64,000 nucleotides of DNA from Acinetobacter sp. NCu2D-2 (GTDB taxonomy: Bacteria > Pseudomonadota > Gammaproteobacteria > Pseudomonadales > Moraxellaceae), in NCBI RefSeq assembly GCF_001647675.1, contig NZ_CP015594.1, positions 2,666,001 to 2,730,000 on the forward strand, given 5' to 3'. Of this stretch, positions 1 through 64,000 are shown piece after piece (positions within the stretch are counted from its first letter, which is position 1; each line of letters begins with the position of its first letter). Below the pieces are notes generated by a model. That model searched no databases, was not told the origin of the DNA, and saw only the letters and a program-made list of their open reading frames with translations. Position numbers and translations under genes: made by a program.

Positions 1-1
1 A

Positions 2-373
2 GTGCTGAAAGGTAAAAATTATGGTTATCCAATCGTTTCTAATGGCGATCATTACGATGGTAAACCTATCCCGAACCATCATACTCGACCGGAATTTGAA
101 GCACCTGCATTGCACTGGACACCGGTGATTTCGCCTTCAAGTTTAATGTTCTATACAGGCCCAGTGTTTCCTCAATGGCAAAATAAAGCCATGGTGACAG
201 GATTGTCTTCTCAAGCGATTGTGATTGTCGATACTGCACAGACACCTGTCAAAGAGATTCAACGCTTAGATATGGGTGCACGTATACGCGGGCTGACACA
301 GGCCAATGATGGCTCACTATGGGCAATTGAAGATGGTCCTCAAGCGAAGCTACTAAAAATTACGGCTAAATAG
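2..373 (+). CDS. PQQ-dependent sugar dehydrogenase, C-terminal part
   Basis: This is the last 123 or so residues of a soluble, PQQ-dependent aldose dehydrogenase of the glucose/sorbosone dehydrogenase family (E. coli YliI/Asd type); the 5' end lies outside the window. The fragment has the family signature GKNYGYP near its start, followed by HYDG and the last blades of the beta-propeller (SSLMFYTG, FPQW, MVTGL, IRGLTQANDGSLWAIED). These enzymes oxidise aldoses in the periplasm using PQQ. The family assignment is good; substrate and full length cannot be judged. The GTG at position 2 is only an internal codon. A TTAAAAAATC/GATTTTTTAA hairpin at 387-423 may end its transcript. Confidence 0.8.
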   Translation: MLKGKNYGYPIVSNGDHYDGKPIPNHHTRPEFEAPALHWTPVISPSSLMFYTGPVFPQWQNKAMVTGLSSQAIVIVDTAQTPVKEIQRLDMGARIRGLTQANDGSLWAIEDGPQAKLLKITAK

Positions 374-386
374 CGAGATGAATTGA

Positions 387-423
387 TTAAAAAATCTTTC
401 ATCTGATATGGAGGATTTTTTAA
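387..423 (+). terminator. Possible terminator of the sugar dehydrogenase gene
   Basis: Arms TTAAAAAATC (387-396) and GATTTTTTAA (414-423) can pair 14 bases after the stop codon, and the right arm contains a T run. The stem is AU-rich and therefore weak. The bidirectional hairpin at 505-523 would act as a back-up on this strand. Confidence 0.4.
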
Positions 424-498
424 ATTTCACTTGATAATAGATTGAGTTTAGGTAGCGATTTTTTTATAAGAAAATAATTTTTTCGATATCTAAATAAG

Positions 499-621
499 AA
501 AAAACCCCGACATCCTGTCGAGGTTTTTTGGATCTTTTATTACAGATACAACTCCTGTCATATCTATCAGCTTCCTGCTGTTTATCTATTGTTATTGTTT
601 CAAGACATCCTGTCTTGCTAT
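499..621 (-). ncRNA. Rsm/Csr-type regulatory sRNA (CsrA-sequestering), new locus
   Basis: Read on the minus strand, this roughly 120-nt transcript holds four hairpins in a row, each showing GGA in its loop: CAAGACAGGATGTCTTG (617-601), CAGCAGGAAGCTG (580-568), GATATGACAGGAGTTGTATC (564-545, 8-bp stem, loop AGGA) and CCTCGACAGGATGTCGGGG (523-505), the last followed by six T as a Rho-independent terminator. ACAGGAUGU is close to the known CsrA/RsmA binding consensus, and the size matches Pseudomonas RsmX/Y/Z. Such RNAs titrate CsrA/RsmA and so relieve translational repression. The predicted start near 621 is set by a TATATT -10 box at 633-628 and by the GacA box upstream. The function is inferred from architecture, not from sequence identity to a known RNA. 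The exact ends need mapping. Confidence 0.85.
505..523 (-). terminator. Rho-independent terminator doubling as a GGA hairpin
   Basis: The stem CCTCGACA/TGTCGGGG (one U-G wobble on the minus strand) closes a GGA loop and is followed by six T (504-499). On the plus strand the same stem has a C/A mismatch but is followed by TTTTTT (524-529), so it can also stop transcription from the left. It is the 3' end of the Rsm-like sRNA. Confidence 0.85.
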
Positions 622-627
622 GTGATT

Positions 628-633
628 AATATA
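628..633 (-). promoter_or_regulatory. -10 box of the Rsm-like sRNA
   Basis: On the minus strand TATATT is placed so that transcription would start near 621, just before the first GGA hairpin. The -35 position (about 656-651, TAGTCG) is far from consensus, which is expected for an activator-dependent promoter such as GacA targets. Confidence 0.6.
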
Positions 634-677
634 AGTTTTTTACCTCTTTACGACTAGCCTCAAATAGCGGCTTCTTG

Positions 678-695
678 TGTAAGTAAATGCTTACA
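678..695. promoter_or_regulatory. GacA box (upstream activating sequence)
   Basis: TGTAAG-TAAATG-CTTACA matches exactly the TGTAAG-N6-CTTACA element bound by the response regulator GacA upstream of Pseudomonas rsmX/Y/Z genes. Its centre lies about 65 nt upstream of the predicted sRNA start, the spacing known for those promoters. The element is symmetric; the sRNA on the minus strand is the obvious target. Confidence 0.85.
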
Positions 696-807
696 TGAAT
701 GTTTAAAAATTCTTCTTCATTGAAAAATCTATTATAAAATCCTGTTAAAACCAAAACTTTATAAGATTTGGAAAGATGGCTTTTATGCTAGCTTTAACCA
801 AATCATT

Positions 808-1350
808 CTAAGCACTAACATATTGAATGAGTTTATCTACCGCAGATTTCAGCGCTTTATTGTCAAAATCATTGCCTTGGAAGGTTTCATCTTTATTGCG
901 TGAGAAAATGTCACGAATCTCGATAACGGCATTGGTATCAACTAAACCAAGTTGTGTACCGACTTGTCGGATTTGATCAATCGAGCGAGAGCCATTGCTG
1001 CCGCCATAACTGATATATGCCGCAGGTTTAGCTTGCCATTCTTTGCCTAAGTAATCGAGTGCATTTTTAAGGGCAGGACTATAGCCATGATTGTATTCTG
1101 GACTGATAAAAATAAATGCATCACCTTGAGCAATTTTATCTGCCCATGCTTGCTGTTTGGGTTGATCATAGATGCCTGTCAGTGGCGGATTTGGACCTGT
1201 AAAAATCGGTAAATCCCATTCTTTTAAATCTACGATTTCTGTATTTAAGGTAGAGAATTGGTAGCTTTGGATTTGATTGAGTACCCAATTGGCGACTTTA
1301 ATGGCTGTACGTCCCTCACGCACACTACCGACGACAATATAAATTTTCAT
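808..1350 (-). CDS. NADPH-dependent FMN reductase family protein
   Basis: This 180-residue flavodoxin-fold protein belongs to the NADPH-dependent FMN reductase/chromate reductase family. It opens with the FMN phosphate-binding motif of the family, VVGSVREGRTAIKVA (residues about 6-20), and has the typical FISPEYNHGYSPALKNALDYLG segment near residues 80-103. It probably reduces flavins or quinones in the cytoplasm with NAD(P)H; the physiological substrate is unknown. It stands alone, between the sRNA locus and the fkpB terminator. It is not linked to the ssu operon and should not be taken for SsuE. The family call is firm and the exact role open. Confidence 0.85.
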   Translation of the reverse strand: MKIYIVVGSVREGRTAIKVANWVLNQIQSYQFSTLNTEIVDLKEWDLPIFTGPNPPLTGIYDQPKQQAWADKIAQGDAFIFISPEYNHGYSPALKNALDYLGKEWQAKPAAYISYGGSNGSRSIDQIRQVGTQLGLVDTNAVIEIRDIFSRNKDETFQGNDFDNKALKSAVDKLIQYVSA

Positions 1351-1443
1351 ATTTTTCTCTGATCGTTTGAATTATTTTAAATTAATCAGATTTTAAGCTT
1401 ATGAATAGTTTGGATTTGTATCGTTGTGATTACAGCGAATAAA

Positions 1444-1463
1444 AAAGCACCCGAAGGCGCTTT
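1444..1463 (-). terminator. Terminator of the ribF-ileS-lspA-fkpB operon
   Basis: On the minus strand AAAGCGCC-TTCG-GGTGCTTT with a UUCG loop (one G-U pair) is followed by a T run. It lies 17 bases after the fkpB stop and shows that the operon ends there. Confidence 0.85.
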
Positions 1464-1479
1464 CTTGAAAGTCATAGAC

Positions 1480-1962
1480 TTACATCAATTTCACACCTTG
1501 CTGGCCCGCAGGGGTAACTTTAAAGATTTCCACTTCAAAGGTAATGTTTTTGCCTGCAAGTGGGTGGTTAAAGTCAACTTCGGTAATATCATCACCAACG
1601 GTTTTGACCACGCCATATAAGCTTTGTTTGGCTTTGTCTTCAAACTCGATCATATGACCTTCGATTGGACGTTCTTCAAACTTCACCGTATCGAATTTTT
1701 GTACGTTTTCAGGGTTCCACGGACCGAATGCATCTTCAGGAGGAAGACTTACGGTACGACGGTCACCGGCGCGTAAACCAAACAGTGCTTTTTCAAAACC
1801 AGGTAACAGGCTACCGTCACCGATCACAAGGCTTACAGGCTCAGCACGGCTACGGGTGTTATCAATTTCAACACCATTTTCAATGGCAACAGAGAAATGA
1901 AGATCTACTTTTGCACCATCTTCAATACGAGTGTCTTCATTTGGATTAATAAAATCAGTCAT
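1480..1962 (-). CDS. fkpB: FKBP-type peptidyl-prolyl cis-trans isomerase
   Basis: A 160-residue SlpA/FkpB-type prolyl isomerase with chaperone activity. Visible family marks are DGAKVDLHFSVAIENG near the N-terminus, VIGDGSLLPGFEKALFGLRAGD around residues 45-65, and the inserted-in-flap domain ending in DFNHPLAGKNITFEVEI. The start MTDFINP (1962) is preferred over the longer frame because it overlaps the lspA stop by 8 bases, as usual for translational coupling. It is the last gene of ribF-ileS-lspA-fkpB. In many gammaproteobacteria ispH follows; here a terminator follows instead. Confidence 0.93.
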   Translation of the reverse strand: MTDFINPNEDTRIEDGAKVDLHFSVAIENGVEIDNTRSRAEPVSLVIGDGSLLPGFEKALFGLRAGDRRTVSLPPEDAFGPWNPENVQKFDTVKFEERPIEGHMIEFEDKAKQSLYGVVKTVGDDITEVDFNHPLAGKNITFEVEIFKVTPAGQQGVKLM

Positions 1963-2494
1963 GTTGTTGTTCCGCAGCTTGGATACGTTTTTTCTCAAGG
2001 AAGAACGTATCAATCAAGAGCAAGATAGTCCCAAGTGTGATGGCACTATCGGCAATATTAAAGGCAGGAAAGTGGCTGTTGTTGTAATACACATGAATAA
2101 AATCGACCACATAACCGAGTGAAACGCGATCGATTAAATTACCAATCGCACCACCCAGAATCAGAGCAATGGCAATCGGTAATACTTTCACATTTTTAGG
2201 CATACGCATCAGCCAAAATACAAACACCACAGACACTAAACCTGCCAATGAAGTAAAGAAATAACGTTGCCATCCACCGGCATCGGACAAGAAACTAAAG
2301 GCAGCGCCATAGTTATGTAGCAATGTCCAATTTAAAAAGGGCAGGACAGGTACAGGTTCTGCGTAATTCAGACTGTCACTGGCAATCCATTTGGTCCATT
2401 GGTCCAAAATAATGGACACAATGGATAAGCCGATCCACACGAGGTTGTGTGGATAGAATTGGAATAAGCCCTTTTTAGGTTGTGGATTAGGCAT
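1955..2494 (-). CDS. lspA: Lipoprotein signal peptidase II
   Basis: This inner-membrane aspartyl protease cuts the signal peptide from diacylglyceryl-prolipoproteins. The 179-residue protein has four hydrophobic segments and the two catalytic aspartate regions GNLIDRV and FNIADSAITLG. The start MPNPQPKK (2494) fits the family and overlaps the ileS stop by 8 bases. The enzyme would process the lipoproteins encoded in this window, including BamC, both sulfonate-binding proteins and the protein at 54166. Its place after ileS is conserved in proteobacteria. Confidence 0.97.
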   Translation of the reverse strand: MPNPQPKKGLFQFYPHNLVWIGLSIVSIILDQWTKWIASDSLNYAEPVPVLPFLNWTLLHNYGAAFSFLSDAGGWQRYFFTSLAGLVSVVFVFWLMRMPKNVKVLPIAIALILGGAIGNLIDRVSLGYVVDFIHVYYNNSHFPAFNIADSAITLGTILLLIDTFFLEKKRIQAAEQQHD

Positions 2495-5333
2495 ATTTTC
2501 TCTCTTCGCCTTGGCCTGAAGGTAAGTTAATAATACAACGACCGCATAGACCTGGGTGTGACGCATGAGTATTTACGTCAGGAAGCACATGCCAGCAACG
2601 TACGCATTTTTCGCCATCTGCAGCCGATACTTTCACGTTTAAGCCTTCAAGATCAGATGCTTCACCTTGTGCTGCATCAAAGCCATTCACGATGACTTGA
2701 GAGGTAATCAGCACGAAACGAAGCTCGTTACCAAGTTTATCCAGTACCGCTTTTAACTCATCATTGGCCCAAAGTTCAACTTTTGCTGACAAGTTCGAAC
2801 CAACAGTTTTCGCACCACGTGCAGCTTCAATAAACTTGTTCACGGCAGATTTAACTGCAATGAGAGTTTGCCATTCAGCTTCAGATACAAGGTTTGCATT
2901 AGATGCCACAGGAATGTCATACCATTCCGCAGTGAACACATATTTCTCTGATTGCTCAGGAATCAGTGGCCATGCTTCTTGCGCAGTAAAGGTCAAGATT
3001 GGTGCCATCCAACGTACGAAAGCTTGTACCAAGTGATACAACGCAGTTTGTGCCGAATGACGTGCAGCAGAGTCTGCTTTGGTGGTGTATTGACGGTCTT
3101 TGATGATGTCGAGGTAGAAACCACCCAAGTCGTTAATACAGAAGTTGGTGAGTGCGCTTGTGACGATATGGAAGTTCATATCTTCATACGCTTTCTTAAT
3201 GGTTTCTTGAACTTCAGCTGCACGTTGCAAGATGTATTGATCAAGCGCGATCAATTGATCGACAGGAAGTGCATCTGTTGAAGGTTTGAAGCCATTCAAG
3301 TTCGCAAGTAAGAAACGTAAGGTGTTACGGATACGACGGTAACCATCAGAGGCACGGCTAAAGATTTCTTTACCCGCAGTCATTTCATAACGGTAATCCG
3401 AAGATGCAATCCAGAAACGTAAGCCGTCTGCACCCATATCTTTAATGATGTCTTGCGGTGTGATCACGTTACCGATGGATTTTGACATCTTACGGCCTTT
3501 TTCATCGACTACGAAGCCGTGAGTCAACAAGCCTTTATACGGTGCACGTTCATTAATTGCCATTGAAGTCAGCAATGATGATTGGAACCAGCCACGGTGT
3601 TGGTCTGAACCTTCAAGGTACAAATCAGCAGGGTCTTGGAGTTCTTCACGTTCACGAAGCACAGCGTAGTGGGTTGTTCCTGAGTCGAACCATACGTCTA
3701 AGGTGTCACGTACCGCATTGTATTGTTCAGCGTCATCACCGATGAACTCACGTGCATCACGGTTGTACCAACCATCAATCCCTTCTTGTTCGATGAGTTT
3801 CGCAACTTCTTCGATCAATTCAGGCGTACGTGGGTGCAATTCATTGGTGTCTTTATGCACGAAGAATGGAATTGGCACACCCCATGTACGTTGACGTGAG
3901 ATACACCAGTCCGGACGACCTTCGATCATGGCCTCAATACGGTTTTTACCCCAATCTGGCACGAAGCTGATATCATTTTCAATCGCGTTCAATGCACCTT
4001 GGCGTAAACCTTTAGCATCCATGCTGATAAACCATTGTGGTGTCGCACGGAAGATAATTGGTGTTTTATGGCGCCAGCAGTGTGGGTAACTATGTTTGAT
4101 TGGCTTATGTGCCCAAAGCTTATTGCTTTCAGTCAGTGCTGCAATAATTTTTGGATTGGCTTTATAGATGTGCTCACCCGGGAAGATCGGTGAGGTTGGT
4201 AAATACACACCATTACCGCCAACAGGGTTATCCACTTTAAGGTTGTACTGTAAACCCACTTTATAGTCGTCTACACCGTGGCCTGGCGCGGTATGTACTG
4301 CACCTGTACCGCTTGCATCTGTGACGTGTTCACCCAAGATCACAGGCACTTGGCGGTCGCTAATTAATGGATGTTGTAGGACTAAGTTTTCCAATTTGCT
4401 ACCGGCAAATTCTGCGATCACTTCAACGCTGTTAAAGCCATAACGCTCAGTTGCAGATTCAACCAATGATTTAGCCAAAATAAAGTTTTGAGCTGCTTTT
4501 TCTTCGCCTGTTGCTTTAACCAATTGATACTCAAGCTCAGCATGTAAAGCCACTGCTTGGTTGGCAGGCAAGGTCCAAGGTGTTGTGGTCCAGATCACGA
4601 TATCAGTCGATTCTGAAACAGTTATACCCAAACGTGCAGACAAGTCAGCAAGGTCTACAACGGTAAAGCCAACGTCAATCGCGTCCGATTTTTTATCTTC
4701 GTATTCAACTTCCGCTTCAGCGAGTGATGAACCACAGTCTAAACACCAGTTGACTGGTTTCAAACCTGGCTCGATATGACCCGCTTTGGCAATTGCACCT
4801 AAAGCACGTACGATGTCAGCTTCTTGTTTGAAGTTCATGGTGAGGTACGGATTATCCCAGTCACCAAACACACCCATACGCACGAAGTCTTTCTTTTGAA
4901 GCTCAACTTGGGTGTACGCATATTCACGGCAAGCTTTACGGAAAGTTGAAGCATCGACTTTCGCACCGACTTTACCAACTTTTTCTTCAACTTTCAGTTC
5001 AATTGGAAGACCGTGACAGTCCCAACCTGGTACGTATGGCGCATCATAGCCATCCATAATACGGCTTTTCAGGATAATGTCTTTTAGCACTTTGTTGACT
5101 GCATGGCCTAAATGGATTTGACCATTTGCATACGGAGGGCCGTCATGCAATACATATTTTTTCTTGCCAATACGCGATGCACGAATCTGCTGATAAATGT
5201 TGTCGGCATACCACTCTTCTAACCATTTCGCTTCACGTACTGCCAAATTTGCTTTCATTGCAAATTCAGTACCTGGGAGGTTCAGCGTGGCTTTATAGTC
5301 CACTGCATTTTCAGGAGTTTGCTTATCGCTCAT
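2487..5333 (-). CDS. ileS: Isoleucyl-tRNA synthetase
   Basis: A 948-residue class I aminoacyl-tRNA synthetase that charges tRNA-Ile and edits valine. The HIGH-type motif is in PPYANGQIHLGHAV near residue 65, the KMSKS motif is in GRKMSKSIGN, the editing-domain region WTTTPWTLPANQA is present, and a C-terminal zinc ribbon is seen as CVRCW followed by CGRC. The start MSDKQTPENAVD (5333) is chosen over an upstream in-frame ATG near 5459 because the extra segment is unlike the family and would run into ribF. It lies between ribF and lspA in one operon. Confidence 0.98.
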   Translation of the reverse strand: MSDKQTPENAVDYKATLNLPGTEFAMKANLAVREAKWLEEWYADNIYQQIRASRIGKKKYVLHDGPPYANGQIHLGHAVNKVLKDIILKSRIMDGYDAPYVPGWDCHGLPIELKVEEKVGKVGAKVDASTFRKACREYAYTQVELQKKDFVRMGVFGDWDNPYLTMNFKQEADIVRALGAIAKAGHIEPGLKPVNWCLDCGSSLAEAEVEYEDKKSDAIDVGFTVVDLADLSARLGITVSESTDIVIWTTTPWTLPANQAVALHAELEYQLVKATGEEKAAQNFILAKSLVESATERYGFNSVEVIAEFAGSKLENLVLQHPLISDRQVPVILGEHVTDASGTGAVHTAPGHGVDDYKVGLQYNLKVDNPVGGNGVYLPTSPIFPGEHIYKANPKIIAALTESNKLWAHKPIKHSYPHCWRHKTPIIFRATPQWFISMDAKGLRQGALNAIENDISFVPDWGKNRIEAMIEGRPDWCISRQRTWGVPIPFFVHKDTNELHPRTPELIEEVAKLIEQEGIDGWYNRDAREFIGDDAEQYNAVRDTLDVWFDSGTTHYAVLREREELQDPADLYLEGSDQHRGWFQSSLLTSMAINERAPYKGLLTHGFVVDEKGRKMSKSIGNVITPQDIIKDMGADGLRFWIASSDYRYEMTAGKEIFSRASDGYRRIRNTLRFLLANLNGFKPSTDALPVDQLIALDQYILQRAAEVQETIKKAYEDMNFHIVTSALTNFCINDLGGFYLDIIKDRQYTTKADSAARHSAQTALYHLVQAFVRWMAPILTFTAQEAWPLIPEQSEKYVFTAEWYDIPVASNANLVSEAEWQTLIAVKSAVNKFIEAARGAKTVGSNLSAKVELWANDELKAVLDKLGNELRFVLITSQVIVNGFDAAQGEASDLEGLNVKVSAADGEKCVRCWHVLPDVNTHASHPGLCGRCIINLPSGQGEERKYA

Positions 5334-5397
5334 GCAAGTTGTCTTCCAATTTAATCCATCTTTTGATGGACACGTTTTACAATAAAAATACGAGAGT

Positions 5398-6399
5398 TTA
5401 AAAGGGGAATGTGGGGTGATTTCGACGAAACTCAAGGAGCTTTTCGACATCATCATCAATTCCGGCCTTTAAGGCTTCAAGCGAAGGATAATTCTTTTCG
5501 CCATGCAAATAATCTAAGAACGTTACCCGCATTAACAGGCCATACAGATTAGCAGAAACATCAGGGAAATGTACTTCTAATCGCCATTCCGGATGATCTT
5601 GTTTGATTGCAGGACGAGTCCCGACATGACCAGCACCAAAAAGTGCTGTAGGGCTATAGCCTGCCACGCCTTTTTTGTCAGGATGGCTAGCTTGTGCCCT
5701 GTCTTTTAAGGATTCAGTTTCACAGACCACATCGACTGCATAAATGCCATGTAAACACGGTTTGTGGCGGTTTAAACGCACATTAATGGTCGGAAAATTA
5801 ATGGTACGACCAATTTGATCGCCGTATTGCACACGACCGGTGATGCTATAAGGACGACCGAGTAACTTGGCTGCAAGGGCTAAATCGCCTGCTTGTAAGG
5901 TTTGACGTATACGGGTTGAACTGACCCGTTCACCATTAAGCTCTACGGTATTCAAATTGGTGACCGCAAAGCCATAGTTTTTTAAGAATTCGCTGTTGCC
6001 TTGACGGTTTTTCCCAAAGTGAAAATCATCGCCCAAGACCAAATGCTCGGCATTGAGTTTAGTTTTTAAAATCTCAGCAAAATCGGTTGCACTTAAATTA
6101 CGGAAAGTCTCATCAAATTTCGCCACCGCAATATAGTCAACACCGAGTTTAGTTAAATATTCGACTTTTTCACGCAGTGATGAGATGCGAGGAGGTGCTT
6201 CATAATGCTTAAAATATTCAAGCGGTTGTGGTTCAAAAATCATGACCACAGATTTTAAATTTTCTTGCTCAGCCACAGCTCTTAACTGTTGAATCATCGA
6301 CTGATGACCTAAATGCACACCATCAAAATTGCCGATAGTCACGGCAGTTTTTTCTGAGACAGAATGGGAGTTTAAAGCATTTAGACGGAGCAGCTTCAT
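5398..6399 (-). CDS. ribF: Bifunctional riboflavin kinase/FAD synthetase
   Basis: Makes FMN from riboflavin and then FAD. The N-terminal adenylyltransferase domain (about 1-185) has the nucleotide-binding motif TIGNFDGVHLGHQ and the VSSTRIR segment. The C-terminal kinase domain starts at RPYSITGRV and has the TINFPTIN motif. Between the kinase strands is an extended stretch (about residues 228-265, CETESLKDRAQASHPDKKG to GAGHVGTRPAI) that is longer than the short loop of the E. coli enzyme. It is the first gene of ribF-ileS-lspA-fkpB. At 333 residues it is slightly longer than usual. Confidence 0.96.
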   Translation of the reverse strand: MKLLRLNALNSHSVSEKTAVTIGNFDGVHLGHQSMIQQLRAVAEQENLKSVVMIFEPQPLEYFKHYEAPPRISSLREKVEYLTKLGVDYIAVAKFDETFRNLSATDFAEILKTKLNAEHLVLGDDFHFGKNRQGNSEFLKNYGFAVTNLNTVELNGERVSSTRIRQTLQAGDLALAAKLLGRPYSITGRVQYGDQIGRTINFPTINVRLNRHKPCLHGIYAVDVVCETESLKDRAQASHPDKKGVAGYSPTALFGAGHVGTRPAIKQDHPEWRLEVHFPDVSANLYGLLMRVTFLDYLHGEKNYPSLEALKAGIDDDVEKLLEFRRNHPTFPF

Positions 6400-6572
6400 G
6401 GGCGAATCAAGTGCTTAGAAATATCGAGAGGGTATATATTGCCACAAACTCTGCGTTTCGTCTTGTTGTTGTGTTTTTATTCAATATTTTTACCAAAGCA
6501 TGCGATTTTTCAGATTGCAGTCAGGCCATTTTTTATATTGAATACAGCAGTAATTTTTTATGAACAAAGACC

Positions 6573-7142
6573 ATGGCATCTGAATTAGCTTTAATTATGG
6601 CACTCCCTAATGAATCAAAGGGTTTATTTGAACAAGCGGGTATTGAAGTACATTACAGTGGTATTGGTAAGGTGAATGCTGCATTTAAAGCGTTTGAAAT
6701 AATTCAGAAAACGGGCTGTAAAACCTTACTTAACTTAGGCACGGCCGGAAGCTCACATTTTGATGCACATGAGTTGGTTGAAGTGCTGACCTTTGTCCAG
6801 CGTGATATGGATGTTTCCCCACTTGGTTTTGAAGTGGGGGTGACACCTATGGATGAAGATCATCCAGCTGAAATCCATTTGGAACCTTATTTTCAGCATC
6901 TGAAGCAAGGTACATGCGGTACTGGCGACAGCTTTGAAACAGGGCTGCCCAAAGTACCGTGTAACTTAGTTGATATGGAAGGCTACGCCATTGCTAAAGT
7001 GTGTAAAAAACTCGGCGTTCGCTGCGTATCAGTCAAATACATTACTGATGGAGCAAATGACACCGCACACTTAGATTGGGAAGAAAACTTATTGTTGGGT
7101 GCAAGGAAGTTATTATCGTTGTATCAAATGGTCAAAATTTAA
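6573..7142 (+). CDS. Nucleoside phosphorylase-superfamily protein (MTA/SAH nucleosidase-like)
   Basis: A 189-residue protein of the PNP/UDP phosphorylase superfamily, closest in pattern to 5'-methylthioadenosine/S-adenosylhomocysteine nucleosidases. It has the N-terminal ALIMALPNES strand-turn with a glutamate, YSGIGKVNAA, LNLGTAGS, the VDMEGYAIAKVC nucleoside-binding segment and KYITDGAND containing the likely general-acid aspartate. It is about 40 residues shorter than E. coli MtnN, so the substrate may differ. It stands alone, divergent from ribF. The superfamily is secure and the reaction inferred. Confidence 0.75.
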   Translation: MASELALIMALPNESKGLFEQAGIEVHYSGIGKVNAAFKAFEIIQKTGCKTLLNLGTAGSSHFDAHELVEVLTFVQRDMDVSPLGFEVGVTPMDEDHPAEIHLEPYFQHLKQGTCGTGDSFETGLPKVPCNLVDMEGYAIAKVCKKLGVRCVSVKYITDGANDTAHLDWEENLLLGARKLLSLYQMVKI

Positions 7143-7205
7143 TTTGAATAAAGAGAGTTCGGCGACCATAGCAATTATGGTCGTATGCCAAGCAATAGCA
7201 AAAAA

Positions 7206-7832
7206 CTATTTTTCAGAACGCGGGATTACACCGTAAAGCATCATATGCACAGTATGTTGAATAATACGCTGTTGCATGCTGCGATTACGTAAAGTCTTAC
7301 CGGTCACCATTTCCATTTGCGTTGCAAAGTCAGCATAGTTTTGGGTGAGTGCCCAAATATTTAAAATCAGCAGTTCAGGGTCAATATCTTTCGAGATTTT
7401 GCCTTGCTCTTGCCAATTGCTGATCACCTTAGCTTTACGCTTCACCAATTTCTTGAGTGGACCTTTTAAGATTTCAAGAATATGCGGTGCACCTTGAATG
7501 ACTTCCAAAGCAAACAAACGTGAGGCTTTCGGTTGCGTACGAGAGACTTCAATCTTTTGTAGCAAGTAATTGGTAATGGCTTCTTCAGGCTCTAGATCGG
7601 CTTCCAAAGTTTGCAAAGGCGCAAGCCACTTTTGTAGAACAGTCGTTAAAACTTCTACATAGAGGGCTTCTTTATTTTCATAGTAATAGAAAATATTCGA
7701 TTTATGCATTTCAGCAATTTGAGCGATCTCATCTAGGCTCGCACCATTAAACCCATACAGGGAAAATACGTCGAGGGCAGCACTCAGTAACTGATTGCGT
7801 TTTTGGGTACTCTTTTTTTGTTCCATCGGCAA
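7206..7832 (-). CDS. rutR: TetR-family regulator, RutR-like
   Basis: A 208-residue TetR-type repressor. The N-terminal helix-turn-helix is LLSAALDVFSLYGFNGASLDEIAQIAEMHKSNIFYYYENKEALY. The C-terminal domain (FALEVIQGAPHI, LILNIWALTQNYADFATQMEMVTGKTLR) resembles E. coli RutR, which senses uracil and controls pyrimidine degradation. No rut genes lie within this window, so the target is elsewhere or different. The start could also be the ATG at 7826. The IS30 element has inserted about 260 bases upstream of its start and may affect its promoter. The symbol is by similarity only. Confidence 0.7.
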   Translation of the reverse strand: MPMEQKKSTQKRNQLLSAALDVFSLYGFNGASLDEIAQIAEMHKSNIFYYYENKEALYVEVLTTVLQKWLAPLQTLEADLEPEEAITNYLLQKIEVSRTQPKASRLFALEVIQGAPHILEILKGPLKKLVKRKAKVISNWQEQGKISKDIDPELLILNIWALTQNYADFATQMEMVTGKTLRNRSMQQRIIQHTVHMMLYGVIPRSEK

Positions 7833-8091
7833 TGTAAAAGCAACGAAAAAGGGAATCTTTTATTGTACGGCAAATCGTCAGATTTGTGCATAAGCAAGCA
7901 TCGTAATTTTATGAATATTGATGATTTATTCTGTAGAACAGCTATTAAATTGCTATAAATTCGACAAATGAACGTTTAAGAAACAAGTTTTTGAAAATTC
8001 TAATATTATTTGTAAAATTCTGTTTAACAAGGAAATAGACGATTTTTAAGTGTGAATGATCACATTTTGAAGGATTTTTTATTTAAGAAAG

Positions 8092-9163
8092 GCGGATTCA
8101 AACGGCAAGTGCAACAGTATAAAAACCAGCCATAACTTCACTCGGTGTATACCAACCTAGTGTTTTTCTAGGACGATGGTTGAGTGCAAATTCTATCTGC
8201 TCTATTTGTTCGTTTGACACATCATCAAACGATGATGATTTTGGCAGATATTGACGGATTAAACCATTCGTATTTTCATTTCTAGCTCGCTGAATAGACT
8301 TGTAAGGATCAGCAAAATACGTCTCTATCCCAGCATTAGTAATTCTTTTGTGTTCGGAAAATTCTTTGCCATTATCAAATGTCACACTATAAGCATGGCT
8401 CATTTGTAAACGATCTAATGCACAAGTAATCGTTTGAGAGGATGCTCTCGTTGGCCCTAAATGAACAATATGTACATACAGGCTCTTTCGATCAACGAGT
8501 GTCAATAAAGCACCTTTATGATGTTTACCAATCACCGTGTCACCTTCGAAATCTCCTAAACGTTGTCGTTGATCAATGACCTGGTCTCTGCAGTGAATAC
8601 TTGTTTTATCAATGATTTGCCCCCTACGATCCGTGTTTTTGTAACCGCGTTTTCGATATTTCTTCTGATGCCTTAAGTGTAGATGGAGTTTACCTCCTTG
8701 TGATTTATCTTGATAAATGTACTGGTAAATCCACTCATGTGAAGGTACATCCAGCCAACCGCGTTGTGTTAAAGCACCTGAAATTTGTTCTGGTGACCAG
8801 TCCAAACCAATCAAATAATCAATATAAGCGAAGGCAAATGCTGTCATTGATGATGAAGGACGGTACCGTCTTTGACTTGCAAATTTAGCTGCCTGTTGAG
8901 CTCTATATCCACGTTGCCCAGTATTTCTTTTTATTTCACGGTAGATGGTTGATCGTGAACGTCCTAACTCCCGAGCAAGGGTAGCGATTGAACTTTTACT
9001 TTTCAAAGTAGCATAAATTTCGTATCTTTCATCTTGAGAAAGTTGGGTGTATTTCTTCATTGTGTGCTTTCCAATTGCGAGTTGAAAAAGTCTAATGATT
9101 CTATGAATACACCTAACTTTTTCAACTAACTACAAATGTGTTGCACTTGGGATTTGAATCTGC
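8092..9163. mobile_element. IS30-family insertion sequence
   Basis: The element is about 1.07 kb and bounded by imperfect 25-bp inverted repeats: GCGGATTCAAACGGCAAGTG... at 8092-8116 and the matching sequence at 9139-9163, with four mismatches. It carries one transposase gene filling almost the whole element. Size and ends fit Acinetobacter IS30 members of the IS18/ISAba125 kind. A 2-bp GC repeat at both edges (8092-8093 and 9162-9163) could be either the target duplication or the tips of the repeats. It separates rutR from ssuB. Confidence 0.88.
8098..9060 (-). CDS. IS30-family transposase
   Basis: A 320-residue DDE transposase. The N-terminal helix-turn-helix (TQLSQDERYEIYATLKSKSSIATLARELGRSRSTIYREIKRN) and the DDE core are typical of IS30. 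The core shows GDFEGDTVIGKHHKGALLTLVDRKS with the first Asp, VTFDNGKEFSEH with the second, and NENTNGLIRQYLPK with the Glu region. No frameshift or stop is seen, so it appears intact. Its stop codon lies in the left inverted repeat. Confidence 0.95.
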   Translation of the reverse strand: MKKYTQLSQDERYEIYATLKSKSSIATLARELGRSRSTIYREIKRNTGQRGYRAQQAAKFASQRRYRPSSSMTAFAFAYIDYLIGLDWSPEQISGALTQRGWLDVPSHEWIYQYIYQDKSQGGKLHLHLRHQKKYRKRGYKNTDRRGQIIDKTSIHCRDQVIDQRQRLGDFEGDTVIGKHHKGALLTLVDRKSLYVHIVHLGPTRASSQTITCALDRLQMSHAYSVTFDNGKEFSEHKRITNAGIETYFADPYKSIQRARNENTNGLIRQYLPKSSSFDDVSNEQIEQIEFALNHRPRKTLGWYTPSEVMAGFYTVALAV

Positions 9164-9215
9164 GAAATAATTAAAGAAAGCTCAAATCTATAAAATTTTC
9201 ACTTACAAAAAACAA

Positions 9216-9244
9216 CGGCTTAAAATCATTTTGACTTTAAGCCG
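9216..9244 (-). terminator. Terminator of the ssu operon
   Basis: On the minus strand CGGCTTAAA pairs with TTTAAGCCG over an 11-base loop and is followed by GTTGTTTTTTG. It begins just after the ssuB stop and lies between ssuB and the IS30 element. Confidence 0.75.
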
Positions 9245-9250
9245 CATGTC

Positions 9251-10060
9251 TTAGGTTGCTAGAACAGCTTGTAAAACTTGTTGTTCAAGTTCTGCAAAGT
9301 CTGCATTTTTTTGACGCGGACGTGCTAACTCAACTTTAAATTCTTTAGCGATATGACCTTTATCCAGCAAGATAATACGGTCAGCCAATTGAACAGCTTC
9401 ACTTACATCATGGGTGACTAAGATCGCTGTAAAGCCTTGTTCTGTCCACAGTTTTTCAATTAAGTTCTGCATGTCCAAACGTGTTAACGCATCGAGTGCT
9501 CCCAATGGTTCGTCTAGCAGCAAAATACGTGGCTTATGCGATAAAGCACGTGCAAGTGCGGTACGTTGACGCTGACCACCTGACAGTTGCGATGGCCAAA
9601 GCCCTGCTTTTTCTTTTAAGCCGACTTTTTCCAGCATCTGTGAGGCTGCAGCATGTTGCTCTTCAGGTAAACCCAATTGCACATTTTGTTCGATACTACG
9701 CCATGGTAAAAGACGTGGGTCTTGGAACATCACGCGAATATCATCAGCGGTAATGCCTTCACGGATATGGCGTGCTGACTTAAATTTAATTTCGCCGTAG
9801 CTTTGTTTTTCCAAATCGGCAATTAAACGGAGCAGTGTTGATTTACCACAACCACTGCGCCCGACAATCGCCAGAAACTCACCTGGCTGAATATGCAGAT
9901 CTAAATCTTCAAGAACTTTAACTGAGCCATAAAATTTATGTAATTGCTCAATGATAATTTCTGCACCGATGACTGCATTAGGATTGATATCAGTGACAGA
10001 AGGGTTTGACGGGCTAAGCTCTTCTTCATTTGCATGACGGCCTAAACTTAAATCAGTCAT
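9251..10060 (-). CDS. ssuB: Sulfonate ABC transporter, ATP-binding protein
   Basis: A 269-residue cytoplasmic ABC ATPase that powers uptake of alkanesulfonates. The Walker A motif GRSGCGKST is near residue 69, the signature LSGGQRQR near 158, the Walker [12 protein letters not shown] near 180, and the switch histidine is in LVTHDVSEA. The N-terminal extension of about 30 residues before the ABC fold ([16 protein letters not shown]) is longer than usual. It is the last gene of the operon, 20 bases after ssuC. Partners are SsuC and the two binding lipoproteins upstream. Confidence 0.94.
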
Positions 10061-10080
10061 CTAGTACTCCTTAATTTCGA

Positions 10081-10896
10081 TTATTTTTGATAGCCAGCAT
10101 GCCAACGAAGTAGGTAACGTTCTAGGCTTACCGCTAAAACATCTGCCAATTTACCGAGTAGGGCATAGAGCAAAATACCGACCAATACGACATCGGTTTG
10201 TAAAAATTCACGTGCATTCATGGTCATGTAACCAATACCAGACTGTGCTGAAATGGTTTCTGCCACAATTAAAAGTACCCACACTAAACCAAGTGAAAAA
10301 CGTAAACCGACTAAAATTGACGGCATTGCACCAGGCAAAATAATTTCTTTATAGAGCTGCCAACGGGTAAGACCGTAGCTTTTACCCATTTCAATCAGTT
10401 GTGGATCGACAGAGCGGATGCCGTGATAGGTATTGATATAAATAGGGAAGAACACACCAATCGCGACCAAAAACAGTTTTGCGGATTCATCGATTCCGAA
10501 CCACAAAATCACCAATGGGATTAAGGCTAGTGCAGGGATGTTTCGAATCATCTGTAAGGTGGTATCGAGCAAATTCGATGCGGTTTTTGATGAACCGTTA
10601 AGTAAGCCTAAAATCAGACCTAATCCACCGCCGACCAATAAGCCGCTAATTGCACGACCTGCACTGACTTTGATATGCGTCCATAGCACACCTGAGACTA
10701 ACAAATCCCAAAACGCAATGGCGACCGCACTAGGTGCAGGCAAGATCCGACTTTCAAGCAAACCTGTACTGGATGCGATTTGCCATAGCAAAATTAAAGC
10801 AATTGGAACTAACCAAGGCAGCAAACGCTGCCCAAGTTGTGTTCCACGTGAAACCTTGCGTTCAGCCAAAGTTTCAACTGAAACCACTTTTGACAT
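10081..10896 (-). CDS. ssuC: Sulfonate ABC transporter, permease
   Basis: A 271-residue inner-membrane permease with about six membrane segments and the BPD-transport EAA-type loop near LIEMGKSYGLTRWQLYKEIILPGAMPSILVGLR, where the ATPase docks. It forms the channel for alkanesulfonates. Its ATG overlaps the ssuD stop by one base (TAATG), implying translational coupling. The SsuC family is preferred over TauC or NrtB because of the adjacent ssuD. Confidence 0.94.
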   Translation of the reverse strand: MSKVVSVETLAERKVSRGTQLGQRLLPWLVPIALILLWQIASSTGLLESRILPAPSAVAIAFWDLLVSGVLWTHIKVSAGRAISGLLVGGGLGLILGLLNGSSKTASNLLDTTLQMIRNIPALALIPLVILWFGIDESAKLFLVAIGVFFPIYINTYHGIRSVDPQLIEMGKSYGLTRWQLYKEIILPGAMPSILVGLRFSLGLVWVLLIVAETISAQSGIGYMTMNAREFLQTDVVLVGILLYALLGKLADVLAVSLERYLLRWHAGYQK

Positions 10897-12071
10897 TAAG
10901 CTGGCTCCTGAACTTTGTCAGCTTTTTTGTTTTCATCTGGTGTGTAGTTATTTGCCACGATTTCACCAAATGGACCTGTCAAATTCGGCTGAGTTAATTT
11001 TGCTTGTGTTTCAAGAGGTAGAAGTGGGAACACAAGTTCTGCAAAACGAATTGATTCTTCAAGATGTGGGTAGCCTGAGAAGATAAATGTGCTAATACCC
11101 AAATCAGCATACTCTTGAATGCGCGCTGCAACAGTTTCAGGATCGCCAACCAATGCTGTACCTGCACCACCGCGAACCAGACCGACACCTGCCCAAAGGT
11201 TAGGAGATACTTCAAGTTTGGTACGATCGCCATTATGTAATTCAGCCATACGACGTTGACCCACAGAATCCATCGATTTAAATTTCTTCTGTGCAGCAGC
11301 AATGGTTGCATCATCGACATACTGAATCAGTTCATCGGCTGCTTTCCATGCTTCTTCATTGGTCTCACGTACAATCACGTGTAAACGAATACCGTAATTT
11401 AAAGTACGACCTTTGGCTTCAGCTTTTTTGCGTACCACTTCAATTTTTTCTTTTACAGCTGCAGGTGGTTCGCCCCAAGTCAGGTAGGTATCAACTTGAT
11501 CTGTTGCAAGTTCAATGGCTTCTTCTGATGAACCACCGAACCATAGTGGTGGGTGGGGTTCTTGAACAGGTGGATAAAGCAATTTTGCATCGTCAACGCT
11601 TAAGCGTTCACCACGGAAAGTGAAGCTTTCACCTGTATGTGAGCGTTTTAAAATTTCACGCCAAATGGTGGTGTATTCAGTTGCTGTTTTATAACGCGTG
11701 CTGTGATCTTCATAAACACCGTCACCTTTTAACTCTTGTTCATCACCACCTGTTACGAGGTTGAGTAAAACACGACCACCAGATAGACGGTCAAATGTTG
11801 CAGCCATACGTGCAGCAAGTGCAGGTGTGGTCACGCCAGGGCGCAGCGCAACTAAGAATTTTAATTTTTTGGTTGCATCAATCAGGCTTGCTGCTGTTAA
11901 CCAAGGATCTTCACATGAACGGCCTGTTGGAATAAGTACACCTTCATAGCCAAGGTTATCTACCGCAACAGCAATTTGCTTCATATATGCGTGGTCAACG
12001 ATACGAGCGCCTTTGCTCGTACCTAAGTAACGACTGTCACCATGTGTTGGGATAAACCAAAAAATTTTCAT
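10896..12071 (-). CDS. ssuD: FMNH2-dependent alkanesulfonate monooxygenase
   Basis: A 391-residue luciferase-fold monooxygenase that cleaves alkanesulfonates to an aldehyde and sulfite, supplying sulfur when sulfate is scarce. The protein opens with [17 protein letters not shown] and has the conserved [22 protein letters not shown] and [13 protein letters not shown] segments of SsuD. It needs reduced FMN from a reductase, normally SsuE, and none is encoded in this operon. It sits between the binding-protein genes and ssuC. Confidence 0.96.
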
Positions 12072-12107
12072 GTGATGTTCCTTTAGTTAAAAGATATAGC
12101 TCGGTTA

Positions 12108-13094
12108 TCAATTTGACGCAGGGGCCACCCAAACAATTGGTTGGATGTTAATTTTCTTTGGAATCAGGCCTAAAGTTTGGAAACTATCGGCAATATTCTG
12201 TTGGGCTTGAATCTGTTTGTCGGTTAAAGACAGAATTGGAGAAGGCTTTAAGCGACGGTCAAATGCCAGTTGGGCAATATCAGCATCAAGCCCCGTATTT
12301 TTTTGATAGATCTCAAGCGCGACGCTTTGATTCTTCAGAATCCACTCATCTGAATCATTGAGTGCTTTCAAGAATTTGCTTGGTGCTTGTGGATGAGCAG
12401 CAATAAATTTTGGATTAGCAATGTAGAACGAGTAAGTCTCATCAAAGTCACCAGTTTTCGTGACCACACGTGCTTGACCGTGTTTTTCAGCAGCAGCTAG
12501 GAATGGATCCCAAATTGCCCAAGCATCGACAGATTTTTTGTCAAAGGCTGCACGCGCATCGGCAGGAGGTAAGAAGATCGGTTGAATATCTTGCCAAGTC
12601 AGTCCTGCACGCTGTAGCACCTTAGATAAAAACTCATGTGCATTAGAGCCTTTTTGTAAAGCAATGCGCTTACCTTTTAAGTCTTCCAATTTTTGAATCG
12701 TACTGTCTTTGGAAACGACAAGTGCAAGACTGTGAGCAGGTGATACTTCATAGCCGATGTACGTCAGATCTTTATCGGCAGCTTGTGCGAAGATGGGTGG
12801 TGTGTTGCCGACATAACCCAAGTCCACTGCACCAATTGCTAAAGCTTCCAGCATTTGAGGGCCAGCAGGGAATTCTTTCCATTCAATATTGGCATTTGGA
12901 AATTGCTGGTTAATCAGTTTTTCGTCGCGCGAAACCAACAGGTTTAACGCAGATTTTTGAAAACCAATGACAACGTTTTTGACTTCATCGGTTGTCGCTG
13001 CGCTTTCTTGTTTTTGTTCTTGCTTTTGGCAGGCACTAAGAGTGAGTCCTAATGCTGTAATACCAATCAATGAAAGTGTTTTAAGCGTTGTCAT
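12108..13094 (-). CDS. ssuA: Sulfonate ABC transporter substrate-binding lipoprotein (proximal copy)
   Basis: A 328-residue SsuA-type periplasmic binding protein. It has a lipoprotein signal with the lipobox LSAC near residue 22, so it should be membrane-anchored, unlike the soluble E. coli SsuA. Family marks are IGFQKSALNLLVSRD, EFPAGPQMLEALAIGAVDLG and KKSVDAWAIWDPFLAAAEK. It is homologous to its upstream neighbour at 13109 with many identical blocks (EFPAGPQ, LPPADARAAF, DAWAIWDPF), which points to tandem duplication. It probably delivers sulfonates to SsuBC. Confidence 0.9.
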   Translation of the reverse strand: MTTLKTLSLIGITALGLTLSACQKQEQKQESAATTDEVKNVVIGFQKSALNLLVSRDEKLINQQFPNANIEWKEFPAGPQMLEALAIGAVDLGYVGNTPPIFAQAADKDLTYIGYEVSPAHSLALVVSKDSTIQKLEDLKGKRIALQKGSNAHEFLSKVLQRAGLTWQDIQPIFLPPADARAAFDKKSVDAWAIWDPFLAAAEKHGQARVVTKTGDFDETYSFYIANPKFIAAHPQAPSKFLKALNDSDEWILKNQSVALEIYQKNTGLDADIAQLAFDRRLKPSPILSLTDKQIQAQQNIADSFQTLGLIPKKINIQPIVWVAPASN

Positions 13095-13108
13095 GGTTCT
13101 ACCTATTT

Positions 13109-14065
13109 TTATTTAATAATGGCAGCTTCAATGTTCAGCTTTTGCGGAATCAATTGCTGGCCATAGAAAGCATCTGCGACGAGTTGTTGTTTTTGTACGA
13201 TGTCACCGGTCAATGGTTTTACCCCAAAGCCCATGCGTGAAATCGATGTTTTTAAGACGTTGAAATCTAAGCCTGTTGGTTTCTGTAGTAATTTGGCTGC
13301 TTCATCTTGGTTTTGAGCGACCCATTCAGTGGTAAGGTTCAGCTCATTGACTACAGCCTTAATCACTTGTGGGTTGCTTTCTGCAAACTTACGATCTGCC
13401 AAATAGAACTGAAGGTTATTTACCAAGTTTTCGCCTGTGGCGATGACACGTGCACCAATTTGATGTTCAGCAGCTGCGAAGAATGGATCCCAAATCACCC
13501 ATGCATCGACTGCACCACGTTCAAATGCCGCACGTGCATCAGATGGTGGCAAATAAATCACTTCAATGTCTGAAAGTTTGAGGTTATTGGCTTCAAGGAC
13601 TTTAAGCAGCAAGTAATGCACATTAGAGCCTTTATTGAGTGCAACACGCTTGCCTTTTAAATCTGCGACAGATTGAATTTTTGAATCTTTTTGTACGATC
13701 AGCGCTTCGGCTTTAGGTGCTTCAGGTTGGTTCGCCACATAGACAAGATTTGAGTTTGCAGCTTGAGCAAAGATTGGTGGAGCTTCACCAGACTCACCGA
13801 AAGACACGCTACCAACATTTAAGCCTTCAAGTAATTGAGGACCTGCTGGAAACTCAACCCATTTCACATTCACATTTTGTGCTTTGAGTGCAGTTTCCAA
13901 AGTGCCACGTTCTTTTAGAATAGGTAGCACGCCGTATTTTTGGAAACCAATATTTAAGGTAATGTTTTCTTCTTTTTTCGCGCAGCCAGTAAGTATCATG
14001 ACGCCAGCAATCGCAGAAGTTAATACCGCCGTTTTTGCTAAAAATTTAAGTTGAGATTGGCGCAT
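13109..14065 (-). CDS. ssuA: Sulfonate ABC transporter substrate-binding lipoprotein (first copy)
   Basis: A 318-residue SsuA-type binding protein with a lipobox LTGC near residue 28 and the same block order as the copy at 12108: IGFQKYGVLPILKERG, EFPAGPQLLEGLNVGSVSFG, LPPSDARAAFERGAVDAWVIWDPFF. It is the first gene of the ssu operon, with 14 bases between the two copies. Differences in the substrate pocket (SFGESGEAPP against DLGYVGNTPP) suggest the copies recognise different sulfonates or sulfate esters. That is inference. Confidence 0.9.
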   Translation of the reverse strand: MRQSQLKFLAKTAVLTSAIAGVMILTGCAKKEENITLNIGFQKYGVLPILKERGTLETALKAQNVNVKWVEFPAGPQLLEGLNVGSVSFGESGEAPPIFAQAANSNLVYVANQPEAPKAEALIVQKDSKIQSVADLKGKRVALNKGSNVHYLLLKVLEANNLKLSDIEVIYLPPSDARAAFERGAVDAWVIWDPFFAAAEHQIGARVIATGENLVNNLQFYLADRKFAESNPQVIKAVVNELNLTTEWVAQNQDEAAKLLQKPTGLDFNVLKTSISRMGFGVKPLTGDIVQKQQLVADAFYGQQLIPQKLNIEAAIIK

Positions 14066-14462
14066 GAATCGAAACTCCTGACTAAATCCGAAAGGGACGA
14101 AATGTATTAAGTGAGGACTAAACTAATCGATTAGGCTTTTCATAAAAAATAACAATTCAGGAATTTCTAATGAGAAAATCAGATAAATAAAATTGTGCAA
14201 AAGATATACATAAATCAGAAAAAGAAAGGAAAGATATAAGTAGATTTATTTTTATTAAGTTTATGAATTTTAAATATAATTTATAATATTAAGTCGAGAG
14301 ATAAGGTTATCTTTAAATATGAAAAGAAGGTGATTTGCAATATACGGCAGAAATTCATAACGATATATATAAATATGCTAAATCATCGTTTAAAAAATAT
14401 TCACCAGCCTTTATAAATTGCCAATATATTTTCGAATCAAAATGAAATAAAAACAATAAAAA
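14066..14462. promoter_or_regulatory. AT-rich ssu upstream region
   Basis: No gene is seen here. The stretch 14150-14460 is extremely AT-rich and would contain the promoter of the ssu operon, read leftward. A perfect 12-bp palindrome CTAATCGATTAG at 14123-14134, about 58 bases before the first start codon, is the best operator candidate. LysR-type regulators CysB or Cbl control ssu genes in other bacteria, but no site can be assigned by eye. Confidence 0.5.
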
Positions 14463-14490
14463 AGCCGAACCAAACGTATTTGATTCAGCT
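14463..14490 (-). terminator. Terminator of argA
   Basis: On the minus strand AGCTGAATCAAA pairs with TTTGGTTCGGCT across a 4-base loop, with two G-U pairs, followed by TTTTTT. It begins 23 bases after the argA stop. Confidence 0.8.
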
Positions 14491-14513
14491 TAATTTGAAC
14501 ATAGAAAAATGAT

Positions 14514-15860
14514 TTAAAGCATTTTTTTACACACTAAAGAATTCCGCTGATAGTTATACAGTTCTTGTCGTGCATTGGGTAGATCATCGACTGAGACTTG
14601 TTCAAAACCATGTTCAATGAACCAGTGTGCAGTACGTGTGGTGAGAATAAATAACTGTTCAAAATTAAGACTGCGTGCTTTTTCTTCTAGGTAGTGCAGA
14701 ATTTGACTACCACGGTTCGACTTACGATAACTTGGATGTACGGCAACACAAGCAATTTCTGCAGAGCGTAATTCATCCTCTGTGGTTGGAATTGGATAAA
14801 GCGCGGCACAAGCCAAAATCATCCCATCACGTTCAATCACAGCAAATTGTTCAATTTCACTTTCCAAACGTTCCCGTGAGCGATAAACCAAAATCCCTTG
14901 TTCTTCTAACGGTCGTAATAAGCTAATCAGTCCGCCGACGTCGTGAATATTGGCCATACGTACTTCTTCATAGTGAGCATCAGTGACCATAGTGCCGCAA
15001 CCATCACGGGTGAAGAGTTCTTCAACTAGGGCTCCGTCATGGGTATAAGAGAGTAAATGTACCCGGTTCACGCCATTCATCGATGCAGTTTGCGCTGCAC
15101 GTAAAGACATCATCCATTGCGGATGGGTGTTTTGATATTGCTGAATATAAGGATCAAGCTGCTCAGAACTAATTTCACGTAATAATTCGTTGTTAGGATT
15201 TAAAATCTCAGCCTGCTCACCTAGGAAAATTAATTTGTCGGCTTTAATCGAGATCGCAGTTTTGGTCGCAACTTCTTCGGTTAATAAATTAAACACTTCA
15301 CCGGTAGTGGAGTAACCACTTGGGCCAAGCAGAACAATATTGTGGTTATCTAAATGGCGTTGAATGGCATCGGTATCGACACTACGCACTTCACCTGTGA
15401 GCTGAAAATCCACACCATCTCGTATGCCATAGGGTTTTGCGGTAATAAAGTTTCCTGAAACCACATCAATTCGTGCGCCGTACATGGGTGAGTTAGCAAG
15501 ACCCATCGAAAGCTGTGCTTCAATTTGCAAACGAATTGCACCGACTGCGCTCATGACACTGTTTAAAGATTCACGTGTCGTTACCCGAATATCTTCATGG
15601 AAAGGGGTCTGGATCTGACTTTTTTCCAGTTGGGCATTAATTTGTGGTCTTGCCCCGTGAACTAAAATCAGTCGAATGCCTAAAGAATGCAGGAGGGCAA
15701 TATCGTGAATAATATGTTGGAAATTTTGATGCTCGACCGCTTCACCATCAAACATGATGACAAAGGTTTTATTGCGGTGTGCATTGATATAGGGTGCAGA
15801 ATGCCGAAACCAATGCACATATTGTAGTGTTGTGCTATGAGATTGTTCAGCTGAATTCAT
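14514..15860 (-). CDS. argA: N-acetylglutamate synthase
   Basis: A 448-residue enzyme for the first step of arginine synthesis, acetylation of glutamate by acetyl-CoA. The N-terminal amino-acid-kinase domain (about 20-290) carries IRLILVHGARPQI and the arginine-feedback region. The C-terminal GNAT acetyltransferase domain (about 300-440) carries CVAVHPSYRKSNRGSQIL with the acetyl-CoA pyrophosphate loop. Length and domain order match classic ArgA. It stands as a single gene between the ssu promoter region and the RcnB-like genes, with its own terminator. Confidence 0.96.
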   Translation of the reverse strand: MNSAEQSHSTTLQYVHWFRHSAPYINAHRNKTFVIMFDGEAVEHQNFQHIIHDIALLHSLGIRLILVHGARPQINAQLEKSQIQTPFHEDIRVTTRESLNSVMSAVGAIRLQIEAQLSMGLANSPMYGARIDVVSGNFITAKPYGIRDGVDFQLTGEVRSVDTDAIQRHLDNHNIVLLGPSGYSTTGEVFNLLTEEVATKTAISIKADKLIFLGEQAEILNPNNELLREISSEQLDPYIQQYQNTHPQWMMSLRAAQTASMNGVNRVHLLSYTHDGALVEELFTRDGCGTMVTDAHYEEVRMANIHDVGGLISLLRPLEEQGILVYRSRERLESEIEQFAVIERDGMILACAALYPIPTTEDELRSAEIACVAVHPSYRKSNRGSQILHYLEEKARSLNFEQLFILTTRTAHWFIEHGFEQVSVDDLPNARQELYNYQRNSLVCKKML

Positions 15861-15944
15861 GCTTTAACCTATTTTATAAAGAATGTATCTATAGCTTTTG
15901 ATTCTAATGTAAAAATCTTGAAGTGGAAGCCTACACACAAAAAA

Positions 15945-15968
15945 ACACCTGAAACAATGTTCAGGTGT
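15945..15968 (-). terminator. Terminator of the first RcnB-like gene
   Basis: The stem ACACCTGAA/TTCAGGTGT with a 6-base loop is followed on the minus strand by TTTTTTTG. It lies 24 bases after the stop of the gene at 15993. Confidence 0.85.
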
Positions 15969-15992
15969 CTTATGGCTTGTATCAAAAATAAC

Positions 15993-16385
15993 TTAGTTGA
16001 TGATACGGATAATTCGGTTAGTACGCTCATTGACTAAGACATAGTCGCCATTGACTTTATACCATTGTTGGTAGCGACCTGTATTAGGTAAACGACGTGC
16101 ATCACGATCACTGACTTTATAACCACGAGAATCATATTGGCGAGGGAAAGTTTGACCTACACGCCAGTCACGACTTGGATTGACAGCACGATTATTAAAA
16201 CGTTTGTTATCGCGTTGATCATTCCATTTTTGCACTTTTTTATGATCTAAATGTGCTGGTGGATGTTTTGGTGCGAAACGTGGATCATGTTGAGGTGCTG
16301 CCATTGCAGAAGTTGCAACCAAAGCACTCATCGATAAAGCGATTGTTGTAAACAATGTTTTCATAGCTGTTTTCATGGCATTCAC
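15993..16385 (-). CDS. RcnB-family periplasmic protein
   Basis: A 130-residue exported protein. The signal peptide (about residues 1-29) ends in ATSAMA-A. The mature part is rich in Arg, His and Lys and ends in the RcnB domain (QWYKVNGDYVLVNERTNRIIRIIN). RcnB of E. coli affects nickel/cobalt homeostasis in the periplasm; whether this protein binds metal is not known. It has a tandem paralogue at 16563 with the same layout. An alternative start at the second in-frame ATG (MKTAMKTLF) would also leave a complete signal. Confidence 0.75.
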   Translation of the reverse strand: MNAMKTAMKTLFTTIALSMSALVATSAMAAPQHDPRFAPKHPPAHLDHKKVQKWNDQRDNKRFNNRAVNPSRDWRVGQTFPRQYDSRGYKVSDRDARRLPNTGRYQQWYKVNGDYVLVNERTNRIIRIIN

Positions 16386-16519
16386 CTACGAGATTCATAT
16401 TCAGATTCGATAGGTTTAAATTAGCCAAAGACTGCCGAGAAAGCGTGAGCAGAGTAGAGTGAAATTGTTAAATCTATGGAGAAATTGCAGAGATTGTAAT
16501 TCTAAGTTTTATGGCAATA

Positions 16520-16549
16520 AAAAAGCTTCTAAGTCTAGGAGCTTTTTCG
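16520..16549 (-). terminator. Terminator of the second RcnB-like gene
   Basis: An imperfect stem with AAAAAGCT/AGCTTTTT arms around a short interior helix lies just after the stop at 16563, with a T run on the minus strand. Confidence 0.65.
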
Positions 16550-16562
16550 TATAGAGGATCAA

Positions 16563-16925
16563 TCAATTATTCTGAATTCGTAGAATATTATTGTTGTTTG
16601 AGTCAACTAAGATGTAGTCATTGTTGACCTTGTACCATTGTTGGTTACGATTTGGGCGTGGAAGATTATTTTCTTTAAAGCCAACTTTATAACCACTGCT
16701 ACGATAATGCTGAGGCATTACATAACCGGGCTGCCATTTAAACTGTTGCAGACGTTGAACACCACGTTCTTCACGCACACTGCGGCGTTTGTCCGAGTCA
16801 CGATAATCACGTGCTTTTTTATGAGCTTGCTCAGCGTGTTCATCAAAATGAGGCGCAGCTGTTGCAATATTCGTCATCACTAGCGAACTAAGCGACATTA
16901 CCAACACCACTAAAGCCTTTTTCAT
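16563..16925 (-). CDS. RcnB-family periplasmic protein (paralogue)
   Basis: A 120-residue paralogue of the protein at 15993. The signal peptide ends near TNIATAA-P. A charged central part is followed by WQPGYVMPQHYRSSGYKV and the RcnB C-terminus QWYKVNNDYILVDSNNNNILRIQNN. Each gene has its own terminator, so the two are likely separate transcripts. The function is unknown beyond an envelope location. The arrangement suggests an old duplication. Confidence 0.75.
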   Translation of the reverse strand: MKKALVVLVMSLSSLVMTNIATAAPHFDEHAEQAHKKARDYRDSDKRRSVREERGVQRLQQFKWQPGYVMPQHYRSSGYKVGFKENNLPRPNRNQQWYKVNNDYILVDSNNNNILRIQNN

Positions 16926-17118
16926 TTTGAACCCTCATTCAATTGTTCAATCTTTTACAATGCTCACTTTACGCAATAATTGCAGAGAAACTGTGAAGAT
17001 CGAACACGAGTTTTTTTAAAAATGTGGAAGCATGACGATTATGCCATGATTCCACAGGATTTTTGAATGTTCAAGACGATTGGCTTAGGGATCAAAGTTA
17101 ATCACCTAGACAGTTTAT

Positions 17119-17274
17119 TTAGTTCCAATGTTCGGTTAATGCCTGTAATGAATCAAGGGCATTAAGCACCTTTTCTGCAGTCAAGGCATCATCCAAAGCA
17201 GGGATTAAACTTGAAGGAAGCTGTAAACGTTCAATACGACGAATCGTTTCTAATTTACGAACTGGATCAGTCAT
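17119..17274 (-). CDS. Small conserved-type protein, 51 residues
   Basis: A short reading frame (MTDPVRKLETIRRIERLQLP...ALTEHWN) with an excellent ribosome site AAGGAG 8 bases before the ATG. The protein is predicted mostly helical, with two leucine-rich stretches (RIERLQLPSSLIPALDDAL and AEKVLNALDSLQALTE) and no membrane segment. I do not recognise the family. The strong ribosome site and a 20-bp palindrome upstream support a real gene. It was found by reading the minus strand directly. Confidence 0.65.
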   Translation of the reverse strand: MTDPVRKLETIRRIERLQLPSSLIPALDDALTAEKVLNALDSLQALTEHWN

Positions 17275-17322
17275 GCTGTGCTCCTTGCAGTGATTTTTTC
17301 AATGCGCTAAGCATAGGCTCAT

Positions 17323-17342
17323 CGGTTTTATTTATAAAACCG
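17323..17342. promoter_or_regulatory. 20-bp perfect palindrome, candidate operator
   Basis: CGGTTTTATTTATAAAACCG is a perfect palindrome placed 49-68 bases upstream of the 51-residue gene. A further half-site, ATCGGTTTTTT on the minus strand, lies about 30 bases further upstream. Its position suits a repressor or activator site; the protein is unknown. It is not followed by a T run and is unlikely to be a terminator. Confidence 0.5.
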
Positions 17343-17390
17343 AATATTTTCATATTAAAGATATAAAAAACCGATTATCAGTTTTAATAA

Positions 17391-17413
17391 AAAGCACCCT
17401 TGATGGGTGCTTT
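17391..17413 (-). terminator. Terminator of the gene at 17428
   Basis: AAAGCACCC pairs with GGGTGCTTT over a 5-base loop, followed by a T-rich tail on the minus strand. Confidence 0.85.
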
Positions 17414-17427
17414 ATTTAATAGCTGAC

Positions 17428-17847
17428 TTAGTAAGCGTAATTTAAATCTGTGTAGTCAGTTAATGATTTTTGAATATGAGCATGAATGAATTGACGAACG
17501 TCATCTGCAGTCATGGCCTTACCTTGATTAGTAATCACATGTTCGATATCAGGTTGGTTTTCGATTTTAATGCGATAGACAAAGTTTTTAGCTAATCGGT
17601 AGCCATCGTCTAATTTTTCAATACCTGTCACATAGTAATACGCGTGTTCAAAGTTCAGATCGGTATGTGAAAAAATAAACTGTTCAAACAGCTTCAGCTT
17701 TTGACCATTTTCGAGTGCTTTGATGTCATCAACAATACTGGCATCAAACTTGGTTTCATATTTTTCAGAGATTGGCTGTGCATCAATCCATAGCGACACC
17801 ATGCCATCGTCTAAGGTTTTGATCGTGATATTGTTCAAATCAGTCAT
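17428..17847 (-). CDS. Conserved hypothetical protein, 139 residues
   Basis: A soluble acidic protein without signal peptide or membrane segment (MTDLNNITIKTLDDGMVSLWIDAQPIS...DLNYAY). Alternating hydrophobic residues suggest beta strands in the first two thirds, followed by a helix (TADDVRQFIHAHIQKSL). I do not recognise a named family. It is a single gene with clear terminators on both sides. No neighbour gives a hint of function. Confidence 0.6.
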   Translation of the reverse strand: MTDLNNITIKTLDDGMVSLWIDAQPISEKYETKFDASIVDDIKALENGQKLKLFEQFIFSHTDLNFEHAYYYVTGIEKLDDGYRLAKNFVYRIKIENQPDIEHVITNQGKAMTADDVRQFIHAHIQKSLTDYTDLNYAY

Positions 17848-17953
17848 GTTGCACTCGAATAAAAATCGGATGGACTAAGTATGGTGGAAATTAGCATAAA
17901 GGCAAACTAGACCAAAGCGGAGTGCTGAATATTTATTCATGCTGTAATGCCAT

Positions 17954-17985
17954 AAAAAAGCCAATTCAATTGAATTGGCTTTTTT
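17954..17985. terminator. Bidirectional-type terminator after yciK
   Basis: A perfect inverted repeat with arms AAAAAAGCCAATTCAA and TTGAATTGGCTTTTTT. It lies 16 bases after the yciK stop on the minus strand and ends the ubiG-mupP-yciK operon. Confidence 0.9.
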
Positions 17986-18001
17986 AAAAGATCGGACTTT
18001 T

Positions 18002-18748
18002 TTAGTCTTGCGCATCAATACTTTGACCATTCATATGTCGACTATCATCACCCATTAAATATAAATAGGCTGGCATAATCGATTCAGGTAAGGGCAAGCT
18101 AAGCGGATCTTCATTTGGATATGCTTTAGCACGCATCGCTGTACGAGTCGCTCCAGGATTGATGCAGTTAAAGCGAATATTTGGATGAACATTCTCTTTG
18201 GCAAATAGGGTACTAACCGCTTCGATGGCAATTTTAGAAACCGAGTAGGCTCCCCAATTTTCACGTGCTTCACGGCCAACACCTGAACTGGCGAACACCA
18301 CAGAGGCTTGCTCAGATTTTTGCAACAGCGGTAATAATTCTTGCGTCAGTACAAAGGGTGCGCGTAAGTTCACGGCCATCACATCATCCCAAACATCCAC
18401 AGGGTAATGTGCAAGCTCGGTACGCTCACCTAAAATGCCGGCATTATGCAAAATACCATCTAAACGTCCAAACTGACGATCGAGTGTATCGACCAAGAGT
18501 TCATAATCACGTGGAGATGCACTGGATAACTGTAGCGGTAAAATTGCAGGCTGAGGTGCGCCTAAACCCTCAATTTCATCATAAATGACTTCGAGTTTAT
18601 TTAAGGTTCGACCATGCAGCACAACGGTTGCGCCATGTAAGGCATAACTGATCGCCGCTGCACGTCCAATCCCATCGCCCGCACCTGTAATTAAGATGAT
18701 GCGATCTTTGAGTAGATCGGGGCGAGGTTGATATTCTGAATATTTCAA
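18002..18748 (-). CDS. yciK: SDR-family oxidoreductase YciK
   Basis: A 248-residue short-chain dehydrogenase. It has the NADP-binding motif TGAGDGIGRAAA near residue 22, HNAG near 101, and the catalytic Ser and YSVSK (GAYSVSK) near 160. The opening MKYSEYQPRPDLLKDRIILITGA is typical of YciK. The substrate is unknown. It is the third gene of ubiG-mupP-yciK, an order also known from Pseudomonas, separated from mupP by 34 bases. Confidence 0.9.
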   Translation of the reverse strand: MKYSEYQPRPDLLKDRIILITGAGDGIGRAAAISYALHGATVVLHGRTLNKLEVIYDEIEGLGAPQPAILPLQLSSASPRDYELLVDTLDRQFGRLDGILHNAGILGERTELAHYPVDVWDDVMAVNLRAPFVLTQELLPLLQKSEQASVVFASSGVGREARENWGAYSVSKIAIEAVSTLFAKENVHPNIRFNCINPGATRTAMRAKAYPNEDPLSLPLPESIMPAYLYLMGDDSRHMNGQSIDAQD

Positions 18749-18782
18749 ATCTACCTCCTCAATTCTTATTGTTTATACCGCT

Positions 18783-19472
18783 TTAAGAGATGACCTGCTG
18801 AGGTTGAAAGACCAAAGCTTCGATCTGCTGTTGTAATTCTGACACTGTATTGACTATACAATCTGCGCGCCAAGCTGTTAAGTCATCTTTGTATTGTAGC
18901 GGTAAGTATCCGTAAGCAGCCAAGATGGTATACATGCCAGCGGCACGACCTGCCTCAATATCACGCGGATGATCACCGACATAAATACAGTCTTTGGCAT
19001 CGACCTGAATGTGCTGTGCTGCCAAATACATTGGCTCAGGATCGGGCTTGGTTTTACTGACATCTTCAGGACAAACCAACACAGAACAACGCTCGGTAAG
19101 ATTCAGTGCCGTAAGTAAAGCTTCACTTAACCAGCGCGGTTTATTGGTGACAATGCCCCAAGGAATCTGTTTGGCTTCTAATGTTTCTAGAAGGGGATAC
19201 ATCCCAGCAAATAAATCGGTATCGACAGCAATATCTGCACCATATGTGTCTAAAAAACGTTGGCGATGTGACAAGAAAATTGGATCTTCAACCTCAAGTT
19301 CGGGATAAACCAATTTCACCATCGCCCGTGCACCTTCCGACACTTGGGTGCGAATAAGGGCTGCGTCTACGATGTCACGACCTTCTTCGCGGCACATATC
19401 CTGAATAATTCGAATAAAATCCGCTGCGGTGTCAATTAAGGTGCCATCGAGGTCAAATAAGACAGCTTTCAT
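18783..19472 (-). CDS. mupP: N-acetylmuramic acid 6-phosphate phosphatase
   Basis: A 229-residue HAD-superfamily phosphatase with the nucleophile motif [14 protein letters not shown], a cap domain, and VTNKPRW and [15 protein letters not shown] as motifs II to IV. By sequence alone it could be called phosphoglycolate phosphatase (Gph). The ubiG-mupP-yciK order is that of Pseudomonas, where this gene is MupP of the peptidoglycan recycling route to UDP-MurNAc. The start overlaps the ubiG stop by 4 bases. The context also fits ampD, encoded 4 kb away. Confidence 0.82.
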
Positions 19473-20185
19473 TCAGCTGCCTCTCGTACGGTATGTACCA
19501 TATAGTTCACATCCACATTCGGTGCTAACCAATAACGCTTGGTTAATGGGTTGTAGTGCAGACCGGTCATATCTTTGAGTTTTAAACCTGCGCCACGAAT
19601 ATCATGTGCCAATTCAGATGGCTTAATAAATTTGCTGTAATCGTGTGTGCCTTTGGCCAACATACGCAGAATATATTCAGCCCCAATAATGGCAAATAAG
19701 TAAGATTTAGGATTACGGTTAATGGTCGAGAAGAACACATGCCCGTTTGGTTTAACCAGTTTATAGCAGGCTTGAATAATCGATGCTGGGTCAGGCACAT
19801 GCTCTAACATTTCCATACAGGTCACGACATCATATTGCCCAGCTTGTTCTTCTGCGAGCTGTTCGACAGGCACTTGGCGATATTCAATATTTTCAACGCC
19901 TTCTTGCTCAGCATGAATACGCGCTACATTTAAAGGAGCAAGACCCATATCAATACCAAGTACATTGGCACCACGGCGCGCCATGCTCTCTGCCAAGATT
20001 CCACCGCCGCAACCGACATCCAATACTTTCTTGCCTTGAATGCCACCTGAGTGTTCATCAATCCAGTTTAAGCGTAGTGGGTTGATCATATGGAGTGGGC
20101 GGAACTCAGAATGCTGATCCCACCAGATAGCAGCAAATGCTTCAAATTTAGCAATTTCTTGTGGATCAACATTCAGTTGCGACAT
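19469..20185 (-). CDS. ubiG: Ubiquinone biosynthesis O-methyltransferase
   Basis: A 238-residue SAM-dependent methyltransferase that performs both O-methylations of ubiquinone synthesis. Motif I is [26 protein letters not shown] and the post-I region includes [12 protein letters not shown]. The start [10 protein letters not shown] (20185) matches the family; the longer frame adds six residues only. It is the first gene of the operon with mupP and yciK, and divergent from dsbA. Confidence 0.95.
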
Positions 20186-20402
20186 CGGTGTTACCTCAAT
20201 CAAGTATTTTTTAAAAAGAGTAATATAAAGTGCGGTGTTTCAGAAAAATATTCTGAATTTTATGCTTCGTTTAGTGTAGCGATTTTGTCAGAAAAAGCGA
20301 TAAAAGCAGTAAAAAACTTCACAGAATGAAAACGAAATCGGCATATTTGTTTTATAGTATCGCCATAAGCTAATCATAATGATTTAGAGGACTATAAGTT
20401 CA

Positions 20403-21023
20403 ATGAAAAAATTCCTTTTCAGCAGCATTGCAGCTGCTCTTTTTGCAGTTTCAGGTAGTTCAATGGCTGCTCAGTTTGCTGCTGGTCAAGATTACACCGT
20501 TGTTTCTAATCCTGTAAAAATTGAAAAACCAGGAAAAATTGAAGTCCGTGAATTCTTTTGGTATGGCTGCCCGCATTGCTATAAATTAGAACCGCATATG
20601 CAAACATGGTTGAAAAAATTACCTAGCGATGTTCGTTTTGTACGTACACCCGCAGCAATGAATCCTCTTTGGGAAGAAGGTGCGCGTGCTTATTATGCTT
20701 CTGAAGTATTAGGCGTACGTCAAAAATCGCATTTACAAATCTTCCATGATGTTCATGCACGAGGTAAGCAAACTATATTACAACAACAAGGCTTTGCTAA
20801 ATTCTTCACTCGTTATGGCATTCCTGAGGCGAAATTTAACAGTACCTTTAAATCTTTTGCTGTGACTTCAAAAATTGCTCAAGCAAAAAGCCTAGCACAG
20901 ACCTATCAATTGACAGGTGTACCTGCAGTTGTGGTTAATGGTAAATACATCGTGCAAGGTGAAGACCAAAAAGTGGTTGATGTTGTGAACTACCTTGTTG
21001 AAAAAGAGCGTAAAGCAAAATAA
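20403..21023 (+). CDS. dsbA: Thiol:disulfide interchange protein DsbA
   Basis: A 206-residue periplasmic oxidase that puts disulfide bonds into exported proteins. The signal peptide ends near SSMAA (residue 22-23). The active site CPHC is at residues 56-59 in FFWYGCPHCY, and the cis-proline loop is TGVPAVVV. DsbB, which re-oxidises it, is encoded at 57108. A strong GCCCGC/GCGGGC terminator follows. A good ribosome site (GAGGAC) precedes the ATG. Confidence 0.97.
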   Translation: MKKFLFSSIAAALFAVSGSSMAAQFAAGQDYTVVSNPVKIEKPGKIEVREFFWYGCPHCYKLEPHMQTWLKKLPSDVRFVRTPAAMNPLWEEGARAYYASEVLGVRQKSHLQIFHDVHARGKQTILQQQGFAKFFTRYGIPEAKFNSTFKSFAVTSKIAQAKSLAQTYQLTGVPAVVVNGKYIVQGEDQKVVDVVNYLVEKERKAK

Positions 21024-21040
21024 TTGATATGATTGAAAAG

Positions 21041-21063
21041 GCCCGCGATTGCGGGCTTTTTTA
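21041..21063 (+). terminator. Terminator of dsbA
   Basis: The stem GCCCGC-GATT-GCGGGC is followed by seven T, just after the dsbA stop and three bases before the TetR gene stop on the other strand. Confidence 0.9.
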
Positions 21064-21065
21064 TA

Positions 21066-21686
21066 TCAAAGCGCAGCATGTAAAAATGCCACGCGTTTTA
21101 AAATTCGTTGTTTAAGCATCTGTTTCTTGTATTCTTGAGTCGCTATGTCTTGTTGCAAAATGGCTAGATAATCTTTTGCCCATGCCATTAAAGACTGTAA
21201 GAAAAATTCTGCAAAGCTTTCGGCTTTTTCTGGATCTTTAACGTTCTTAAAATCATTGATATCGGCCAGACGTTCGATCATATCTTGCAGTAAAAAATCA
21301 TATTCACGATGTAAAGCTTTTCGGCTTTGAGCATTTCCTGTTAAATATTCCGCAATAAAAAAATGCCAATATTCGGGATACTTTTCGACCATTTTAAAAA
21401 AATAACCAATACGCTCTTCGCGTTGTATTTCTGGCCTTTCCATAATCATTTTACCAATACAGTGGCATACATTACGGATCTGATGGGAAACATGATCAAT
21501 TAGCTCTAGGCAGAGCTGTTCAAGACTTGGAAAATGACGATAGAACGCGCTAGGTACTAAATCCACAGCTAGGGTGAGTTCTCGTAAACTGATATTGGAA
21601 AAACTGCCTTTTTCGTAGCTTAACTGGAGTGCAGCTTGCATCAATGCCTGACGTGTCTGATGCTTTTTTTCTTCACGTACAGACAT
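21066..21686 (-). CDS. TetR-family regulator, FabR-like
   Basis: A 206-residue TetR-type regulator. The DNA-binding part (RQALMQAALQLSYEKGSFSNISLRELTLAVDLVPSAFYRHFPSLEQL) resembles FabR/DesT, regulators of unsaturated fatty acid genes. The ligand domain is divergent. It is convergent with dsbA and divergent from rph. An inverted repeat CTAT-N6-ATAG in its leader could be its own operator, but it is short. The specific target is unknown. Confidence 0.75.
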   Translation of the reverse strand: MSVREEKKHQTRQALMQAALQLSYEKGSFSNISLRELTLAVDLVPSAFYRHFPSLEQLCLELIDHVSHQIRNVCHCIGKMIMERPEIQREERIGYFFKMVEKYPEYWHFFIAEYLTGNAQSRKALHREYDFLLQDMIERLADINDFKNVKDPEKAESFAEFFLQSLMAWAKDYLAILQQDIATQEYKKQMLKQRILKRVAFLHAAL

Positions 21687-21883
21687 TTTTTATTCCTCTA
21701 TTCTTTTATAGAACAGTCTAACAAATATTCAATAAATACGTTAAGTTTTAAGTGAAAAATGTCGTGTGTAAGCATTCAACACATGCATGGATTTTGTAAA
21801 TCCTTTGTTTGCTCAACTCATCTTGTAACAGGCATCTGCTATAATCTGTCGCAATTATTTTGAATAAAGTATCAGGACTTATT

Positions 21884-22600
21884 ATGCGTATCGACCAACG
21901 AGCATTAGATCAATTACGTGAAGTGAAAATCACCCGTAACTACACACGTTATGCGGAAGGTTCAGTATTGGTTGAATTTGGTCATACAAAAGTTTTGTGT
22001 ACTGCAAGTGTTGATCATTCAGTACCACGTTTCTTAAAAGGTCAAGGTCAAGGTTGGGTGACTGCAGAATACGGCATGTTGCCACGTTCAACTCATACAC
22101 GTAGTGACCGTGAAGCTGCTCGTGGTAAACAAAGTGGCCGTACACAAGAAATCCAACGCTTAATTGGTCGTAGCTTACGTGCCATGGTGGATTTGAAAAA
22201 ACTCGGTGAAAATACCATTACGATCGACTGTGATGTGATCCAAGCTGATGGTGGTACACGTACAGCATCTATCACCGGTGCAGCAGTTGCGCTTGTTGAT
22301 GCAGTAAACGTGCTTCTTGAGAAGAAAAAAATTAAACAAGATCCACTGAAAGGTTTAGTTGCTGCAGTATCTGTTGGTATTTTCCAAGATGAAGTGTTAT
22401 TAGACCTTTGCTACGAAGAAGATTCAAACTGCCAAACTGACTTAAACGTTGTGATGACTCAAGCAGGGGAATTCATTGAAATTCAAGGGACTGCTGAAGA
22501 TAAGCCATTTACACGCGCACAATCAAATGCGATGTTAGAAATGGCTGAAAAAGGTATTCAAGAATTAGTGAAAAAACAGCAAGAAGCATTGGGCTGGTAA
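21884..22600 (+). CDS. rph: Ribonuclease PH
   Basis: A 238-residue phosphorolytic 3' exoribonuclease that trims tRNA precursors. It shows the family marks [71 protein letters not shown] and [19 protein letters not shown]. The start at 21884 (ATGCGTATC, with AGGA 8 bases before) is preferred over an upstream in-frame codon. No truncation is seen, unlike the defective rph of E. coli K-12. Confidence 0.97.
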
Positions 22601-22616
22601 GTTCAATTGTTTAAAA

Positions 22617-22641
22617 AAACGCAGCTTTGGGTGCGTTTTTT
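22617..22641 (+). terminator. Terminator of rph
   Basis: AAACGCA pairs with TGCGTTT and a T run follows, 16 bases after the rph stop. Confidence 0.85.
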
Positions 22642-22737
22642 TATATTTAGATTTTTTAAAGCATGAAAATAGAAGATTATTCGGGTAAAAATTATCCTGT
22701 ATAAAATATATGCAAAAATTTTTAAAAAAATAAAAAA

Positions 22738-22754
22738 AGGGTGCTTCGCACCCT
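22738..22754 (-). terminator. Terminator of nadC
   Basis: On the minus strand AGGGTGC-GAA-GCACCCT is followed by TTTTTTT, 26 bases after the nadC stop. Confidence 0.85.
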
Positions 22755-22780
22755 CACTTGGCACATCTCATAGATCGAGT

Positions 22781-23626
22781 TTATGCATTAAACCGCATAG
22801 ATAAATCAACTGCTTTGACATCCTTGGTCAGTACACCCATCGAAATATAATCTACACCGGTTGTTGCCACTTCTCGCAAATTCTCAATAGTAATATTCCC
22901 TGAAGCTTCCAGTTTACAACGTCCAGCCACATGAGCTACAGCATCAATCATTTGTTGTTGGCTAAAATTATCGAGCATCACAATATCTGCTTGTGCCTCT
23001 AAGGCTTGGTTAAGTTCATCCCAAGTTTCAACTTCAACTTCAACAGGTTTTCCTGGTGCAATTTGGCGGGCTTTTTCGATGGCTTGTTGGATGCCACCGG
23101 CTGCCATAATATGATTTTCTTTAATTAAAAAAGCATCAAATAAACCCAGACGATGATTCTGACCACCACCAATGGCTACGGCATATTTTTGTGCAATACG
23201 AAGTCCCGGAATGGTTTTTCGCGTATCCAATAACTTGGTATTTAAACCTTCAAGCTCTTTTACATAAAGCGCCGTTTTGGTCGCAACAGCAGATAACGTC
23301 TGAATAAAATTCAATGCGGGACGTTCTACTGTCAGTAAACTACGTGCTGAACCTGCTAATTTTAGAAAGGCTTCGTTGGCAGCAACTTTTTCACCTTCTT
23401 GTTTTAACCAAACGACTTCTACCGATGCATCATAAGCAGAAATAAGTGCATTTACCCATGGCTGACCTGCAAGCACCATATCTTCACGGCTAATAATGGT
23501 TGCAGTTGCTTGTTCATCCTCAGGTGTAAGTAGGGCAGTGATATCACCATCGCCAATATCTTCAGATAATGCGTGTTGAATATTGATTTGAATCGACTGA
23601 TCTAACAAAGCTTGAGATATGCTCAT
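22781..23626 (-). CDS. nadC: Quinolinate phosphoribosyltransferase (decarboxylating)
   Basis: A 281-residue enzyme turning quinolinate and PRPP into nicotinate mononucleotide in de novo NAD synthesis. It has the conserved DTRKTIPGLRIAQKYAVAIGGGQNHRLGLFDAFLIKENH and the C-terminal LEASGNITIENLREVATTGVDYISMGVLTKD. It is a single gene, divergent from ampD. PncA (35190) and PncB (46328) supply the salvage branch in the same window. Confidence 0.96.
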   Translation of the reverse strand: MSISQALLDQSIQINIQHALSEDIGDGDITALLTPEDEQATATIISREDMVLAGQPWVNALISAYDASVEVVWLKQEGEKVAANEAFLKLAGSARSLLTVERPALNFIQTLSAVATKTALYVKELEGLNTKLLDTRKTIPGLRIAQKYAVAIGGGQNHRLGLFDAFLIKENHIMAAGGIQQAIEKARQIAPGKPVEVEVETWDELNQALEAQADIVMLDNFSQQQMIDAVAHVAGRCKLEASGNITIENLREVATTGVDYISMGVLTKDVKAVDLSMRFNA

Positions 23627-23805
23627 GAGTATTTCCGTATCTTTTTTAGCCGTATAAATTGCGCGCTATATTAACATTGTTACAGAAAAATGAACCAATT
23701 TTCATAGACATTGTTTGCTTCAATTGAGATTTAAACCTGAAAGTTTTAGCATGGAGTGACTGCAGCAAAAACTGTGGTTCATTTATTTTTAGCAAGGTAA
23801 TGTGT

Positions 23806-24378
23806 ATGCAACAGGCAGCGGAATTTTATGTGAAAAATGGGCAACTGATTGGTGCACGACAGATTCCTTCACCAAATTTTAATCAGCGTCCTGAGCATAC
23901 CGATATTCAGCTGGTTGTCGTACATAATATTAGTTTACCACCATCGCAATTTGGCGGTGGTTATATCGAACAGTTTTTCCAGAATAAACTTGATTGGTCT
24001 GTACATCCTTATTTCCAAACTATCGAAGGGATGCAGGTGTCCTCGCATCTTCTGATTTTACGTTCAGGAGAAGTCCTGCAATTTGTGAATTTTAATGATC
24101 GCGCTTGGCATGCAGGCCGCTCAAGTTATTTGGGTAAAAAGGAATGTAACGATTATTCGATTGGTATTGAACTGGAGGGCAGTGATGATCTGCCTTTTGA
24201 ACAGGCTCAGTATCAAAGTTTAGTGAACGTTGTTACAGCTTTACAGGCACATTATCCAAAAATTCAACAGCATATTGCAGGGCATTCTGACATTGCCCCA
24301 GGACGTAAAACTGACCCAGGTCCATTTTTTGATTGGGCAAAGTTTCGTGAACATTTAGCGCATTCTAAAAATATATAA
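23806..24378 (+). CDS. ampD: 1,6-anhydro-N-acetylmuramyl-L-alanine amidase AmpD
   Basis: A 190-residue cytoplasmic zinc amidase that splits anhydro-muropeptides during wall recycling. Zinc ligands are in VVVHNISLPP (His), HAGRSSYLG, and AGHSDIAPGRKTDPGPFFDW (His and Asp). The ATG at 23806 sits 8 bases after AAGG; the ATG at 23800 is only 2 bases from it, so 23806 is favoured. In other bacteria loss of AmpD raises ampC beta-lactamase. It is followed by murJ. Confidence 0.95.
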   Translation: MQQAAEFYVKNGQLIGARQIPSPNFNQRPEHTDIQLVVVHNISLPPSQFGGGYIEQFFQNKLDWSVHPYFQTIEGMQVSSHLLILRSGEVLQFVNFNDRAWHAGRSSYLGKKECNDYSIGIELEGSDDLPFEQAQYQSLVNVVTALQAHYPKIQQHIAGHSDIAPGRKTDPGPFFDWAKFREHLAHSKNI

Positions 24379-24464
24379 ACATCGAATTCAGGATGTAATA
24401 AAGCAATCAACTTCGCGCTGAAGTTTCATTACAATAGGCACAAATTAATTATTAGGTGAATAGG

Positions 24465-26006
24465 ATGGCGCTTTGGCGTTCGACTGTAATCGTCAGTGCG
24501 ATGACCATGTTGTCACGCGTACTGGGCTTAGTCCGAGATGTGGTCTTACTGAATGTATTTGGTGCAGGTAAAGATTTCGATACTTTTGTGGTCGCATTTC
24601 GTATTCCAAACTTTTTTCGGCGCTTATTTGCTGAAGGTGCATTTTCTCAAGCCTTTATTCCGGTATTAACCGAATATAAAACCACGCGTACTCATGCAGA
24701 AGTACAGATTCTGATTAGTCGGGTTTTTGGTTGCCTAGCGACTTTTATGACCACGCTGACATTGATTGCCATGATCGCTGCACCTGCGATTTTGTATATC
24801 TACGCACCTGGGTTCCATGGTGATGCTGAGAAATTTGCCTTAGCCACAGAGATGTTTCGTCTCACGATTCCATACTTACTGTTCATGTCTTTAACGGCAT
24901 TTGCCAGCAGTATTCTCAACAGTTATGGTTCGTTTAGTACACCTGCTTTTGCGCCAGTACTTTTGAATATCACCATGATTGCTGCCGCGTGGTGGCTGAC
25001 ACCATACATGGCTGAGCCAATTATGGCTTTGGGTTGGGCAGTTGTCATTGCTGGTTTCTTACAGCTGGTGATTCAAATTCCTGAATTATGGCGTAAAAAA
25101 TTACTGATTCCACCTAAGGTCGACTTTAAGCACGAAGGTGTCGATCGCATCATGAAATTGATGCTTCCTGCTTTATTTGGTGTGTCAGTAACGCAGATTA
25201 ACTTGTTATTGAATACCATTTGGGCGTCATTTATGCAGGATGGTTCGGTCTCATGGTTGTACAGTGCAGAACGAATGACAGAGTTGCCTCTTGGTTTGAT
25301 TGGTGTGGCGATTGGTACGGTGATTTTACCTTCGCTTTCAGCACGCCATGCTGAACAAGATCAGACTAAATTCCGCGGGATGATTGATTGGGCTGCAAAA
25401 ATTATTGTTATGGTCGGTGTACCAGCCAGCATCGCATTATTTATGTTATCAACCCCGATCATTCAAGCGTTATTCCAACATGGTCAGTTTGACTTTGAAG
25501 ATACACAAATGACTGCGCTTGCTTTGCAGTGTATGAGTGCAGGCGTGATTTCATTTATGTTGATTAAGGTATTTGCACCCGGTTTCTATGCGCAGCAAGA
25601 CACTAAAACACCTGTACGCGTTGGTTTAATGGCAGTGGCTGCTAATGCCATTTTAAACGTGGTGTTTATTGGTATCTTTAAACTGATAAATTGGGAAGCT
25701 GAGCATATGGCTTTGGCACTTGCTTCGTCAGGCTCTGCTTTGGTCAATGCGGGTATGCTGTATTTCTACTTGCATAAACGTAATATTTACCGTTTTGGTG
25801 CACATTGGAAGAAATTAATCGCACAGTTTGCGGTTGCGAATATTGCCATGATTGCTGCGCTATATATGGGTTTACAGTGGTATAACGGTGATGTTGCCCA
25901 GTGGGTGCGTGTATTAGAAGTTGCGGGCCTTTGTGTAGTAGGTATTGTGGCTTACCTTGTGGCATTGATTGTCGTCGGTATTCGTCCGCGTCATTTAAAA
26001 CCTTAA
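24465..26006 (+). CDS. murJ: Lipid II flippase MurJ (MviN)
   Basis: A 513-residue inner-membrane protein of the MOP superfamily that moves lipid II to the periplasmic face. About 14 membrane segments can be traced. The N-terminus (STVIVSAMTMLSRVLGLVRDVVLLNVFGAG, VAFRIPNFFRRLFAEGAFSQAFIPVL) contains the conserved arginines of the central cavity. The start at 24465 has AGGTGA 5 bases upstream; a GTG nine bases earlier is less likely. The gene ends before a 17-bp tandem repeat and a strong terminator. Confidence 0.95.
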   Translation: MALWRSTVIVSAMTMLSRVLGLVRDVVLLNVFGAGKDFDTFVVAFRIPNFFRRLFAEGAFSQAFIPVLTEYKTTRTHAEVQILISRVFGCLATFMTTLTLIAMIAAPAILYIYAPGFHGDAEKFALATEMFRLTIPYLLFMSLTAFASSILNSYGSFSTPAFAPVLLNITMIAAAWWLTPYMAEPIMALGWAVVIAGFLQLVIQIPELWRKKLLIPPKVDFKHEGVDRIMKLMLPALFGVSVTQINLLLNTIWASFMQDGSVSWLYSAERMTELPLGLIGVAIGTVILPSLSARHAEQDQTKFRGMIDWAAKIIVMVGVPASIALFMLSTPIIQALFQHGQFDFEDTQMTALALQCMSAGVISFMLIKVFAPGFYAQQDTKTPVRVGLMAVAANAILNVVFIGIFKLINWEAEHMALALASSGSALVNAGMLYFYLHKRNIYRFGAHWKKLIAQFAVANIAMIAALYMGLQWYNGDVAQWVRVLEVAGLCVVGIVAYLVALIVVGIRPRHLKP

Positions 26007-26014
26007 TTTACTGT

Positions 26015-26048
26015 TTTAAAAAGTTGAGATATTTAAAAAGTTGAGATA
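26015..26048. repeat. 17-bp perfect tandem duplication
   Basis: The unit TTTAAAAAGTTGAGATA occurs twice head to tail (26015-26031 and 26032-26048) between the murJ stop and its terminator. It looks like a recent slippage duplication in the 3' untranslated region. Confidence 0.9.
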
Positions 26049-26080
26049 AAAAAATAAGAGCTTTAAAGCTCTTATTTTTT
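26049..26080. terminator. Bidirectional terminator between murJ and the DUF1328 gene
   Basis: A perfect inverted repeat with arms AAAAAATAAGAGCTTT and AAAGCTCTTATTTTTT lies between convergent genes and can serve both strands. Confidence 0.9.
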
Positions 26081-26099
26081 TGCGTAAATTAAATTACAG

Positions 26100-26258
26100 C
26101 TAAACCTTTCCGCGAGAAAGGAAACCAACAATTGCTAAAATCACGGCAATTACCAGTAAAATCACTGCAAAGTCTTTAGATAATCCTGCGACACCACCAA
26201 AACCTAGTAAACTAGCAATCAGTGCAATCACCGCAAATATAATCGCCCAACGAAACAT
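26100..26258 (-). CDS. DUF1328 (YtjA-family) small membrane protein
   Basis: A 52-residue protein ([46 protein letters not shown]... ending LSRGKV) with two membrane helices and a glycine-rich turn GFGGVAG, the pattern of the YtjA/DUF1328 family. The ribosome site GGAGAT is well placed before the ATG. The function is unknown; relatives are often stress-induced. It is convergent with murJ. It was found by direct reading as it is short. Confidence 0.88.
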
Positions 26259-26448
26259 TTTTAATCTCCATCTGCTTTTTTATTTTCAATTTCAGTATAT
26301 AAATACAGCATCTCTCAGGCTGTTTGTCTTTTGTTGAGATTATGTCTATTAGTTAACAATAAGTTAATGCACTGTCATCAAATACAGGAACTATGTGTGC
26401 GATTTAGGACACTGTTATAATGAGATATTCACGCAATGTTTGATGATT

Positions 26449-26901
26449 ATGACGGATAACTTACGCCCAGAGTTCTGGAAAAAATACGCCTTAAATGAAC
26501 TGACATCTCAGGAATGGGAAGCCTTGTGCGATGGTTGTGGGTTGTGTTGTTTAATCAAACTCGAAGATGAAGATACGCATGAAGTCGCCTACACCAAAGT
26601 AGCGTGTAAACTTTTAGATTGTAAAACCGCTCGATGTGCTGATTATCCAAATCGCTTGGAATATGTACCGGATTGCATCCAACTAAGTCCAGATCGACTT
26701 GATGAACTGCATTGGCTACCGCCAAGTTGTGCCTATAAACGTTTAAATGAAGGTCAAAGTTTGCCGAGATGGCATTATTTAAATACAGGGTCACGTGACA
26801 CGGTGATTAAAGCCAAAAAGTCAGCAGCAGGGCGTTGCCTGAGTGAAGTTGAGGTTAATGAGGACGACATCGAAGATTATATCGTCCGTTGGGTACGCTA
26901 A
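26449..26901 (+). CDS. ycgN: YcgN-family cysteine cluster protein
   Basis: A 150-residue protein of the UPF0260/YcgN family. The cysteine cluster CDGCGLCC near residue 29 and later Cys residues (ACKLLDC, ARCADYP, DCIQL, SCAYKRL) suggest metal or iron-sulfur binding, which is inference. The start MTDNLRPEFWKKYALNELTSQEWEALCDGC (26449) matches the family; an ATG six bases upstream is also possible. It is convergent with the GGDEF-EAL gene, three bases apart. Confidence 0.9.
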   Translation: MTDNLRPEFWKKYALNELTSQEWEALCDGCGLCCLIKLEDEDTHEVAYTKVACKLLDCKTARCADYPNRLEYVPDCIQLSPDRLDELHWLPPSCAYKRLNEGQSLPRWHYLNTGSRDTVIKAKKSAAGRCLSEVEVNEDDIEDYIVRWVR

Positions 26902-26904
26902 TTT

Positions 26905-29040
26905 TTAAGAGGGGCGGGTTTGTAGAAGTTTTTCTGCAGATTGTCCTGCCATTGGACGATAGAAGTAAAAGCCCTGACCAATCTGACAATCACAGTTAAT
27001 CAGTGTGGTGAGTTGATCAGTATTTTCAATGCCTTCGACCAAGACATCGAGGGAAATACTGGAACCAATCTGAGTAATCGCTTTAACAATCGCAAGAGCA
27101 GAAGGATCGCTATTCATTCGATTTACAAAGTTACGGTCGATCTTAATACAATCCACAGGATATTCCTGTAAGCGTGTTAAAGACGAATGACCTGTTCCAA
27201 AGTCATCGAGTGAAATGCTAATACCGAATTCTTTTAAAACATTCAGTGCGCGAATCACGTAGTTTGCGCCACGTTCCGATAAACTTTGTTCAGTAATCTC
27301 GAGTTCGACTTTATCTGCAGGAATATCAAAGCGAGATAATCGCTCTAAGAGTTTTTCTGCATAATCGTCACGTAAAAACTCAACCGGCGCTGCGTTAATT
27401 GAAATGGGCATGATTTCAAGACCTTGCTCTTTCCAGCGCATCATATCTTCAAAGACTTTTAACTGCATGGTTTCACTAATACGTGAAGCCAATTCATAGT
27501 CTTGGAAGGCACAGAAGATATGTGATGGCAGCTGAATCTGTTGGTCCTGATCTTTCCAACGTAGTAGCGCCTCGAAGCCAATAACAGCCCCATCGGACAA
27601 ACGAACCTTTGGTTGGTAATACGGTAGGATTTGATCTGATTTAATAATTTTACGTGCCAAGGTGAGCTGCTTGGTCATGTCATCAAGTGATTTAAACATC
27701 TCTTGATTGAACATGCGAATGCCACCACGACCACTATTTTTTAAATCGTTGAGCGCAATATCGGCACATTTAAGTAAGTTTGATGTACTTAACCCATCAC
27801 GTGGATACATGGCGCAGCCGATACTCATGCCGCCATTAATGGTCTGACCGGTATAATTAATCGGTTGGTCCATTTGAGCACAAGCAAGTCGAGCAATATC
27901 AAAGAGTTGAGCTTCGCTTTCTAAGTTTTTCACCAAGATCACGAATTCATCACCACCTAAGCGGGAAATGATAGTGTTTTTACCAAAATTAGCATGGAAA
28001 CGCTCACCAAGCACATGCAGTAAATGGTCACCTGCAATATGTCCCATGGTGTCATTAATATGCTTAAAGTAATCCAAATCAATCAGTAAAACACCGACTT
28101 CAGTATTTTGCTGCTTGGCTTTAAGTAAAGCGCGTTTAAATAATTTATAGAACGTACGACGGTTATATAAACCCGTTAATTCATCACGTTCAATGACGGT
28201 TTTTAAGCGTGATTCCGCAATACGTTGTTGACTGACATTACGTGTAACGCAGAGGATATTTTGGGTGACATTGTTTTCATCCAGAATTGGGGTGAGTAAA
28301 TTATCCCAATATTGTATAGGCTGATTAGGTTGCTGACTTTTCCCTGCAAAACGCGCATTCATACCTTGAGCCGCACGTTTGAGCGCACGTTGACCCGCTC
28401 TACGAACCTCAGAAGGTAACAGTTTTAACCACGGCATGCCGAACTTTTTCTCTTCGAGATCGACACCTAAAGCCACACAACCAGAACGGTTCATATGGCT
28501 TACTTCACCTGTTGGAGTAACAATTTTGATGCAGTCGACACTGGCATCCAGCATGTTTTTTTGCGTCGCGACCACATGAGAAAGTTGTTGTTGAATTTCG
28601 AAATAATCATGTACATCCGTCAGTGAAACAGCCCACTGTAATAATGAGTCTTCATCATTATGAAACTTCATCGACAACAGACACATGCGATAATCATAGT
28701 TTGGCTGACGAATACGACACTGAATCTCTACATTTTTTTGTAGGTCTAAGGCTTCATGCCATTGTATTAAAAATAGATTCAGATCATCGGGATGAATATA
28801 AATACGCCAGTTAAAGTCAGCGAACTGGTTCAGACGAATACCGAGGTATTGCATCATTGATGTATTAAAATATTCGACATTGTCATGTGCATTGACCCAC
28901 ATGGGATGTGGCAGACTATCAATCAGATTTTGAATCAAATTGGATTCAGAAAGATGACCAGCTGGGGAAACATTGAGTTGTGATGATGCAGGCATATCCA
29001 TACGCTCCGCTGTCATTTGTCTATGTTTATCATACGTCAT
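26905..29040 (-). CDS. PAS-GGDEF-EAL cyclic-di-GMP enzyme
   Basis: A 711-residue signalling protein with two N-terminal PAS-like sensor domains (about 35-150 and 160-275), a GGDEF domain with intact RLGGDEF and an EAL domain with intact IGFEALLRW, NAAP, LDDFGTGHSSL and DRNFV motifs. The protein could both make and break cyclic-di-GMP. It has no membrane segment and should be cytosolic. The start at 29040 has GGTGA before it; an in-frame ATG at 29091 adds 17 residues. It is divergent from rarA over a region with a palindrome and tandem repeats. Confidence 0.92.
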   Translation of the reverse strand: MTYDKHRQMTAERMDMPASSQLNVSPAGHLSESNLIQNLIDSLPHPMWVNAHDNVEYFNTSMMQYLGIRLNQFADFNWRIYIHPDDLNLFLIQWHEALDLQKNVEIQCRIRQPNYDYRMCLLSMKFHNDEDSLLQWAVSLTDVHDYFEIQQQLSHVVATQKNMLDASVDCIKIVTPTGEVSHMNRSGCVALGVDLEEKKFGMPWLKLLPSEVRRAGQRALKRAAQGMNARFAGKSQQPNQPIQYWDNLLTPILDENNVTQNILCVTRNVSQQRIAESRLKTVIERDELTGLYNRRTFYKLFKRALLKAKQQNTEVGVLLIDLDYFKHINDTMGHIAGDHLLHVLGERFHANFGKNTIISRLGGDEFVILVKNLESEAQLFDIARLACAQMDQPINYTGQTINGGMSIGCAMYPRDGLSTSNLLKCADIALNDLKNSGRGGIRMFNQEMFKSLDDMTKQLTLARKIIKSDQILPYYQPKVRLSDGAVIGFEALLRWKDQDQQIQLPSHIFCAFQDYELASRISETMQLKVFEDMMRWKEQGLEIMPISINAAPVEFLRDDYAEKLLERLSRFDIPADKVELEITEQSLSERGANYVIRALNVLKEFGISISLDDFGTGHSSLTRLQEYPVDCIKIDRNFVNRMNSDPSALAIVKAITQIGSSISLDVLVEGIENTDQLTTLINCDCQIGQGFYFYRPMAGQSAEKLLQTRPS

Positions 29041-29237
29041 GTATTCACCAACATTCGCCGTCCAAAGTCGATTGTAAATCCAATTACACATTCGCTGTAA
29101 GTGAACAATTAATGTGCTTAATGCATTAATTTAAAATGTAAATCTATTTTAGAGTAAGTTTACTAAGCCCAAGATTAATTCATTCAGAATCAAAAAAATA
29201 GTGCATTTCGTCACAAATCGTTGTGAGAGATTACTCT

Positions 29238-29284
29238 CTTTTTTGATTGGAATCAAAAAAGCTAATGTTAGAATAATGTTAGAA
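29238..29284. promoter_or_regulatory. 24-bp palindrome followed by an 11-bp tandem repeat
   Basis: Perfect arms CTTTTTTGATT and AATCAAAAAAG around GG (29238-29261) are followed by TAATGTTAGAA twice in tandem (29263-29273 and 29274-29284), ending 22 bases before rarA. A repeat spaced one helical turn apart beside a palindrome suggests a regulator site serving rarA, the GGDEF-EAL gene or both. No regulator can be named. Confidence 0.5.
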
Positions 29285-29305
29285 AGAAATTGAGCCAATA
29301 ACAAC

Positions 29306-30580
29306 ATGTCAGACAGTCACATCCCATTGCCCGAGCGTTTAAGACCACGCGATCTCTGTGAAATTATTGGACAGGATCATCTTCTTGGTGAAGAAGCACC
29401 GCTTCGTCAAATGATTGATCAGGGACATTTGCCGTCTATTATTTTTTGGGGACCTCCTGGGGTGGGCAAGACCACCATTGCTTTATTGCTGGCACAGGCA
29501 ATCGACCGTCCTTTTGTCAGTCTATCGGCATTAAGTACTGGGGTAAAAGAATTAAGAGAAGTCATTGCTGAAGGGACGGACTTATTTACGCCTGTGGTTT
29601 TTATTGATGAAATACACCGCTTTAATAAGTCTCAGCAGGATGCACTGCTTAGCGCGGTAGAAAAAGGCAAAATTACTTTAATTGGTGCGACTACAGAAAA
29701 TCCGTCTTTTGAAGTCAATAGTGCTTTATTGTCACGTTGTCAGGTTTATACCTTAAATGCTTTGAGCAATGAGTCGATTCAGACCTTGCTTGAACATGCG
29801 ATTGCCAAAGATGCTTTTTTACAAGAGCGTTATATTAAGGTTGAAGAATTTGATGCGCTGATTCAGTTTGCAGCAGGCGATGCTCGTAAAGCGCTTAATT
29901 TACTGGACTTAGTGGCGAGTACATTTGAGCCTGACCAAGAAAATATCATCAACAATGCCATTGTGGTGAAAGTCGCTCAGCAAAATATTGCCCGTTACGA
30001 TAAATCAGGCGAACAACACTACGATCTGGTGTCTGCATTTATTAAGTCGATTCGAGGCAGTGACCCTGACGCCGCGCTTTATTGGATGGCACGCATGCTT
30101 AAAGGTGGAGAAGACCCAGTCTTTATTGCACGCCGTATGCTCATCGCTGCTTCGGAAGATATTGGAAACTCTAACCCAAATGCTTTATTGCTGGCAGGAG
30201 AATGCTTCCGCTCAGTCCAAGCGATTGGCATGCCGGAATGTCGGATTATTTTAGGACAGTGTGCAGTGTACTTGGCGACCAGTGCGAAAAGTAACAGTAC
30301 TTATCTTGCGATTAACCGTGCCATGGAATTGGCAGAGAAAACTGCAAATTTAGCGGTGCCTTTACATTTACGTAATGCGCCAACCAAATTGATGAAAGCT
30401 CAAGGTTATGGTGCAGATTATCTGTATCCACATAATTATCCTGAGCATTTTGTATTGCAAGAGTATATGCCGCCTGAATTGAAAGGCACCAAGCTGTATG
30501 AATCAGCACGAAATAAACGTGAAGTTGAAGGCGAACGCTTACAACAACGCCGTTGGCAGCAAGAGCAGCAACAACAATAG
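29306..30580 (+). CDS. rarA: Replication-associated recombination protein A
   Basis: A 424-residue AAA+ ATPase of the RarA/MgsA/WHIP family that acts at stalled forks. It has Walker A GPPGVGKTT near residue 51, Walker B VVFIDEIHRFNKSQQDALL near 99, sensor 1 GATTENPSFEVNSALLSRC, and the C-terminal tetramer domain (KGGEDPVFIARRMLIAASEDIGNSNPNAL). It ends in a glutamine-rich tail. It is a single gene, convergent with purC. Confidence 0.96.
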   Translation: MSDSHIPLPERLRPRDLCEIIGQDHLLGEEAPLRQMIDQGHLPSIIFWGPPGVGKTTIALLLAQAIDRPFVSLSALSTGVKELREVIAEGTDLFTPVVFIDEIHRFNKSQQDALLSAVEKGKITLIGATTENPSFEVNSALLSRCQVYTLNALSNESIQTLLEHAIAKDAFLQERYIKVEEFDALIQFAAGDARKALNLLDLVASTFEPDQENIINNAIVVKVAQQNIARYDKSGEQHYDLVSAFIKSIRGSDPDAALYWMARMLKGGEDPVFIARRMLIAASEDIGNSNPNALLLAGECFRSVQAIGMPECRIILGQCAVYLATSAKSNSTYLAINRAMELAEKTANLAVPLHLRNAPTKLMKAQGYGADYLYPHNYPEHFVLQEYMPPELKGTKLYESARNKREVEGERLQQRRWQQEQQQQ

Positions 30581-30609
30581 GGTGTTGAAAACACGCTTCA
30601 CTATGAAAT

Positions 30610-30744
30610 AAAAAAAGCCCGATTCAGGGTGAGTCGGGCAAAAATAGGATGTTCTTGGGGGAGAAACATCCTAGAGGGTAGCTAGGAATATTTGGTCGGC
30701 AAACATATGTTCTGCTGAGGTTGAACAGTCTGTTTGCCTGGTAT
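30610..30744 (-). ncRNA. Candidate independent small RNA between rarA and purC
   Basis: The minus strand has its own promoter (30780-30752) and a Rho-independent terminator (30639-30617, GCCCGA/TCGGGC stem, then seven T). The roughly 135-nt transcript between them folds into hairpins: GGCAAAC/GTTTGCC (30738-30732 with 30704-30698), and AGGATGTT/AACATCCT (30672-30665 with 30653-30646) with an 11-base loop TCTCCCCCAAG. The C-rich loop is complementary to Shine-Dalgarno sequences, so base-pairing to mRNAs is plausible. No open reading frame is apparent. I do not recognise a known RNA family. purC has its own separate terminator upstream, so this is not just its 3' end. Confidence 0.65.
30617..30639 (-). 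terminator. Terminator of the candidate sRNA
   Basis: Read on the minus strand, GCCCGA and TCGGGC pair, with a T-T mismatch region next to a short loop, and seven T follow (30616-30610). On the plus strand it is followed by AAAAATAGG, so it is directional. Confidence 0.8.
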
Positions 30745-30751
30745 GAATGCT

Positions 30752-30780
30752 ATTTTAGGCCGAAAAATATCTGATGTAAA
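30752..30780 (-). promoter_or_regulatory. Sigma70 promoter of the candidate sRNA
   Basis: On the minus strand -35 TTTACA (30780-30775), a spacer of exactly 17 bases, and -10 TAAAAT (30757-30752). Each hexamer matches consensus at five of six positions. Confidence 0.7.
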
Positions 30781-30828
30781 AACGATCATTTTTATAATTA
30801 AAATCCATTTTTCCGATTAAATAGCCAT

Positions 30829-30860
30829 AAAAAAACCGAGCAATCAAGCTCGGTTTTTTT
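30829..30860. terminator. Bidirectional terminator between rarA and purC
   Basis: AAAAAAACCGAGC and GCTCGGTTTTTTT pair over a 6-base loop, with T runs on both strands. Confidence 0.9.
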
Positions 30861-30876
30861 GAAGAATCAGATCAGA

Positions 30877-31596
30877 TTAGATATCTGAAAGGTCGATGCC
30901 TAAACGTGCAGCAACTTCTTCATATGCTTCAACCACACCACCTAAACCTTGGCGGAAACGGTCTTTATCTAATTTTTTCTTAGTGTCTTTATCCCATAAA
31001 CGGCAACCGTCTGGAGAGAACTCATCACCAAGTACGATGCGGTCATGGAACACACCAAATTCAAGTTTAAAGTCAACAAGAAGCATGTTGCCAGCATCGA
31101 ATAATGCTTTAAGGACGTCATTTACTTTGTAAGTCAGTTCTTTCATTTGAGCTAATTGTTCAGCAGTTGCCCAGCCTAAAGAAATCGCTTGAGACTCGTT
31201 TACCATTGGGTCGCCAAGTGCATCATCTTTAAAGAACAACTCGAAAGTTGGTGGAACAAGCTCTTTACCTTCTTCTACACCAAGACGGCGGCATAGAGAA
31301 CCTGCTGCATAGTTACGAACAACACATTCCACAGGAATCATGCTGAGTTTTTTCACAAGAACTTCAGTTGGAGAAAGAAGTTTTTCAAAGTGAGTTTCAA
31401 TGCCTGCAGCAGCCAATTTTTCCATGATAAAGGCGTTAAAACGGTTGTTCACCTTGCCTTTACGATCCAGTTGCTCGATTTTTTCACCGTTAAATGCAGA
31501 TGCATCGTCACGGAATACGAGGATGAGGTGGTCTGAACTATCTGTTGTGTAAACAGATTTCGCTTTACCAGTATAGAGCAAGGTTTGTTTTAACAT
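30877..31596 (-). CDS. purC: SAICAR synthetase
   Basis: A 239-residue purine-pathway enzyme joining CAIR and aspartate. Family marks are [49 protein letters not shown] and [14 protein letters not shown]. The start [13 protein letters not shown] (31596) is typical; the longer frame adds six residues. It is the third gene after dapA and bamC, the order known from many proteobacteria. Confidence 0.97.
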
Positions 31597-31634
31597 GGAG
31601 GGAACCTTTTGCAAAAAAAATGCCTAGAAAATGT

Positions 31635-32243
31635 CTAGGCTGGCCAATTTTGGTAAATCTGGTTTAACAATTCTGCGGATTTTTCAGGGTCTGCAAAATT
31701 GTTATCGGCATTGAACACAGCTAGGTTGTTACTCGAACCTACAGGAGACAATCTTAATATATAAGTCTGCTGATCGACTTTAATGGTTGCTTCATAACGA
31801 TTTTTGTTCTGAGCAACAATTGAATAGTTAAGACTACTGAGGGTGGCAAGTGTGTATTGCCATATTGTAGCAGAGTTTCCATCAATTTTAAGCAGTGGAT
31901 TTCGATTTCCATCACTTAATAACTGTGGTTTTCCGATAATATCTGATTGAAGATCATTATCTTGCGTTGACCGATCGGCGCTTACTGGTGGGCGTGGCAT
32001 CACATAACGGTTGCCACGCTCATTCACAAGCTTCGGTGCATTTTCAATCGCAAGCACGTCGACAGTAGGTGCAGGATACAACGGTGTTGCAGGACGAACC
32101 ATGGCACCTTCTGGATATTTCAGTGGTTCTAAGGTCGTGGTGTCTTTGTAATCAAGTGAACCATTACTGATTCCCATTGAACTACAACCCGTCATACTGA
32201 AGACTGAAAGTGCGAGAGTAAGTCCTAAAAATCGTTGCATCAT
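31635..32243 (-). CDS. bamC: Outer membrane assembly lipoprotein BamC, short form
   Basis: A 202-residue lipoprotein with lipobox MTGC near residue 19 (FSMTGCSSMG), so it is likely anchored in the outer membrane. An extended proline-rich N-terminal part (LEPLKYPEGAMVRPATPLYPAP) resembles the BamD-binding lasso of BamC. It is followed by one helix-grip-like domain (NPLLKIDGNSATIWQYTLATLSSLNYSIV...ELLNQIYQNW). E. coli BamC has 344 residues and two such domains, so this is a shortened version. Location between dapA and purC supports the assignment. The start may be 32243 or 32240. Confidence 0.8.
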   Translation of the reverse strand: MMQRFLGLTLALSVFSMTGCSSMGISNGSLDYKDTTTLEPLKYPEGAMVRPATPLYPAPTVDVLAIENAPKLVNERGNRYVMPRPPVSADRSTQDNDLQSDIIGKPQLLSDGNRNPLLKIDGNSATIWQYTLATLSSLNYSIVAQNKNRYEATIKVDQQTYILRLSPVGSSNNLAVFNADNNFADPEKSAELLNQIYQNWPA

Positions 32244-32253
32244 ATATTGCTCT

Positions 32254-33153
32254 TTATTTGTTAACGCCCGCTGCAACAAGTGCTTCATGAAGCGGTGCGC
32301 GATATTGTTCTGCAAGTGGTGTTAATGGAAGGCGAATACCAGTTCCAATTAAGCCCATGTCATGGAGTGCCCATTTCACAGGAATCGGGTTCGATTCGCA
32401 AAATAGAATATTGTGTAAATTTGCAACTGTTGCATTCAGACTTTCTGCTTTTTCAGCATCACCGGCAATGGCTGCCGCACAAACTTGGCTCATTACTTTC
32501 GGTGCAACGTTTGCAGTCACAGAAATATTGCCTTTGGCACCATGTGCAATTAATTGATATGCAGTTGGATCATCGCCTGAATAAACAGTCATGGCTTTGC
32601 CTTCAAGACCTTTAATCAGTTCGGCACCACGTGCAACATCACCTGTTGCATCTTTAATACCGACAATTTGCGGTAAGTCTGCAAGACGAATTACAGTTTC
32701 ATTCGACATATCAACGCCAGTACGACCTGGTACGTTATATAGAATTTGAGGAAGATCAACCGCTTCAGCAATGGCTTTATAGTGTTGATAAAGACCTTCT
32801 TGCGTCGGTTTATTATAATAAGGTGTCACAAGTAGGGCAGCATCTGCACCTAGCTCTTTCGCTTCACGAGTTAATTCAATGGCTTCGTGAGTAGAATTTG
32901 CACCTGTACCCGCAATAATCGGAATGCGTTTATTTGCCACACGGATGATTTCTTTGATCACTTGTGTGTGTTCATTCATACTGAGAGTAGATGCTTCGCC
33001 AGTTGTACCAACAGCAACAATACTGTTAGTGCCTTCAGCAATATGCCACTCAACGAGCTTCTCTAGACCCTTCCAATCTACGCTGCCATCTTCAAACATT
33101 GGGGTGACGAGTGCGACAATGGAACCCTGAATGGTCTGTGCTTGCTGAGTCAT
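32254..33153 (-). CDS. dapA: 4-hydroxy-tetrahydrodipicolinate synthase
   Basis: A 299-residue aldolase-type enzyme condensing pyruvate with aspartate semialdehyde for lysine and diaminopimelate. It has GSIVALVTPM, VGTTGEAST, YYNKPTQEGLYQHYKAIAEAVDLPQILYNVPGRTG with the catalytic tyrosine, and GIKDATGD with the Schiff-base lysine. It is the first gene of dapA-bamC-purC. Confidence 0.97.
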   Translation of the reverse strand: MTQQAQTIQGSIVALVTPMFEDGSVDWKGLEKLVEWHIAEGTNSIVAVGTTGEASTLSMNEHTQVIKEIIRVANKRIPIIAGTGANSTHEAIELTREAKELGADAALLVTPYYNKPTQEGLYQHYKAIAEAVDLPQILYNVPGRTGVDMSNETVIRLADLPQIVGIKDATGDVARGAELIKGLEGKAMTVYSGDDPTAYQLIAHGAKGNISVTANVAPKVMSQVCAAAIAGDAEKAESLNATVANLHNILFCESNPIPVKWALHDMGLIGTGIRLPLTPLAEQYRAPLHEALVAAGVNK

Positions 33154-33877
33154 TTTAAAAAACTATCCTGTTGGTCCATCCGAAGAGAATGAGAAACATA
33201 ATTTGGATGGGTTTATATTTGATTTATAGCAAATTCAATCAGATTCTAGCCAGATTGAATAATGCTTATGCAAATTATGACTGATCAAACGCATAAGAAC
33301 AATATGCTTTAGTCAAAGCCACTGAATTCTTTATACAAAGCCTATACCAAACAATCAAGTATTTAGATCGTTGATTAATACAGCAAATGTAGCTTCGTTT
33401 GAGCGACGGGGGCACAAATTAGAATTTAAGCGTCAAATTGGACCAAACAACAAATTTGCTGCGAATTTATACGCTAAAACTGATTTTAAACATCAATTTT
33501 TAAAATGACCTCAATTTTGATTAAGAGCTATAAAAGATCAGTTAAGTATTAAAAGCTATAGCATTGATAAAGGCGTTTATACAAAAAACTTGCTCGAAAA
33601 TAGAAAATTAATCTGTTTTTTATCTGAGTGATTGATCTGTCAGATTGTTATTTCTCAACACATCCATAGCTACAGATCAGTTTCATTTTTAAATGTTATT
33701 TAAAAACCGAGTGGAGTTATTGGTTTTAAGACTTTGTTAAAAAAATGAAGTTTCATCATAGTTATTTATTATGATGAAAATTCTATACGGAATATTCCAC
33801 CTATTGATAGTTATGAAGCCCAATTCATTCATAGATGATTGCGCTTTATTTAGGTACTGATTGAAAAGGATATTCCG
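33154..33877. other. 724-bp intergenic region upstream of the MFS gene
   Basis: No convincing gene is seen on either strand. It holds the dapA promoter at the left and, at the right, an inverted repeat TTTCATCATA/TATGATGAAA (33751-33760 with 33770-33779) and a palindrome GGAATATTCC (33789-33798), about 80-125 bases before the MFS start. These suit regulation of the transporter by a nearby or distant regulator. The middle (33250-33700) is AT-rich and could be the remnant of a lost gene. Confidence 0.5.
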
Positions 33878-35083
33878 ATGGAAAGATCAGATAATAAACA
33901 CGCAATTATTACCGTTGCGATTTGTTTTTTAATCGCGGTAATTGAAGGACTAGATATTCAGGCGGCAGGGATTGCCGCTGCAGGTATCCGTGAGTATTTC
34001 TCACTTGATAGTTCACAACTTGGCGTATTTTTCAGTGCAGGGATTTTGGGTTTATTACCAGGTGCCTTAATTGCAGGTCGTTTGGCAGATCGTATTGGTC
34101 GTAAAACGGTTTTGATTTGGTCAGTGGTGATGTTCGCGATCTTTACTCTGTGCACAGTATGGGTAAATAGCTTCTATTCATTGCTAACAGTGCGCTTTTT
34201 AGCAGGTGCAGGTTTAGGTGGCGCAATGCCAATTCTCATTACCTTGGCATCTGAAGCTGTATCGCCAGCCAATCGTGGTCGTGCTGTCGGTTTGATGTAT
34301 TGTGGTATGCCAGTGGGTGCAGCGATTTTATCGCTGATTGCTGCAACAGAATTTGGTGCGAACTGGAAAAATGTGTTCTATCTAGGTGGTTTGCTACCGA
34401 TTATTGTTGTGCCTTTAATGCTGTGGTGCTTACCAGAGTCAAAAGAATACTTGCTGGCAAAAAACAAAACTGAAGCAGAAAAATCTTCAGCACCACAAGG
34501 TTCATTTAAAGATTTATTCAATGTACAAAACCGCTTACGTACCATCTTAATCTGGATCAGCTACTTCTTTACGCTGATGGTGGTCTATATCATGCTGAGC
34601 TGGTTGCCATCGTTGTTCATGGAACTTGGCTTTACCCGTCAAAATGGTTCAACAGCACAGTTCTACTTCATGGTGACTGCAACAATCGGTACGGTTATCT
34701 TGGGTATGCTGACTGATCGCTGGAAAAAAGCATATGTGATCGTATTGATGTACGGTGGTATTTTGGCAGGCTTGTTGGCACTGAATGGCGCGAGTTCATT
34801 AAATCAAATGTACTTGGCGGCAGCATTGGCAGGTGCCTTCGTGATTGGTTGCCAAGGCGTACTCTATGCATTCGGTAGTATTGTGTATCCTACAGAAGTA
34901 CGTGGTACAGGCGTAGGTGTAGCATCTGCTGTAGGTCGTATCGGTGCAATGCTTGGTCCTGCAATTGCGGGTCAATTATTGGCAGCAGGCTTTGGTGCAG
35001 CGGGTGTAATCTCGGCAGCAATTCCATGTATCGTGATTTCATCACTTTGTATGTTGCTGCTCGTAAGCCGTACAAAAGTTTAA
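33878..35083 (+). CDS. MFS transporter, MhpT/AAHS-type aromatic acid symporter
   Basis: A 401-residue major facilitator protein with 12 membrane helices. The N-terminus (AVIEGLDIQAAGIAAAGIREYFSLDSSQLGVFFSAGILGLLPGALIAGRLADRIGRK) closely resembles E. coli MhpT, the 3-(3-hydroxyphenyl)propionate transporter. The substrate is probably an aromatic acid taken up with protons. No degradation genes are beside it, so the substrate is open. A good AAAGGA ribosome site precedes the ATG. Codon use is like its neighbours. Confidence 0.8.
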   Translation: MERSDNKHAIITVAICFLIAVIEGLDIQAAGIAAAGIREYFSLDSSQLGVFFSAGILGLLPGALIAGRLADRIGRKTVLIWSVVMFAIFTLCTVWVNSFYSLLTVRFLAGAGLGGAMPILITLASEAVSPANRGRAVGLMYCGMPVGAAILSLIAATEFGANWKNVFYLGGLLPIIVVPLMLWCLPESKEYLLAKNKTEAEKSSAPQGSFKDLFNVQNRLRTILIWISYFFTLMVVYIMLSWLPSLFMELGFTRQNGSTAQFYFMVTATIGTVILGMLTDRWKKAYVIVLMYGGILAGLLALNGASSLNQMYLAAALAGAFVIGCQGVLYAFGSIVYPTEVRGTGVGVASAVGRIGAMLGPAIAGQLLAAGFGAAGVISAAIPCIVISSLCMLLLVSRTKV

Positions 35084-35101
35084 GTATTTCAAATGTTAAA
35101 G

Positions 35102-35126
35102 AGCCTGCAGATGCAGGCTTTTTTTA
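35102..35126 (+). terminator. Terminator of the MFS gene
   Basis: AGCCTGCA-GA-TGCAGGCT followed by seven T. The same stem sequence recurs in the terminator at 36936. Confidence 0.9.
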
Positions 35127-35189
35127 TGGATTTTTCAAATCAAAACTGCAAATTTGCTGACTATTTAAGCTATGCTTGAGCGGATTTAA

Positions 35190-35843
35190 ATGTTAGTGGA
35201 TAAAGGAATGTTCGATCAGGCAGCTTTAATTGTGGTAGATGTACAACGTGGTTTTTGTCCAGGTGGAAACTTGGCTGTTGCCCATGCAGATGAAATTATT
35301 CCAAATATTCATCAGGTTGCAGAAGCATTTAACACCATCGTGTTAACCCAAGATTGGCATCCTGCGGATCACATTTCTTTTGCAGAAAATCATGAGGGCA
35401 AGAGACCTTATGACACGATTCAATTGAATTACGGTGAACAGGTATTGTGGCCGAGTCATTGTGTGCAAGGCACCGTAGATGCGGAATTGCATCCAAATTT
35501 GAATTTGCCACAGGCACAGCTTGTTATCCGTAAAGGTTTTCACCCAGCCATCGACAGCTATTCTGCATTTATGGAAGCTGATCGTAAAACTTTGACCGGC
35601 CTTGCTGGCTATCTAAAAGAACGTGGTATTCAAAAAGTATTCATTACGGGGATTGCTACAGATTTCTGTGTGGCATGGACAGCAATTGATGCTTGTAAAT
35701 TCGGTTTCGAAAGTTACGTCATTTCGGATGCAACCAAAGGAATCGATTTAAATGGTTCATTGCAACATGCTTGGCAGGAAATGTTGGCCAGTGGCGTTAA
35801 ACGTGTCTATGTCAAAGATGTGCTACATGCTTTAAATGCCTAA
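35190..35843 (+). CDS. pncA: Nicotinamidase
   Basis: A 217-residue cysteine hydrolase that converts nicotinamide to nicotinate for NAD salvage. The catalytic Asp is in IVVDVQRGFCPGG, metal-site residues are in QDWHPADHISF, and the nucleophile Cys is in ITGIATDFCVAWTA. The ATG at 35190 has GAGCGG upstream; the ATG at 35208 has AAAGGA directly against it, which is too close. PncB at 46328 uses the product. Confidence 0.95.
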   Translation: MLVDKGMFDQAALIVVDVQRGFCPGGNLAVAHADEIIPNIHQVAEAFNTIVLTQDWHPADHISFAENHEGKRPYDTIQLNYGEQVLWPSHCVQGTVDAELHPNLNLPQAQLVIRKGFHPAIDSYSAFMEADRKTLTGLAGYLKERGIQKVFITGIATDFCVAWTAIDACKFGFESYVISDATKGIDLNGSLQHAWQEMLASGVKRVYVKDVLHALNA

Positions 35844-35953
35844 GTAAAACTCGAGTAGCGATGCATCTTCATTCATTTTGATGTTTATATGCTGATGTTC
35901 AATTGTGGTGCATACCCTAAATGTGGCAGGGTATATCTATATTTTGATTGAAT

Positions 35954-36910
35954 ATGGACATTGGGATGTCAGCATTCTTCGTATTTACACAATGGATTCA
36001 AAAAACCTTCGCGCTCTGGGTGATTCTTTTTGCAGGAATTGCCTTGATCGCGCCAGACTTATTTATCTGGCTGAAAGCCTATATTCCGTGGTTACTCGGA
36101 ATTGTCATGCTCGGTATGGGCATGACCATGACTCTGAACGACTTTAAAGGTGTATTACAAAGCCCGAAAGCTGTGTTAATTGGTGTAGCAGCACAATTCA
36201 TGGTGATGCCAGGACTGGCATTTTTACTTTGCAAATTGATGCAACTGCCTCCAGAAATTGCAATCGGGGTGATCTTGGTGGGATGTTGCCCAGGGGGGAC
36301 AGCATCAAATGTCATTACTTATATGGCAAAGGGTAATACCGCACTGTCAGTTGCCTGCACTTCAGTATCCACATTGCTTGCACCACTTTTAACACCTGCG
36401 ATTTTCTATGTATTGGCTAGTCAATGGATTGAGATCAATGCAGGTTCGATGTTTATTTCGATCCTTCAAGTGGTGCTGTTTCCTATTATTTTGGGTCTTA
36501 TCATTCGTGCCTTATTAAAAACCAAAGCGGAAGCGTATGTTCAGGTGATGCCTTTGGTTTCGGTTGTGGCGATTGTCGCGATTGTGGCAGCAATTATTGC
36601 AGGTAGTAAGGCACAAATTTTGGAATCAGGTCTACTTATTTTAGGTGTGGTCGCACTGCATAATGGACTCGGTTATTTGGTTGGGTTCTGGGCAAGCCGA
36701 TGGATGAAGTTGCCTTATGCAGACTGTAAAGCGGTAGCCGTTGAGGTCGGTATGCAAAACTCAGGTTTGGGTGTGGCATTGGCAGCAACACATTTTGTAG
36801 CATCACCACTGACTGCTGTTCCAAGTGCAATCTTTAGTTTATGGCACAATATTTCGGGTCCAGCCCTAGCCACATATTGGGCAAGTAAAGCAGATAAGAC
36901 TGAAGATTAA
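35954..36910 (+). CDS. Bile acid:sodium symporter family transporter
   Basis: A roughly 318-residue inner-membrane protein of the BASS family with about ten helices. It has the conserved sodium-site segments [25 protein letters not shown] and [16 protein letters not shown]. Bacterial relatives move bile acids, pyruvate or pantoate (PanS); the substrate here is unknown. The start could be TTG 35948, ATG 35954 or ATG 35966, and the ribosome sites do not decide. It follows pncA on the same strand by about 110 bases, perhaps by chance. Confidence 0.85.
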
Positions 36911-36935
36911 TCTGATTGATACATACAGATTCAAT

Positions 36936-36963
36936 AAAAAAGCCTGCATCTGCAGGCTTTTTT
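36936..36963. terminator. Bidirectional terminator between the BASS gene and ytjB
   Basis: AAAAAAGCCTGCA-TC-TGCAGGCTTTTTT, symmetric, between convergent genes. Confidence 0.92.
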
Positions 36964-36975
36964 AGTTCAAATGAT

Positions 36976-38247
36976 TTAAGACGCTTTCGATTGCTTGGAT
37001 TTTAAAATCTCAGTACGGAAAGTTTGCGCCAGTTCAGCTGTGGTTGCGTCCATACCATTAAAGACAAAGGCATGACGGGTTAACACGTTGGTAGGGTTTG
37101 GCATGCTCACCAATTCAAAATGATCGGCAACGTCTTTGAGTAAGGTGTTTGGCACATGTAATGCACTTTCTTTTGCCACCAGATGTTGTGTAAGTCGTTC
37201 AGCAGCCTGACTTGAGCTGAGCTGCATTTCTTCAATTGCAGAGGAAATCGCACTACGCGTTTGCAAGACAAAACGCTTTTCTTCACGGTAGCGTTTGTAG
37301 AGCACCTCAGACAAGAGTTGGAATACAGAACTGATCATGGTTAAGCAGGCGAGGGCATTCGGCTTATCTGCACAAATACTGATGGTTGCGCCTTTCTCAT
37401 CAAACTTATGTAAAGTCCAAATATCAGCACTATTTAATTTGTAATGTTGAATACATAGCTCAGTCGCTTTATTTAGGAAGATCTGACATAAATTAAAATA
37501 AGGTACAGAAACAGTTTTGTTGACCGAATCTAAGAGTTGCTTTGGATCGTAGTATTGAATATTTAAAGACAAACTTGGTGCATCGTTGACTTTCGCTTTA
37601 TCGTCATGCGCTTTTGGTTTTTGCTGAGCTGCTTGTTGCACCTGAGCAATCATTAATGCTGCATTATGTTTTTCTTGTTCTAAAGCTTGGGTCAAGGTCT
37701 GAATTTCGAATTTCAGACGTGATTCATTGTTGATGCGCGCCAGATATTCACTGCGGCTTGGACGAGCAATCGCACGGTATGCCAACCACAATAAAACATG
37801 AATCAAGAATGAGAATAAAATAGCGACCCATTGAGTACGTAAGATTTCCCCAATACTTGGCTCAATCAGCGTGATTTCAATCAGACCGACTTTCTTTTCA
37901 TTTTGCAGGGCATCGCGAACGAAAACGTCCCCTTCACGGGTTTTGGTTAAGCCGCCCGTTGCCAAGACTTGATTGTTCGCGTCTAAGATTCGAATAGAGG
38001 CCACGCTAGGGTTCGTCGCATATCGATTGGCCAAGAGTGCAAGTGAGACACGGTTAGCGGGTTCAAGTTCCGATAAGCTGTCTGTCACCAGTTGACTGGT
38101 GATGAGCTGACCCTGACTTGCACGGTTTTCATTAAGTTGGTGAGTCGTTGCTAATACCAATAAAAAGGTATGAAAAGCAAAACTTACTATCAGTAGGCTA
38201 GCAAATAGCCCTTGTCTAGGCGCATTCAACGTAAACTTCCAAGGCAA
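36976..38247 (-). CDS. ytjB: AhpA/YtjB-family membrane protein
   Basis: A 423-residue protein with one N-terminal membrane helix (SLLIVSFAFHTFLLVLA) and a second near residue 140 (WVAILFSFLIHVLLWLAYRAI) enclosing a periplasmic domain, then a coiled-coil (QTLTQALEQEKHNAALMIAQVQQAAQ) and a cytoplasmic domain. The layout matches the SMP_2/YtjB (Smp) family. The head-to-head pairing with serB, 59 bases apart, is the same as in E. coli and Pseudomonas. The function is unknown. Confidence 0.78.
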   Translation of the reverse strand: MPWKFTLNAPRQGLFASLLIVSFAFHTFLLVLATTHQLNENRASQGQLITSQLVTDSLSELEPANRVSLALLANRYATNPSVASIRILDANNQVLATGGLTKTREGDVFVRDALQNEKKVGLIEITLIEPSIGEILRTQWVAILFSFLIHVLLWLAYRAIARPSRSEYLARINNESRLKFEIQTLTQALEQEKHNAALMIAQVQQAAQQKPKAHDDKAKVNDAPSLSLNIQYYDPKQLLDSVNKTVSVPYFNLCQIFLNKATELCIQHYKLNSADIWTLHKFDEKGATISICADKPNALACLTMISSVFQLLSEVLYKRYREEKRFVLQTRSAISSAIEEMQLSSSQAAERLTQHLVAKESALHVPNTLLKDVADHFELVSMPNPTNVLTRHAFVFNGMDATTAELAQTFRTEILKSKQSKAS

Positions 38248-38306
38248 TTCTATTCAAATTCGATTATGATTCTTACAATAGTTGTAGCTCAGACCCGAGT
38301 CAATTC

Positions 38307-39530
38307 ATGCGAGAAATCATTCTTATATCATTCTTAGGACCTGACCAGCCTAATCAATTTACACGATTAATGCAGGTACTCTCCGCTCATTCCTTACAGA
38401 TTCTAGATGTGGGACAAGCGGTTATCCATAACCAACTGACTTTAGGTATTGTTGTATCGTCTGATGACCAAACTGCAACAGCATTAGCCATGAAGGAAAT
38501 CCTGATTCTAGCACATGATATCGGGTTAACAGTGCGCTTTAAACCAATCTCCGCAACTGTTTATGATCAATGGGTAAAAGAAGGCGGTCGTACACGTTAT
38601 ATCGTGACAGCTTTGGCACCTGAATTAACGGCATCGCACTTACAAGCTGTAACAAATATTGTTTCAAGTCAGGGCTTTAATATTGAAACAGTCACACGTC
38701 TTTCTGGTCGTCCTGAATTGGATGGTTCAAGCCAAGGCCCACGTCGTGCATGTGTTGAATTTGGACTCAAGGGTCAAATGCTCGATGCTGCGGCAATGCG
38801 TGCAGCATGTTTACGTCTATCGACTGAATTAAATGTCGATGTTGCGGTACAAGAAGACAATGCGTATCGCCGTAATCGCCGTTTAGTTTGCTTCGATATG
38901 GACTCAACCTTGATTGAGCAAGAAGTGATTGATGAACTTGCCATTGAGGCAGGGGTAGGCGATCAAGTTGCAGAGATTACAGAACGTGCCATGCAAGGCG
39001 AGCTTGATTTCCAAGCCAGCTTCCGTGCCCGTGTTGCGCTACTCAAAGGTATGGATGCTTCAGTGCTTCCTAAAATTGCTGAACGCCTCACCATTACTGA
39101 AGGTGCCGAACGTTTAATCTCAACATTAAAATCATTGGGTTATCGTACCGCCATTTTATCAGGTGGCTTCCAATACTTTGCTGAATATCTGCAAGCCAAA
39201 TTAGGGATTGATGAAGTCCATGCCAATATCTTGGATGTTCAAGATGGCGTGGTCACAGGTGAAGTCAAAGGTCACATTGTTGATGGCGCGCGTAAAGCTC
39301 ATCTTTTGACTCAAATTGCAGAAGAAATGGGTATTTCACTTGAGCAAGCCATTGCAGTTGGTGATGGTGCCAATGATTTACCAATGCTCTCTATTGCAGG
39401 TTTAGGTGTGGCATTCCGTGCGAAACCTTTGGTGCGTCAAAATGCTAATCAAGCGATTTCAAGTGTTGGCTTAGATGGTGTGTTATATCTATTGGGTGTA
39501 CACGATAAAGACCTGAACCGTCAGGCATAA
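38307..39530 (+). CDS. serB: Phosphoserine phosphatase
   Basis: A 407-residue HAD phosphatase making serine from phosphoserine. The C-terminal part carries the nucleophile DMDSTLIEQEVIDELA, the SGGF motif (AILSGGFQYFAEYL) and GDGANDLPML. The N-terminal half is an ACT-type regulatory region (EIILISFLGPDQPNQFTRLMQVLS), longer than in E. coli SerB but usual for Pseudomonas and Acinetobacter. It is divergent from ytjB. Confidence 0.96.
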   Translation: MREIILISFLGPDQPNQFTRLMQVLSAHSLQILDVGQAVIHNQLTLGIVVSSDDQTATALAMKEILILAHDIGLTVRFKPISATVYDQWVKEGGRTRYIVTALAPELTASHLQAVTNIVSSQGFNIETVTRLSGRPELDGSSQGPRRACVEFGLKGQMLDAAAMRAACLRLSTELNVDVAVQEDNAYRRNRRLVCFDMDSTLIEQEVIDELAIEAGVGDQVAEITERAMQGELDFQASFRARVALLKGMDASVLPKIAERLTITEGAERLISTLKSLGYRTAILSGGFQYFAEYLQAKLGIDEVHANILDVQDGVVTGEVKGHIVDGARKAHLLTQIAEEMGISLEQAIAVGDGANDLPMLSIAGLGVAFRAKPLVRQNANQAISSVGLDGVLYLLGVHDKDLNRQA

Positions 39531-39940
39531 GCACCGATCACATCACAAACGCGTCCCTTGAGGCGCGTTTTTTATTGCAACACGCAGATTAAAATGAAAC
39601 TGTGAATCGGTTATCAGGTCGTAAAAAAGCGATTAAGTTGAACGGAAAATAATTATTTTAGGTCAAAAAAACAGGGTATTTTTTTGTAATGACACGCCAA
39701 GTCTCATGTGGCAAATGTTCTAGAAAATCTCAAAAAATAAAAAATGTAATGACAAAATAATATCGCGACAGAATGTGTCGTGGCTATAGATAAGAGGACT
39801 TTTCTTCATGCAAAAACGCAGCATAATGCTTGCATAGAGATAGAAATCAACACATTCCATTTGAGTATTTACGACATTCAATAGGCAATGCGAACGACGA
39901 AAATCGTAGACATCATTGTGTATTGGACGGAGGGGATTTT
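39531..39940. other. Intergenic region with serB terminator and a long leader
   Basis: The serB terminator AAACGCG/CGCGTTT with a T run lies at 39547-39573. The rest is AT-rich, has two copies of TGTAATGACA (near 39688 and 39746), a small hairpin CGACA-GAATG-TGTCG (about 39766-39780) and a likely -10 TATAGAT near 39785. Transcription starting there would give the next gene a leader of about 150 bases. No gene is seen in it. Confidence 0.5.
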
Positions 39941-40276
39941 ATGTTAACAGCGAATTTAGCAACCTTAGTTGGCTTCGGTTTATTGGCTGTAGCTGTGTTT
40001 GCTGTGTTGTTATCGCCTTATCGCCGCTGGTTAAGCTATATGGTTGCAGGCATGTTGGTTTGGGGATTAATCGAGATGATTCGTTTCGGTACCCAAATCC
40101 TGTTTGAACTACCAATGACCTATAGTTATCTTGCTGCATTGACCACTGTGATGATGGTGGTGACTTTACTATTATTACGTGAAGACCGCCGTGCAGAACG
40201 TGCTTTGGCGAATCGCCACTGTATCGAACATACTCCAGTGTATGAAGATGATCAGCAGCAGTTACCAAGCCGATAA
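39941..40276 (+). CDS. Small membrane protein, 111 residues
   Basis: Three hydrophobic segments (LATLVGFGLLAVAVFAVLL, WLSYMVAGMLVWGLIEMI and YLAALTTVMMVVTLLLL) are followed by a charged cytoplasmic tail. The start at 39941 is fixed by a strong GGAGGGG ribosome site 7-10 bases before; the upstream frame does not look coding. I do not recognise the family. It is a single gene followed by a UUCG-loop terminator at 40297-40321. Confidence 0.7.
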   Translation: MLTANLATLVGFGLLAVAVFAVLLSPYRRWLSYMVAGMLVWGLIEMIRFGTQILFELPMTYSYLAALTTVMMVVTLLLLREDRRAERALANRHCIEHTPVYEDDQQQLPSR

Positions 40277-40296
40277 AATTTATAAAATAACAAGAT

Positions 40297-40321
40297 AAAA
40301 TGCACCTTCGGGTGCATTTTT
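40297..40321 (+). terminator. Terminator after the small membrane protein
   Basis: AAAATGCACC-TTCG-GGTGCATTTT with a UUCG loop and T run. Confidence 0.9.
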
Positions 40322-40416
40322 CATTTGTAAAATATCATACAAAGACCATGCTCAGAGGGGCATGGTTTATGCTAGGATACCTGTCAATTTTCATACAATT
40401 ACAATAGGCATAATTC

Positions 40417-40896
40417 ATGAAACTGTCGTCAATTCCTGTCTTAAAACTTCCTTTGGTTGATGTCAGCACAGATCCGCTCGATTTATTGGTTGCAGGTCTT
40501 GCACTTCGCATGAAGCAATTGGCGCGTACCAGCCCAAAATTTGTAGAATTGGTGCATGAACGCCATTTCCGTATCCAAATTGGGACTGACTTGGGTGTTG
40601 CTCGTCAAATTATTGTAAATAATGGACAGATTGATACAGTTTCAGGTGCACCTGAACAAGCGGACTTTATTTTGCAATTTGCTGATAGTGAGCAAGGTGT
40701 AAAAACATTGTTAAAAGGCGATCCAACTGCATTTATGACAGGCATGCAAAATGGCTCAATTAAAATGGAAGGTGATTTTGGTCTATTGGTTTGGTTTAAC
40801 CAAGTGGCGAAGATGATTCCACCAAAATTGCCAAAACCTGTGAAAGAAAAATTGAAAATTGCACGGGCATTTATTAAAGAAAAAACAGGTAAATAA
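40417..40896 (+). CDS. SCP2 sterol-binding domain protein
   Basis: A 159-residue protein with a lipid-carrier SCP2 fold: FRIQIGTDLGVARQIIVNNGQIDTVSGAPEQADFILQFADSEQGVKTLLKGDPTAFMTGMQNGSIKMEGDFGLLVWFNQVAKM. It has no signal peptide. Relatives include UbiJ, which binds ubiquinone intermediates, but UbiJ normally lies next to ubiE/ubiB and this does not. The lipid ligand is unknown. The downstream terminator has been split by an IS4-family element. Confidence 0.82.
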   Translation: MKLSSIPVLKLPLVDVSTDPLDLLVAGLALRMKQLARTSPKFVELVHERHFRIQIGTDLGVARQIIVNNGQIDTVSGAPEQADFILQFADSEQGVKTLLKGDPTAFMTGMQNGSIKMEGDFGLLVWFNQVAKMIPPKLPKPVKEKLKIARAFIKEKTGK

Positions 40897-40897
40897 A

Positions 40898-40973
40898 AAA
40901 ATCTTTCATCTCACCTTATATTTCTCCCTATGGGAGAAAAACAAAGAGGGTGTCAATCACGATGAAAGATTTT
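40898..40973. repeat. Intergenic palindromic repeat unit
   Basis: Outer perfect 13-bp arms AAAATCTTTCATC (40898-40910) and GATGAAAGATTTT (40961-40973) enclose an inner hairpin TTTCTCCC-TAT-GGGAGAAA (40921-40939). The inner part resembles the CTCTCCCTA...GGGAGAG units that recur between genes in many bacterial genomes, and a relative lies at 49540-49590. It follows the SCP2 stop directly and looks like a REP/MITE-like unit. Confidence 0.6.
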
Positions 40974-40989
40974 GACCAATAAAAAAGCC

Positions 40990-40999
40990 CTCATTTGAG
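40990..40999. repeat. Left target duplication of IS4 copy 1
   Basis: CTCATTTGAG, repeated at 42388-42397 directly after the element. Together with flanking GCC and GGC it restores a terminator stem, GCCCTCATTTGAGGGC. Confidence 0.9.
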
Positions 41000-41038
41000 T
41001 AATGCCAGTCAGTTAAGCAAAAAAAGTTAAAATACTGT

Positions 41039-41068
41039 AAAAAGAGCGTATGTAAATACGCTCTTTTT
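41039..41068 (+). terminator. Terminator inside the left end of IS4 copy 1
   Basis: AAAAAGAGCGTAT and ATACGCTCTTTTT pair over a GTAA loop, and the T run ends exactly at the ATG of the transposase. It would stop incoming transcription from the SCP2 gene and leaves no room for a ribosome site. Confidence 0.85.
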
Positions 41069-41070
41069 TT

Positions 41071-42374
41071 ATGAATTTATCTCAGAATTTAGATTTAACA
41101 TTAAAACAAACCCTACCTTCACTTTCACAATTCAGTGAATTGATTGATTTAAACTGGATTGAAGATTGCTTAAACCAAACAGGTAAAGCATCAATTCGAA
41201 AAAGAAAACTGCCTGCTGAACATGTTGTTTGGCTGGTAATCGGACTTGCTCTATTTCGAAATCAACCGATTTGGTATGTGGTTCAACAATTGCAACTTGT
41301 TTTCGGTACGGCAGAATACTGTGTACCGAGTGCATCCGTACAAGCAAGACAGCGCTTAGGCTTAGAGCCCATGAGTGCTTTATTTTCGACATTAAGTCAG
41401 GCATGGTTTAAAGACTCACAACAACAATATAGCAACTTTCACGGTCTATGCGTTTGTGCTGTAGATGGTGTGGTTTGGTCTATGCCTCATACAGAAGAAA
41501 ACTTTAAGCACTTTGGTTCATCCAAAGGCAAAACAGCAGCTACCCCTTACCCACAAGTCAGAGCGACTTGCCTGGTGAATACCAATACACATGAAATGAT
41601 TGATGCCCAAATTGGCAGTATGGATCAAGGTGAATTAACCTTAGCCAGTCAATTAAAAGCACCAGTTCGCAGTATTACCCTATTTGATCGTGCTTACTTC
41701 TCTGCTGATTTTTTAGTGAGTTGGCAATCTCAGGCAGAAGAGAGTCATTGGTTGATGCGAGCAAAGGACAACCTGCGTTATGAAGTGATTCATCATAATG
41801 CGGCCCATGACTTTCAGATCAAAATGCCTGTTTCAGCAAGAGCAAAAAAGATAAATCCGTCATTGGGTGACTATTGGGAAGCACGTTTAATTGAAGTTGA
41901 ATATGCAGGAAAAATAAGACGTTACATTACATCATTAACAGATTCTGAAGTTTATCCATTCAAAGACCTTGCAATGCTTTATATCCAGCGTTGGGAAATA
42001 GAAATGTGTTATCGGGAAATTAAAAGTGATTTACAGGATGCAAGAATTTTAAGAAGCAAACAACCTGATTTGGTCTATCAAGAATTGTGGGGGTATTTAT
42101 TGCTTATAATATCTTAAGAAGACAGATGAGGTTTATCGCTGAACATGCAAAGGTGAGTCCTTTAAGGATCAGTTTCCATATTGCATCTATGAGTATTATC
42201 AATATCTTAAGGCACACACCTTTAGAATCAGCAGGAAATCTACCCAAACATTTAGCACAATTATTTGAACAATCTAAAATATTTGTATTACCTGAAAAAA
42301 GGCAAAGGCAATGTCCGCGAGTAGTGAAAATTAAAGCACAAAAATATCCAAGAAAATGCCAGTCAATTTCTTAA
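41071..42374 (+). pseudogene. IS4-family transposase, frameshifted
   Basis: The gene equals the intact 434-residue transposase at 57730 up to residue 331. A run of five G at 42089-42093, in place of six, shifts the frame, so translation ends early at 42117 after 348 residues; the rest (42087-42374) is in another frame. The catalytic residues (D122, D196, E301) remain before the break, but the last 100 residues are lost. Ribosomal or polymerase slippage on the G run might restore some full protein. Confidence 0.93.
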
Positions 42375-42387
42375 CTGACTGGCATTA

Positions 42388-42397
42388 CTCATTTGAG
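42388..42397. repeat. Right target duplication of IS4 copy 1
   Basis: CTCATTTGAG, identical to 40990-40999 and followed by GGCTTTTTT, the other half of the terminator. Confidence 0.9.
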
Positions 42398-42412
42398 GGC
42401 TTTTTTATTGAA

Positions 42413-42853
42413 TCACTCTACTTCTAAATTAAACGTCACTGGTCCATCATTGACCAAATGCACCTTCATATCTGCAGCGAAGATACCAGTCTGCACATTG
42501 TCGAATTGTGATTTAGCATACTCGACCAATTGTTCATAAAGTTCTTTTGCGGCACTCGGTGGCATCGCTGGACCAAAGTCAGGACGTAGCCCTTTTTGTG
42601 TTTGTGCCATGAGTGTGAACTGCGAAACAAGCAATAAACCGCCACCTGCTTGAGTGACATTCCAGCCCATTTTTCCATCTTGGTCATCGAAGCAACGATA
42701 TTTTAAAATTTTATCGATCAGCTTTTTGCCTTTTTCCAAGTTATCTTCTTTACCTAAACCGAGAAAAACCAAAATACCGTGATCGATTTGACCTGTGATT
42801 TCACCATCGACCACCACTTTTGCTTCTAACACTCGTTGTAATAATGCACGCAT
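42413..42853 (-). CDS. dtd: D-aminoacyl-tRNA deacylase
   Basis: A 146-residue enzyme that removes D-amino acids (and glycine from tRNA-Ala) from tRNA. The start MRALLQRVLEAKVVVDGEITGQID, the SQFTLMAQTQKGLRPDFGPAMPP motif and the C-terminal GPVTFNLEV (Gly-Pro motif) are all present. Its 3' terminator region now includes the right end of IS4 copy 1. Confidence 0.96.
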   Translation of the reverse strand: MRALLQRVLEAKVVVDGEITGQIDHGILVFLGLGKEDNLEKGKKLIDKILKYRCFDDQDGKMGWNVTQAGGGLLLVSQFTLMAQTQKGLRPDFGPAMPPSAAKELYEQLVEYAKSQFDNVQTGIFAADMKVHLVNDGPVTFNLEVE

Positions 42854-42940
42854 TGAATTTGTTCACAGACTGAATTAAACCAAAGTCGATTGTAGCAAAA
42901 CTCATTTTTAAATAGCGGACGAATAATTTTTGATAAATAT

Positions 42941-42961
42941 ATGAAATTAAATTGATTTCAT
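42941..42961. promoter_or_regulatory. Inverted repeat upstream of katB
   Basis: ATGAAAT (42941-42947) and ATTTCAT (42955-42961), 112 bases before the katB start, in an AT-rich leader. It may be a regulator site; it does not clearly match the OxyR pattern. Confidence 0.35.
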
Positions 42962-43072
42962 TATAAAATCTAGTAAAACGATTGAAATAATAAAAATAAG
43001 CTGTTTTACCAATTTAAAACTTTCACGTAGTTTAGCACCTGCAGGAAAGGTATTAAATTGAGAGATTTAACA

Positions 43073-44590
43073 ATGTTTAAGCGTTCTTTACTCGTTGCAA
43101 TGCTTGCAGCAGTGACAGCAGGCACACAAGCGGCACCATTAACCAAAGACAATGGTGCACCCGTTGGCGATAACCAAAATTCGATTACCGCAGGTGAGCA
43201 TGGCGGTACCTTATTACAAGACGTGCAGTTGGTACAAAAACTACAACGTTTTGGCCGTGAGCGTATTCCTGAGCGTGTGGTTCATGCGCGTGGTGTAGGT
43301 GCATATGGTGAGTTCGTTGCCACTAAAGATTTATCAGATCTTACATTGGCTTCTCTATTCAAAGCCGGTACAAAAACACCTGTATTCTTACGTTTCTCAA
43401 CCGTAATTCATGGTAAAGGTTCACCAGAGACTTTACGTGACCCACATGGTTTTGCAGTTAAATTCTATACGCAAGAAGGTAACTGGGACTTAGTGGGTAA
43501 CCAAACACCGGTGTTCTTCATTAAAGATGCGATCAAGTTCCCTGACTTTATCCATGCGATGAAACCAAGCCCAATTAACAACGTGCAAGATGCGAACCGC
43601 GTATTTGATTTCTTATCGAGCCAACCATGGGCAACCAATATGCTCACTTATGTATACGGTAAACAAGGTGTGCCAACCAGTTTCCGTGAGCAAGACGGTT
43701 TCGGCGTGCATGCGTACAAATTGTATAACGATAAAGGCGAATACAAATACGTGAAGTTTAACTTCCGCTCTAAGCAGGGTGTGAAAGGTCTGAACGTTAA
43801 AGAAGCAATGGAACAGCAAGGTAAAGATTTCAATCACTTGACCAATGATCTTTATAAAAACATTAATGCGGGTAACTTCCCGAAATGGGATTTATATATC
43901 CAAGTTTTAGATCCTAAAGATTTAGATAGCTTCGATTTCGATCCACTTGATCCTACTAAGATCTGGCCGACTGATTTAGTGCCAGAGAAAAAAGTGGGTA
44001 CCTTGACATTGAATCGTATGCCGAAAAACTTCTTTAATGAAACTGAGCAATCAGCATTTGCACCAGGTAACTTGGTTCCAGGCATTGAACCTTCTGAAGA
44101 CCGCTTACTTCAAGGTCGTATCTTCTCGTATTCAGATACACAAATGTACCGTTTAGGTGCGAATCATCAGCAAATTCCAGTGAACCGTCCAATTGTTGCG
44201 GTGAACAACAATAACCAAGATGGTTCAATGAATGTGAGCGAGCGTGATTCTGATGTGAACTACGAGCCAAGCCGTATTGAACCAAAACCTGCAACTGAAA
44301 AAGCACGCGCTGTACAAACACCATTGATGGGTACAGTTCAGCAAAAAGGCGTGAAAGAGCAAAACTTCAAACAAGCAGGTGAGCTATACCGTTCTTACAC
44401 AGCAAAAGAGAAAGATGACTTGATCATGAACTTGGCTGCTGACCTTGGCAATGTGAAGGATTCAGAGACCAAACACATCATGTTGTCTTACTTCTATAAA
44501 GCTGACGCGGACTACGGTATGCGTATGACCAAAGCTGTTAACGGTAACTTGGCAACAGTAAAAGCCAAAGCGGCAATGCTTAAAGACTAA
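43073..44590 (+). CDS. katB: Periplasmic catalase KatB
   Basis: A 505-residue small-subunit haem catalase with a cleaved signal peptide (MFKRSLLVAMLAAVTAGTQAA). The catalytic histidine is in IPERVVHARG, the asparagine in WDLVGNQTPVFF, and the proximal tyrosine motif is RIFSYSDTQMYRLG, followed by the usual NHQQIPVNRP. Signal plus catalase resembles P. aeruginosa KatB, and the next gene is ankB as there. The start at 43073 has GAGAG upstream; an earlier in-frame start adds five residues. Likely induced by peroxide. Confidence 0.93.
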   Translation: MFKRSLLVAMLAAVTAGTQAAPLTKDNGAPVGDNQNSITAGEHGGTLLQDVQLVQKLQRFGRERIPERVVHARGVGAYGEFVATKDLSDLTLASLFKAGTKTPVFLRFSTVIHGKGSPETLRDPHGFAVKFYTQEGNWDLVGNQTPVFFIKDAIKFPDFIHAMKPSPINNVQDANRVFDFLSSQPWATNMLTYVYGKQGVPTSFREQDGFGVHAYKLYNDKGEYKYVKFNFRSKQGVKGLNVKEAMEQQGKDFNHLTNDLYKNINAGNFPKWDLYIQVLDPKDLDSFDFDPLDPTKIWPTDLVPEKKVGTLTLNRMPKNFFNETEQSAFAPGNLVPGIEPSEDRLLQGRIFSYSDTQMYRLGANHQQIPVNRPIVAVNNNNQDGSMNVSERDSDVNYEPSRIEPKPATEKARAVQTPLMGTVQQKGVKEQNFKQAGELYRSYTAKEKDDLIMNLAADLGNVKDSETKHIMLSYFYKADADYGMRMTKAVNGNLATVKAKAAMLKD

Positions 44591-44642
44591 TACTTAGTCT
44601 TAGGAATTGGTGACTAGGGTCTTGAAATCACCTCCGAAAAGT

Positions 44643-44690
44643 CCTGTAGAACTCTAAACCTTTCCTGCACCCTAGGGAGAGTTTTACAGG
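44643..44690 (+). other. Long hairpin between katB and ankB
   Basis: CCTGTAGAACTCT (44643-44655) pairs with AGAGTTTTACAGG (44678-44690), 13 pairs including one G-U, over a 22-base loop; eight T begin seven bases later (from 44698). It may be a partial terminator that lowers ankB expression or a stabiliser of katB mRNA. Confidence 0.6.
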
Positions 44691-44770
44691 CATCCTGTTT
44701 TTTTTCTCATTTTCTGATACTCTGTGCGCCCTCCAGCGTATTTGTATCTCGATTTCTGTTGGAGCTCATC

Positions 44771-45301
44771 ATGAACGTCCTGCCACGTATTGTTTTAGCC
44801 AGTTTTTTCGCTTTCAGTTCCGCATTCGCAAACGTAACGCTAGCGAAAGAAATCTCCCCCGCTAAAACCAGCGCAAGCGTTCAGGTGACCTCACAACAGG
44901 AATTGATCGATCTGTTTTTTGCAGCAGCTAAAACAGGCAATACTGAAGTCATTCAAGAATTCTTAAAATATGGCTTTCCAGTCGATGTTCGTAACAGTGA
45001 TGGCTATACACCTTTGATGATGGCGACTTATTATGGTCATCAGCCAGTAATTACTTTGTTGTTAAAGCATGGTGCAGATCGTTGTCTACGTGATAAACGA
45101 GGCAATACGGCTTTAATGGGTGCTCTGTTTAAAATGGAATTTACCATTGCTAAACAGCTGCGCCAAATTGATTGTGATGCCAATGCAAAAGCCACAGGTC
45201 AAAAGACCACAGCTGAATTTGCCAAAGTCATTGGTCAAGACAAACAGCTGCAACAGATTATTCGCGAAGCTGAAAAGCAGGTCACGACCTCTAAAAAATA
45301 A
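44771..45301 (+). CDS. ankB: Ankyrin-repeat protein AnkB
   Basis: A 176-residue exported protein. The signal peptide (MNVLPRIVLASFFAFSSAFA) is followed by ankyrin repeats (LIDLFFAAAKTGNTEVIQEFLKYGFPVDVRNSDGYTPLMMATYYGHQPVITLLLKHGADRCLRDKRGNTALMGAL). In Pseudomonas, AnkB is needed for full KatB activity in the periplasm. The start has GGAG 8 bases before. It lies 180 bases after katB. Confidence 0.87.
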   Translation: MNVLPRIVLASFFAFSSAFANVTLAKEISPAKTSASVQVTSQQELIDLFFAAAKTGNTEVIQEFLKYGFPVDVRNSDGYTPLMMATYYGHQPVITLLLKHGADRCLRDKRGNTALMGALFKMEFTIAKQLRQIDCDANAKATGQKTTAEFAKVIGQDKQLQQIIREAEKQVTTSKK

Positions 45302-45458
45302 ATTGGGGCGAGAATTGAGAGAATATTTTTAATTTGCTTAAAAAGTAGCCATAACTTTGCTAAAGTAATCGCTAAGTTATCGTTTACAGATAGTTTCATC
45401 TTATAGATTAACGCGTTATCAATCGTTCACATAAATATCATTGTCAAAGCTGTATGTT

Positions 45459-45489
45459 AATTTTATTATCATTTAATGATAATAAAATT
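45459..45489. promoter_or_regulatory. 31-bp perfect palindrome, likely operator of the RHH gene
   Basis: Arms AATTTTATTATCATT and AATGATAATAAAATT flank a single T. It ends 11 bases before the ATG of a ribbon-helix-helix protein gene. Such length and symmetry are typical of a site for a dimeric or tetrameric RHH repressor, most simply self-regulation. It could also fold in the mRNA and hide the ribosome site. Confidence 0.6.
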
Positions 45490-45500
45490 GATTGAGTAAC

Positions 45501-45689
45501 ATGATTATGGAAAATAAAACTGCGCGACTTACGGTGCTGATTGATCCCGTAAAAAAGCAAGCATTTGAAGACTTATGTGAGCGTCAAGATTTAAAGCCAT
45601 CACAAGTGGTGCGTCAGCTGATTCGTGAATATTTACAGAAGCATAATGTCGATTATGCGACTAAGCCCAAAGTATCTGAGTCAGAATAA
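45501..45689 (+). CDS. Ribbon-helix-helix (CopG/Arc-type) DNA-binding protein
   Basis: A 62-residue protein with the RHH pattern: a short strand (TARLTVLIDP), helix 1 (VKKQAFEDLCERQ) and helix 2 (PSQVVRQLIREYLQKHN). It is probably a small transcription regulator. No toxin gene follows, so it is not an obvious antitoxin. The start may be ATG 45501, ATG 45507 or TTG 45492. A 31-bp palindrome lies directly upstream and a good terminator (45718-45746) directly downstream. Confidence 0.8.
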   Translation: MIMENKTARLTVLIDPVKKQAFEDLCERQDLKPSQVVRQLIREYLQKHNVDYATKPKVSESE

Positions 45690-45717
45690 AGAAATTAAAT
45701 AGTTCAAATCGAGCTAT

Positions 45718-45746
45718 AAAAAAACTGCCATTTCGGCAGTTTTTTT
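45718..45746. terminator. Bidirectional terminator after the RHH gene
   Basis: AAAAAAACTGCC-ATTTC-GGCAGTTTTTTT between convergent reading frames. Confidence 0.9.
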
Positions 45747-45759
45747 ATTTGAAATAACA

Positions 45760-45903
45760 TTAAGAGAAATCGAGCTCTTTTTCGAATTTGCGTAGGTCAT
45801 GACGTGCCATCGCAAGATTGGCTTTTTGACGGTCTAAAACCAAGTATAAAAATAAATCTGGATTACGGTCTAAAGGGCGGAGGATATGATACTGCTTAAT
45901 CAT
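45760..45903 (-). pseudogene. Short frame, probable remnant of a larger gene
   Basis: A 47-residue frame ([47 protein letters not shown]) ends next to a terminator. The peptide looks like real coding sequence, with a strand followed by an amphipathic helix similar in feel to the C-terminus of a roadblock/LC7-type domain. There is no ribosome site, and the frame is open only 10 codons upstream, after which AT-rich non-coding sequence follows. The N-terminal part therefore seems lost. The family is uncertain. Confidence 0.4.
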
Positions 45904-46327
45904 AATATGTGCATATAGTTTAAATATAAATCTAATTAATTATAAAAATGATATTTATCAATAGATTGTGTCTAAACCACAGGAACATTGTTATATCTTT
46001 TATCGATGAGTGTGGATCCATAGCTATTAGACAGCTTAATTTTTGAAACAAAGAATCAACATTACAAACAATACAGAAACATAAGTTTTAATTTTATTTA
46101 CATTGTAAATGTGACCTAGTTGGAGAATTTAGAAAATAAGTTTAGTGAGTGTGACTTCATCATTTAAATAAGTGCAGATTTAATTGATGGTGAAAAAATG
46201 TTGAAATAGCTTAGACTTTAGTCTAAAAACTCCCCTAAAATTTCAGTTAGCTGTATGTAAAACCTACAATATTCTGCATCTATTTGTGCTTTAATGCTGA
46301 GAAGCACAGCGATATTACCTATTAGTT
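45904..46327. other. 424-bp intergenic region upstream of pncB
   Basis: No gene is seen. It holds two palindromes: ATTTACA-T-TGTAAAT (46096-46110) and TTAGACT-TT-AGTCTAA (46211-46226), 218 and 102 bases before pncB. The left part may be decayed DNA of the gene whose end is at 45760-45903. Confidence 0.5.
46211..46226. promoter_or_regulatory. Palindrome upstream of pncB, candidate operator
   Basis: TTAGACTTTAGTCTAA has 7-bp perfect arms around TT. Its place before a NAD-salvage gene suggests a niacin or NAD regulator; the identity cannot be set from sequence alone. Confidence 0.45.
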
Positions 46328-47539
46328 ATGGCGCCAATCATTCATTCATTGCTCGATACTGACCTGTATAAATTCACAATGTTGCAGGTGGTGTTGCACA
46401 AGTTTCCACAAACGCACAGTGTTTATCATTTCCGTTGTCGTAATCTCGAAGATACAGCTTATCCGCTGGTTGAGATTCTGGATGAATTGAATGAGCAGCT
46501 CGATTTACTTTGTACTTTAAAATTTAAAGAGGATGAGCTGCAATATTTACGCAGTCTTCGTTTTATCAAAAGTGACTTTGTCGATTATTTAGAACTCTTC
46601 CAATTAAAACGCCGTTTTATTAAAGCCTCAATAGATGAAGAAGGCCGTTTGGACATTTGGGTCGAAGGACCGATGGTTCAAGCGATGATGTTTGAAATCT
46701 TCGTTCTTGCAATTGTGAACGAGCTCTATTTCCGCCGCATTACAAGTGATGACGTGATTGCCGAAGGCGAGCGTCGTTTAAAAGCGAAAGTTGAATTATT
46801 AAAACGCTATGAAAAAGACCAAGACCCAAATGATCCGCCATTCTTGGTGTCTGACTTCGGTACACGCCGTCGTTATAGCTTTGCATGGCAAAAACATGTG
46901 GTTGAAGAACTGAATAAAGCTGCACCTCATGTATTCCGTGGTACCAGTAACGTCCTGCTTGCAAAGGATTTAGGCATTACACCAATTGGTACGATGGCGC
47001 ATGAATTTCTGCAAGCCTTTCAAGCACTGGATGTGCGTCTGCGTAATTTCCAAAAATCTGCCTTAGAAACTTGGGTCCAAGAATACCGCGGTGACTTAGG
47101 AATTGCCTTGACCGACGTGGTGGGCATGGATGCGTTCTTAAATGACTTCGATTTATACTTTGCCAAACTCTTTGATGGCTTACGTCACGACAGTGGCGAC
47201 CCCTATGAATGGGGTGATAAAGCCTACGCACACTATAAAAAGTTAAAAATAGACAGTAAGACCAAAATGCTGACCTTCAGCGATGGTCTAAACATCGAAA
47301 AAGCCTGGAATTTACACCAGTACTTTAAAGATCGTTTCCAAGTCAGTTTTGGTATTGGAACCAACTTGACCAATGATATGGGCCAAACAGCACTGAATAT
47401 CGTGTTGAAACTAGTGGAATGTAATGGTCAATCCGTGGCTAAAATTTCTGATAGCCCAGGTAAAACCATGACAGATAACGATACGTTCTTGGCATATTTA
47501 AGACAGGTATTTGAGATCACCGAACCTGCTGAAGTTTAA
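46328..47539 (+). CDS. pncB: Nicotinate phosphoribosyltransferase
   Basis: A 403-residue enzyme making nicotinate mononucleotide from nicotinate and PRPP. Family marks are [29 protein letters not shown], the phosphohistidine region [14 protein letters not shown], and FRHDSGDP-like [12 protein letters not shown]. It belongs to the Preiss-Handler salvage route with PncA encoded 10 kb away. It is a single gene with a terminator at 47560-47587. Confidence 0.96.
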
Positions 47540-47559
47540 AACCGATTATTTCAATTTAA

Positions 47560-47587
47560 AGCCGTCTCAATTAGAGGCGGCTTTTTT
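47560..47587 (+). terminator. Terminator of pncB
   Basis: AGCCGTCTC/GAGGCGGCT, with one G-U pair and a 4-base loop, followed by a T run. Confidence 0.88.
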
Positions 47588-47716
47588 ATGCATTATGATT
47601 TTTTTATCAACTTTATTATCTTAAAAAATGCTAAAGATCTCGATAAAAACAGCATAATCGAGAAAATGAGCTGTGCTAAGATCAAATGGATTTGAATGAA
47701 AATAGCTTAGAACACC

Positions 47717-48559
47717 ATGACAGCTTTTAATTTTGGTCTGCTGATTGAAGCAGAAGATTTGGTACCGTATTTGGGAAATGACAAGCTTCGAATTGTCGAT
47801 TTGAGCCGTGCATCTGTTTATGAACAGCTACATATTCCACATGCGATCCATGTTCAGCCAAAATTATTGGTACGCCAAGAAGAAAATGCGATGGGCCTGT
47901 TACCTGAGCAAGAGCAACTTGAAGAACTCATTCGTTACTTAAATATTTCTCCTGAGCATCATGTTGTTGCCTATGATGATGAAGGTGGTGCGTGGGCAGG
48001 GCGCTTACTTTGGAATTTGCATTGTCTTGGCTTTGAAAATACCAGTCTACTTAATGGTGGCATTCATGCATGGCTTGCAGCGGGCTTGCCCACATCGATG
48101 GAACAACAAAAAAGTGCAGCAGTAGATAACCTGGTTTCCGTGAATCTGGCAGCAAAAAATCAATTCCATATTGACTATGACGCATTGCGTGAACAGGTGG
48201 AACAAGGGCAGATTCAAGTCTGGGATTGCCGTACTGAAGATGAATATACCGGTCTGCGTTTAGCAGCGCGACGCGGCGGTCACATTCCTGGGGCACGTCA
48301 TTTCGAGTGGAGTACTGCCCTTAACCGTCAAAATCATTTAAAATTACATCCACTACAGCGCACACAGCAGCGTTTGGAACAACTTGGTTTTGACTTAAAA
48401 CAGCCTGTTGTGGTGTATTGCCAGTCGCATCACCGTTCAGGTTTGGCCTACATGTTAGGACGTCTATTGGGTTGGCAAATCCGAGCCTATGATGGTGCGT
48501 GGAGTGAGTGGGGCAACCGCCTCGATAGTCCAATCGCTACTGGGGAGTTGCAATCTTGA
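47717..48559 (+). CDS. rhdA: Thiosulfate sulfurtransferase (rhodanese)
   Basis: A 280-residue two-domain rhodanese. The C-terminal domain carries the active loop [11 protein letters not shown] with the catalytic cysteine; RhdA of Azotobacter and Pseudomonas has the very similar CQTHHRSG, unlike the CGSGVTA of mercaptopyruvate sulfurtransferases. The N-terminal domain is inactive ([17 protein letters not shown]). The stop overlaps the psd start by four bases, so the two are co-translated. A rhdA-psd pairing is also known in Pseudomonas. Confidence 0.88.
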
Positions 48560-49407
48560 GCATCACATCGCGTTTAAAACAACAAATCTTTATTCAAGCT
48601 CAAAAAGTGGTGCCACAACACAAATTATCACGTGTCGTCGGTAAAGTCGCAGCCAGCGAAAACCCATTGATTAAAAATGCCGTGATTACTGCATTCAAAG
48701 CACAATATGGCATTGATATGTCGATTGCTGAACAGCAAAATGCCCTAAAATTTAAATCATTTAATGAATTCTTTACCCGTGCTTTAAAGCAAGGTGTACG
48801 TGCGGTAGATAGCAACCCAAGCAGTATTGTTTCACCTGCGGATGGCGCAATCTCTCAACTGGGTCAAATTGTTGAAGGTGATGTTTTCCAAGCCAAAGGC
48901 CAAAAATTTACCGTTGAAAATTTAATTGCCGATCCGCAATTGGCTGAACCGTTTAAAAATGGTCAGTTTGCTACAGTTTACTTATCACCGAAAGATTATC
49001 ACCGTGTGCATATGCCGTTTGCAGGGACTTTGACCGAGACTCTGTATGTACCAGGTGAACTGTTTTCTGTGAATCAAACCACAGCCGAGAATATTCCAGG
49101 GTTGTTCGCTCGAAATGAACGTATGGTGTGTTTGTTCGATACTGAATTAGGGCGTATGGCAGTGGTCTTGGTGGGTGCCATGATCGTGGCGGGTATTGAA
49201 ACGGTTGCAACTGGTAAAGTAAAACCATCAGGTCGTATTGAACTGAATCAGCACAATTTATTTTTGGAAAAAGGTGCAGAGCTCGGTCGTTTCTACTTGG
49301 GTTCAACTGCTGTGGTTTTATTTGAAGAAAATAAAATGCAATGGGATACAGAGTTTAAAGCCAATTCAACTGTCGTAATGGGCGAAGCGATGGGGCATAT
49401 ACTTTAA
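48556..49407 (+). CDS. psd: Phosphatidylserine decarboxylase proenzyme
   Basis: A 283-residue inner-membrane enzyme that makes phosphatidylethanolamine. The self-cleavage site LGST ([14 protein letters not shown]) near residue 252 gives the pyruvoyl group. [21 protein letters not shown] and [14 protein letters not shown] are conserved. The start is TTG at 48556, overlapping the rhdA TGA stop. TTG and the overlap suggest translation is coupled to rhdA. Confidence 0.96.
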
Positions 49408-49414
49408 TTGAAAT

Positions 49415-49590
49415 CTTCCCCCTTTGTAAAAGGGGGATTGAGGGGGATTTATAAAAATACTGGAGTTAGGTGTTAAAATTTAAAGCTGATTTCCACAGAT
49501 AATCCCTCCTAATAATCTTCTTTTAGGAAGAATTTAGGTGAAGGGACAAGACCTCTCCCTAACCCTCTCCTGAAAGGAGAGGGAATAATA
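49415..49590. repeat. Two intergenic palindromic repeat units
   Basis: TCCCCCTTTGTAAAAGGGGGA (about 49417-49437) with GAGGGGGATT next to it, and CCTCTCCCTAACCCTCTCC...GGAGAGGGA (about 49551-49583). These CCCCCT- and CTCTCCCTA-type units recur between genes in many bacteria and are not part of psd. Confidence 0.6.
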
Positions 49591-49596
49591 GGCAGT

Positions 49597-49622
49597 AAAA
49601 AAGCACCATTCGGTGCTTTTTT
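49597..49622. terminator. Bidirectional terminator between psd and the SPOR gene
   Basis: AAAAAAGCACC-ATTC-GGTGCTTTTTT between convergent genes. Confidence 0.9.
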
Positions 49623-49633
49623 ATTTTCTGGAC

Positions 49634-50236
49634 TTAGCGTTTTACAACGATTGAGTCGATCCCACTATGTTGTAAAGTTTGTTGTGCGATGACCGCAGCA
49701 TCAGCTGAATCATAAGGACCTGAAATTACGCGGTACCAAACTTTGCCACCTTCAACACTTCGTACGACATCGGCAGAAAGACCATTCAAGATGATTTCAG
49801 CACGACGTGCATCGGCTTGATCTGGGTCATCATAGCTACGTACTTGCAGAATATAAGATTGTACAGGTGCAGCAGTATCGGCAGATTCTAAGCCAGGTTC
49901 AGTGGCTTCTTCAGCGTTATTTTTAGGTGCTTCAACAATGACAACAGCTTCCTGACTTTTAGTTTCAGGAACTGCCTGATCTGGAATAGGGGTAACTTGC
50001 TGCTGAGGGAGGAGATCATAAAAACGGTAGTCTTTATTGGTGTCTTCTTCTTCGTAATGCTCAGAACTCAGTTGATCCTTCGGTTTAACAGGTTCCCATG
50101 GTTTCCACAGCATCAATGCCATGAGAAAACTCAAAACGATCAAAATGACCACAAGTGTACCGAGCCACGTTGGAATTAAAGGCTTTTTCGGTTTATTCGG
50201 TCTTTCAGATACACCGCGCTGAGTCTTACCAAACAC
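49634..50236 (-). CDS. SPOR-domain protein (FtsN-like)
   Basis: A 200-residue protein with a short cytoplasmic tail, one membrane helix (LGTLVVILIVLSFLMALMLW, about 26-45), an acidic linker and a C-terminal SPOR domain (SYILQVRSYDDPDQADARRAEIILNGLSADVVRS...VWYRVISGPYDSADAAVIAQQTLQHSGIDSIVV). SPOR domains bind denuded septal glycan. The layout and place after argS match FtsN-type proteins of Pseudomonas. It lacks obvious FtsN-essential repeats, so FtsN itself is not proven. Confidence 0.82.
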   Translation of the reverse strand: MFGKTQRGVSERPNKPKKPLIPTWLGTLVVILIVLSFLMALMLWKPWEPVKPKDQLSSEHYEEEDTNKDYRFYDLLPQQQVTPIPDQAVPETKSQEAVVIVEAPKNNAEEATEPGLESADTAAPVQSYILQVRSYDDPDQADARRAEIILNGLSADVVRSVEGGKVWYRVISGPYDSADAAVIAQQTLQHSGIDSIVVKR

Positions 50237-50272
50237 TAGGGACGTCCTCTTATCTTTATTCTCAGGATAGAA

Positions 50273-50394
50273 AAGGCATAACCAAAGTTATGCCTTGTTC
50301 TGTGTATCCTATGTGATCATGTGCTAAATGTCATCATTTTGCATACAGATCTCATGTGATTTTTATCGTTGATCTGTATTCAATACAGATCAAC
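50273..50394 (-). other. Structured intergenic region between argS and the SPOR gene
   Basis: A perfect 27-bp palindrome with arms GTTGATCTGTATT and AATACAGATCAAC around one base (50368-50394), a third related half ATACAGATC (50343-50351), and a 10-bp stem AAGGCATAAC-CAAA-GTTATGCCTT (50273-50296). It may be a regulator site, an sRNA or both. Only the last stem is followed by T on the minus strand. Confidence 0.5.
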
Positions 50395-50495
50395 CTAGCG
50401 CTTTCAACAGCTGATGTGATCTACAAGGTGCTCACTTCGAGACAGCTCTCATCTTGCGAGCATACAAAGCAATTCTTTGTACTATTAACCTTCTT

Positions 50496-50529
50496 GAATC
50501 AATGTAAAAGCAGTGCTTTACATTGATTC
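50496..50529 (-). other. Hairpin spanning the argS stop codon
   Basis: GAATCAATGTAAAAGC and GCTTTACATTGATTC pair almost fully over a 3-base loop. There is no T run, so it is more likely an mRNA 3' stabiliser or a Rho-dependent or processing element than an intrinsic terminator. A smaller stem TACAAAG/CTTTGTA follows at 50463-50481. Confidence 0.55.
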
Positions 50530-52308
50530 AGGTGCAGACACACCAAGAAGCTCTAAACCATTGCGCAGTACTTGACGTACGTTTACAGATAACAATAAAC
50601 GTGCTTGAGTGAGTTCAGCATCATCACCCAATACTTTGTTTTCGTTATACCAGCCATGGAACAGTGCAGCGAGTTCTTTTAAGTAGTTACCCACTTGGTG
50701 TGGTTCATAGCTGTTCGCAGCACGAGTCAGAATTTCTGGGTAAGCTGCAAGTTTTGCTAAGATTTCAGTTTCAGCATCAAGCTCAAGTTTAGATGCCAAG
50801 CTGCGTGCCGCAGTTGCATCGAAGTTCACATTGAGGCTCGCTGCTTTTTCTAACATACGGCAGATACGGGCATGTGCGTATTGGATGTAGTACACCGCAT
50901 TGTCTTTACTTTGAGACACAGCAAGGTCTAAGTCAAAGTCAATGTGTTGTTCAGACTTACGCATCACGTAGTAGAAACGAGCAGCATCGTTACCAACTTC
51001 TTTACGAAGGTCACGTAAAGTTACGTACTGACCTGAACGAGATGACATTTGCACCATCTCACCGCCACGCCATAGGCTCACGAACTGAACGAGAAGAACT
51101 GTTAGTTTTTTAGAGTCATAGCCAAGCGCATCAATTGCAGCTTTCACACGTGCAATATAACCGTGGTGGTCTGAACCCCAGATATCAATGATGTCGGTAT
51201 AACCACGTTGCAGTTTGTTTAAGTGATAGGCAATGTCTGACGCAAAGTAAGTGGTTTGACCATTACGACGTTTTACTACACGGTCTTTTTCATCACCGAA
51301 TTCAGTCGATTTAAACCAGATGTTGCCGTCTTTTTCGTATAAGAAGCCACGTTGATCTAATGTTTGAAGCGCTTCATCAATCTTTTCAGTCAACGTTGCT
51401 TCACTGAACCAATTGTTGAAGGTTACACCAAACTCACCAAGGTCATCTTTAATATCATCCAAGATGGCATGTAAAGCAGCTTGATGGAACACGCGGTAGC
51501 CTGCGCCAAGTAGGTTTTGTGAGTTAAAGATCAAACCATCGATATGTTTTTCTTTATCGCCTGAAAGTACGACTTTATTGCCCTCAGCATCAAGCTCAGG
51601 TGCATATTGCACATCTTCAGGAACATCTTTATAGACATCTGCGACATCGCGTACATAAGCATCGCCATCTTTGTCGATGATGCTTTGCGCGATTTCTTTA
51701 ACGTAGTCACCTTGGTAGGCATTTTTAGGGAAAACTAAAGTTTGACCCTTTAATTCTAAGTAACGTAAGTAAGTTGAAGTCGCCAAAATGTCCATTTGAC
51801 GGCCAGCATCGTTGACATAGTATTCGCGATCCACTTTAGCACCAGTGGCTTCAAGAAGATTGGCAACCGTCATACCATACGCTGCACCACGACCATGACC
51901 CACGTGTAGACTTGAAGTTGGGTTTGCAGAGACAAACTCAACTTGAATACGTTTTTCAGCATTGGCTTGAGTGCGACCAAAGCTGTCTTTTTGCGCTTGA
52001 ATTTGGTCAAGGATTGCAAAACGCTGATCGGCATTTAGGAAGAAGTTAATAAAGCCAGGACCTGCGATCTCAGCTTTGCTGATGTCTACCACTTCAGGCA
52101 ATGCAGCTAAAATTTTCTCAGCTAAGTCACGTGGTTTCATCCCCGCAGCTTTAGAGGCAATCATCGCAATATTTGAAGCGAAGTCACCGTGCGATCGGTC
52201 TTTGGTACGCGTCAAATTACTGGTATTTTTCCAGTCAGATGGGAGGACACCTTCAGCTTGAAGGGATTGCACTGCATGTTCTAGAGCTGCTTGGATTGCC
52301 GTGTTCAT
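50518..52308 (-). CDS. argS: Arginyl-tRNA synthetase
   Basis: A 596-residue class I synthetase. The HIGH-type motif is in VSANPTSSLHVGHGRGA near residue 128; the KMSKS site is replaced by the usual ArgS variant (EMVQMSSRSGQYVTLRDL). The N-terminal tRNA-binding domain (MNTAIQAALEHAVQSLQAEG) and C-terminal anticodon-binding domain are complete. The start 52308 is preferred over a longer frame from 52353 that does not resemble the family. It is upstream of the SPOR gene, as in Pseudomonas. Confidence 0.97.
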   Translation of the reverse strand: MNTAIQAALEHAVQSLQAEGVLPSDWKNTSNLTRTKDRSHGDFASNIAMIASKAAGMKPRDLAEKILAALPEVVDISKAEIAGPGFINFFLNADQRFAILDQIQAQKDSFGRTQANAEKRIQVEFVSANPTSSLHVGHGRGAAYGMTVANLLEATGAKVDREYYVNDAGRQMDILATSTYLRYLELKGQTLVFPKNAYQGDYVKEIAQSIIDKDGDAYVRDVADVYKDVPEDVQYAPELDAEGNKVVLSGDKEKHIDGLIFNSQNLLGAGYRVFHQAALHAILDDIKDDLGEFGVTFNNWFSEATLTEKIDEALQTLDQRGFLYEKDGNIWFKSTEFGDEKDRVVKRRNGQTTYFASDIAYHLNKLQRGYTDIIDIWGSDHHGYIARVKAAIDALGYDSKKLTVLLVQFVSLWRGGEMVQMSSRSGQYVTLRDLRKEVGNDAARFYYVMRKSEQHIDFDLDLAVSQSKDNAVYYIQYAHARICRMLEKAASLNVNFDATAARSLASKLELDAETEILAKLAAYPEILTRAANSYEPHQVGNYLKELAALFHGWYNENKVLGDDAELTQARLLLSVNVRQVLRNGLELLGVSAPESM

Positions 52309-52553
52309 AATCAGTCGAAAATAAATGTCGCGGAAAAACAGCAAATATAGCAAATTTCAGGCTCTTTAGGGGAAACCATTTGTATCGCTCGGAAAATATA
52401 GAGATAAAAAATTGAGAAAACAGGCCCCAATTTTGACGTGGGTGAAGATTATGATTTGTGTGAAATAGCTCTTATTTTATACAGAAAAGCGAAACATTGA
52501 TCAGCAAAATCCTTTATAGTATTGCGCCTAATAAAGGCATTTAAGAGTAAGTT

Positions 52554-52832
52554 GTGGCAGCGTCAAAACGACCGACAATTATTGGTCATATTCCCAAATT
52601 ACCCGGAAAATGGGCGCTTATTGTGATTCCATTTTTCTTATCAAGTCTGATGAGTGGCATTATCTCATTAATTAACATGCTACGTAATTTGGGTTGGTTC
52701 GATGGCTTTATTCAGCTATGGTTATATAACTGGATGATTTCTTGGGCGATTGCGTTTCCCATTGTGGTCACTTTACTGCCGTTTGTGCGCAAATTTGCTT
52801 CACTATTTGTTGATATGGCACCACCCAAATAA
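52554..52832 (+). CDS. DUF2798 family small membrane protein
   Basis: A 92-residue protein with two hydrophobic helices (WALIVIPFFLSSLMSGIISLINML and WMISWAIAFPIVVTLLPFV) and the pattern SGIISxxN...W...WxxSWAIAFP of DUF2798. It starts with GTG and has AAGAG upstream. The function is unknown. It is convergent with the DUF445 gene. Confidence 0.8.
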   Translation: MAASKRPTIIGHIPKLPGKWALIVIPFFLSSLMSGIISLINMLRNLGWFDGFIQLWLYNWMISWAIAFPIVVTLLPFVRKFASLFVDMAPPK

Positions 52833-52850
52833 AACGAACTCGAAATTTAC

Positions 52851-54152
52851 TTAAAGTAAATTTTCGACCACTGCACGAATCACTCCCAAAACTAAACCGA
52901 TAAATGCGCCCACAACTACACCGTTGACGCGAATCATATGTAAGTCGCCACCGACTTCATTTTCAATCTTATCGATCATCTCCGTTGAATCCCATTCGTG
53001 AATACGCTCGCTGATAAAACGAATAACTTTTTCACTGTATTGGTCGCTGAGTTCAACTGCAATGCCACTTAGGCGATGGTTCAGTAGTTCACGTACAGAA
53101 GCATTGGAAACGATATTTTGTCCGACCTGTTGAATGGCGATACGAATATTTTCAGCGATGCCTGAATTGGCTTGTTCTAAGTCAGCTTTAATAGCATCAC
53201 AAAGGATGACAACGGCACCACTGATAAAATTCAGCACTTGTGGGCTATCGAGTAGGGCGTTTTTACTTGAATTGAGCTTTTGACTCGCTTCACTATTCGG
53301 ATCTGAGAGTTGCAGCATTAAAGTATTTGCTGCTTCTTCAATTTTAATCCGCCACGGATGATCTGCATCTGCCAGCATGGCTTCAACTCGCCCAATCACG
53401 GAATCGATACTGCGCTGCTGTACATCAATGCCAATCCAACTGGCACCTTTGGCGAGGCGCCACACACCCATTTCTTTAAATAAATTACGGGTAATCTCTT
53501 GGGTTTTTTCAGGGTGTGAAATCATCCACTCATGTGCGAGATCAAGCCCGCGTTGTAGCACGTCTTGATGGAAGTCATTTTCCAAAACCGCACGTAGCAT
53601 TTCACTCGCCAAGTGATTAATTTGCGTATTTTTGACCCATTGCACGCTGTTGCTTTGAATAAAGCCCGAAATTTGTTCCTGTCCAACAAACTCAAAAATC
53701 TTGGGTACAGATTGCTGAATGGCTTGCGTGACCTGTGCATTATTTTTGGGATTGGCGAGCCATTTTCCTGCGGCAAGACTGAGATCCGTATTGGCAAGAC
53801 TGCGTTGCACAATTTGAGGTGAAAGAAAATTTTCCTGTACAAAGCGCCCCATCGACTCAGCAATACGAGCTTTATTACGGGGAATAATTTCTGTGTGATC
53901 ACGCAAAAACTTCGGAATGGGCATTTTGCCAAACGGATTACGGAATAACACCGTAATGGCATACCAATCTGCCAAACCGCCGACCACACCTGCTTCAGCG
54001 GATAGCATTAAAATATGAATCAGCCAAAGATATTCAGGAAAGATTTTTGCAGTGACCATCAGCGCCAGCCACGCCACAACTGCGCTTACCAAGGCGATGG
54101 TGGCAAATCGTTTACTGCGTTGTAAGCTCGGAGCGATGGTCTGATTTTGCAT
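52851..54152 (-). CDS. DUF445 family protein (YjiN-like)
   Basis: A 433-residue membrane protein with helices near the N-terminus (ATIALVSAVVAWLALMV, LWLIHILMLSAEAGVVGGLADWYAITVLF) and at the extreme C-terminus (VVVGAFIGLVLGVIRAVVENLL), joined by a long helical domain. GGLADWYAITVLFRNPFGKMPIPKFLRDHTEIIPRNKARIAESMGRFVQENFL is the family signature. The function is unknown. It is followed closely upstream by the lipoprotein gene at 54166 on the same strand. Confidence 0.87.
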   Translation of the reverse strand: MQNQTIAPSLQRSKRFATIALVSAVVAWLALMVTAKIFPEYLWLIHILMLSAEAGVVGGLADWYAITVLFRNPFGKMPIPKFLRDHTEIIPRNKARIAESMGRFVQENFLSPQIVQRSLANTDLSLAAGKWLANPKNNAQVTQAIQQSVPKIFEFVGQEQISGFIQSNSVQWVKNTQINHLASEMLRAVLENDFHQDVLQRGLDLAHEWMISHPEKTQEITRNLFKEMGVWRLAKGASWIGIDVQQRSIDSVIGRVEAMLADADHPWRIKIEEAANTLMLQLSDPNSEASQKLNSSKNALLDSPQVLNFISGAVVILCDAIKADLEQANSGIAENIRIAIQQVGQNIVSNASVRELLNHRLSGIAVELSDQYSEKVIRFISERIHEWDSTEMIDKIENEVGGDLHMIRVNGVVVGAFIGLVLGVIRAVVENLL

Positions 54153-54165
54153 AAATATCCTGTTG

Positions 54166-54714
54166 TTATTGTGATGTCATAGGTGGTTGCAATACTTCAC
54201 CACGTGGACCTACACCATATTTTTGACCTAATGATTGCAAGATTAAACGGGCATCAAAAGCATCATCAGGTTGTTTTTTTTCTTTAAAACATTGAATGGT
54301 ATAAGAAACTTGAGCAGGTTCCAAGGTTACTGTGTACGGCGCTTCATAAAAAGGATTTGACCAATAATAAGGTGATCTTCGGTACATACCATATGGCGGG
54401 AAATTGTTTTGTGGATAGACAATTGCTTGTCGCGCAGGTTTTTGCGCTTGATTGCTTGGATCATCTATCACTTTAAAAAATTGGAATCCATTTTGTACGG
54501 TAATTTGCGCTGACTTTAATAATGCAATTTCTTCGGCAGTGCCCAGGCTCATATTTGGTCGTGCTGTAAAACTGACCCGATAACTGTTTTGATTCAGGGG
54601 TGTTGCAGTAAATTGACCAAGTTGATCAAAAGTTAAGGGTTTTGTTGGCGTAGAAGCACATCCTGACAAACCGATTAGGGCTGCAGTGCAAAGCCCTAGC
54701 ATCACTTTTTTCAT
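54166..54714 (-). CDS. Lipoprotein, CC0125/CC1285 family
   Basis: A 182-residue lipoprotein with lipobox LSGC (residue 19). The mature domain has SYRVSFTARPNMSLGTAEEIALLKSAQITVQNGFQFFKVID and YTIQCFKEKKQPDDAFDARLILQSL, the pattern of the CC0125/CC1285 lipoprotein family. A proline, tyrosine and asparagine-rich insert (NNFPPYGMYRRSPYYWSNPFYEAPY) lies in the middle. The function is unknown. It probably shares a transcript with the DUF924 and DUF445 genes. Confidence 0.78.
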   Translation of the reverse strand: MKKVMLGLCTAALIGLSGCASTPTKPLTFDQLGQFTATPLNQNSYRVSFTARPNMSLGTAEEIALLKSAQITVQNGFQFFKVIDDPSNQAQKPARQAIVYPQNNFPPYGMYRRSPYYWSNPFYEAPYTVTLEPAQVSYTIQCFKEKKQPDDAFDARLILQSLGQKYGVGPRGEVLQPPMTSQ

Positions 54715-54757
54715 CTGATGTCTCCTTTAAATGATAAATCTCATGGCATTAAATTTG

Positions 54758-55297
54758 TTAAAAACTACTGTTGGGTTGTTTGAGAAACTCAATTTCATCA
54801 GGTGTGGACTCGCGTCCTAAAATAGCATTACGGTGTGGGTAACGACCAAAGCGATCAATAATCACCTTATGCTTTTTCTCAAACTCTAAATTGGTTTCAT
54901 TGCCCAATCGTTGAAATAGTTTTAACGCGAACTCATGAATGAGTTTGGACTCACTATGCATAAAGGGCATATATAAAAATGAGCGTTGCTCAGGACTGAG
55001 TTGCTGATCGAGCTTTAAACTAATTGCTTCTTGTGCCAAAGCTAAAGCCAGTCCATCTTGTGCAAAGGCTTGAGCGGTATCTCGATAGATATTTCTTGAA
55101 AATTGATCAAGCACGATGATCTCAGCCAAGCGTCCTTCAGCGCTTTTACGCCATGACCATAACTCGGCTTGTGCTGCTTGAGCCAAGACTTGACCAAATT
55201 GTGATGTAAGTTTTTGGTCGAATTCTATGCTCTTGGCAAACCAATGAGGTTCAGTTTCAGTGCTAAACCAAAATTTTAAAATATCTTCATAATTCAT
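54758..55297 (-). CDS. DUF924 family protein
   Basis: A 179-residue soluble protein with the family pattern ILKFWFSTETEPHWFAKSIEFDQKL, EGRLAEIIVLDQFSRNIYRDTAQAFAQD, YMPFMHSES and FGRYPHRNAILGRESTPDEIEFL. The fold is TPR-like helical. The function is unknown; relatives are widespread single genes. It is divergent from gshA. Confidence 0.9.
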   Translation of the reverse strand: MNYEDILKFWFSTETEPHWFAKSIEFDQKLTSQFGQVLAQAAQAELWSWRKSAEGRLAEIIVLDQFSRNIYRDTAQAFAQDGLALALAQEAISLKLDQQLSPEQRSFLYMPFMHSESKLIHEFALKLFQRLGNETNLEFEKKHKVIIDRFGRYPHRNAILGRESTPDEIEFLKQPNSSF

Positions 55298-55508
55298 AAT
55301 GGTTACAACTTGTTAGCATTTATTTGTTAATAAAATCACAAATTTCACATGTCTTATAGAGAAAGATTGTGTTAAAAATTTGCCAAATTAAAAGTCGATG
55401 ATTTGCTTGAAATCTAGACAGCGTGTCATGTCTGACTGCGAAATCAAGTTATACTCATATAAACTGATGATTTTATTTTAATAGTGTATCCCATTAAGCG
55501 AGATTGTA

Positions 55509-57086
55509 ATGAGTCAACTGGAATCGACCACTCAAGATGTATTGCCAAATTGGGTAGATTCGTCGCTCCTGAAAGGAATGCTGCGCGGTATTGAACGAGA
55601 AAGCCTGCGTATGCAAAGCAACGGTTTTCTATCGCAATCGCAACATCCTAAAAGTTTAGGTTCTGCACTGACTCATCCACATATCACGACGGACTATTCT
55701 GAAGCGTTGATGGAGTTTATTACTCCGCCAAAAGACAGCATTAAAAAAGCACTCGATTACTTAATGGATATCCATGCTGTTGCCAATCAGCATCTAGAAA
55801 ATGACGAAAAACTTTGGCCTATGTCGATGCCATGTATGCTCGATAGCAGTGATGATCGTATTCCATTGGCACAATATGGCACATCCAATATCGGTCTATT
55901 TAAGACCTTATATCGTCGTGGTTTAGGGGTTCGTTATGGTCGCCGTATGCAGACCATTTCAGGGGTACATTATAATTTATCGTTCCCAGATGAACTCTTT
56001 GAAGCGCTGCAAGCTCAAGAACAAGATAAAAAATTAAAAGCACTGAGCCTGCAAGATTATCGTAGCGAACGCTATATGGGCTTAATTCGAAACTTTATTC
56101 GTTTAACGCCATTGGTGATGTTCTTGATCGGAGCGAGTCCTGCAGTATGCCAATGCTTTATGGTTGGTCGTGACCATCATCTACTACCATTGGTGAAAGG
56201 CACGCTTTATTCGCCGTATGCGACTGCACTGCGTATGGGACGTTTTGGTTATCAAAACTCAGCGCAAAAACAATTGGGCATTCATTACAACAATCTGAAA
56301 GATTATTTAAAAGGTTTGCAAAAAGCGGTGAAAACCTCTTATAAACCATTTAAACATTTAGGTCTAAAAGATCAAAACGGTGAGCCGATTCAGATTAATG
56401 ACCACGTACTGCAGATTGAAAATGAGTACTACAGTCTAGTACGTCCAAAACAAGTGCCGCAGGCAGGGGAAACACCATCTCAAGCGCTTGCAAATCGCGG
56501 TATCGGTTATGTTGAGCTTCGTGCGGTAGACGTGAACCCATATAGCCCGATTGGGATTAATGAAGACACGGCGGGTTTCTTAGAAATCGTGGCGCTGTAT
56601 TGTTTATTGCAAGACAGTCCTGCATTACTCAGTGATGAGCAAGATGTGATTGAGCAAAACCAAGCGGAAGTCGTCAACCGTGGTCGCGCACCTAATGTTG
56701 AAATGATTGAAAATGGTCAGTCTTATCCAATTGAAGATTGGTGTGCCATGTATTTAAAACGTATGCAGCCTTTAGCTAAACTTTTGGATGCGACATACGA
56801 GACAGACCTCTATGCAAATGCATTAAATACCATGCAAACCCGCGTAGATGAAGTGGATGCCACTTTGTCAGCCTTAATGGTGGGTGATACACGTGAACAT
56901 GGTGGTATGTGGCATTTTGGACAAATGTTGGCACAACAACATACTGCAGTATATGCTCAGCATCAGTTGAGTGCTGAAACAGCCGCGTATTTCAAACAGG
57001 CTGCTAAAGCATCTATTCAACAGCAACAACAACTTGAGCAAGATCAAAGCATCAGTTTTGAAGAATACTTAGCTCAATTCCAATAA
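55509..57086 (+). CDS. gshA: Glutamate-cysteine ligase
   Basis: A 525-residue type 1 enzyme for the first step of glutathione synthesis. Family marks are LRGIERESLRMQSNGFLSQSQHPKSLGSALTHPHITTDYSEALMEFITPP, the ATP and metal-binding GVRYGRRMQTISGVHYNLSFP, RGIGYVELRAVDVNPYSPIGI and the C-terminal half. It lies next to dsbB on the same strand, 21 bases apart. Its redox role fits that neighbour. Confidence 0.96.
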   Translation: MSQLESTTQDVLPNWVDSSLLKGMLRGIERESLRMQSNGFLSQSQHPKSLGSALTHPHITTDYSEALMEFITPPKDSIKKALDYLMDIHAVANQHLENDEKLWPMSMPCMLDSSDDRIPLAQYGTSNIGLFKTLYRRGLGVRYGRRMQTISGVHYNLSFPDELFEALQAQEQDKKLKALSLQDYRSERYMGLIRNFIRLTPLVMFLIGASPAVCQCFMVGRDHHLLPLVKGTLYSPYATALRMGRFGYQNSAQKQLGIHYNNLKDYLKGLQKAVKTSYKPFKHLGLKDQNGEPIQINDHVLQIENEYYSLVRPKQVPQAGETPSQALANRGIGYVELRAVDVNPYSPIGINEDTAGFLEIVALYCLLQDSPALLSDEQDVIEQNQAEVVNRGRAPNVEMIENGQSYPIEDWCAMYLKRMQPLAKLLDATYETDLYANALNTMQTRVDEVDATLSALMVGDTREHGGMWHFGQMLAQQHTAVYAQHQLSAETAAYFKQAAKASIQQQQQLEQDQSISFEEYLAQFQ

Positions 57087-57107
57087 AAAAATATTTGAGG
57101 ATTTCGC

Positions 57108-57635
57108 ATGCGAGCAGGCTATCGCTTTGTCAGTGCTGCACTATTTTTAGCGTCTGTGCTTGGAATGGCATTCGCTTTGTTTTTAGAACATGTGCAAGGT
57201 TTAGAGCCTTGCCCATTGTGTATTTTTCAGCGTATTGGATTGATTGGTTTAGGCATTATTTCCTTAGTGGCATTGCTGCATCATCCAAAATCCAATATCG
57301 GCAAACGTATTTATGCATTGCTCGCAAGTTTAAGTATTCTATGGTCAGCAGGTGTGGCTGCACGTCATGTTTGGCTGCAAAACTTACCACCGGATAAAGT
57401 ACCAAGCTGTGGTCCTGGTCTGGAATACTGGGTGGAAACCTTGCCGATGAAAGCTGTGTTTGAGCAAGTGCTGACCGGTTCAGGCGAATGTGCAAAAGTG
57501 GATTGGACCTTCCTGGGGCAGTCGCTACCTGTATGGTCGTTGATCTTCTTTAGCATTTTATTCATTGTGTGCTTATGGCAGCTATTCCGCCGTTATGAAG
57601 ATGCGCCGGTTCAGCGTCTTCGAGACAAATACTGA
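57108..57635 (+). CDS. dsbB: Disulfide bond formation protein DsbB
   Basis: A 175-residue inner-membrane quinone reductase that re-oxidises DsbA. It has four membrane helices. The first periplasmic cysteine pair is CPLC (C35, C38) and the second pair is C101 and C128. It has GAGGAT upstream. Its terminator has been split by IS4 copy 2. Confidence 0.96.
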   Translation: MRAGYRFVSAALFLASVLGMAFALFLEHVQGLEPCPLCIFQRIGLIGLGIISLVALLHHPKSNIGKRIYALLASLSILWSAGVAARHVWLQNLPPDKVPSCGPGLEYWVETLPMKAVFEQVLTGSGECAKVDWTFLGQSLPVWSLIFFSILFIVCLWQLFRRYEDAPVQRLRDKY

Positions 57636-57648
57636 TACAAAAAAAGCC

Positions 57649-57658
57649 CTCATATGAG
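57649..57658. repeat. Left target duplication of IS4 copy 2
   Basis: CTCATATGAG, repeated at 59048-59057. With flanking GCC and GGC it restores a terminator stem, GCCCTCATATGAGGGC, between A and T runs. Confidence 0.9.
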
Positions 57659-57697
57659 TAATGCCAGTCAGTTAAGCAAAAAAAGTTAAAATACTGT

Positions 57698-57727
57698 AAA
57701 AAGAGCGTATGTAAATACGCTCTTTTT
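57698..57727 (+). terminator. Terminator inside the left end of IS4 copy 2
   Basis: Same hairpin as in copy 1 (GAGCGTAT/ATACGCTC, T run), abutting the transposase ATG at 57730. It would end dsbB transcription. Confidence 0.85.
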
Positions 57728-57729
57728 TT

Positions 57730-59034
57730 ATGAATTTATCTCAGAATTTAGATTTAACATTAAAACAAACCCTACCTTCACTTTCACAATTCAGTGAATT
57801 GATTGATTTAAACTGGATTGAAGATTGCTTAAACCAAACAGGTAAAGCATCAATTCGAAAAAGAAAACTGCCTGCTGAACATGTTGTTTGGCTGGTAATC
57901 GGACTTGCTCTATTTCGAAATCAACCGATTTGGTATGTGGTTCAACAATTGCAACTTGTTTTCGGTACGGCAGAATACTGTGTACCGAGTGCATCCGTAC
58001 AAGCAAGACAGCGCTTAGGCTTAGAGCCCATGAGTGCTTTATTTTCGACATTAAGTCAGGCATGGTTTAAAGACTCACAACAACAATATAGCAACTTTCA
58101 CGGTCTATGCGTTTGTGCTGTAGATGGTGTGGTTTGGTCTATGCCTCATACAGAAGAAAACTTTAAGCACTTTGGTTCATCCAAAGGCAAAACAGCAGCT
58201 ACCCCTTACCCACAAGTCAGAGCGACTTGCCTGGTGAATACCAATACACATGAAATGATTGATGCCCAAATTGGCAGTATGGATCAAGGTGAATTAACCT
58301 TAGCCAGTCAATTAAAAGCACCAGTTCGCAGTATTACCCTATTTGATCGTGCTTACTTCTCTGCTGATTTTTTAGTGAGTTGGCAATCTCAGGCAGAAGA
58401 GAGTCATTGGTTGATGCGAGCAAAGGACAACCTGCGTTATGAAGTGATTCATCATAATGCGGCCCATGACTTTCAGATCAAAATGCCTGTTTCAGCAAGA
58501 GCAAAAAAGATAAATCCGTCATTGGGTGACTATTGGGAAGCACGTTTAATTGAAGTTGAATATGCAGGAAAAATAAGACGTTACATTACATCATTAACAG
58601 ATTCTGAAGTTTATCCATTCAAAGACCTTGCAATGCTTTATATCCAGCGTTGGGAAATAGAAATGTGTTATCGGGAAATTAAAAGTGATTTACAGGATGC
58701 AAGAATTTTAAGAAGCAAACAACCTGATTTGGTCTATCAAGAATTGTGGGGGGTATTTATTGCTTATAATATCTTAAGAAGACAGATGAGGTTTATCGCT
58801 GAACATGCAAAGGTGAGTCCTTTAAGGATCAGTTTCCATATTGCATCTATGAGTATTATCAATATCTTAAGGCACACACCTTTAGAATCAGCAGGAAATC
58901 TACCCAAACATTTAGCACAATTATTTGAACAATCTAAAATATTTGTATTACCTGAAAAAAGGCAAAGGCAATGTCCGCGAGTAGTGAAAATTAAAGCACA
59001 AAAATATCCAAGAAAATGCCAGTCAATTTCTTAA
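57730..59034 (+). CDS. IS4-family transposase (intact)
   Basis: A 434-residue DDE transposase. It has the N-terminal IS4 domain (LDLTLKQTLPSLSQFSELIDLNWIEDCLNQTGKASIRKRKLPAEHVVWLVIGLALFR), the catalytic D122 (CAVDG), D196 (LFDRAYFS) and E301 within the YREK signature Y-x2-R-x3-E-x6-K at 294-308. The similarity of its first residues to the start of E. coli IS4 transposase supports the ATG, which has no ribosome site because a terminator precedes it. Translation may be weak by design. The stop codon lies in the loop of the right-end hairpin. Confidence 0.95.
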   Translation: MNLSQNLDLTLKQTLPSLSQFSELIDLNWIEDCLNQTGKASIRKRKLPAEHVVWLVIGLALFRNQPIWYVVQQLQLVFGTAEYCVPSASVQARQRLGLEPMSALFSTLSQAWFKDSQQQYSNFHGLCVCAVDGVVWSMPHTEENFKHFGSSKGKTAATPYPQVRATCLVNTNTHEMIDAQIGSMDQGELTLASQLKAPVRSITLFDRAYFSADFLVSWQSQAEESHWLMRAKDNLRYEVIHHNAAHDFQIKMPVSARAKKINPSLGDYWEARLIEVEYAGKIRRYITSLTDSEVYPFKDLAMLYIQRWEIEMCYREIKSDLQDARILRSKQPDLVYQELWGVFIAYNILRRQMRFIAEHAKVSPLRISFHIASMSIINILRHTPLESAGNLPKHLAQLFEQSKIFVLPEKRQRQCPRVVKIKAQKYPRKCQSIS

Positions 59035-59046
59035 CTGACTGGCATT
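59015..59046 (-). terminator. Inward-facing hairpin at the right end of IS4 copy 2
   Basis: AATGCCAGTCA (59015-59025) and TGACTGGCATT (59036-59046) pair over 10 bases; on the minus strand TTCTT follows. It can stop transcription entering from the lipase-like gene. The same structure lies at 42355-42386 in copy 1. Confidence 0.6.
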
Positions 59047-59047
59047 A

Positions 59048-59057
59048 CTCATATGAG
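59048..59057. repeat. Right target duplication of IS4 copy 2
   Basis: CTCATATGAG, followed by GGCTTTTTTT, the other half of the terminator of the lipase-like gene. Confidence 0.9.
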
Positions 59058-59065
59058 GGCTTTTT

Positions 59066-60397
59066 TTAGGTTAATGCAATGCCTTCAAGGCTTTCCAAAT
59101 CCATCATATATTCATGGATTTGATCATCGTCTTGATCTTCTGCACTTGGATAGAACCAGCGTGCGATTTGTTCAGCCACACTTGGGTGGTACTGAATATC
59201 AAAATGATTCAATCCATAAAAAATTGCTTTATGAGATTCTGGAATTTTCAGCTCGAAGCGCGGATTAGGATGTTCACCCAAAGCACTTTTCACACTCACC
59301 AAATAATCACCGATGACATTTAAAGTGCGGTTATGCCTATTTTGAAATTCAATCGTACCCGCAACAAGATAGGCATTGATATGAGATGGAATAGGCGCAG
59401 GTTTACGGTTGTCATCCATAAAGCCTATACGCACATCATTGTGCTCCCAGTCATCATCACGCACGCTGCCATGACGTAAATCTAAGATGCCATTACTGCG
59501 GATATTTACCACATGACCGACAATTTTCATAAATGGGAATTGCCCCAGTTTTTCTTGCAGGCTAAAACCGAAACGTTCCAATACAGCCCCATGATGTGGT
59601 GAACCCAAGCACACGATATTATGAACCATAGACACCCATGGATAGACATTTTGCTTGCCGTAAAACAGGGCACTACGTGACACCAATCCACCCATACTGT
59701 GACCAATTAAATCAAAGCCAGTAATTTTAGGATTACGATTCAACAGGTCTTGTAAAGTATTGGCAAGGCTACGCCCATTGGCAGAAATGCGTCGACCTGT
59801 ATTGTAGTTCAGATACAACATGGTGTTGTGATCACGCTGAGATAACAGCTTTTCACCAATGCCTTCATATTTGTTGTTTGACCAATCTAAATGGTTCATA
59901 CACAAGCCATGGACAAAGATGGTCACGCGTCCTGAAAGTTCACCTTTTTGTAGGCTGCCATAATGGTCATACAGACACATCGGTAATGCCATTGGGTTTT
60001 GATCACGCAGCAAGTAATCGCCAATTACACCATTTAAAGCACCCACCAGAAAGTGCAGCGTTGGGGTTAAAGGTTTGTCATGTAATTTTGGAAATTTTTC
60101 GATAATCCCACGTAGACTTGGTGCCACCAACGTATTGCCATAGTGGAAAATCATGTCATAAGACATTTGATACAGCTTGGTGATATAGGGAATATTCTGC
60201 AGCTTCTTAGAGTTTTGTTCACTCAGACCAAACACACTCATCAAAATTTCACGTTGAATGGTCTTGATCAGCTCTTGTACTACATCACTAAAACGCATGG
60301 TGACCAGCTGTGCCAAGCCTTCAAGCACATCGGCCTGACTCGGAGGTGTACGGTCCCATTTACAATAGGTTTCATGCAACGGAGTTAAGCTTGGCAT
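59066..60397 (-). CDS. Alpha/beta hydrolase, lipase-like
   Basis: A 443-residue hydrolase without signal peptide. The nucleophile elbow GHSMGG (FDLIGHSMGGLVSRSALFYG) lies near residue 233 and the oxyanion part is VTIFVHGLCMNHLDW. The C-terminal histidine is probably in NHFDIQYHPSVAEQIARWFYP, where NHFDI is a common site. The N-terminal 150 residues are helical and family-specific. It is likely an esterase or lipase of the PGAP1/triacylglycerol lipase kind; the substrate is unknown. It is a single gene, convergent with dsbB and IS4 copy 2. Confidence 0.78.
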   Translation of the reverse strand: MPSLTPLHETYCKWDRTPPSQADVLEGLAQLVTMRFSDVVQELIKTIQREILMSVFGLSEQNSKKLQNIPYITKLYQMSYDMIFHYGNTLVAPSLRGIIEKFPKLHDKPLTPTLHFLVGALNGVIGDYLLRDQNPMALPMCLYDHYGSLQKGELSGRVTIFVHGLCMNHLDWSNNKYEGIGEKLLSQRDHNTMLYLNYNTGRRISANGRSLANTLQDLLNRNPKITGFDLIGHSMGGLVSRSALFYGKQNVYPWVSMVHNIVCLGSPHHGAVLERFGFSLQEKLGQFPFMKIVGHVVNIRSNGILDLRHGSVRDDDWEHNDVRIGFMDDNRKPAPIPSHINAYLVAGTIEFQNRHNRTLNVIGDYLVSVKSALGEHPNPRFELKIPESHKAIFYGLNHFDIQYHPSVAEQIARWFYPSAEDQDDDQIHEYMMDLESLEGIALT

Positions 60398-60648
60398 CTG
60401 ATCCTATCCCTCAAATGAATGCGCGAACAGACATCTTTCTTTTTAAGGCGCTTCGCGGTATAAATTCTTTTATCTTCGATATTTAATGAAATGCATGTTC
60501 GAATGCTTTTAAAATACCGATGATTGCGACATTGCACGGTTTTTTTTGTCTAACAATGTCACCATTAAAACAAATTAATTAATGTGACCCATGTCTCATA
60601 TATAAGATAAAAAATGGTCAAATTCTATACTTTTTTGTTAATTAGCAG

Positions 60649-61242
60649 ATGAATGTCATATATCTACATGGCTTTAATAGCAGTGCGCTGTCTGTAAAAG
60701 GTCAGTTGTTAAAAAAATATTGTGAGCATAATCATGATATTAAAGTTCATTTGCCCGATTTAAATATGTCGCCTAAAGCTGCGATTCAACAGGTTTCACA
60801 GCTCATCGAATCGATGAATGACGTGGCTTTAGTCGGAAGTAGTTTAGGTGGATTTTATGCGACACATTTGGTCGCAAAGCATCATGTGCCTGCTGTTTTG
60901 ATTAATCCAGCTGTGCGACCATGGCAGTTGTTTCGAGAATTATTTGATGTGGTTTTACCTTATCAGGTACATCCAAATTGGTCCTTGGATGAAACAGATC
61001 TTGAACAACTCGAAGCATTGGCACTGCCAACTGCACAAGATGCAGACAAAATTTTGGTCTTGTTACAACAAGGCGATGAAGTTTTGGATTATCGTGATGC
61101 ACAACGCTATTATAGTGCTGCTCATCCACCTGCGAGAATCATAACGGAAGCCTATGGTTCACATGGTATGGATGATTTTGCGGATAAAATTCCGTTGGTC
61201 TTACAGTTTTTATTGGACTGCATAAAAAAGGAAACCGAATAA
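60649..61242 (+). CDS. yqiA: YqiA/YcfP-family esterase
   Basis: A 197-residue alpha/beta hydrolase: MNVIYLHGFNSSALSVKGQLL at the N-terminus, nucleophile elbow VGSSLGGFYATHLV near residue 66, INPAVRPW, and acid-base residues near QGDEVLDYRDA and GSHGMDDFAD. It sits one base before parE, as yqiA-parE in E. coli. It is probably an acyl esterase; its link to topoisomerase IV is unknown. A -10-like TCTATACT lies about 25 bases before the ATG. Confidence 0.9.
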   Translation: MNVIYLHGFNSSALSVKGQLLKKYCEHNHDIKVHLPDLNMSPKAAIQQVSQLIESMNDVALVGSSLGGFYATHLVAKHHVPAVLINPAVRPWQLFRELFDVVLPYQVHPNWSLDETDLEQLEALALPTAQDADKILVLLQQGDEVLDYRDAQRYYSAAHPPARIITEAYGSHGMDDFADKIPLVLQFLLDCIKKETE

Positions 61243-61243
61243 C

Positions 61244-63124
61244 GTGTCTCAATATACGGCTCAATCTCTTGAAGTTTTATCAGGTCTGGATCCGGTACGT
61301 CGTCGTCCGGGTATGTATACCGATACCACTCGTCCGAACCATTTGGCGCAGGAAGTGATTGATAATGCTGTCGATGAGGCACTTGCAGGGCATGCCAACA
61401 AAATTACCGTCACGGTGTATAAAGATGGCTCATTGTCTGTGGAAGACAACGGTCGTGGTATGCCAGTCGATATTCACCCTGAATATGGACAAAGCGGTAT
61501 CGAAATTATTCTGACTAAGCTGCATGCCGGTGGTAAGTTTAGTACCGATAACTACCAATTCTCAGGTGGTTTGCATGGCGTAGGTATTTCGGTTGTCAAC
61601 GCATTATCGACACGTGTTGAAGTCGCGGTACAGCGTCAGGGTAACCTTTATAAAATGGCCTTTGAACACGGTGAACCGACAGGGCCACTTGAAGTGTTGG
61701 AAGGCAAATGCGCCAAACGAGCAACTGGTACTACCGTACAATTCTGGCCAGAAGCAAAATATTTCGATTCACCGAAATTCGCACTGAAAGCCCTTAAACA
61801 TAATTTAAAAGCTAAAGCCGTACTTGCAGCGGGTCTACAAATTAACTATGTCGATCAAATCAATGATGAGAAGATCACATGGCAGTTTGAAAATGGTCTG
61901 GTTGACTATTTGATGGATGAACTCCAAGACCGTGAAATTATTCCTGCGCCTGCTTTTGTCGCAACCGGTGAAGCAGAGCGTGCCAGCGCTGAGTTTGCCA
62001 TTTGTTGGAATGTCGAAGGCGGTGAAAGTATTCAAGAATCCTATGTGAACTTGATTCCAACTGCGCAAGGCGGTACACATGTCAACGGTTTACGTTCGGG
62101 CGTGACCGATGCGATGCGTGAGTTCTGCGAATTACGTAATTTATTGCCACGTAATATGAAACTCTCAGCAGAAGATGTCTGGGATGGCGTGAACTATATC
62201 TTGTCACTCAAATTCCAGGAACCGCAATTCTCAGGTCAAACCAAAGAACGTCTTTCAAGTCGTGAAGCCTCAGGCATTGTTCAAAATATTGCTAAAGATG
62301 CCTTTGCACTGTGGCTGAATCAAAATTCTGACATTGCCATGCAATTGGCAGAAATGGCAATTTCCAAAGCGGGTCGACGTTTAAAAGCAGCGAAAAAAGT
62401 AGAACGTAAAAAGATTGTTGCAGGGCCAACCTTACCGGGTAAATTGTCAGATTGCGTCGGGCATGAGCTGGATCAATCTGAACTGTTTATTGTGGAAGGG
62501 GATTCTGCGGGTGGTTCGGCAAAACAAGCGCGTGATAAAAACTTCCAAGCGATTATGCCGATTCGCGGTAAGATTTTAAACACGTGGGAAGTCTCTTCAG
62601 ATGAAGTTTTAGCTTCTCAGGAAGTGCATAACATTGCGATTGCGATTGGTGTCGATCCAGGTTCAGATGATTTATCAGAACTGCGTTACGGCAAAATCTG
62701 TATTCTTGCCGATGCCGATTCGGATGGTCTGCATATTGCGACCTTGCTGTGTGCGTTATTCGTGAAACATTTCCCTGCGTTGGTTGAGGAAGGGCATTTG
62801 TTCGTGGCGATGCCACCGTTATTCCGTATCGATGACAACAAAGATGTCCATTACGCATTGGATGAAGACGAACTAAATGGCATTTTGAAAAAATGTAAAA
62901 CCAAAAATCCGCAAATCACACGATTTAAAGGTTTAGGTGAAATGAATGCCAGTCAACTGCGTGAAACTACACTTGATCCAAATACCCGCCGTCTTGTACA
63001 GCTCGATTTAGACGACTTGCAATTTACTTCAGGTTTATTGGATAAGTTACTTGCGAAAAAACGTGCCAGCGATCGTAAAGACTGGTTAGAGCAAAAAGGT
63101 AATTTGGCCGATTTAGTGGTTTAA
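61244..63124 (+). CDS. parE: DNA topoisomerase IV subunit B
   Basis: A 626-residue GHKL-type ATPase subunit that works with ParC to separate daughter chromosomes. The ATP site includes QEVIDNAVDEALAGHA, VEDNGRGMPVD and FSGGLHGVGISVVNALS. The TOPRIM domain includes LFIVEGDSAGGSAKQARDKNFQAIMPIRGKILN and LADADSDGLHIATLL. The start is GTG at 61244, one base after the yqiA stop, which implies coupling. In this family changes near EGDSAGG can affect quinolone response; nothing unusual is evident here. Confidence 0.97.
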   Translation: MSQYTAQSLEVLSGLDPVRRRPGMYTDTTRPNHLAQEVIDNAVDEALAGHANKITVTVYKDGSLSVEDNGRGMPVDIHPEYGQSGIEIILTKLHAGGKFSTDNYQFSGGLHGVGISVVNALSTRVEVAVQRQGNLYKMAFEHGEPTGPLEVLEGKCAKRATGTTVQFWPEAKYFDSPKFALKALKHNLKAKAVLAAGLQINYVDQINDEKITWQFENGLVDYLMDELQDREIIPAPAFVATGEAERASAEFAICWNVEGGESIQESYVNLIPTAQGGTHVNGLRSGVTDAMREFCELRNLLPRNMKLSAEDVWDGVNYILSLKFQEPQFSGQTKERLSSREASGIVQNIAKDAFALWLNQNSDIAMQLAEMAISKAGRRLKAAKKVERKKIVAGPTLPGKLSDCVGHELDQSELFIVEGDSAGGSAKQARDKNFQAIMPIRGKILNTWEVSSDEVLASQEVHNIAIAIGVDPGSDDLSELRYGKICILADADSDGLHIATLLCALFVKHFPALVEEGHLFVAMPPLFRIDDNKDVHYALDEDELNGILKKCKTKNPQITRFKGLGEMNASQLRETTLDPNTRRLVQLDLDDLQFTSGLLDKLLAKKRASDRKDWLEQKGNLADLVV

Positions 63125-63142
63125 AAGCGTAATGGTTTAGAT

Positions 63143-63171
63143 AAAAAAGCCCGCACAATGCGGGCTTTTTT
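63143..63171. terminator. Bidirectional terminator between parE and fmdB
   Basis: AAAAAAGCCCGCA-CAA-TGCGGGCTTTTTT between convergent genes. Confidence 0.92.
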
Positions 63172-63181
63172 ATATTCAGAA

Positions 63182-63478
63182 TTAGACATCGCATAAAGAA
63201 CAATTTACGCCGCGGCAATTATGTAAAACCGAGCTGCGTGCGCTATTTTTATTGGTGCCCGGACCCTCAACCAGTGGGCCAGCAAGCTGTTCAGCACCAG
63301 AAGATGGTCGCCATTTTGTTTTCATATTAATTTGCTGATGACCTGTAATCATCGGTTTTGCCAAAGTTTGTTGTTTGCAGTATTGGCATTCAATGGTATC
63401 CGTTGAAATGCGTGCAATCGGTACACGTTGTTCAAAAATCCCTTCGCAATGTTCACAGCGGAAATCATATAACGGCAT
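63182..63478 (-). CDS. fmdB: FmdB-type zinc ribbon protein
   Basis: A 98-residue protein of the FmdB/PutA zinc-ribbon family: MPLYDFRCEHCEGIFEQRVPI with CEHC and CQYC as zinc ligands, followed by an unstructured tail ending in a Cys pair (NCRGVNCSLCDV). In Methylophilus FmdB is a regulator encoded with formamidase. The start MPLYDF (63478) is the family's usual start. fmdA lies upstream on the same strand, with a terminator between. Confidence 0.86.
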   Translation of the reverse strand: MPLYDFRCEHCEGIFEQRVPIARISTDTIECQYCKQQTLAKPMITGHQQINMKTKWRPSSGAEQLAGPLVEGPGTNKNSARSSVLHNCRGVNCSLCDV

Positions 63479-63517
63479 TTCTGTACTCCTCAATGACGAA
63501 GGTTTAGAATTAAAAAG

Positions 63518-63554
63518 CCGAGTAGCCGAAGGCTTTGGGTTGATGGCTACTCGG
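63518..63554 (-). terminator. Terminator between fmdA and fmdB
   Basis: CCGAGTAGCC (63518-63527) and GGCTACTCGG (63545-63554) form a 10-bp perfect stem with a 17-base loop; on the minus strand CTTTTTAA follows. It should reduce fmdA transcription into fmdB. Confidence 0.8.
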
Positions 63555-63588
63555 TGCGAAGCTCAAGTTAAAAACAACAATTTAAAGC

Positions 63589-64000
63589 TTAACGTTTTCT
63601 CCCCCAGAATTTATCGTCATTCAGTGCACCTTTCGGCAAGATATCTTGCTCAAAGATCGATGTTGGTAAAGACACCGTACATGCACAGTTTGGAATATCT
63701 ACGATCCCACCGATACGACCTTCAACAGGTGCAGCGGTTAAAAGCATGTAAGCTTGTGAACCTGTGAAACCGAAGTTTTCTAAGTATTTAATTGCTTTCA
63801 AACATGCTTGACGGTAGGCAACGGTTGCATCTAAGTAGTAGTTCACGTCATTTTCAACGCTAATACCTTCAAACGTTAACCATTGGTCATAGTTTGGTTT
63901 GACATTACTTGGCACAAAGATTGGAGAATCGATGTTGTATTTCGCCATACCGCCTTTGATAAGGTCAAAGCCAACACGGGTTACACCGTCCATCTCAATG
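63589..64000 (-). CDS. fmdA: Formamidase, C-terminal part
   Basis: The last roughly 137 residues of an acetamidase/formamidase-family enzyme; the gene continues past the window edge. Visible marks are VTRVGFDLIKGGMAKY, the LTFEGISVENDVNYYLDATVAYRQACLKAIKYLENFGFTGSQAYMLLTAAPVEGRIGGIVDIPNCACTVSLPTSIF. It releases ammonia from formamide. The neighbouring fmdB supports FmdA over other amidases. The true start cannot be seen. Confidence 0.88.
   Translation of the reverse strand, partial: IEMDGVTRVGFDLIKGGMAKYNIDSPIFVPSNVKPNYDQWLTFEGISVENDVNYYLDATVAYRQACLKAIKYLENFGFTGSQAYMLLTAAPVEGRIGGIVDIPNCACTVSLPTSIFEQDILPKGALNDDKFWGRKR

Follow-up and report, generated by a model that had tools for sequence, protein, structure and literature searches.

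A predicted GacA-switched, CsrA-titrating small RNA of Acinetobacter and its pdif-linked relatives on plasmids

Introduction

Among the major regulators of Acinetobacter are GacS/GacA and CsrA. RNAs that would join the one to the other have been postulated (PMC12455638) or listed (PMC7366521), not described, in the available text of those two reports. In one strain of A. baylyi the phenotype that follows loss of gacA or gacS requires csrA, and the authors of that study postulate unnamed CsrA-sequestering RNAs (PMC12455638; this and the other articles cited here by PMC number were available as partial texts, and what is drawn from them is limited to those parts).

The locus studied here raises the question of whether a short intergenic stretch of Acinetobacter sp. 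NCu2D-2 encodes such an RNA. The stretch lies near the start of the window, by which we mean the whole 64-kb stretch of DNA that was analysed, and a sequence-only reading had proposed that its minus strand encodes a CsrA/RsmA-titrating RNA. The features on which the argument depends are as follows.

2..373, plus strand: glucose/sorbosone dehydrogenase-like protein (PF07995), C-terminal part, the convergent neighbour, cut by the window start (Pfam)
499..621, minus strand: predicted small RNA of the Rsm/Csr type, about 123 nt (its 5' end is deduced from the -10 element and its 3' end from the terminator)
499..529, minus strand: hairpin 4, the intrinsic terminator, AAAAAACCTCGACA-GGA-TGTCGGGGTTTTTT (fold and terminator scan; stem covaries, helix 3)
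542..567, minus strand: hairpin 3, ATAGATATGAC-AGGA-GTTGTATCTGT, with an AGGA loop and an 11-pair stem (stem covaries, helix 2)
568..580, minus strand: hairpin 2, CAGC-AGGAA-GCTG (fold and hairpin scan)
601..617, minus strand: hairpin 1, CAAGACA-GGA-TGTCTTG (fold and hairpin scan; stem covaries, helix 1)
628..633, minus strand: putative -10 element, TATATT (inferred by eye)
678..695, minus strand: predicted GacA-binding box (upstream activating sequence), perfect palindrome TGTAAG-TAAATG-CTTACA (pattern match)
808..1350, minus strand: NADPH-dependent FMN reductase (PF03358), the upstream neighbour and synteny anchor (Pfam)

Hairpins and promoter region

Reading the minus strand from 621 to 499, and folding it, we find the four GGA-loop hairpins where the sequence-only reading had placed them; its further claim, that the loop of the terminator is itself a GGA site, is borne out by hairpin 4 (529-499), which has a GGA loop, is followed by a T-run and was recovered independently by a terminator scan. 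The segment 480-640 folds at -40.6 kcal/mol compared with -22.9 (sd 3.1) for its shuffles, a z of -5.6, with 0 of 200 shuffles as low. When hairpins were counted as non-overlapping, with a stem of at least 4 and GGA inside the loop, a 145-nt region held four against a shuffle mean of 0.59, and dinucleotide shuffling produced four just once in 5000 trials. The GGA triplet count is by itself unremarkable (4 against a shuffle mean of 3.4, with 2307 of 5000 shuffles reaching as many), so it is the placement of the GGAs in loops that is unusual. The 125-nt stretch with four such hairpins is the sole instance in the window, both strands having been scanned, and the open reading frames that overlap positions 480-700 are of 22-42 aa only.

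Upstream lies a feature that went unmentioned in the sequence-only reading, the box at 678-695, which fits perfectly the pattern TGTAAG-N6-CTTACA that we take to be the GacA box consensus. It lies 56 nt upstream of the RNA, its centre about 65 nt before the inferred transcript start (~621). The perfect pattern occurs as a single copy in the 3,048,277-base genome (0 for a reversed-pattern control), and allowing up to one mismatch yields 12 sites genome-wide, this one included, versus 3 for the reversed control; across Acinetobacter, 87 of 99 genomes contain perfect boxes versus 8 of 99 with the reversed control. A promoter scan of window positions 370-820 found no sigma-70-like promoter (-35/-10 pair), which would suit an activator-dependent promoter. 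We note that a box of this kind need not imply an Rsm RNA, since GacA of A. baumannii also binds the promoters of protein genes (PMC10746170).

Covariation and conservation of the family

A DNA search with window positions 499-700 gave matches in 32 of 58 genomes, namely 32 of the 37 that belong to Acinetobacter and none of the 21 that do not, frequently at more than one site per genome. Family members were then collected by nhmmer (hits below 35 bits dropped for the family set, below 30 bits for the synteny and plasmid sets), and 63 copies from the fetched loci were reduced to 41 by removing those at least 90% identical. Alignment across Acinetobacter had been proposed in the sequence-only reading as a check on the hairpins, and in the 41-member alignment the stems do covary: 19 of 23 pairs show compensating two-sided changes, a count reached by 0 of 500 shuffles, and 96% of cells are paired in the true structure versus 38-55% when the structure is slid. 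The CAGGA core of the loops is nearly invariant, its commonest contexts being CAGGATG, CAGGAGT, CAGGAAG and CAGGACG.

By a lenient test (stem of at least 3), the GGA-loop hairpins are kept in 40 of the 41 relatives for hairpin 1, 35 for hairpin 2, 36 for hairpin 3 and 40 for the terminator, and the hairpin 2 position is occupied by 21 different stems across its 35 relatives. Under the strict rule (stem of at least 4), plasmid copies show just 1-3 GGA hairpins, as the stems of their hairpins 2 and 3 are short beside the loop, and separate upstream hairpins were not seen in the minimum-energy folds of two relatives (L076, L077).

To obtain a set of loci that did not depend on the RNA, we fetched by the FMN-reductase protein 57 titled Acinetobacter loci and 7 loci from lactobacilli; some of the former are contigs already in set A1 (e.g. 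L173/L009 and L174/L010). A relative of the RNA lies downstream of the reductase in 51 of the 57 loci by covariance model and in 50 by HMM, starting about 70-205 nt past the end of the reductase match. Of the six loci without a covariance-model RNA, one contig (L207) ends inside the gene and in five nothing was found; the 7 lactobacilli outgroup loci gave a single covariance-model match, of 29 bits. Among the 50 HMM loci, 43 have a GacA-like box scoring at least 10 of 12, a score that none of 570 background windows attains, and in 49 the best box-like sequence is found 48-51 nt ahead of the start of the model. The box spacing is made to rest on these synteny-fetched loci and on the plasmid loci below because our first box table was partly circular, some of its loci having been fetched by the box pattern and standing also in its background list; in that table, moreover, L001, L007 and the window are one locus. 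The synteny loci carry 27 further RNA copies, often in tandem. Tandem copies are also seen in L234 (A. baumannii X4-300, a chromosome-sized 3.97 Mb record labelled as a plasmid), where three, every one of them with a box, fall within some 1.8 kb.

These data allow two rival accounts to be weighed against that of a CsrA-titrating RNA. The better survivor, which we nevertheless consider improbable, is a small RNA that acts by base pairing (Hfq-type) or derives from a 3' UTR, its GGA loops being incidental. In its favour, an A-rich linker (AAACAA-AATAA type) is conserved along with the loops, and the RNA begins about 186 nt downstream of the FMN reductase, which is encoded on that strand too; against it stand the GGA loop cores, which are among the most conserved parts, and the possession of its own GacA-like box at constant spacing. 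The RNA may also do both, base pairing and CsrA titration. Less probable again is that the convergent genes are separated by a bidirectional terminator alone, with the remaining hairpins there by chance. The terminator stem is indeed symmetric, and terminator-like sites were called on either strand, but the stems of hairpins 1 and 3 (helices 1 and 2) covary independently of it, a GacA-like box stands at fixed spacing, and the unit also occurs on plasmids, away from this gene pair.

Copy number

The RNA belongs to a multi-copy Acinetobacter family. Our own covariance model, R1, built with the window sequence and several plasmid copies, so that those match by construction, found a match, counting weak ones, in 118 of 119 Acinetobacter genomes (E <= 0.01). 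Strong copies (at least 60 bits) number 0 to 13, with a median of 4 by hand count among the 26 same-genus genomes listed, and these numbers may be lower bounds given the stricter filters and the scoring of 26 candidates in each genome. Other Moraxellaceae genera gave weak R1 matches in 56 genomes, the best at 42 bits, the other-genus genomes being taken as 93 (119 minus the 26 of the same genus) and 18 matchless ones being assumed to belong to other genera. We did not count these weak matches as members, since they lie near the level of the fifth hit in the window's own genome.

That genome contains four strong copies, at C1:2597858 (128 bits), C2:159756 (126 bits), the window locus (121 bits) and C2:186608 (95 bits), and the next R1 match scores only 36.6 bits. 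The window copy itself corresponds to G000:C1:2666487-2666628 on the minus strand, that is, window positions 628-487 (120.9 bits). Two loci show departures from the usual form. The copy L130 (G000:C2:186608-186747) has a one-mismatch box at the usual spacing, and its hairpin 3 reads ACATGATGT, with the GGA lost; L131 (G000:C1:2610545-2610678) is a weak, possibly degenerate member with a one-mismatch box, one CAGGATG and a terminator without GGA.

Partner genes and proposed mechanism

The partners expected of such an RNA are encoded in the same genome. There is one csrA (Pfam CsrA, 91.4 bits) and a gacA orthologue with 48% identity to E. coli UvrY (29% for the next match). The best NCBIfam model for this gacA is UvrY/SirA/GacA (NF007018) at 266.5 bits, below the cutoff of 280, with a query that was incomplete (209 of 216 frame residues, the last residues lacking). 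A gacS-like (BarA-like) kinase is encoded by a 936-residue frame, an assignment that rests on a partial match, 37% identity to BarA over its residues 153-534.

The hairpins, the unique perfect GacA box, the covariation, the position and spacing kept across the genus, and the finding of csrA, gacA and a gacS-like gene in this genome together lead us to an Rsm/Csr-type small RNA gene, activated by GacA, whose product would sequester CsrA. We put the probability of this at roughly 93%, and the earlier proposal of a CsrA/RsmA-titrating RNA is thereby supported. By analogy with known Rsm and Csr systems, the RNA is presumably made and bound by CsrA. Phosphorylated GacA would bind the 678-695 box and switch transcription on; the RNA of about 123 nt would offer four GGA loops, a number that could accommodate about two CsrA dimers, and, if it works as RsmX/Y/Z and CsrB do, would draw CsrA off its mRNA targets. 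With four strong copies, two of them on the smaller replicon, the output of GacA would be the summed dose of sponge RNA.

Three genomes of 2.4-2.6 Mb (G071, G098 and G186) have no strong copy of the family, yet gacA, a gacS-like gene and csrA are present in each, so the system does not strictly require the RNA. Co-loss of the small RNA and the Gac genes was not found among 16 genomes. Other sponge RNAs may serve in these three.

Relation to known RNAs

Neither the window nor 8 related loci gave a match to any Rfam family at its gathering score, and the earlier remark that the RNA could not be named from a catalogue is true for Rfam. In the Rfam comparison that the sequence-only reading had suggested, the window copy matched no Rsm or CsrB family at E <= 10. 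The same reading had seen no match to RsmX, RsmY or RsmZ; this stands for the window copy, while two relatives match RsmY (RF00195) weakly, at full length and below the gathering cutoff of 57 (L041 at 27.2 bits, L077 at 21.6 bits). As far as the available text of PMC5320573 goes, the RNA does not fall among the C4-antisense-like Group 1 sRNAs of A. baumannii, no Rfam family being found at gathering score. Low-score Rfam matches to the rimP and rnk leaders were set aside, being centred on the terminator.

The closest likeness is to RsmY, RsmX and RsmZ of Pseudomonas, which are alike in size, GGA-loop hairpins, upstream GacA box and the partners CsrA and GacA. The Acinetobacter family differs from them in scoring below the Rfam cutoffs, in being amplified, in its linkage to pdif sites on plasmids, and in having its strong members confined to Acinetobacter among the genomes searched. 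With CsrB and CsrC of E. coli it has CAGGA-type loop repeats in common, CAGGA being the type of the CsrB consensus, but the Acinetobacter RNA is shorter and has 4 sites where CsrB has about 18, and it gave no CsrB match at E <= 10.

An Rsm class was in fact expected, as Table 1 of PMC7366521 lists [RsmX, RsmY, RsmZ] for A. baumannii from genome inspection, as experimentally uncharacterised, citing Kulkarni 2006. Our RNA is probably of the same kind, a comparison made by that listing, which in the available text comes without sequences or loci. We thus assign the RNA of the chromosome to a functional class already known, and see in the amplified family with its pdif linkage a form new to that class. 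No report of a plasmid or pdif form of a sponge RNA was found in the open-licence literature, the papers likeliest to hold prior knowledge being outside it. The family gives defined, multi-copy loci that make the link between GacS/GacA and CsrA testable.

Plasmid copies and pdif sites

The window RNA as query matched 162 plasmid records, all of Acinetobacter, and the box plus RNA of a C2 copy matched 435 records at 540 places. By host these comprise 431 from Acinetobacter, 2 from Klebsiella and 1 each from Citrobacter and Escherichia, and 209 of the 435 match at least 80% of the query; at least one entry of the collection, NZ_CP064203.1 at 3.97 Mb, has the size of a chromosome. A count of 582 records obtained with the query L128:1425-1645 was discarded, as that query took in part of nadS. 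C2, of about 310 kb, is likely a plasmid, because the regions around its two RNA copies match plasmid records in part. The first 3 kb of the window had no match among the plasmid records.

For closer study, 19 plasmid loci were chosen from the listings for variety, not at random. All 19 have a GacA-like box, scoring 9-12 of 12 at a spacing of 48-49 nt, and in all 17 with enough flank a pdif site in constant orientation ends 289-309 nt upstream (L216 and L219 were excluded from this distance count, the fetched stretch beginning too close). Sites resembling pdif number 42 in 70.9 kb of plasmid loci, compared with 3 in 335 kb of chromosomal loci and 0 in the window; plasmids are rich in pdif anyway, and what tells here is that the distance is constant, more than that a site is there at all. 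The interval from pdif to box is conserved and includes a terminator-like hairpin. Across L076-L083 and L215-L227 it is a conserved stretch of about 200 bp with a GCCGAC...GTCGGC-type hairpin and an ATCC-CAATTTCTGCGGA motif before the GacA box.

Downstream, the nearest pdif is inverse in 7 of the 19 loci and in the same orientation in 3, and the other 9 show no such site within the sequence fetched. L077 and L217 have their second pdif 6-8 nt past the RNA, so that the module of about 500 bp contains solely the RNA. These two modules have no annotated gene, the annotation being incomplete, and their open reading frames are of at most 70 aa; the 70-aa frame of L077 overlaps the RNA, and its counterpart in L217 is of 43 aa. 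In the window's own genome, the C2 copy L128 is flanked by two inversely oriented pdif sites, the upstream one at a like distance, and no pdif was found near the window copy or the other C2 copy, L130. To the right of the plasmid RNAs the sequence is variable, with NadS/RelE or other toxin-antitoxin genes, restriction-modification genes and resistance genes (tet(39), OXA-24 or MCA beta-lactamase) among the neighbours.

Given such mobility, one might ask whether the family is a dispersed selfish repeat (MITE or REP-like) and not a gene, as multiple copies per genome, tandem clusters and plasmid copies would allow, but the copies are diverse (41 of 63 survive the 90% identity filter), their stems covary, 51 of 57 loci retain the RNA at its orthologous place and the adjoining pdif offers a simpler means of movement on plasmids, all of which leaves this account the least credible of those considered.

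With the RNA taken as a CsrA sponge, its plasmid form resembles the pdif modules known from Acinetobacter plasmids (Blackwell and Hall 2017, as cited in PMC12442408) in its flanking XerC/XerD sites, which are inverse in 7 of the 10 RNA loci where a downstream site was seen. It differs in cargo, which in the known modules consists of resistance and toxin-antitoxin genes, not a small RNA, in the available text of PMC12442408. Another plasmid factor that reaches into the host Gac/Rsm network is RsmQ, a plasmid-encoded CsrA-type protein of Pseudomonas fluorescens (PMC9928087, partial text). RsmQ adds CsrA-type activity, whereas an Acinetobacter plasmid RNA with its GacA-like box would remove it.

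We speculate, with the odds as we see them evenly balanced, that plasmids exchange GacA-switched CsrA-sponge cassettes as pdif cargo and so raise the sponge dose of the host when Gac is active. The cassette would run in the order pdif, terminator-like hairpin, GacA box, sponge RNA, and a plasmid of even less than 6 kb could raise the dose, with a CsrA-mediated shift in metabolism, virulence-type traits or plasmid transfer. GacS/GacA of A. baumannii controls the conjugation genes of pAB3 as well as central metabolism (PMC10746170), which makes it plausible that a plasmid-borne sponge joins in. If true, this would be a case of plasmid-to-chromosome control via a titrating RNA, not a protein. Should the plasmid copies be functional, the dose of a post-transcriptional regulator with global reach would depend on how many small plasmids are carried, and strains might differ in Gac/CsrA traits because they differ in plasmid content.

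Some individual records are of separate interest. L221, on the Klebsiella oxytoca plasmid NZ_CP033846.1, is a copy of the family outside Acinetobacter, near tet(39); its terminator loop is CATCCTG, the reverse complement, by which the GGA site would be lost. Matches in 'phage' records suggested prophage copies at first sight, but in the two records opened the neighbours (yggS, sbcC, pilT, fabB) are of chromosomal type, and these records are taken to be chromosomal contigs; L081 and L082 (Acinetobacter phage MD-2021a records), with chromosomal-type genes inside, look mislabelled.

Other candidate sponge RNAs in the genome

Two further loci of the same genome contain candidates of this general kind. 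In L044 (G000:C1:312700-313800), a longer, CsrB-like candidate at about 521-760 shows the box TGTACGAAATAGCTTACA together with several GGA motifs, its terminator hairpin also carrying GGA in the loop, and has no Rfam match at gathering score. In L042 (G000:C1:222000-223600), upstream of an rpsO-like gene, lie two tandem candidate small RNAs, each led by a GacA box (TGTAGGCAAATGCTTACA and TGTACGAAATGGCTTACA) and provided with GGA motifs and terminators.
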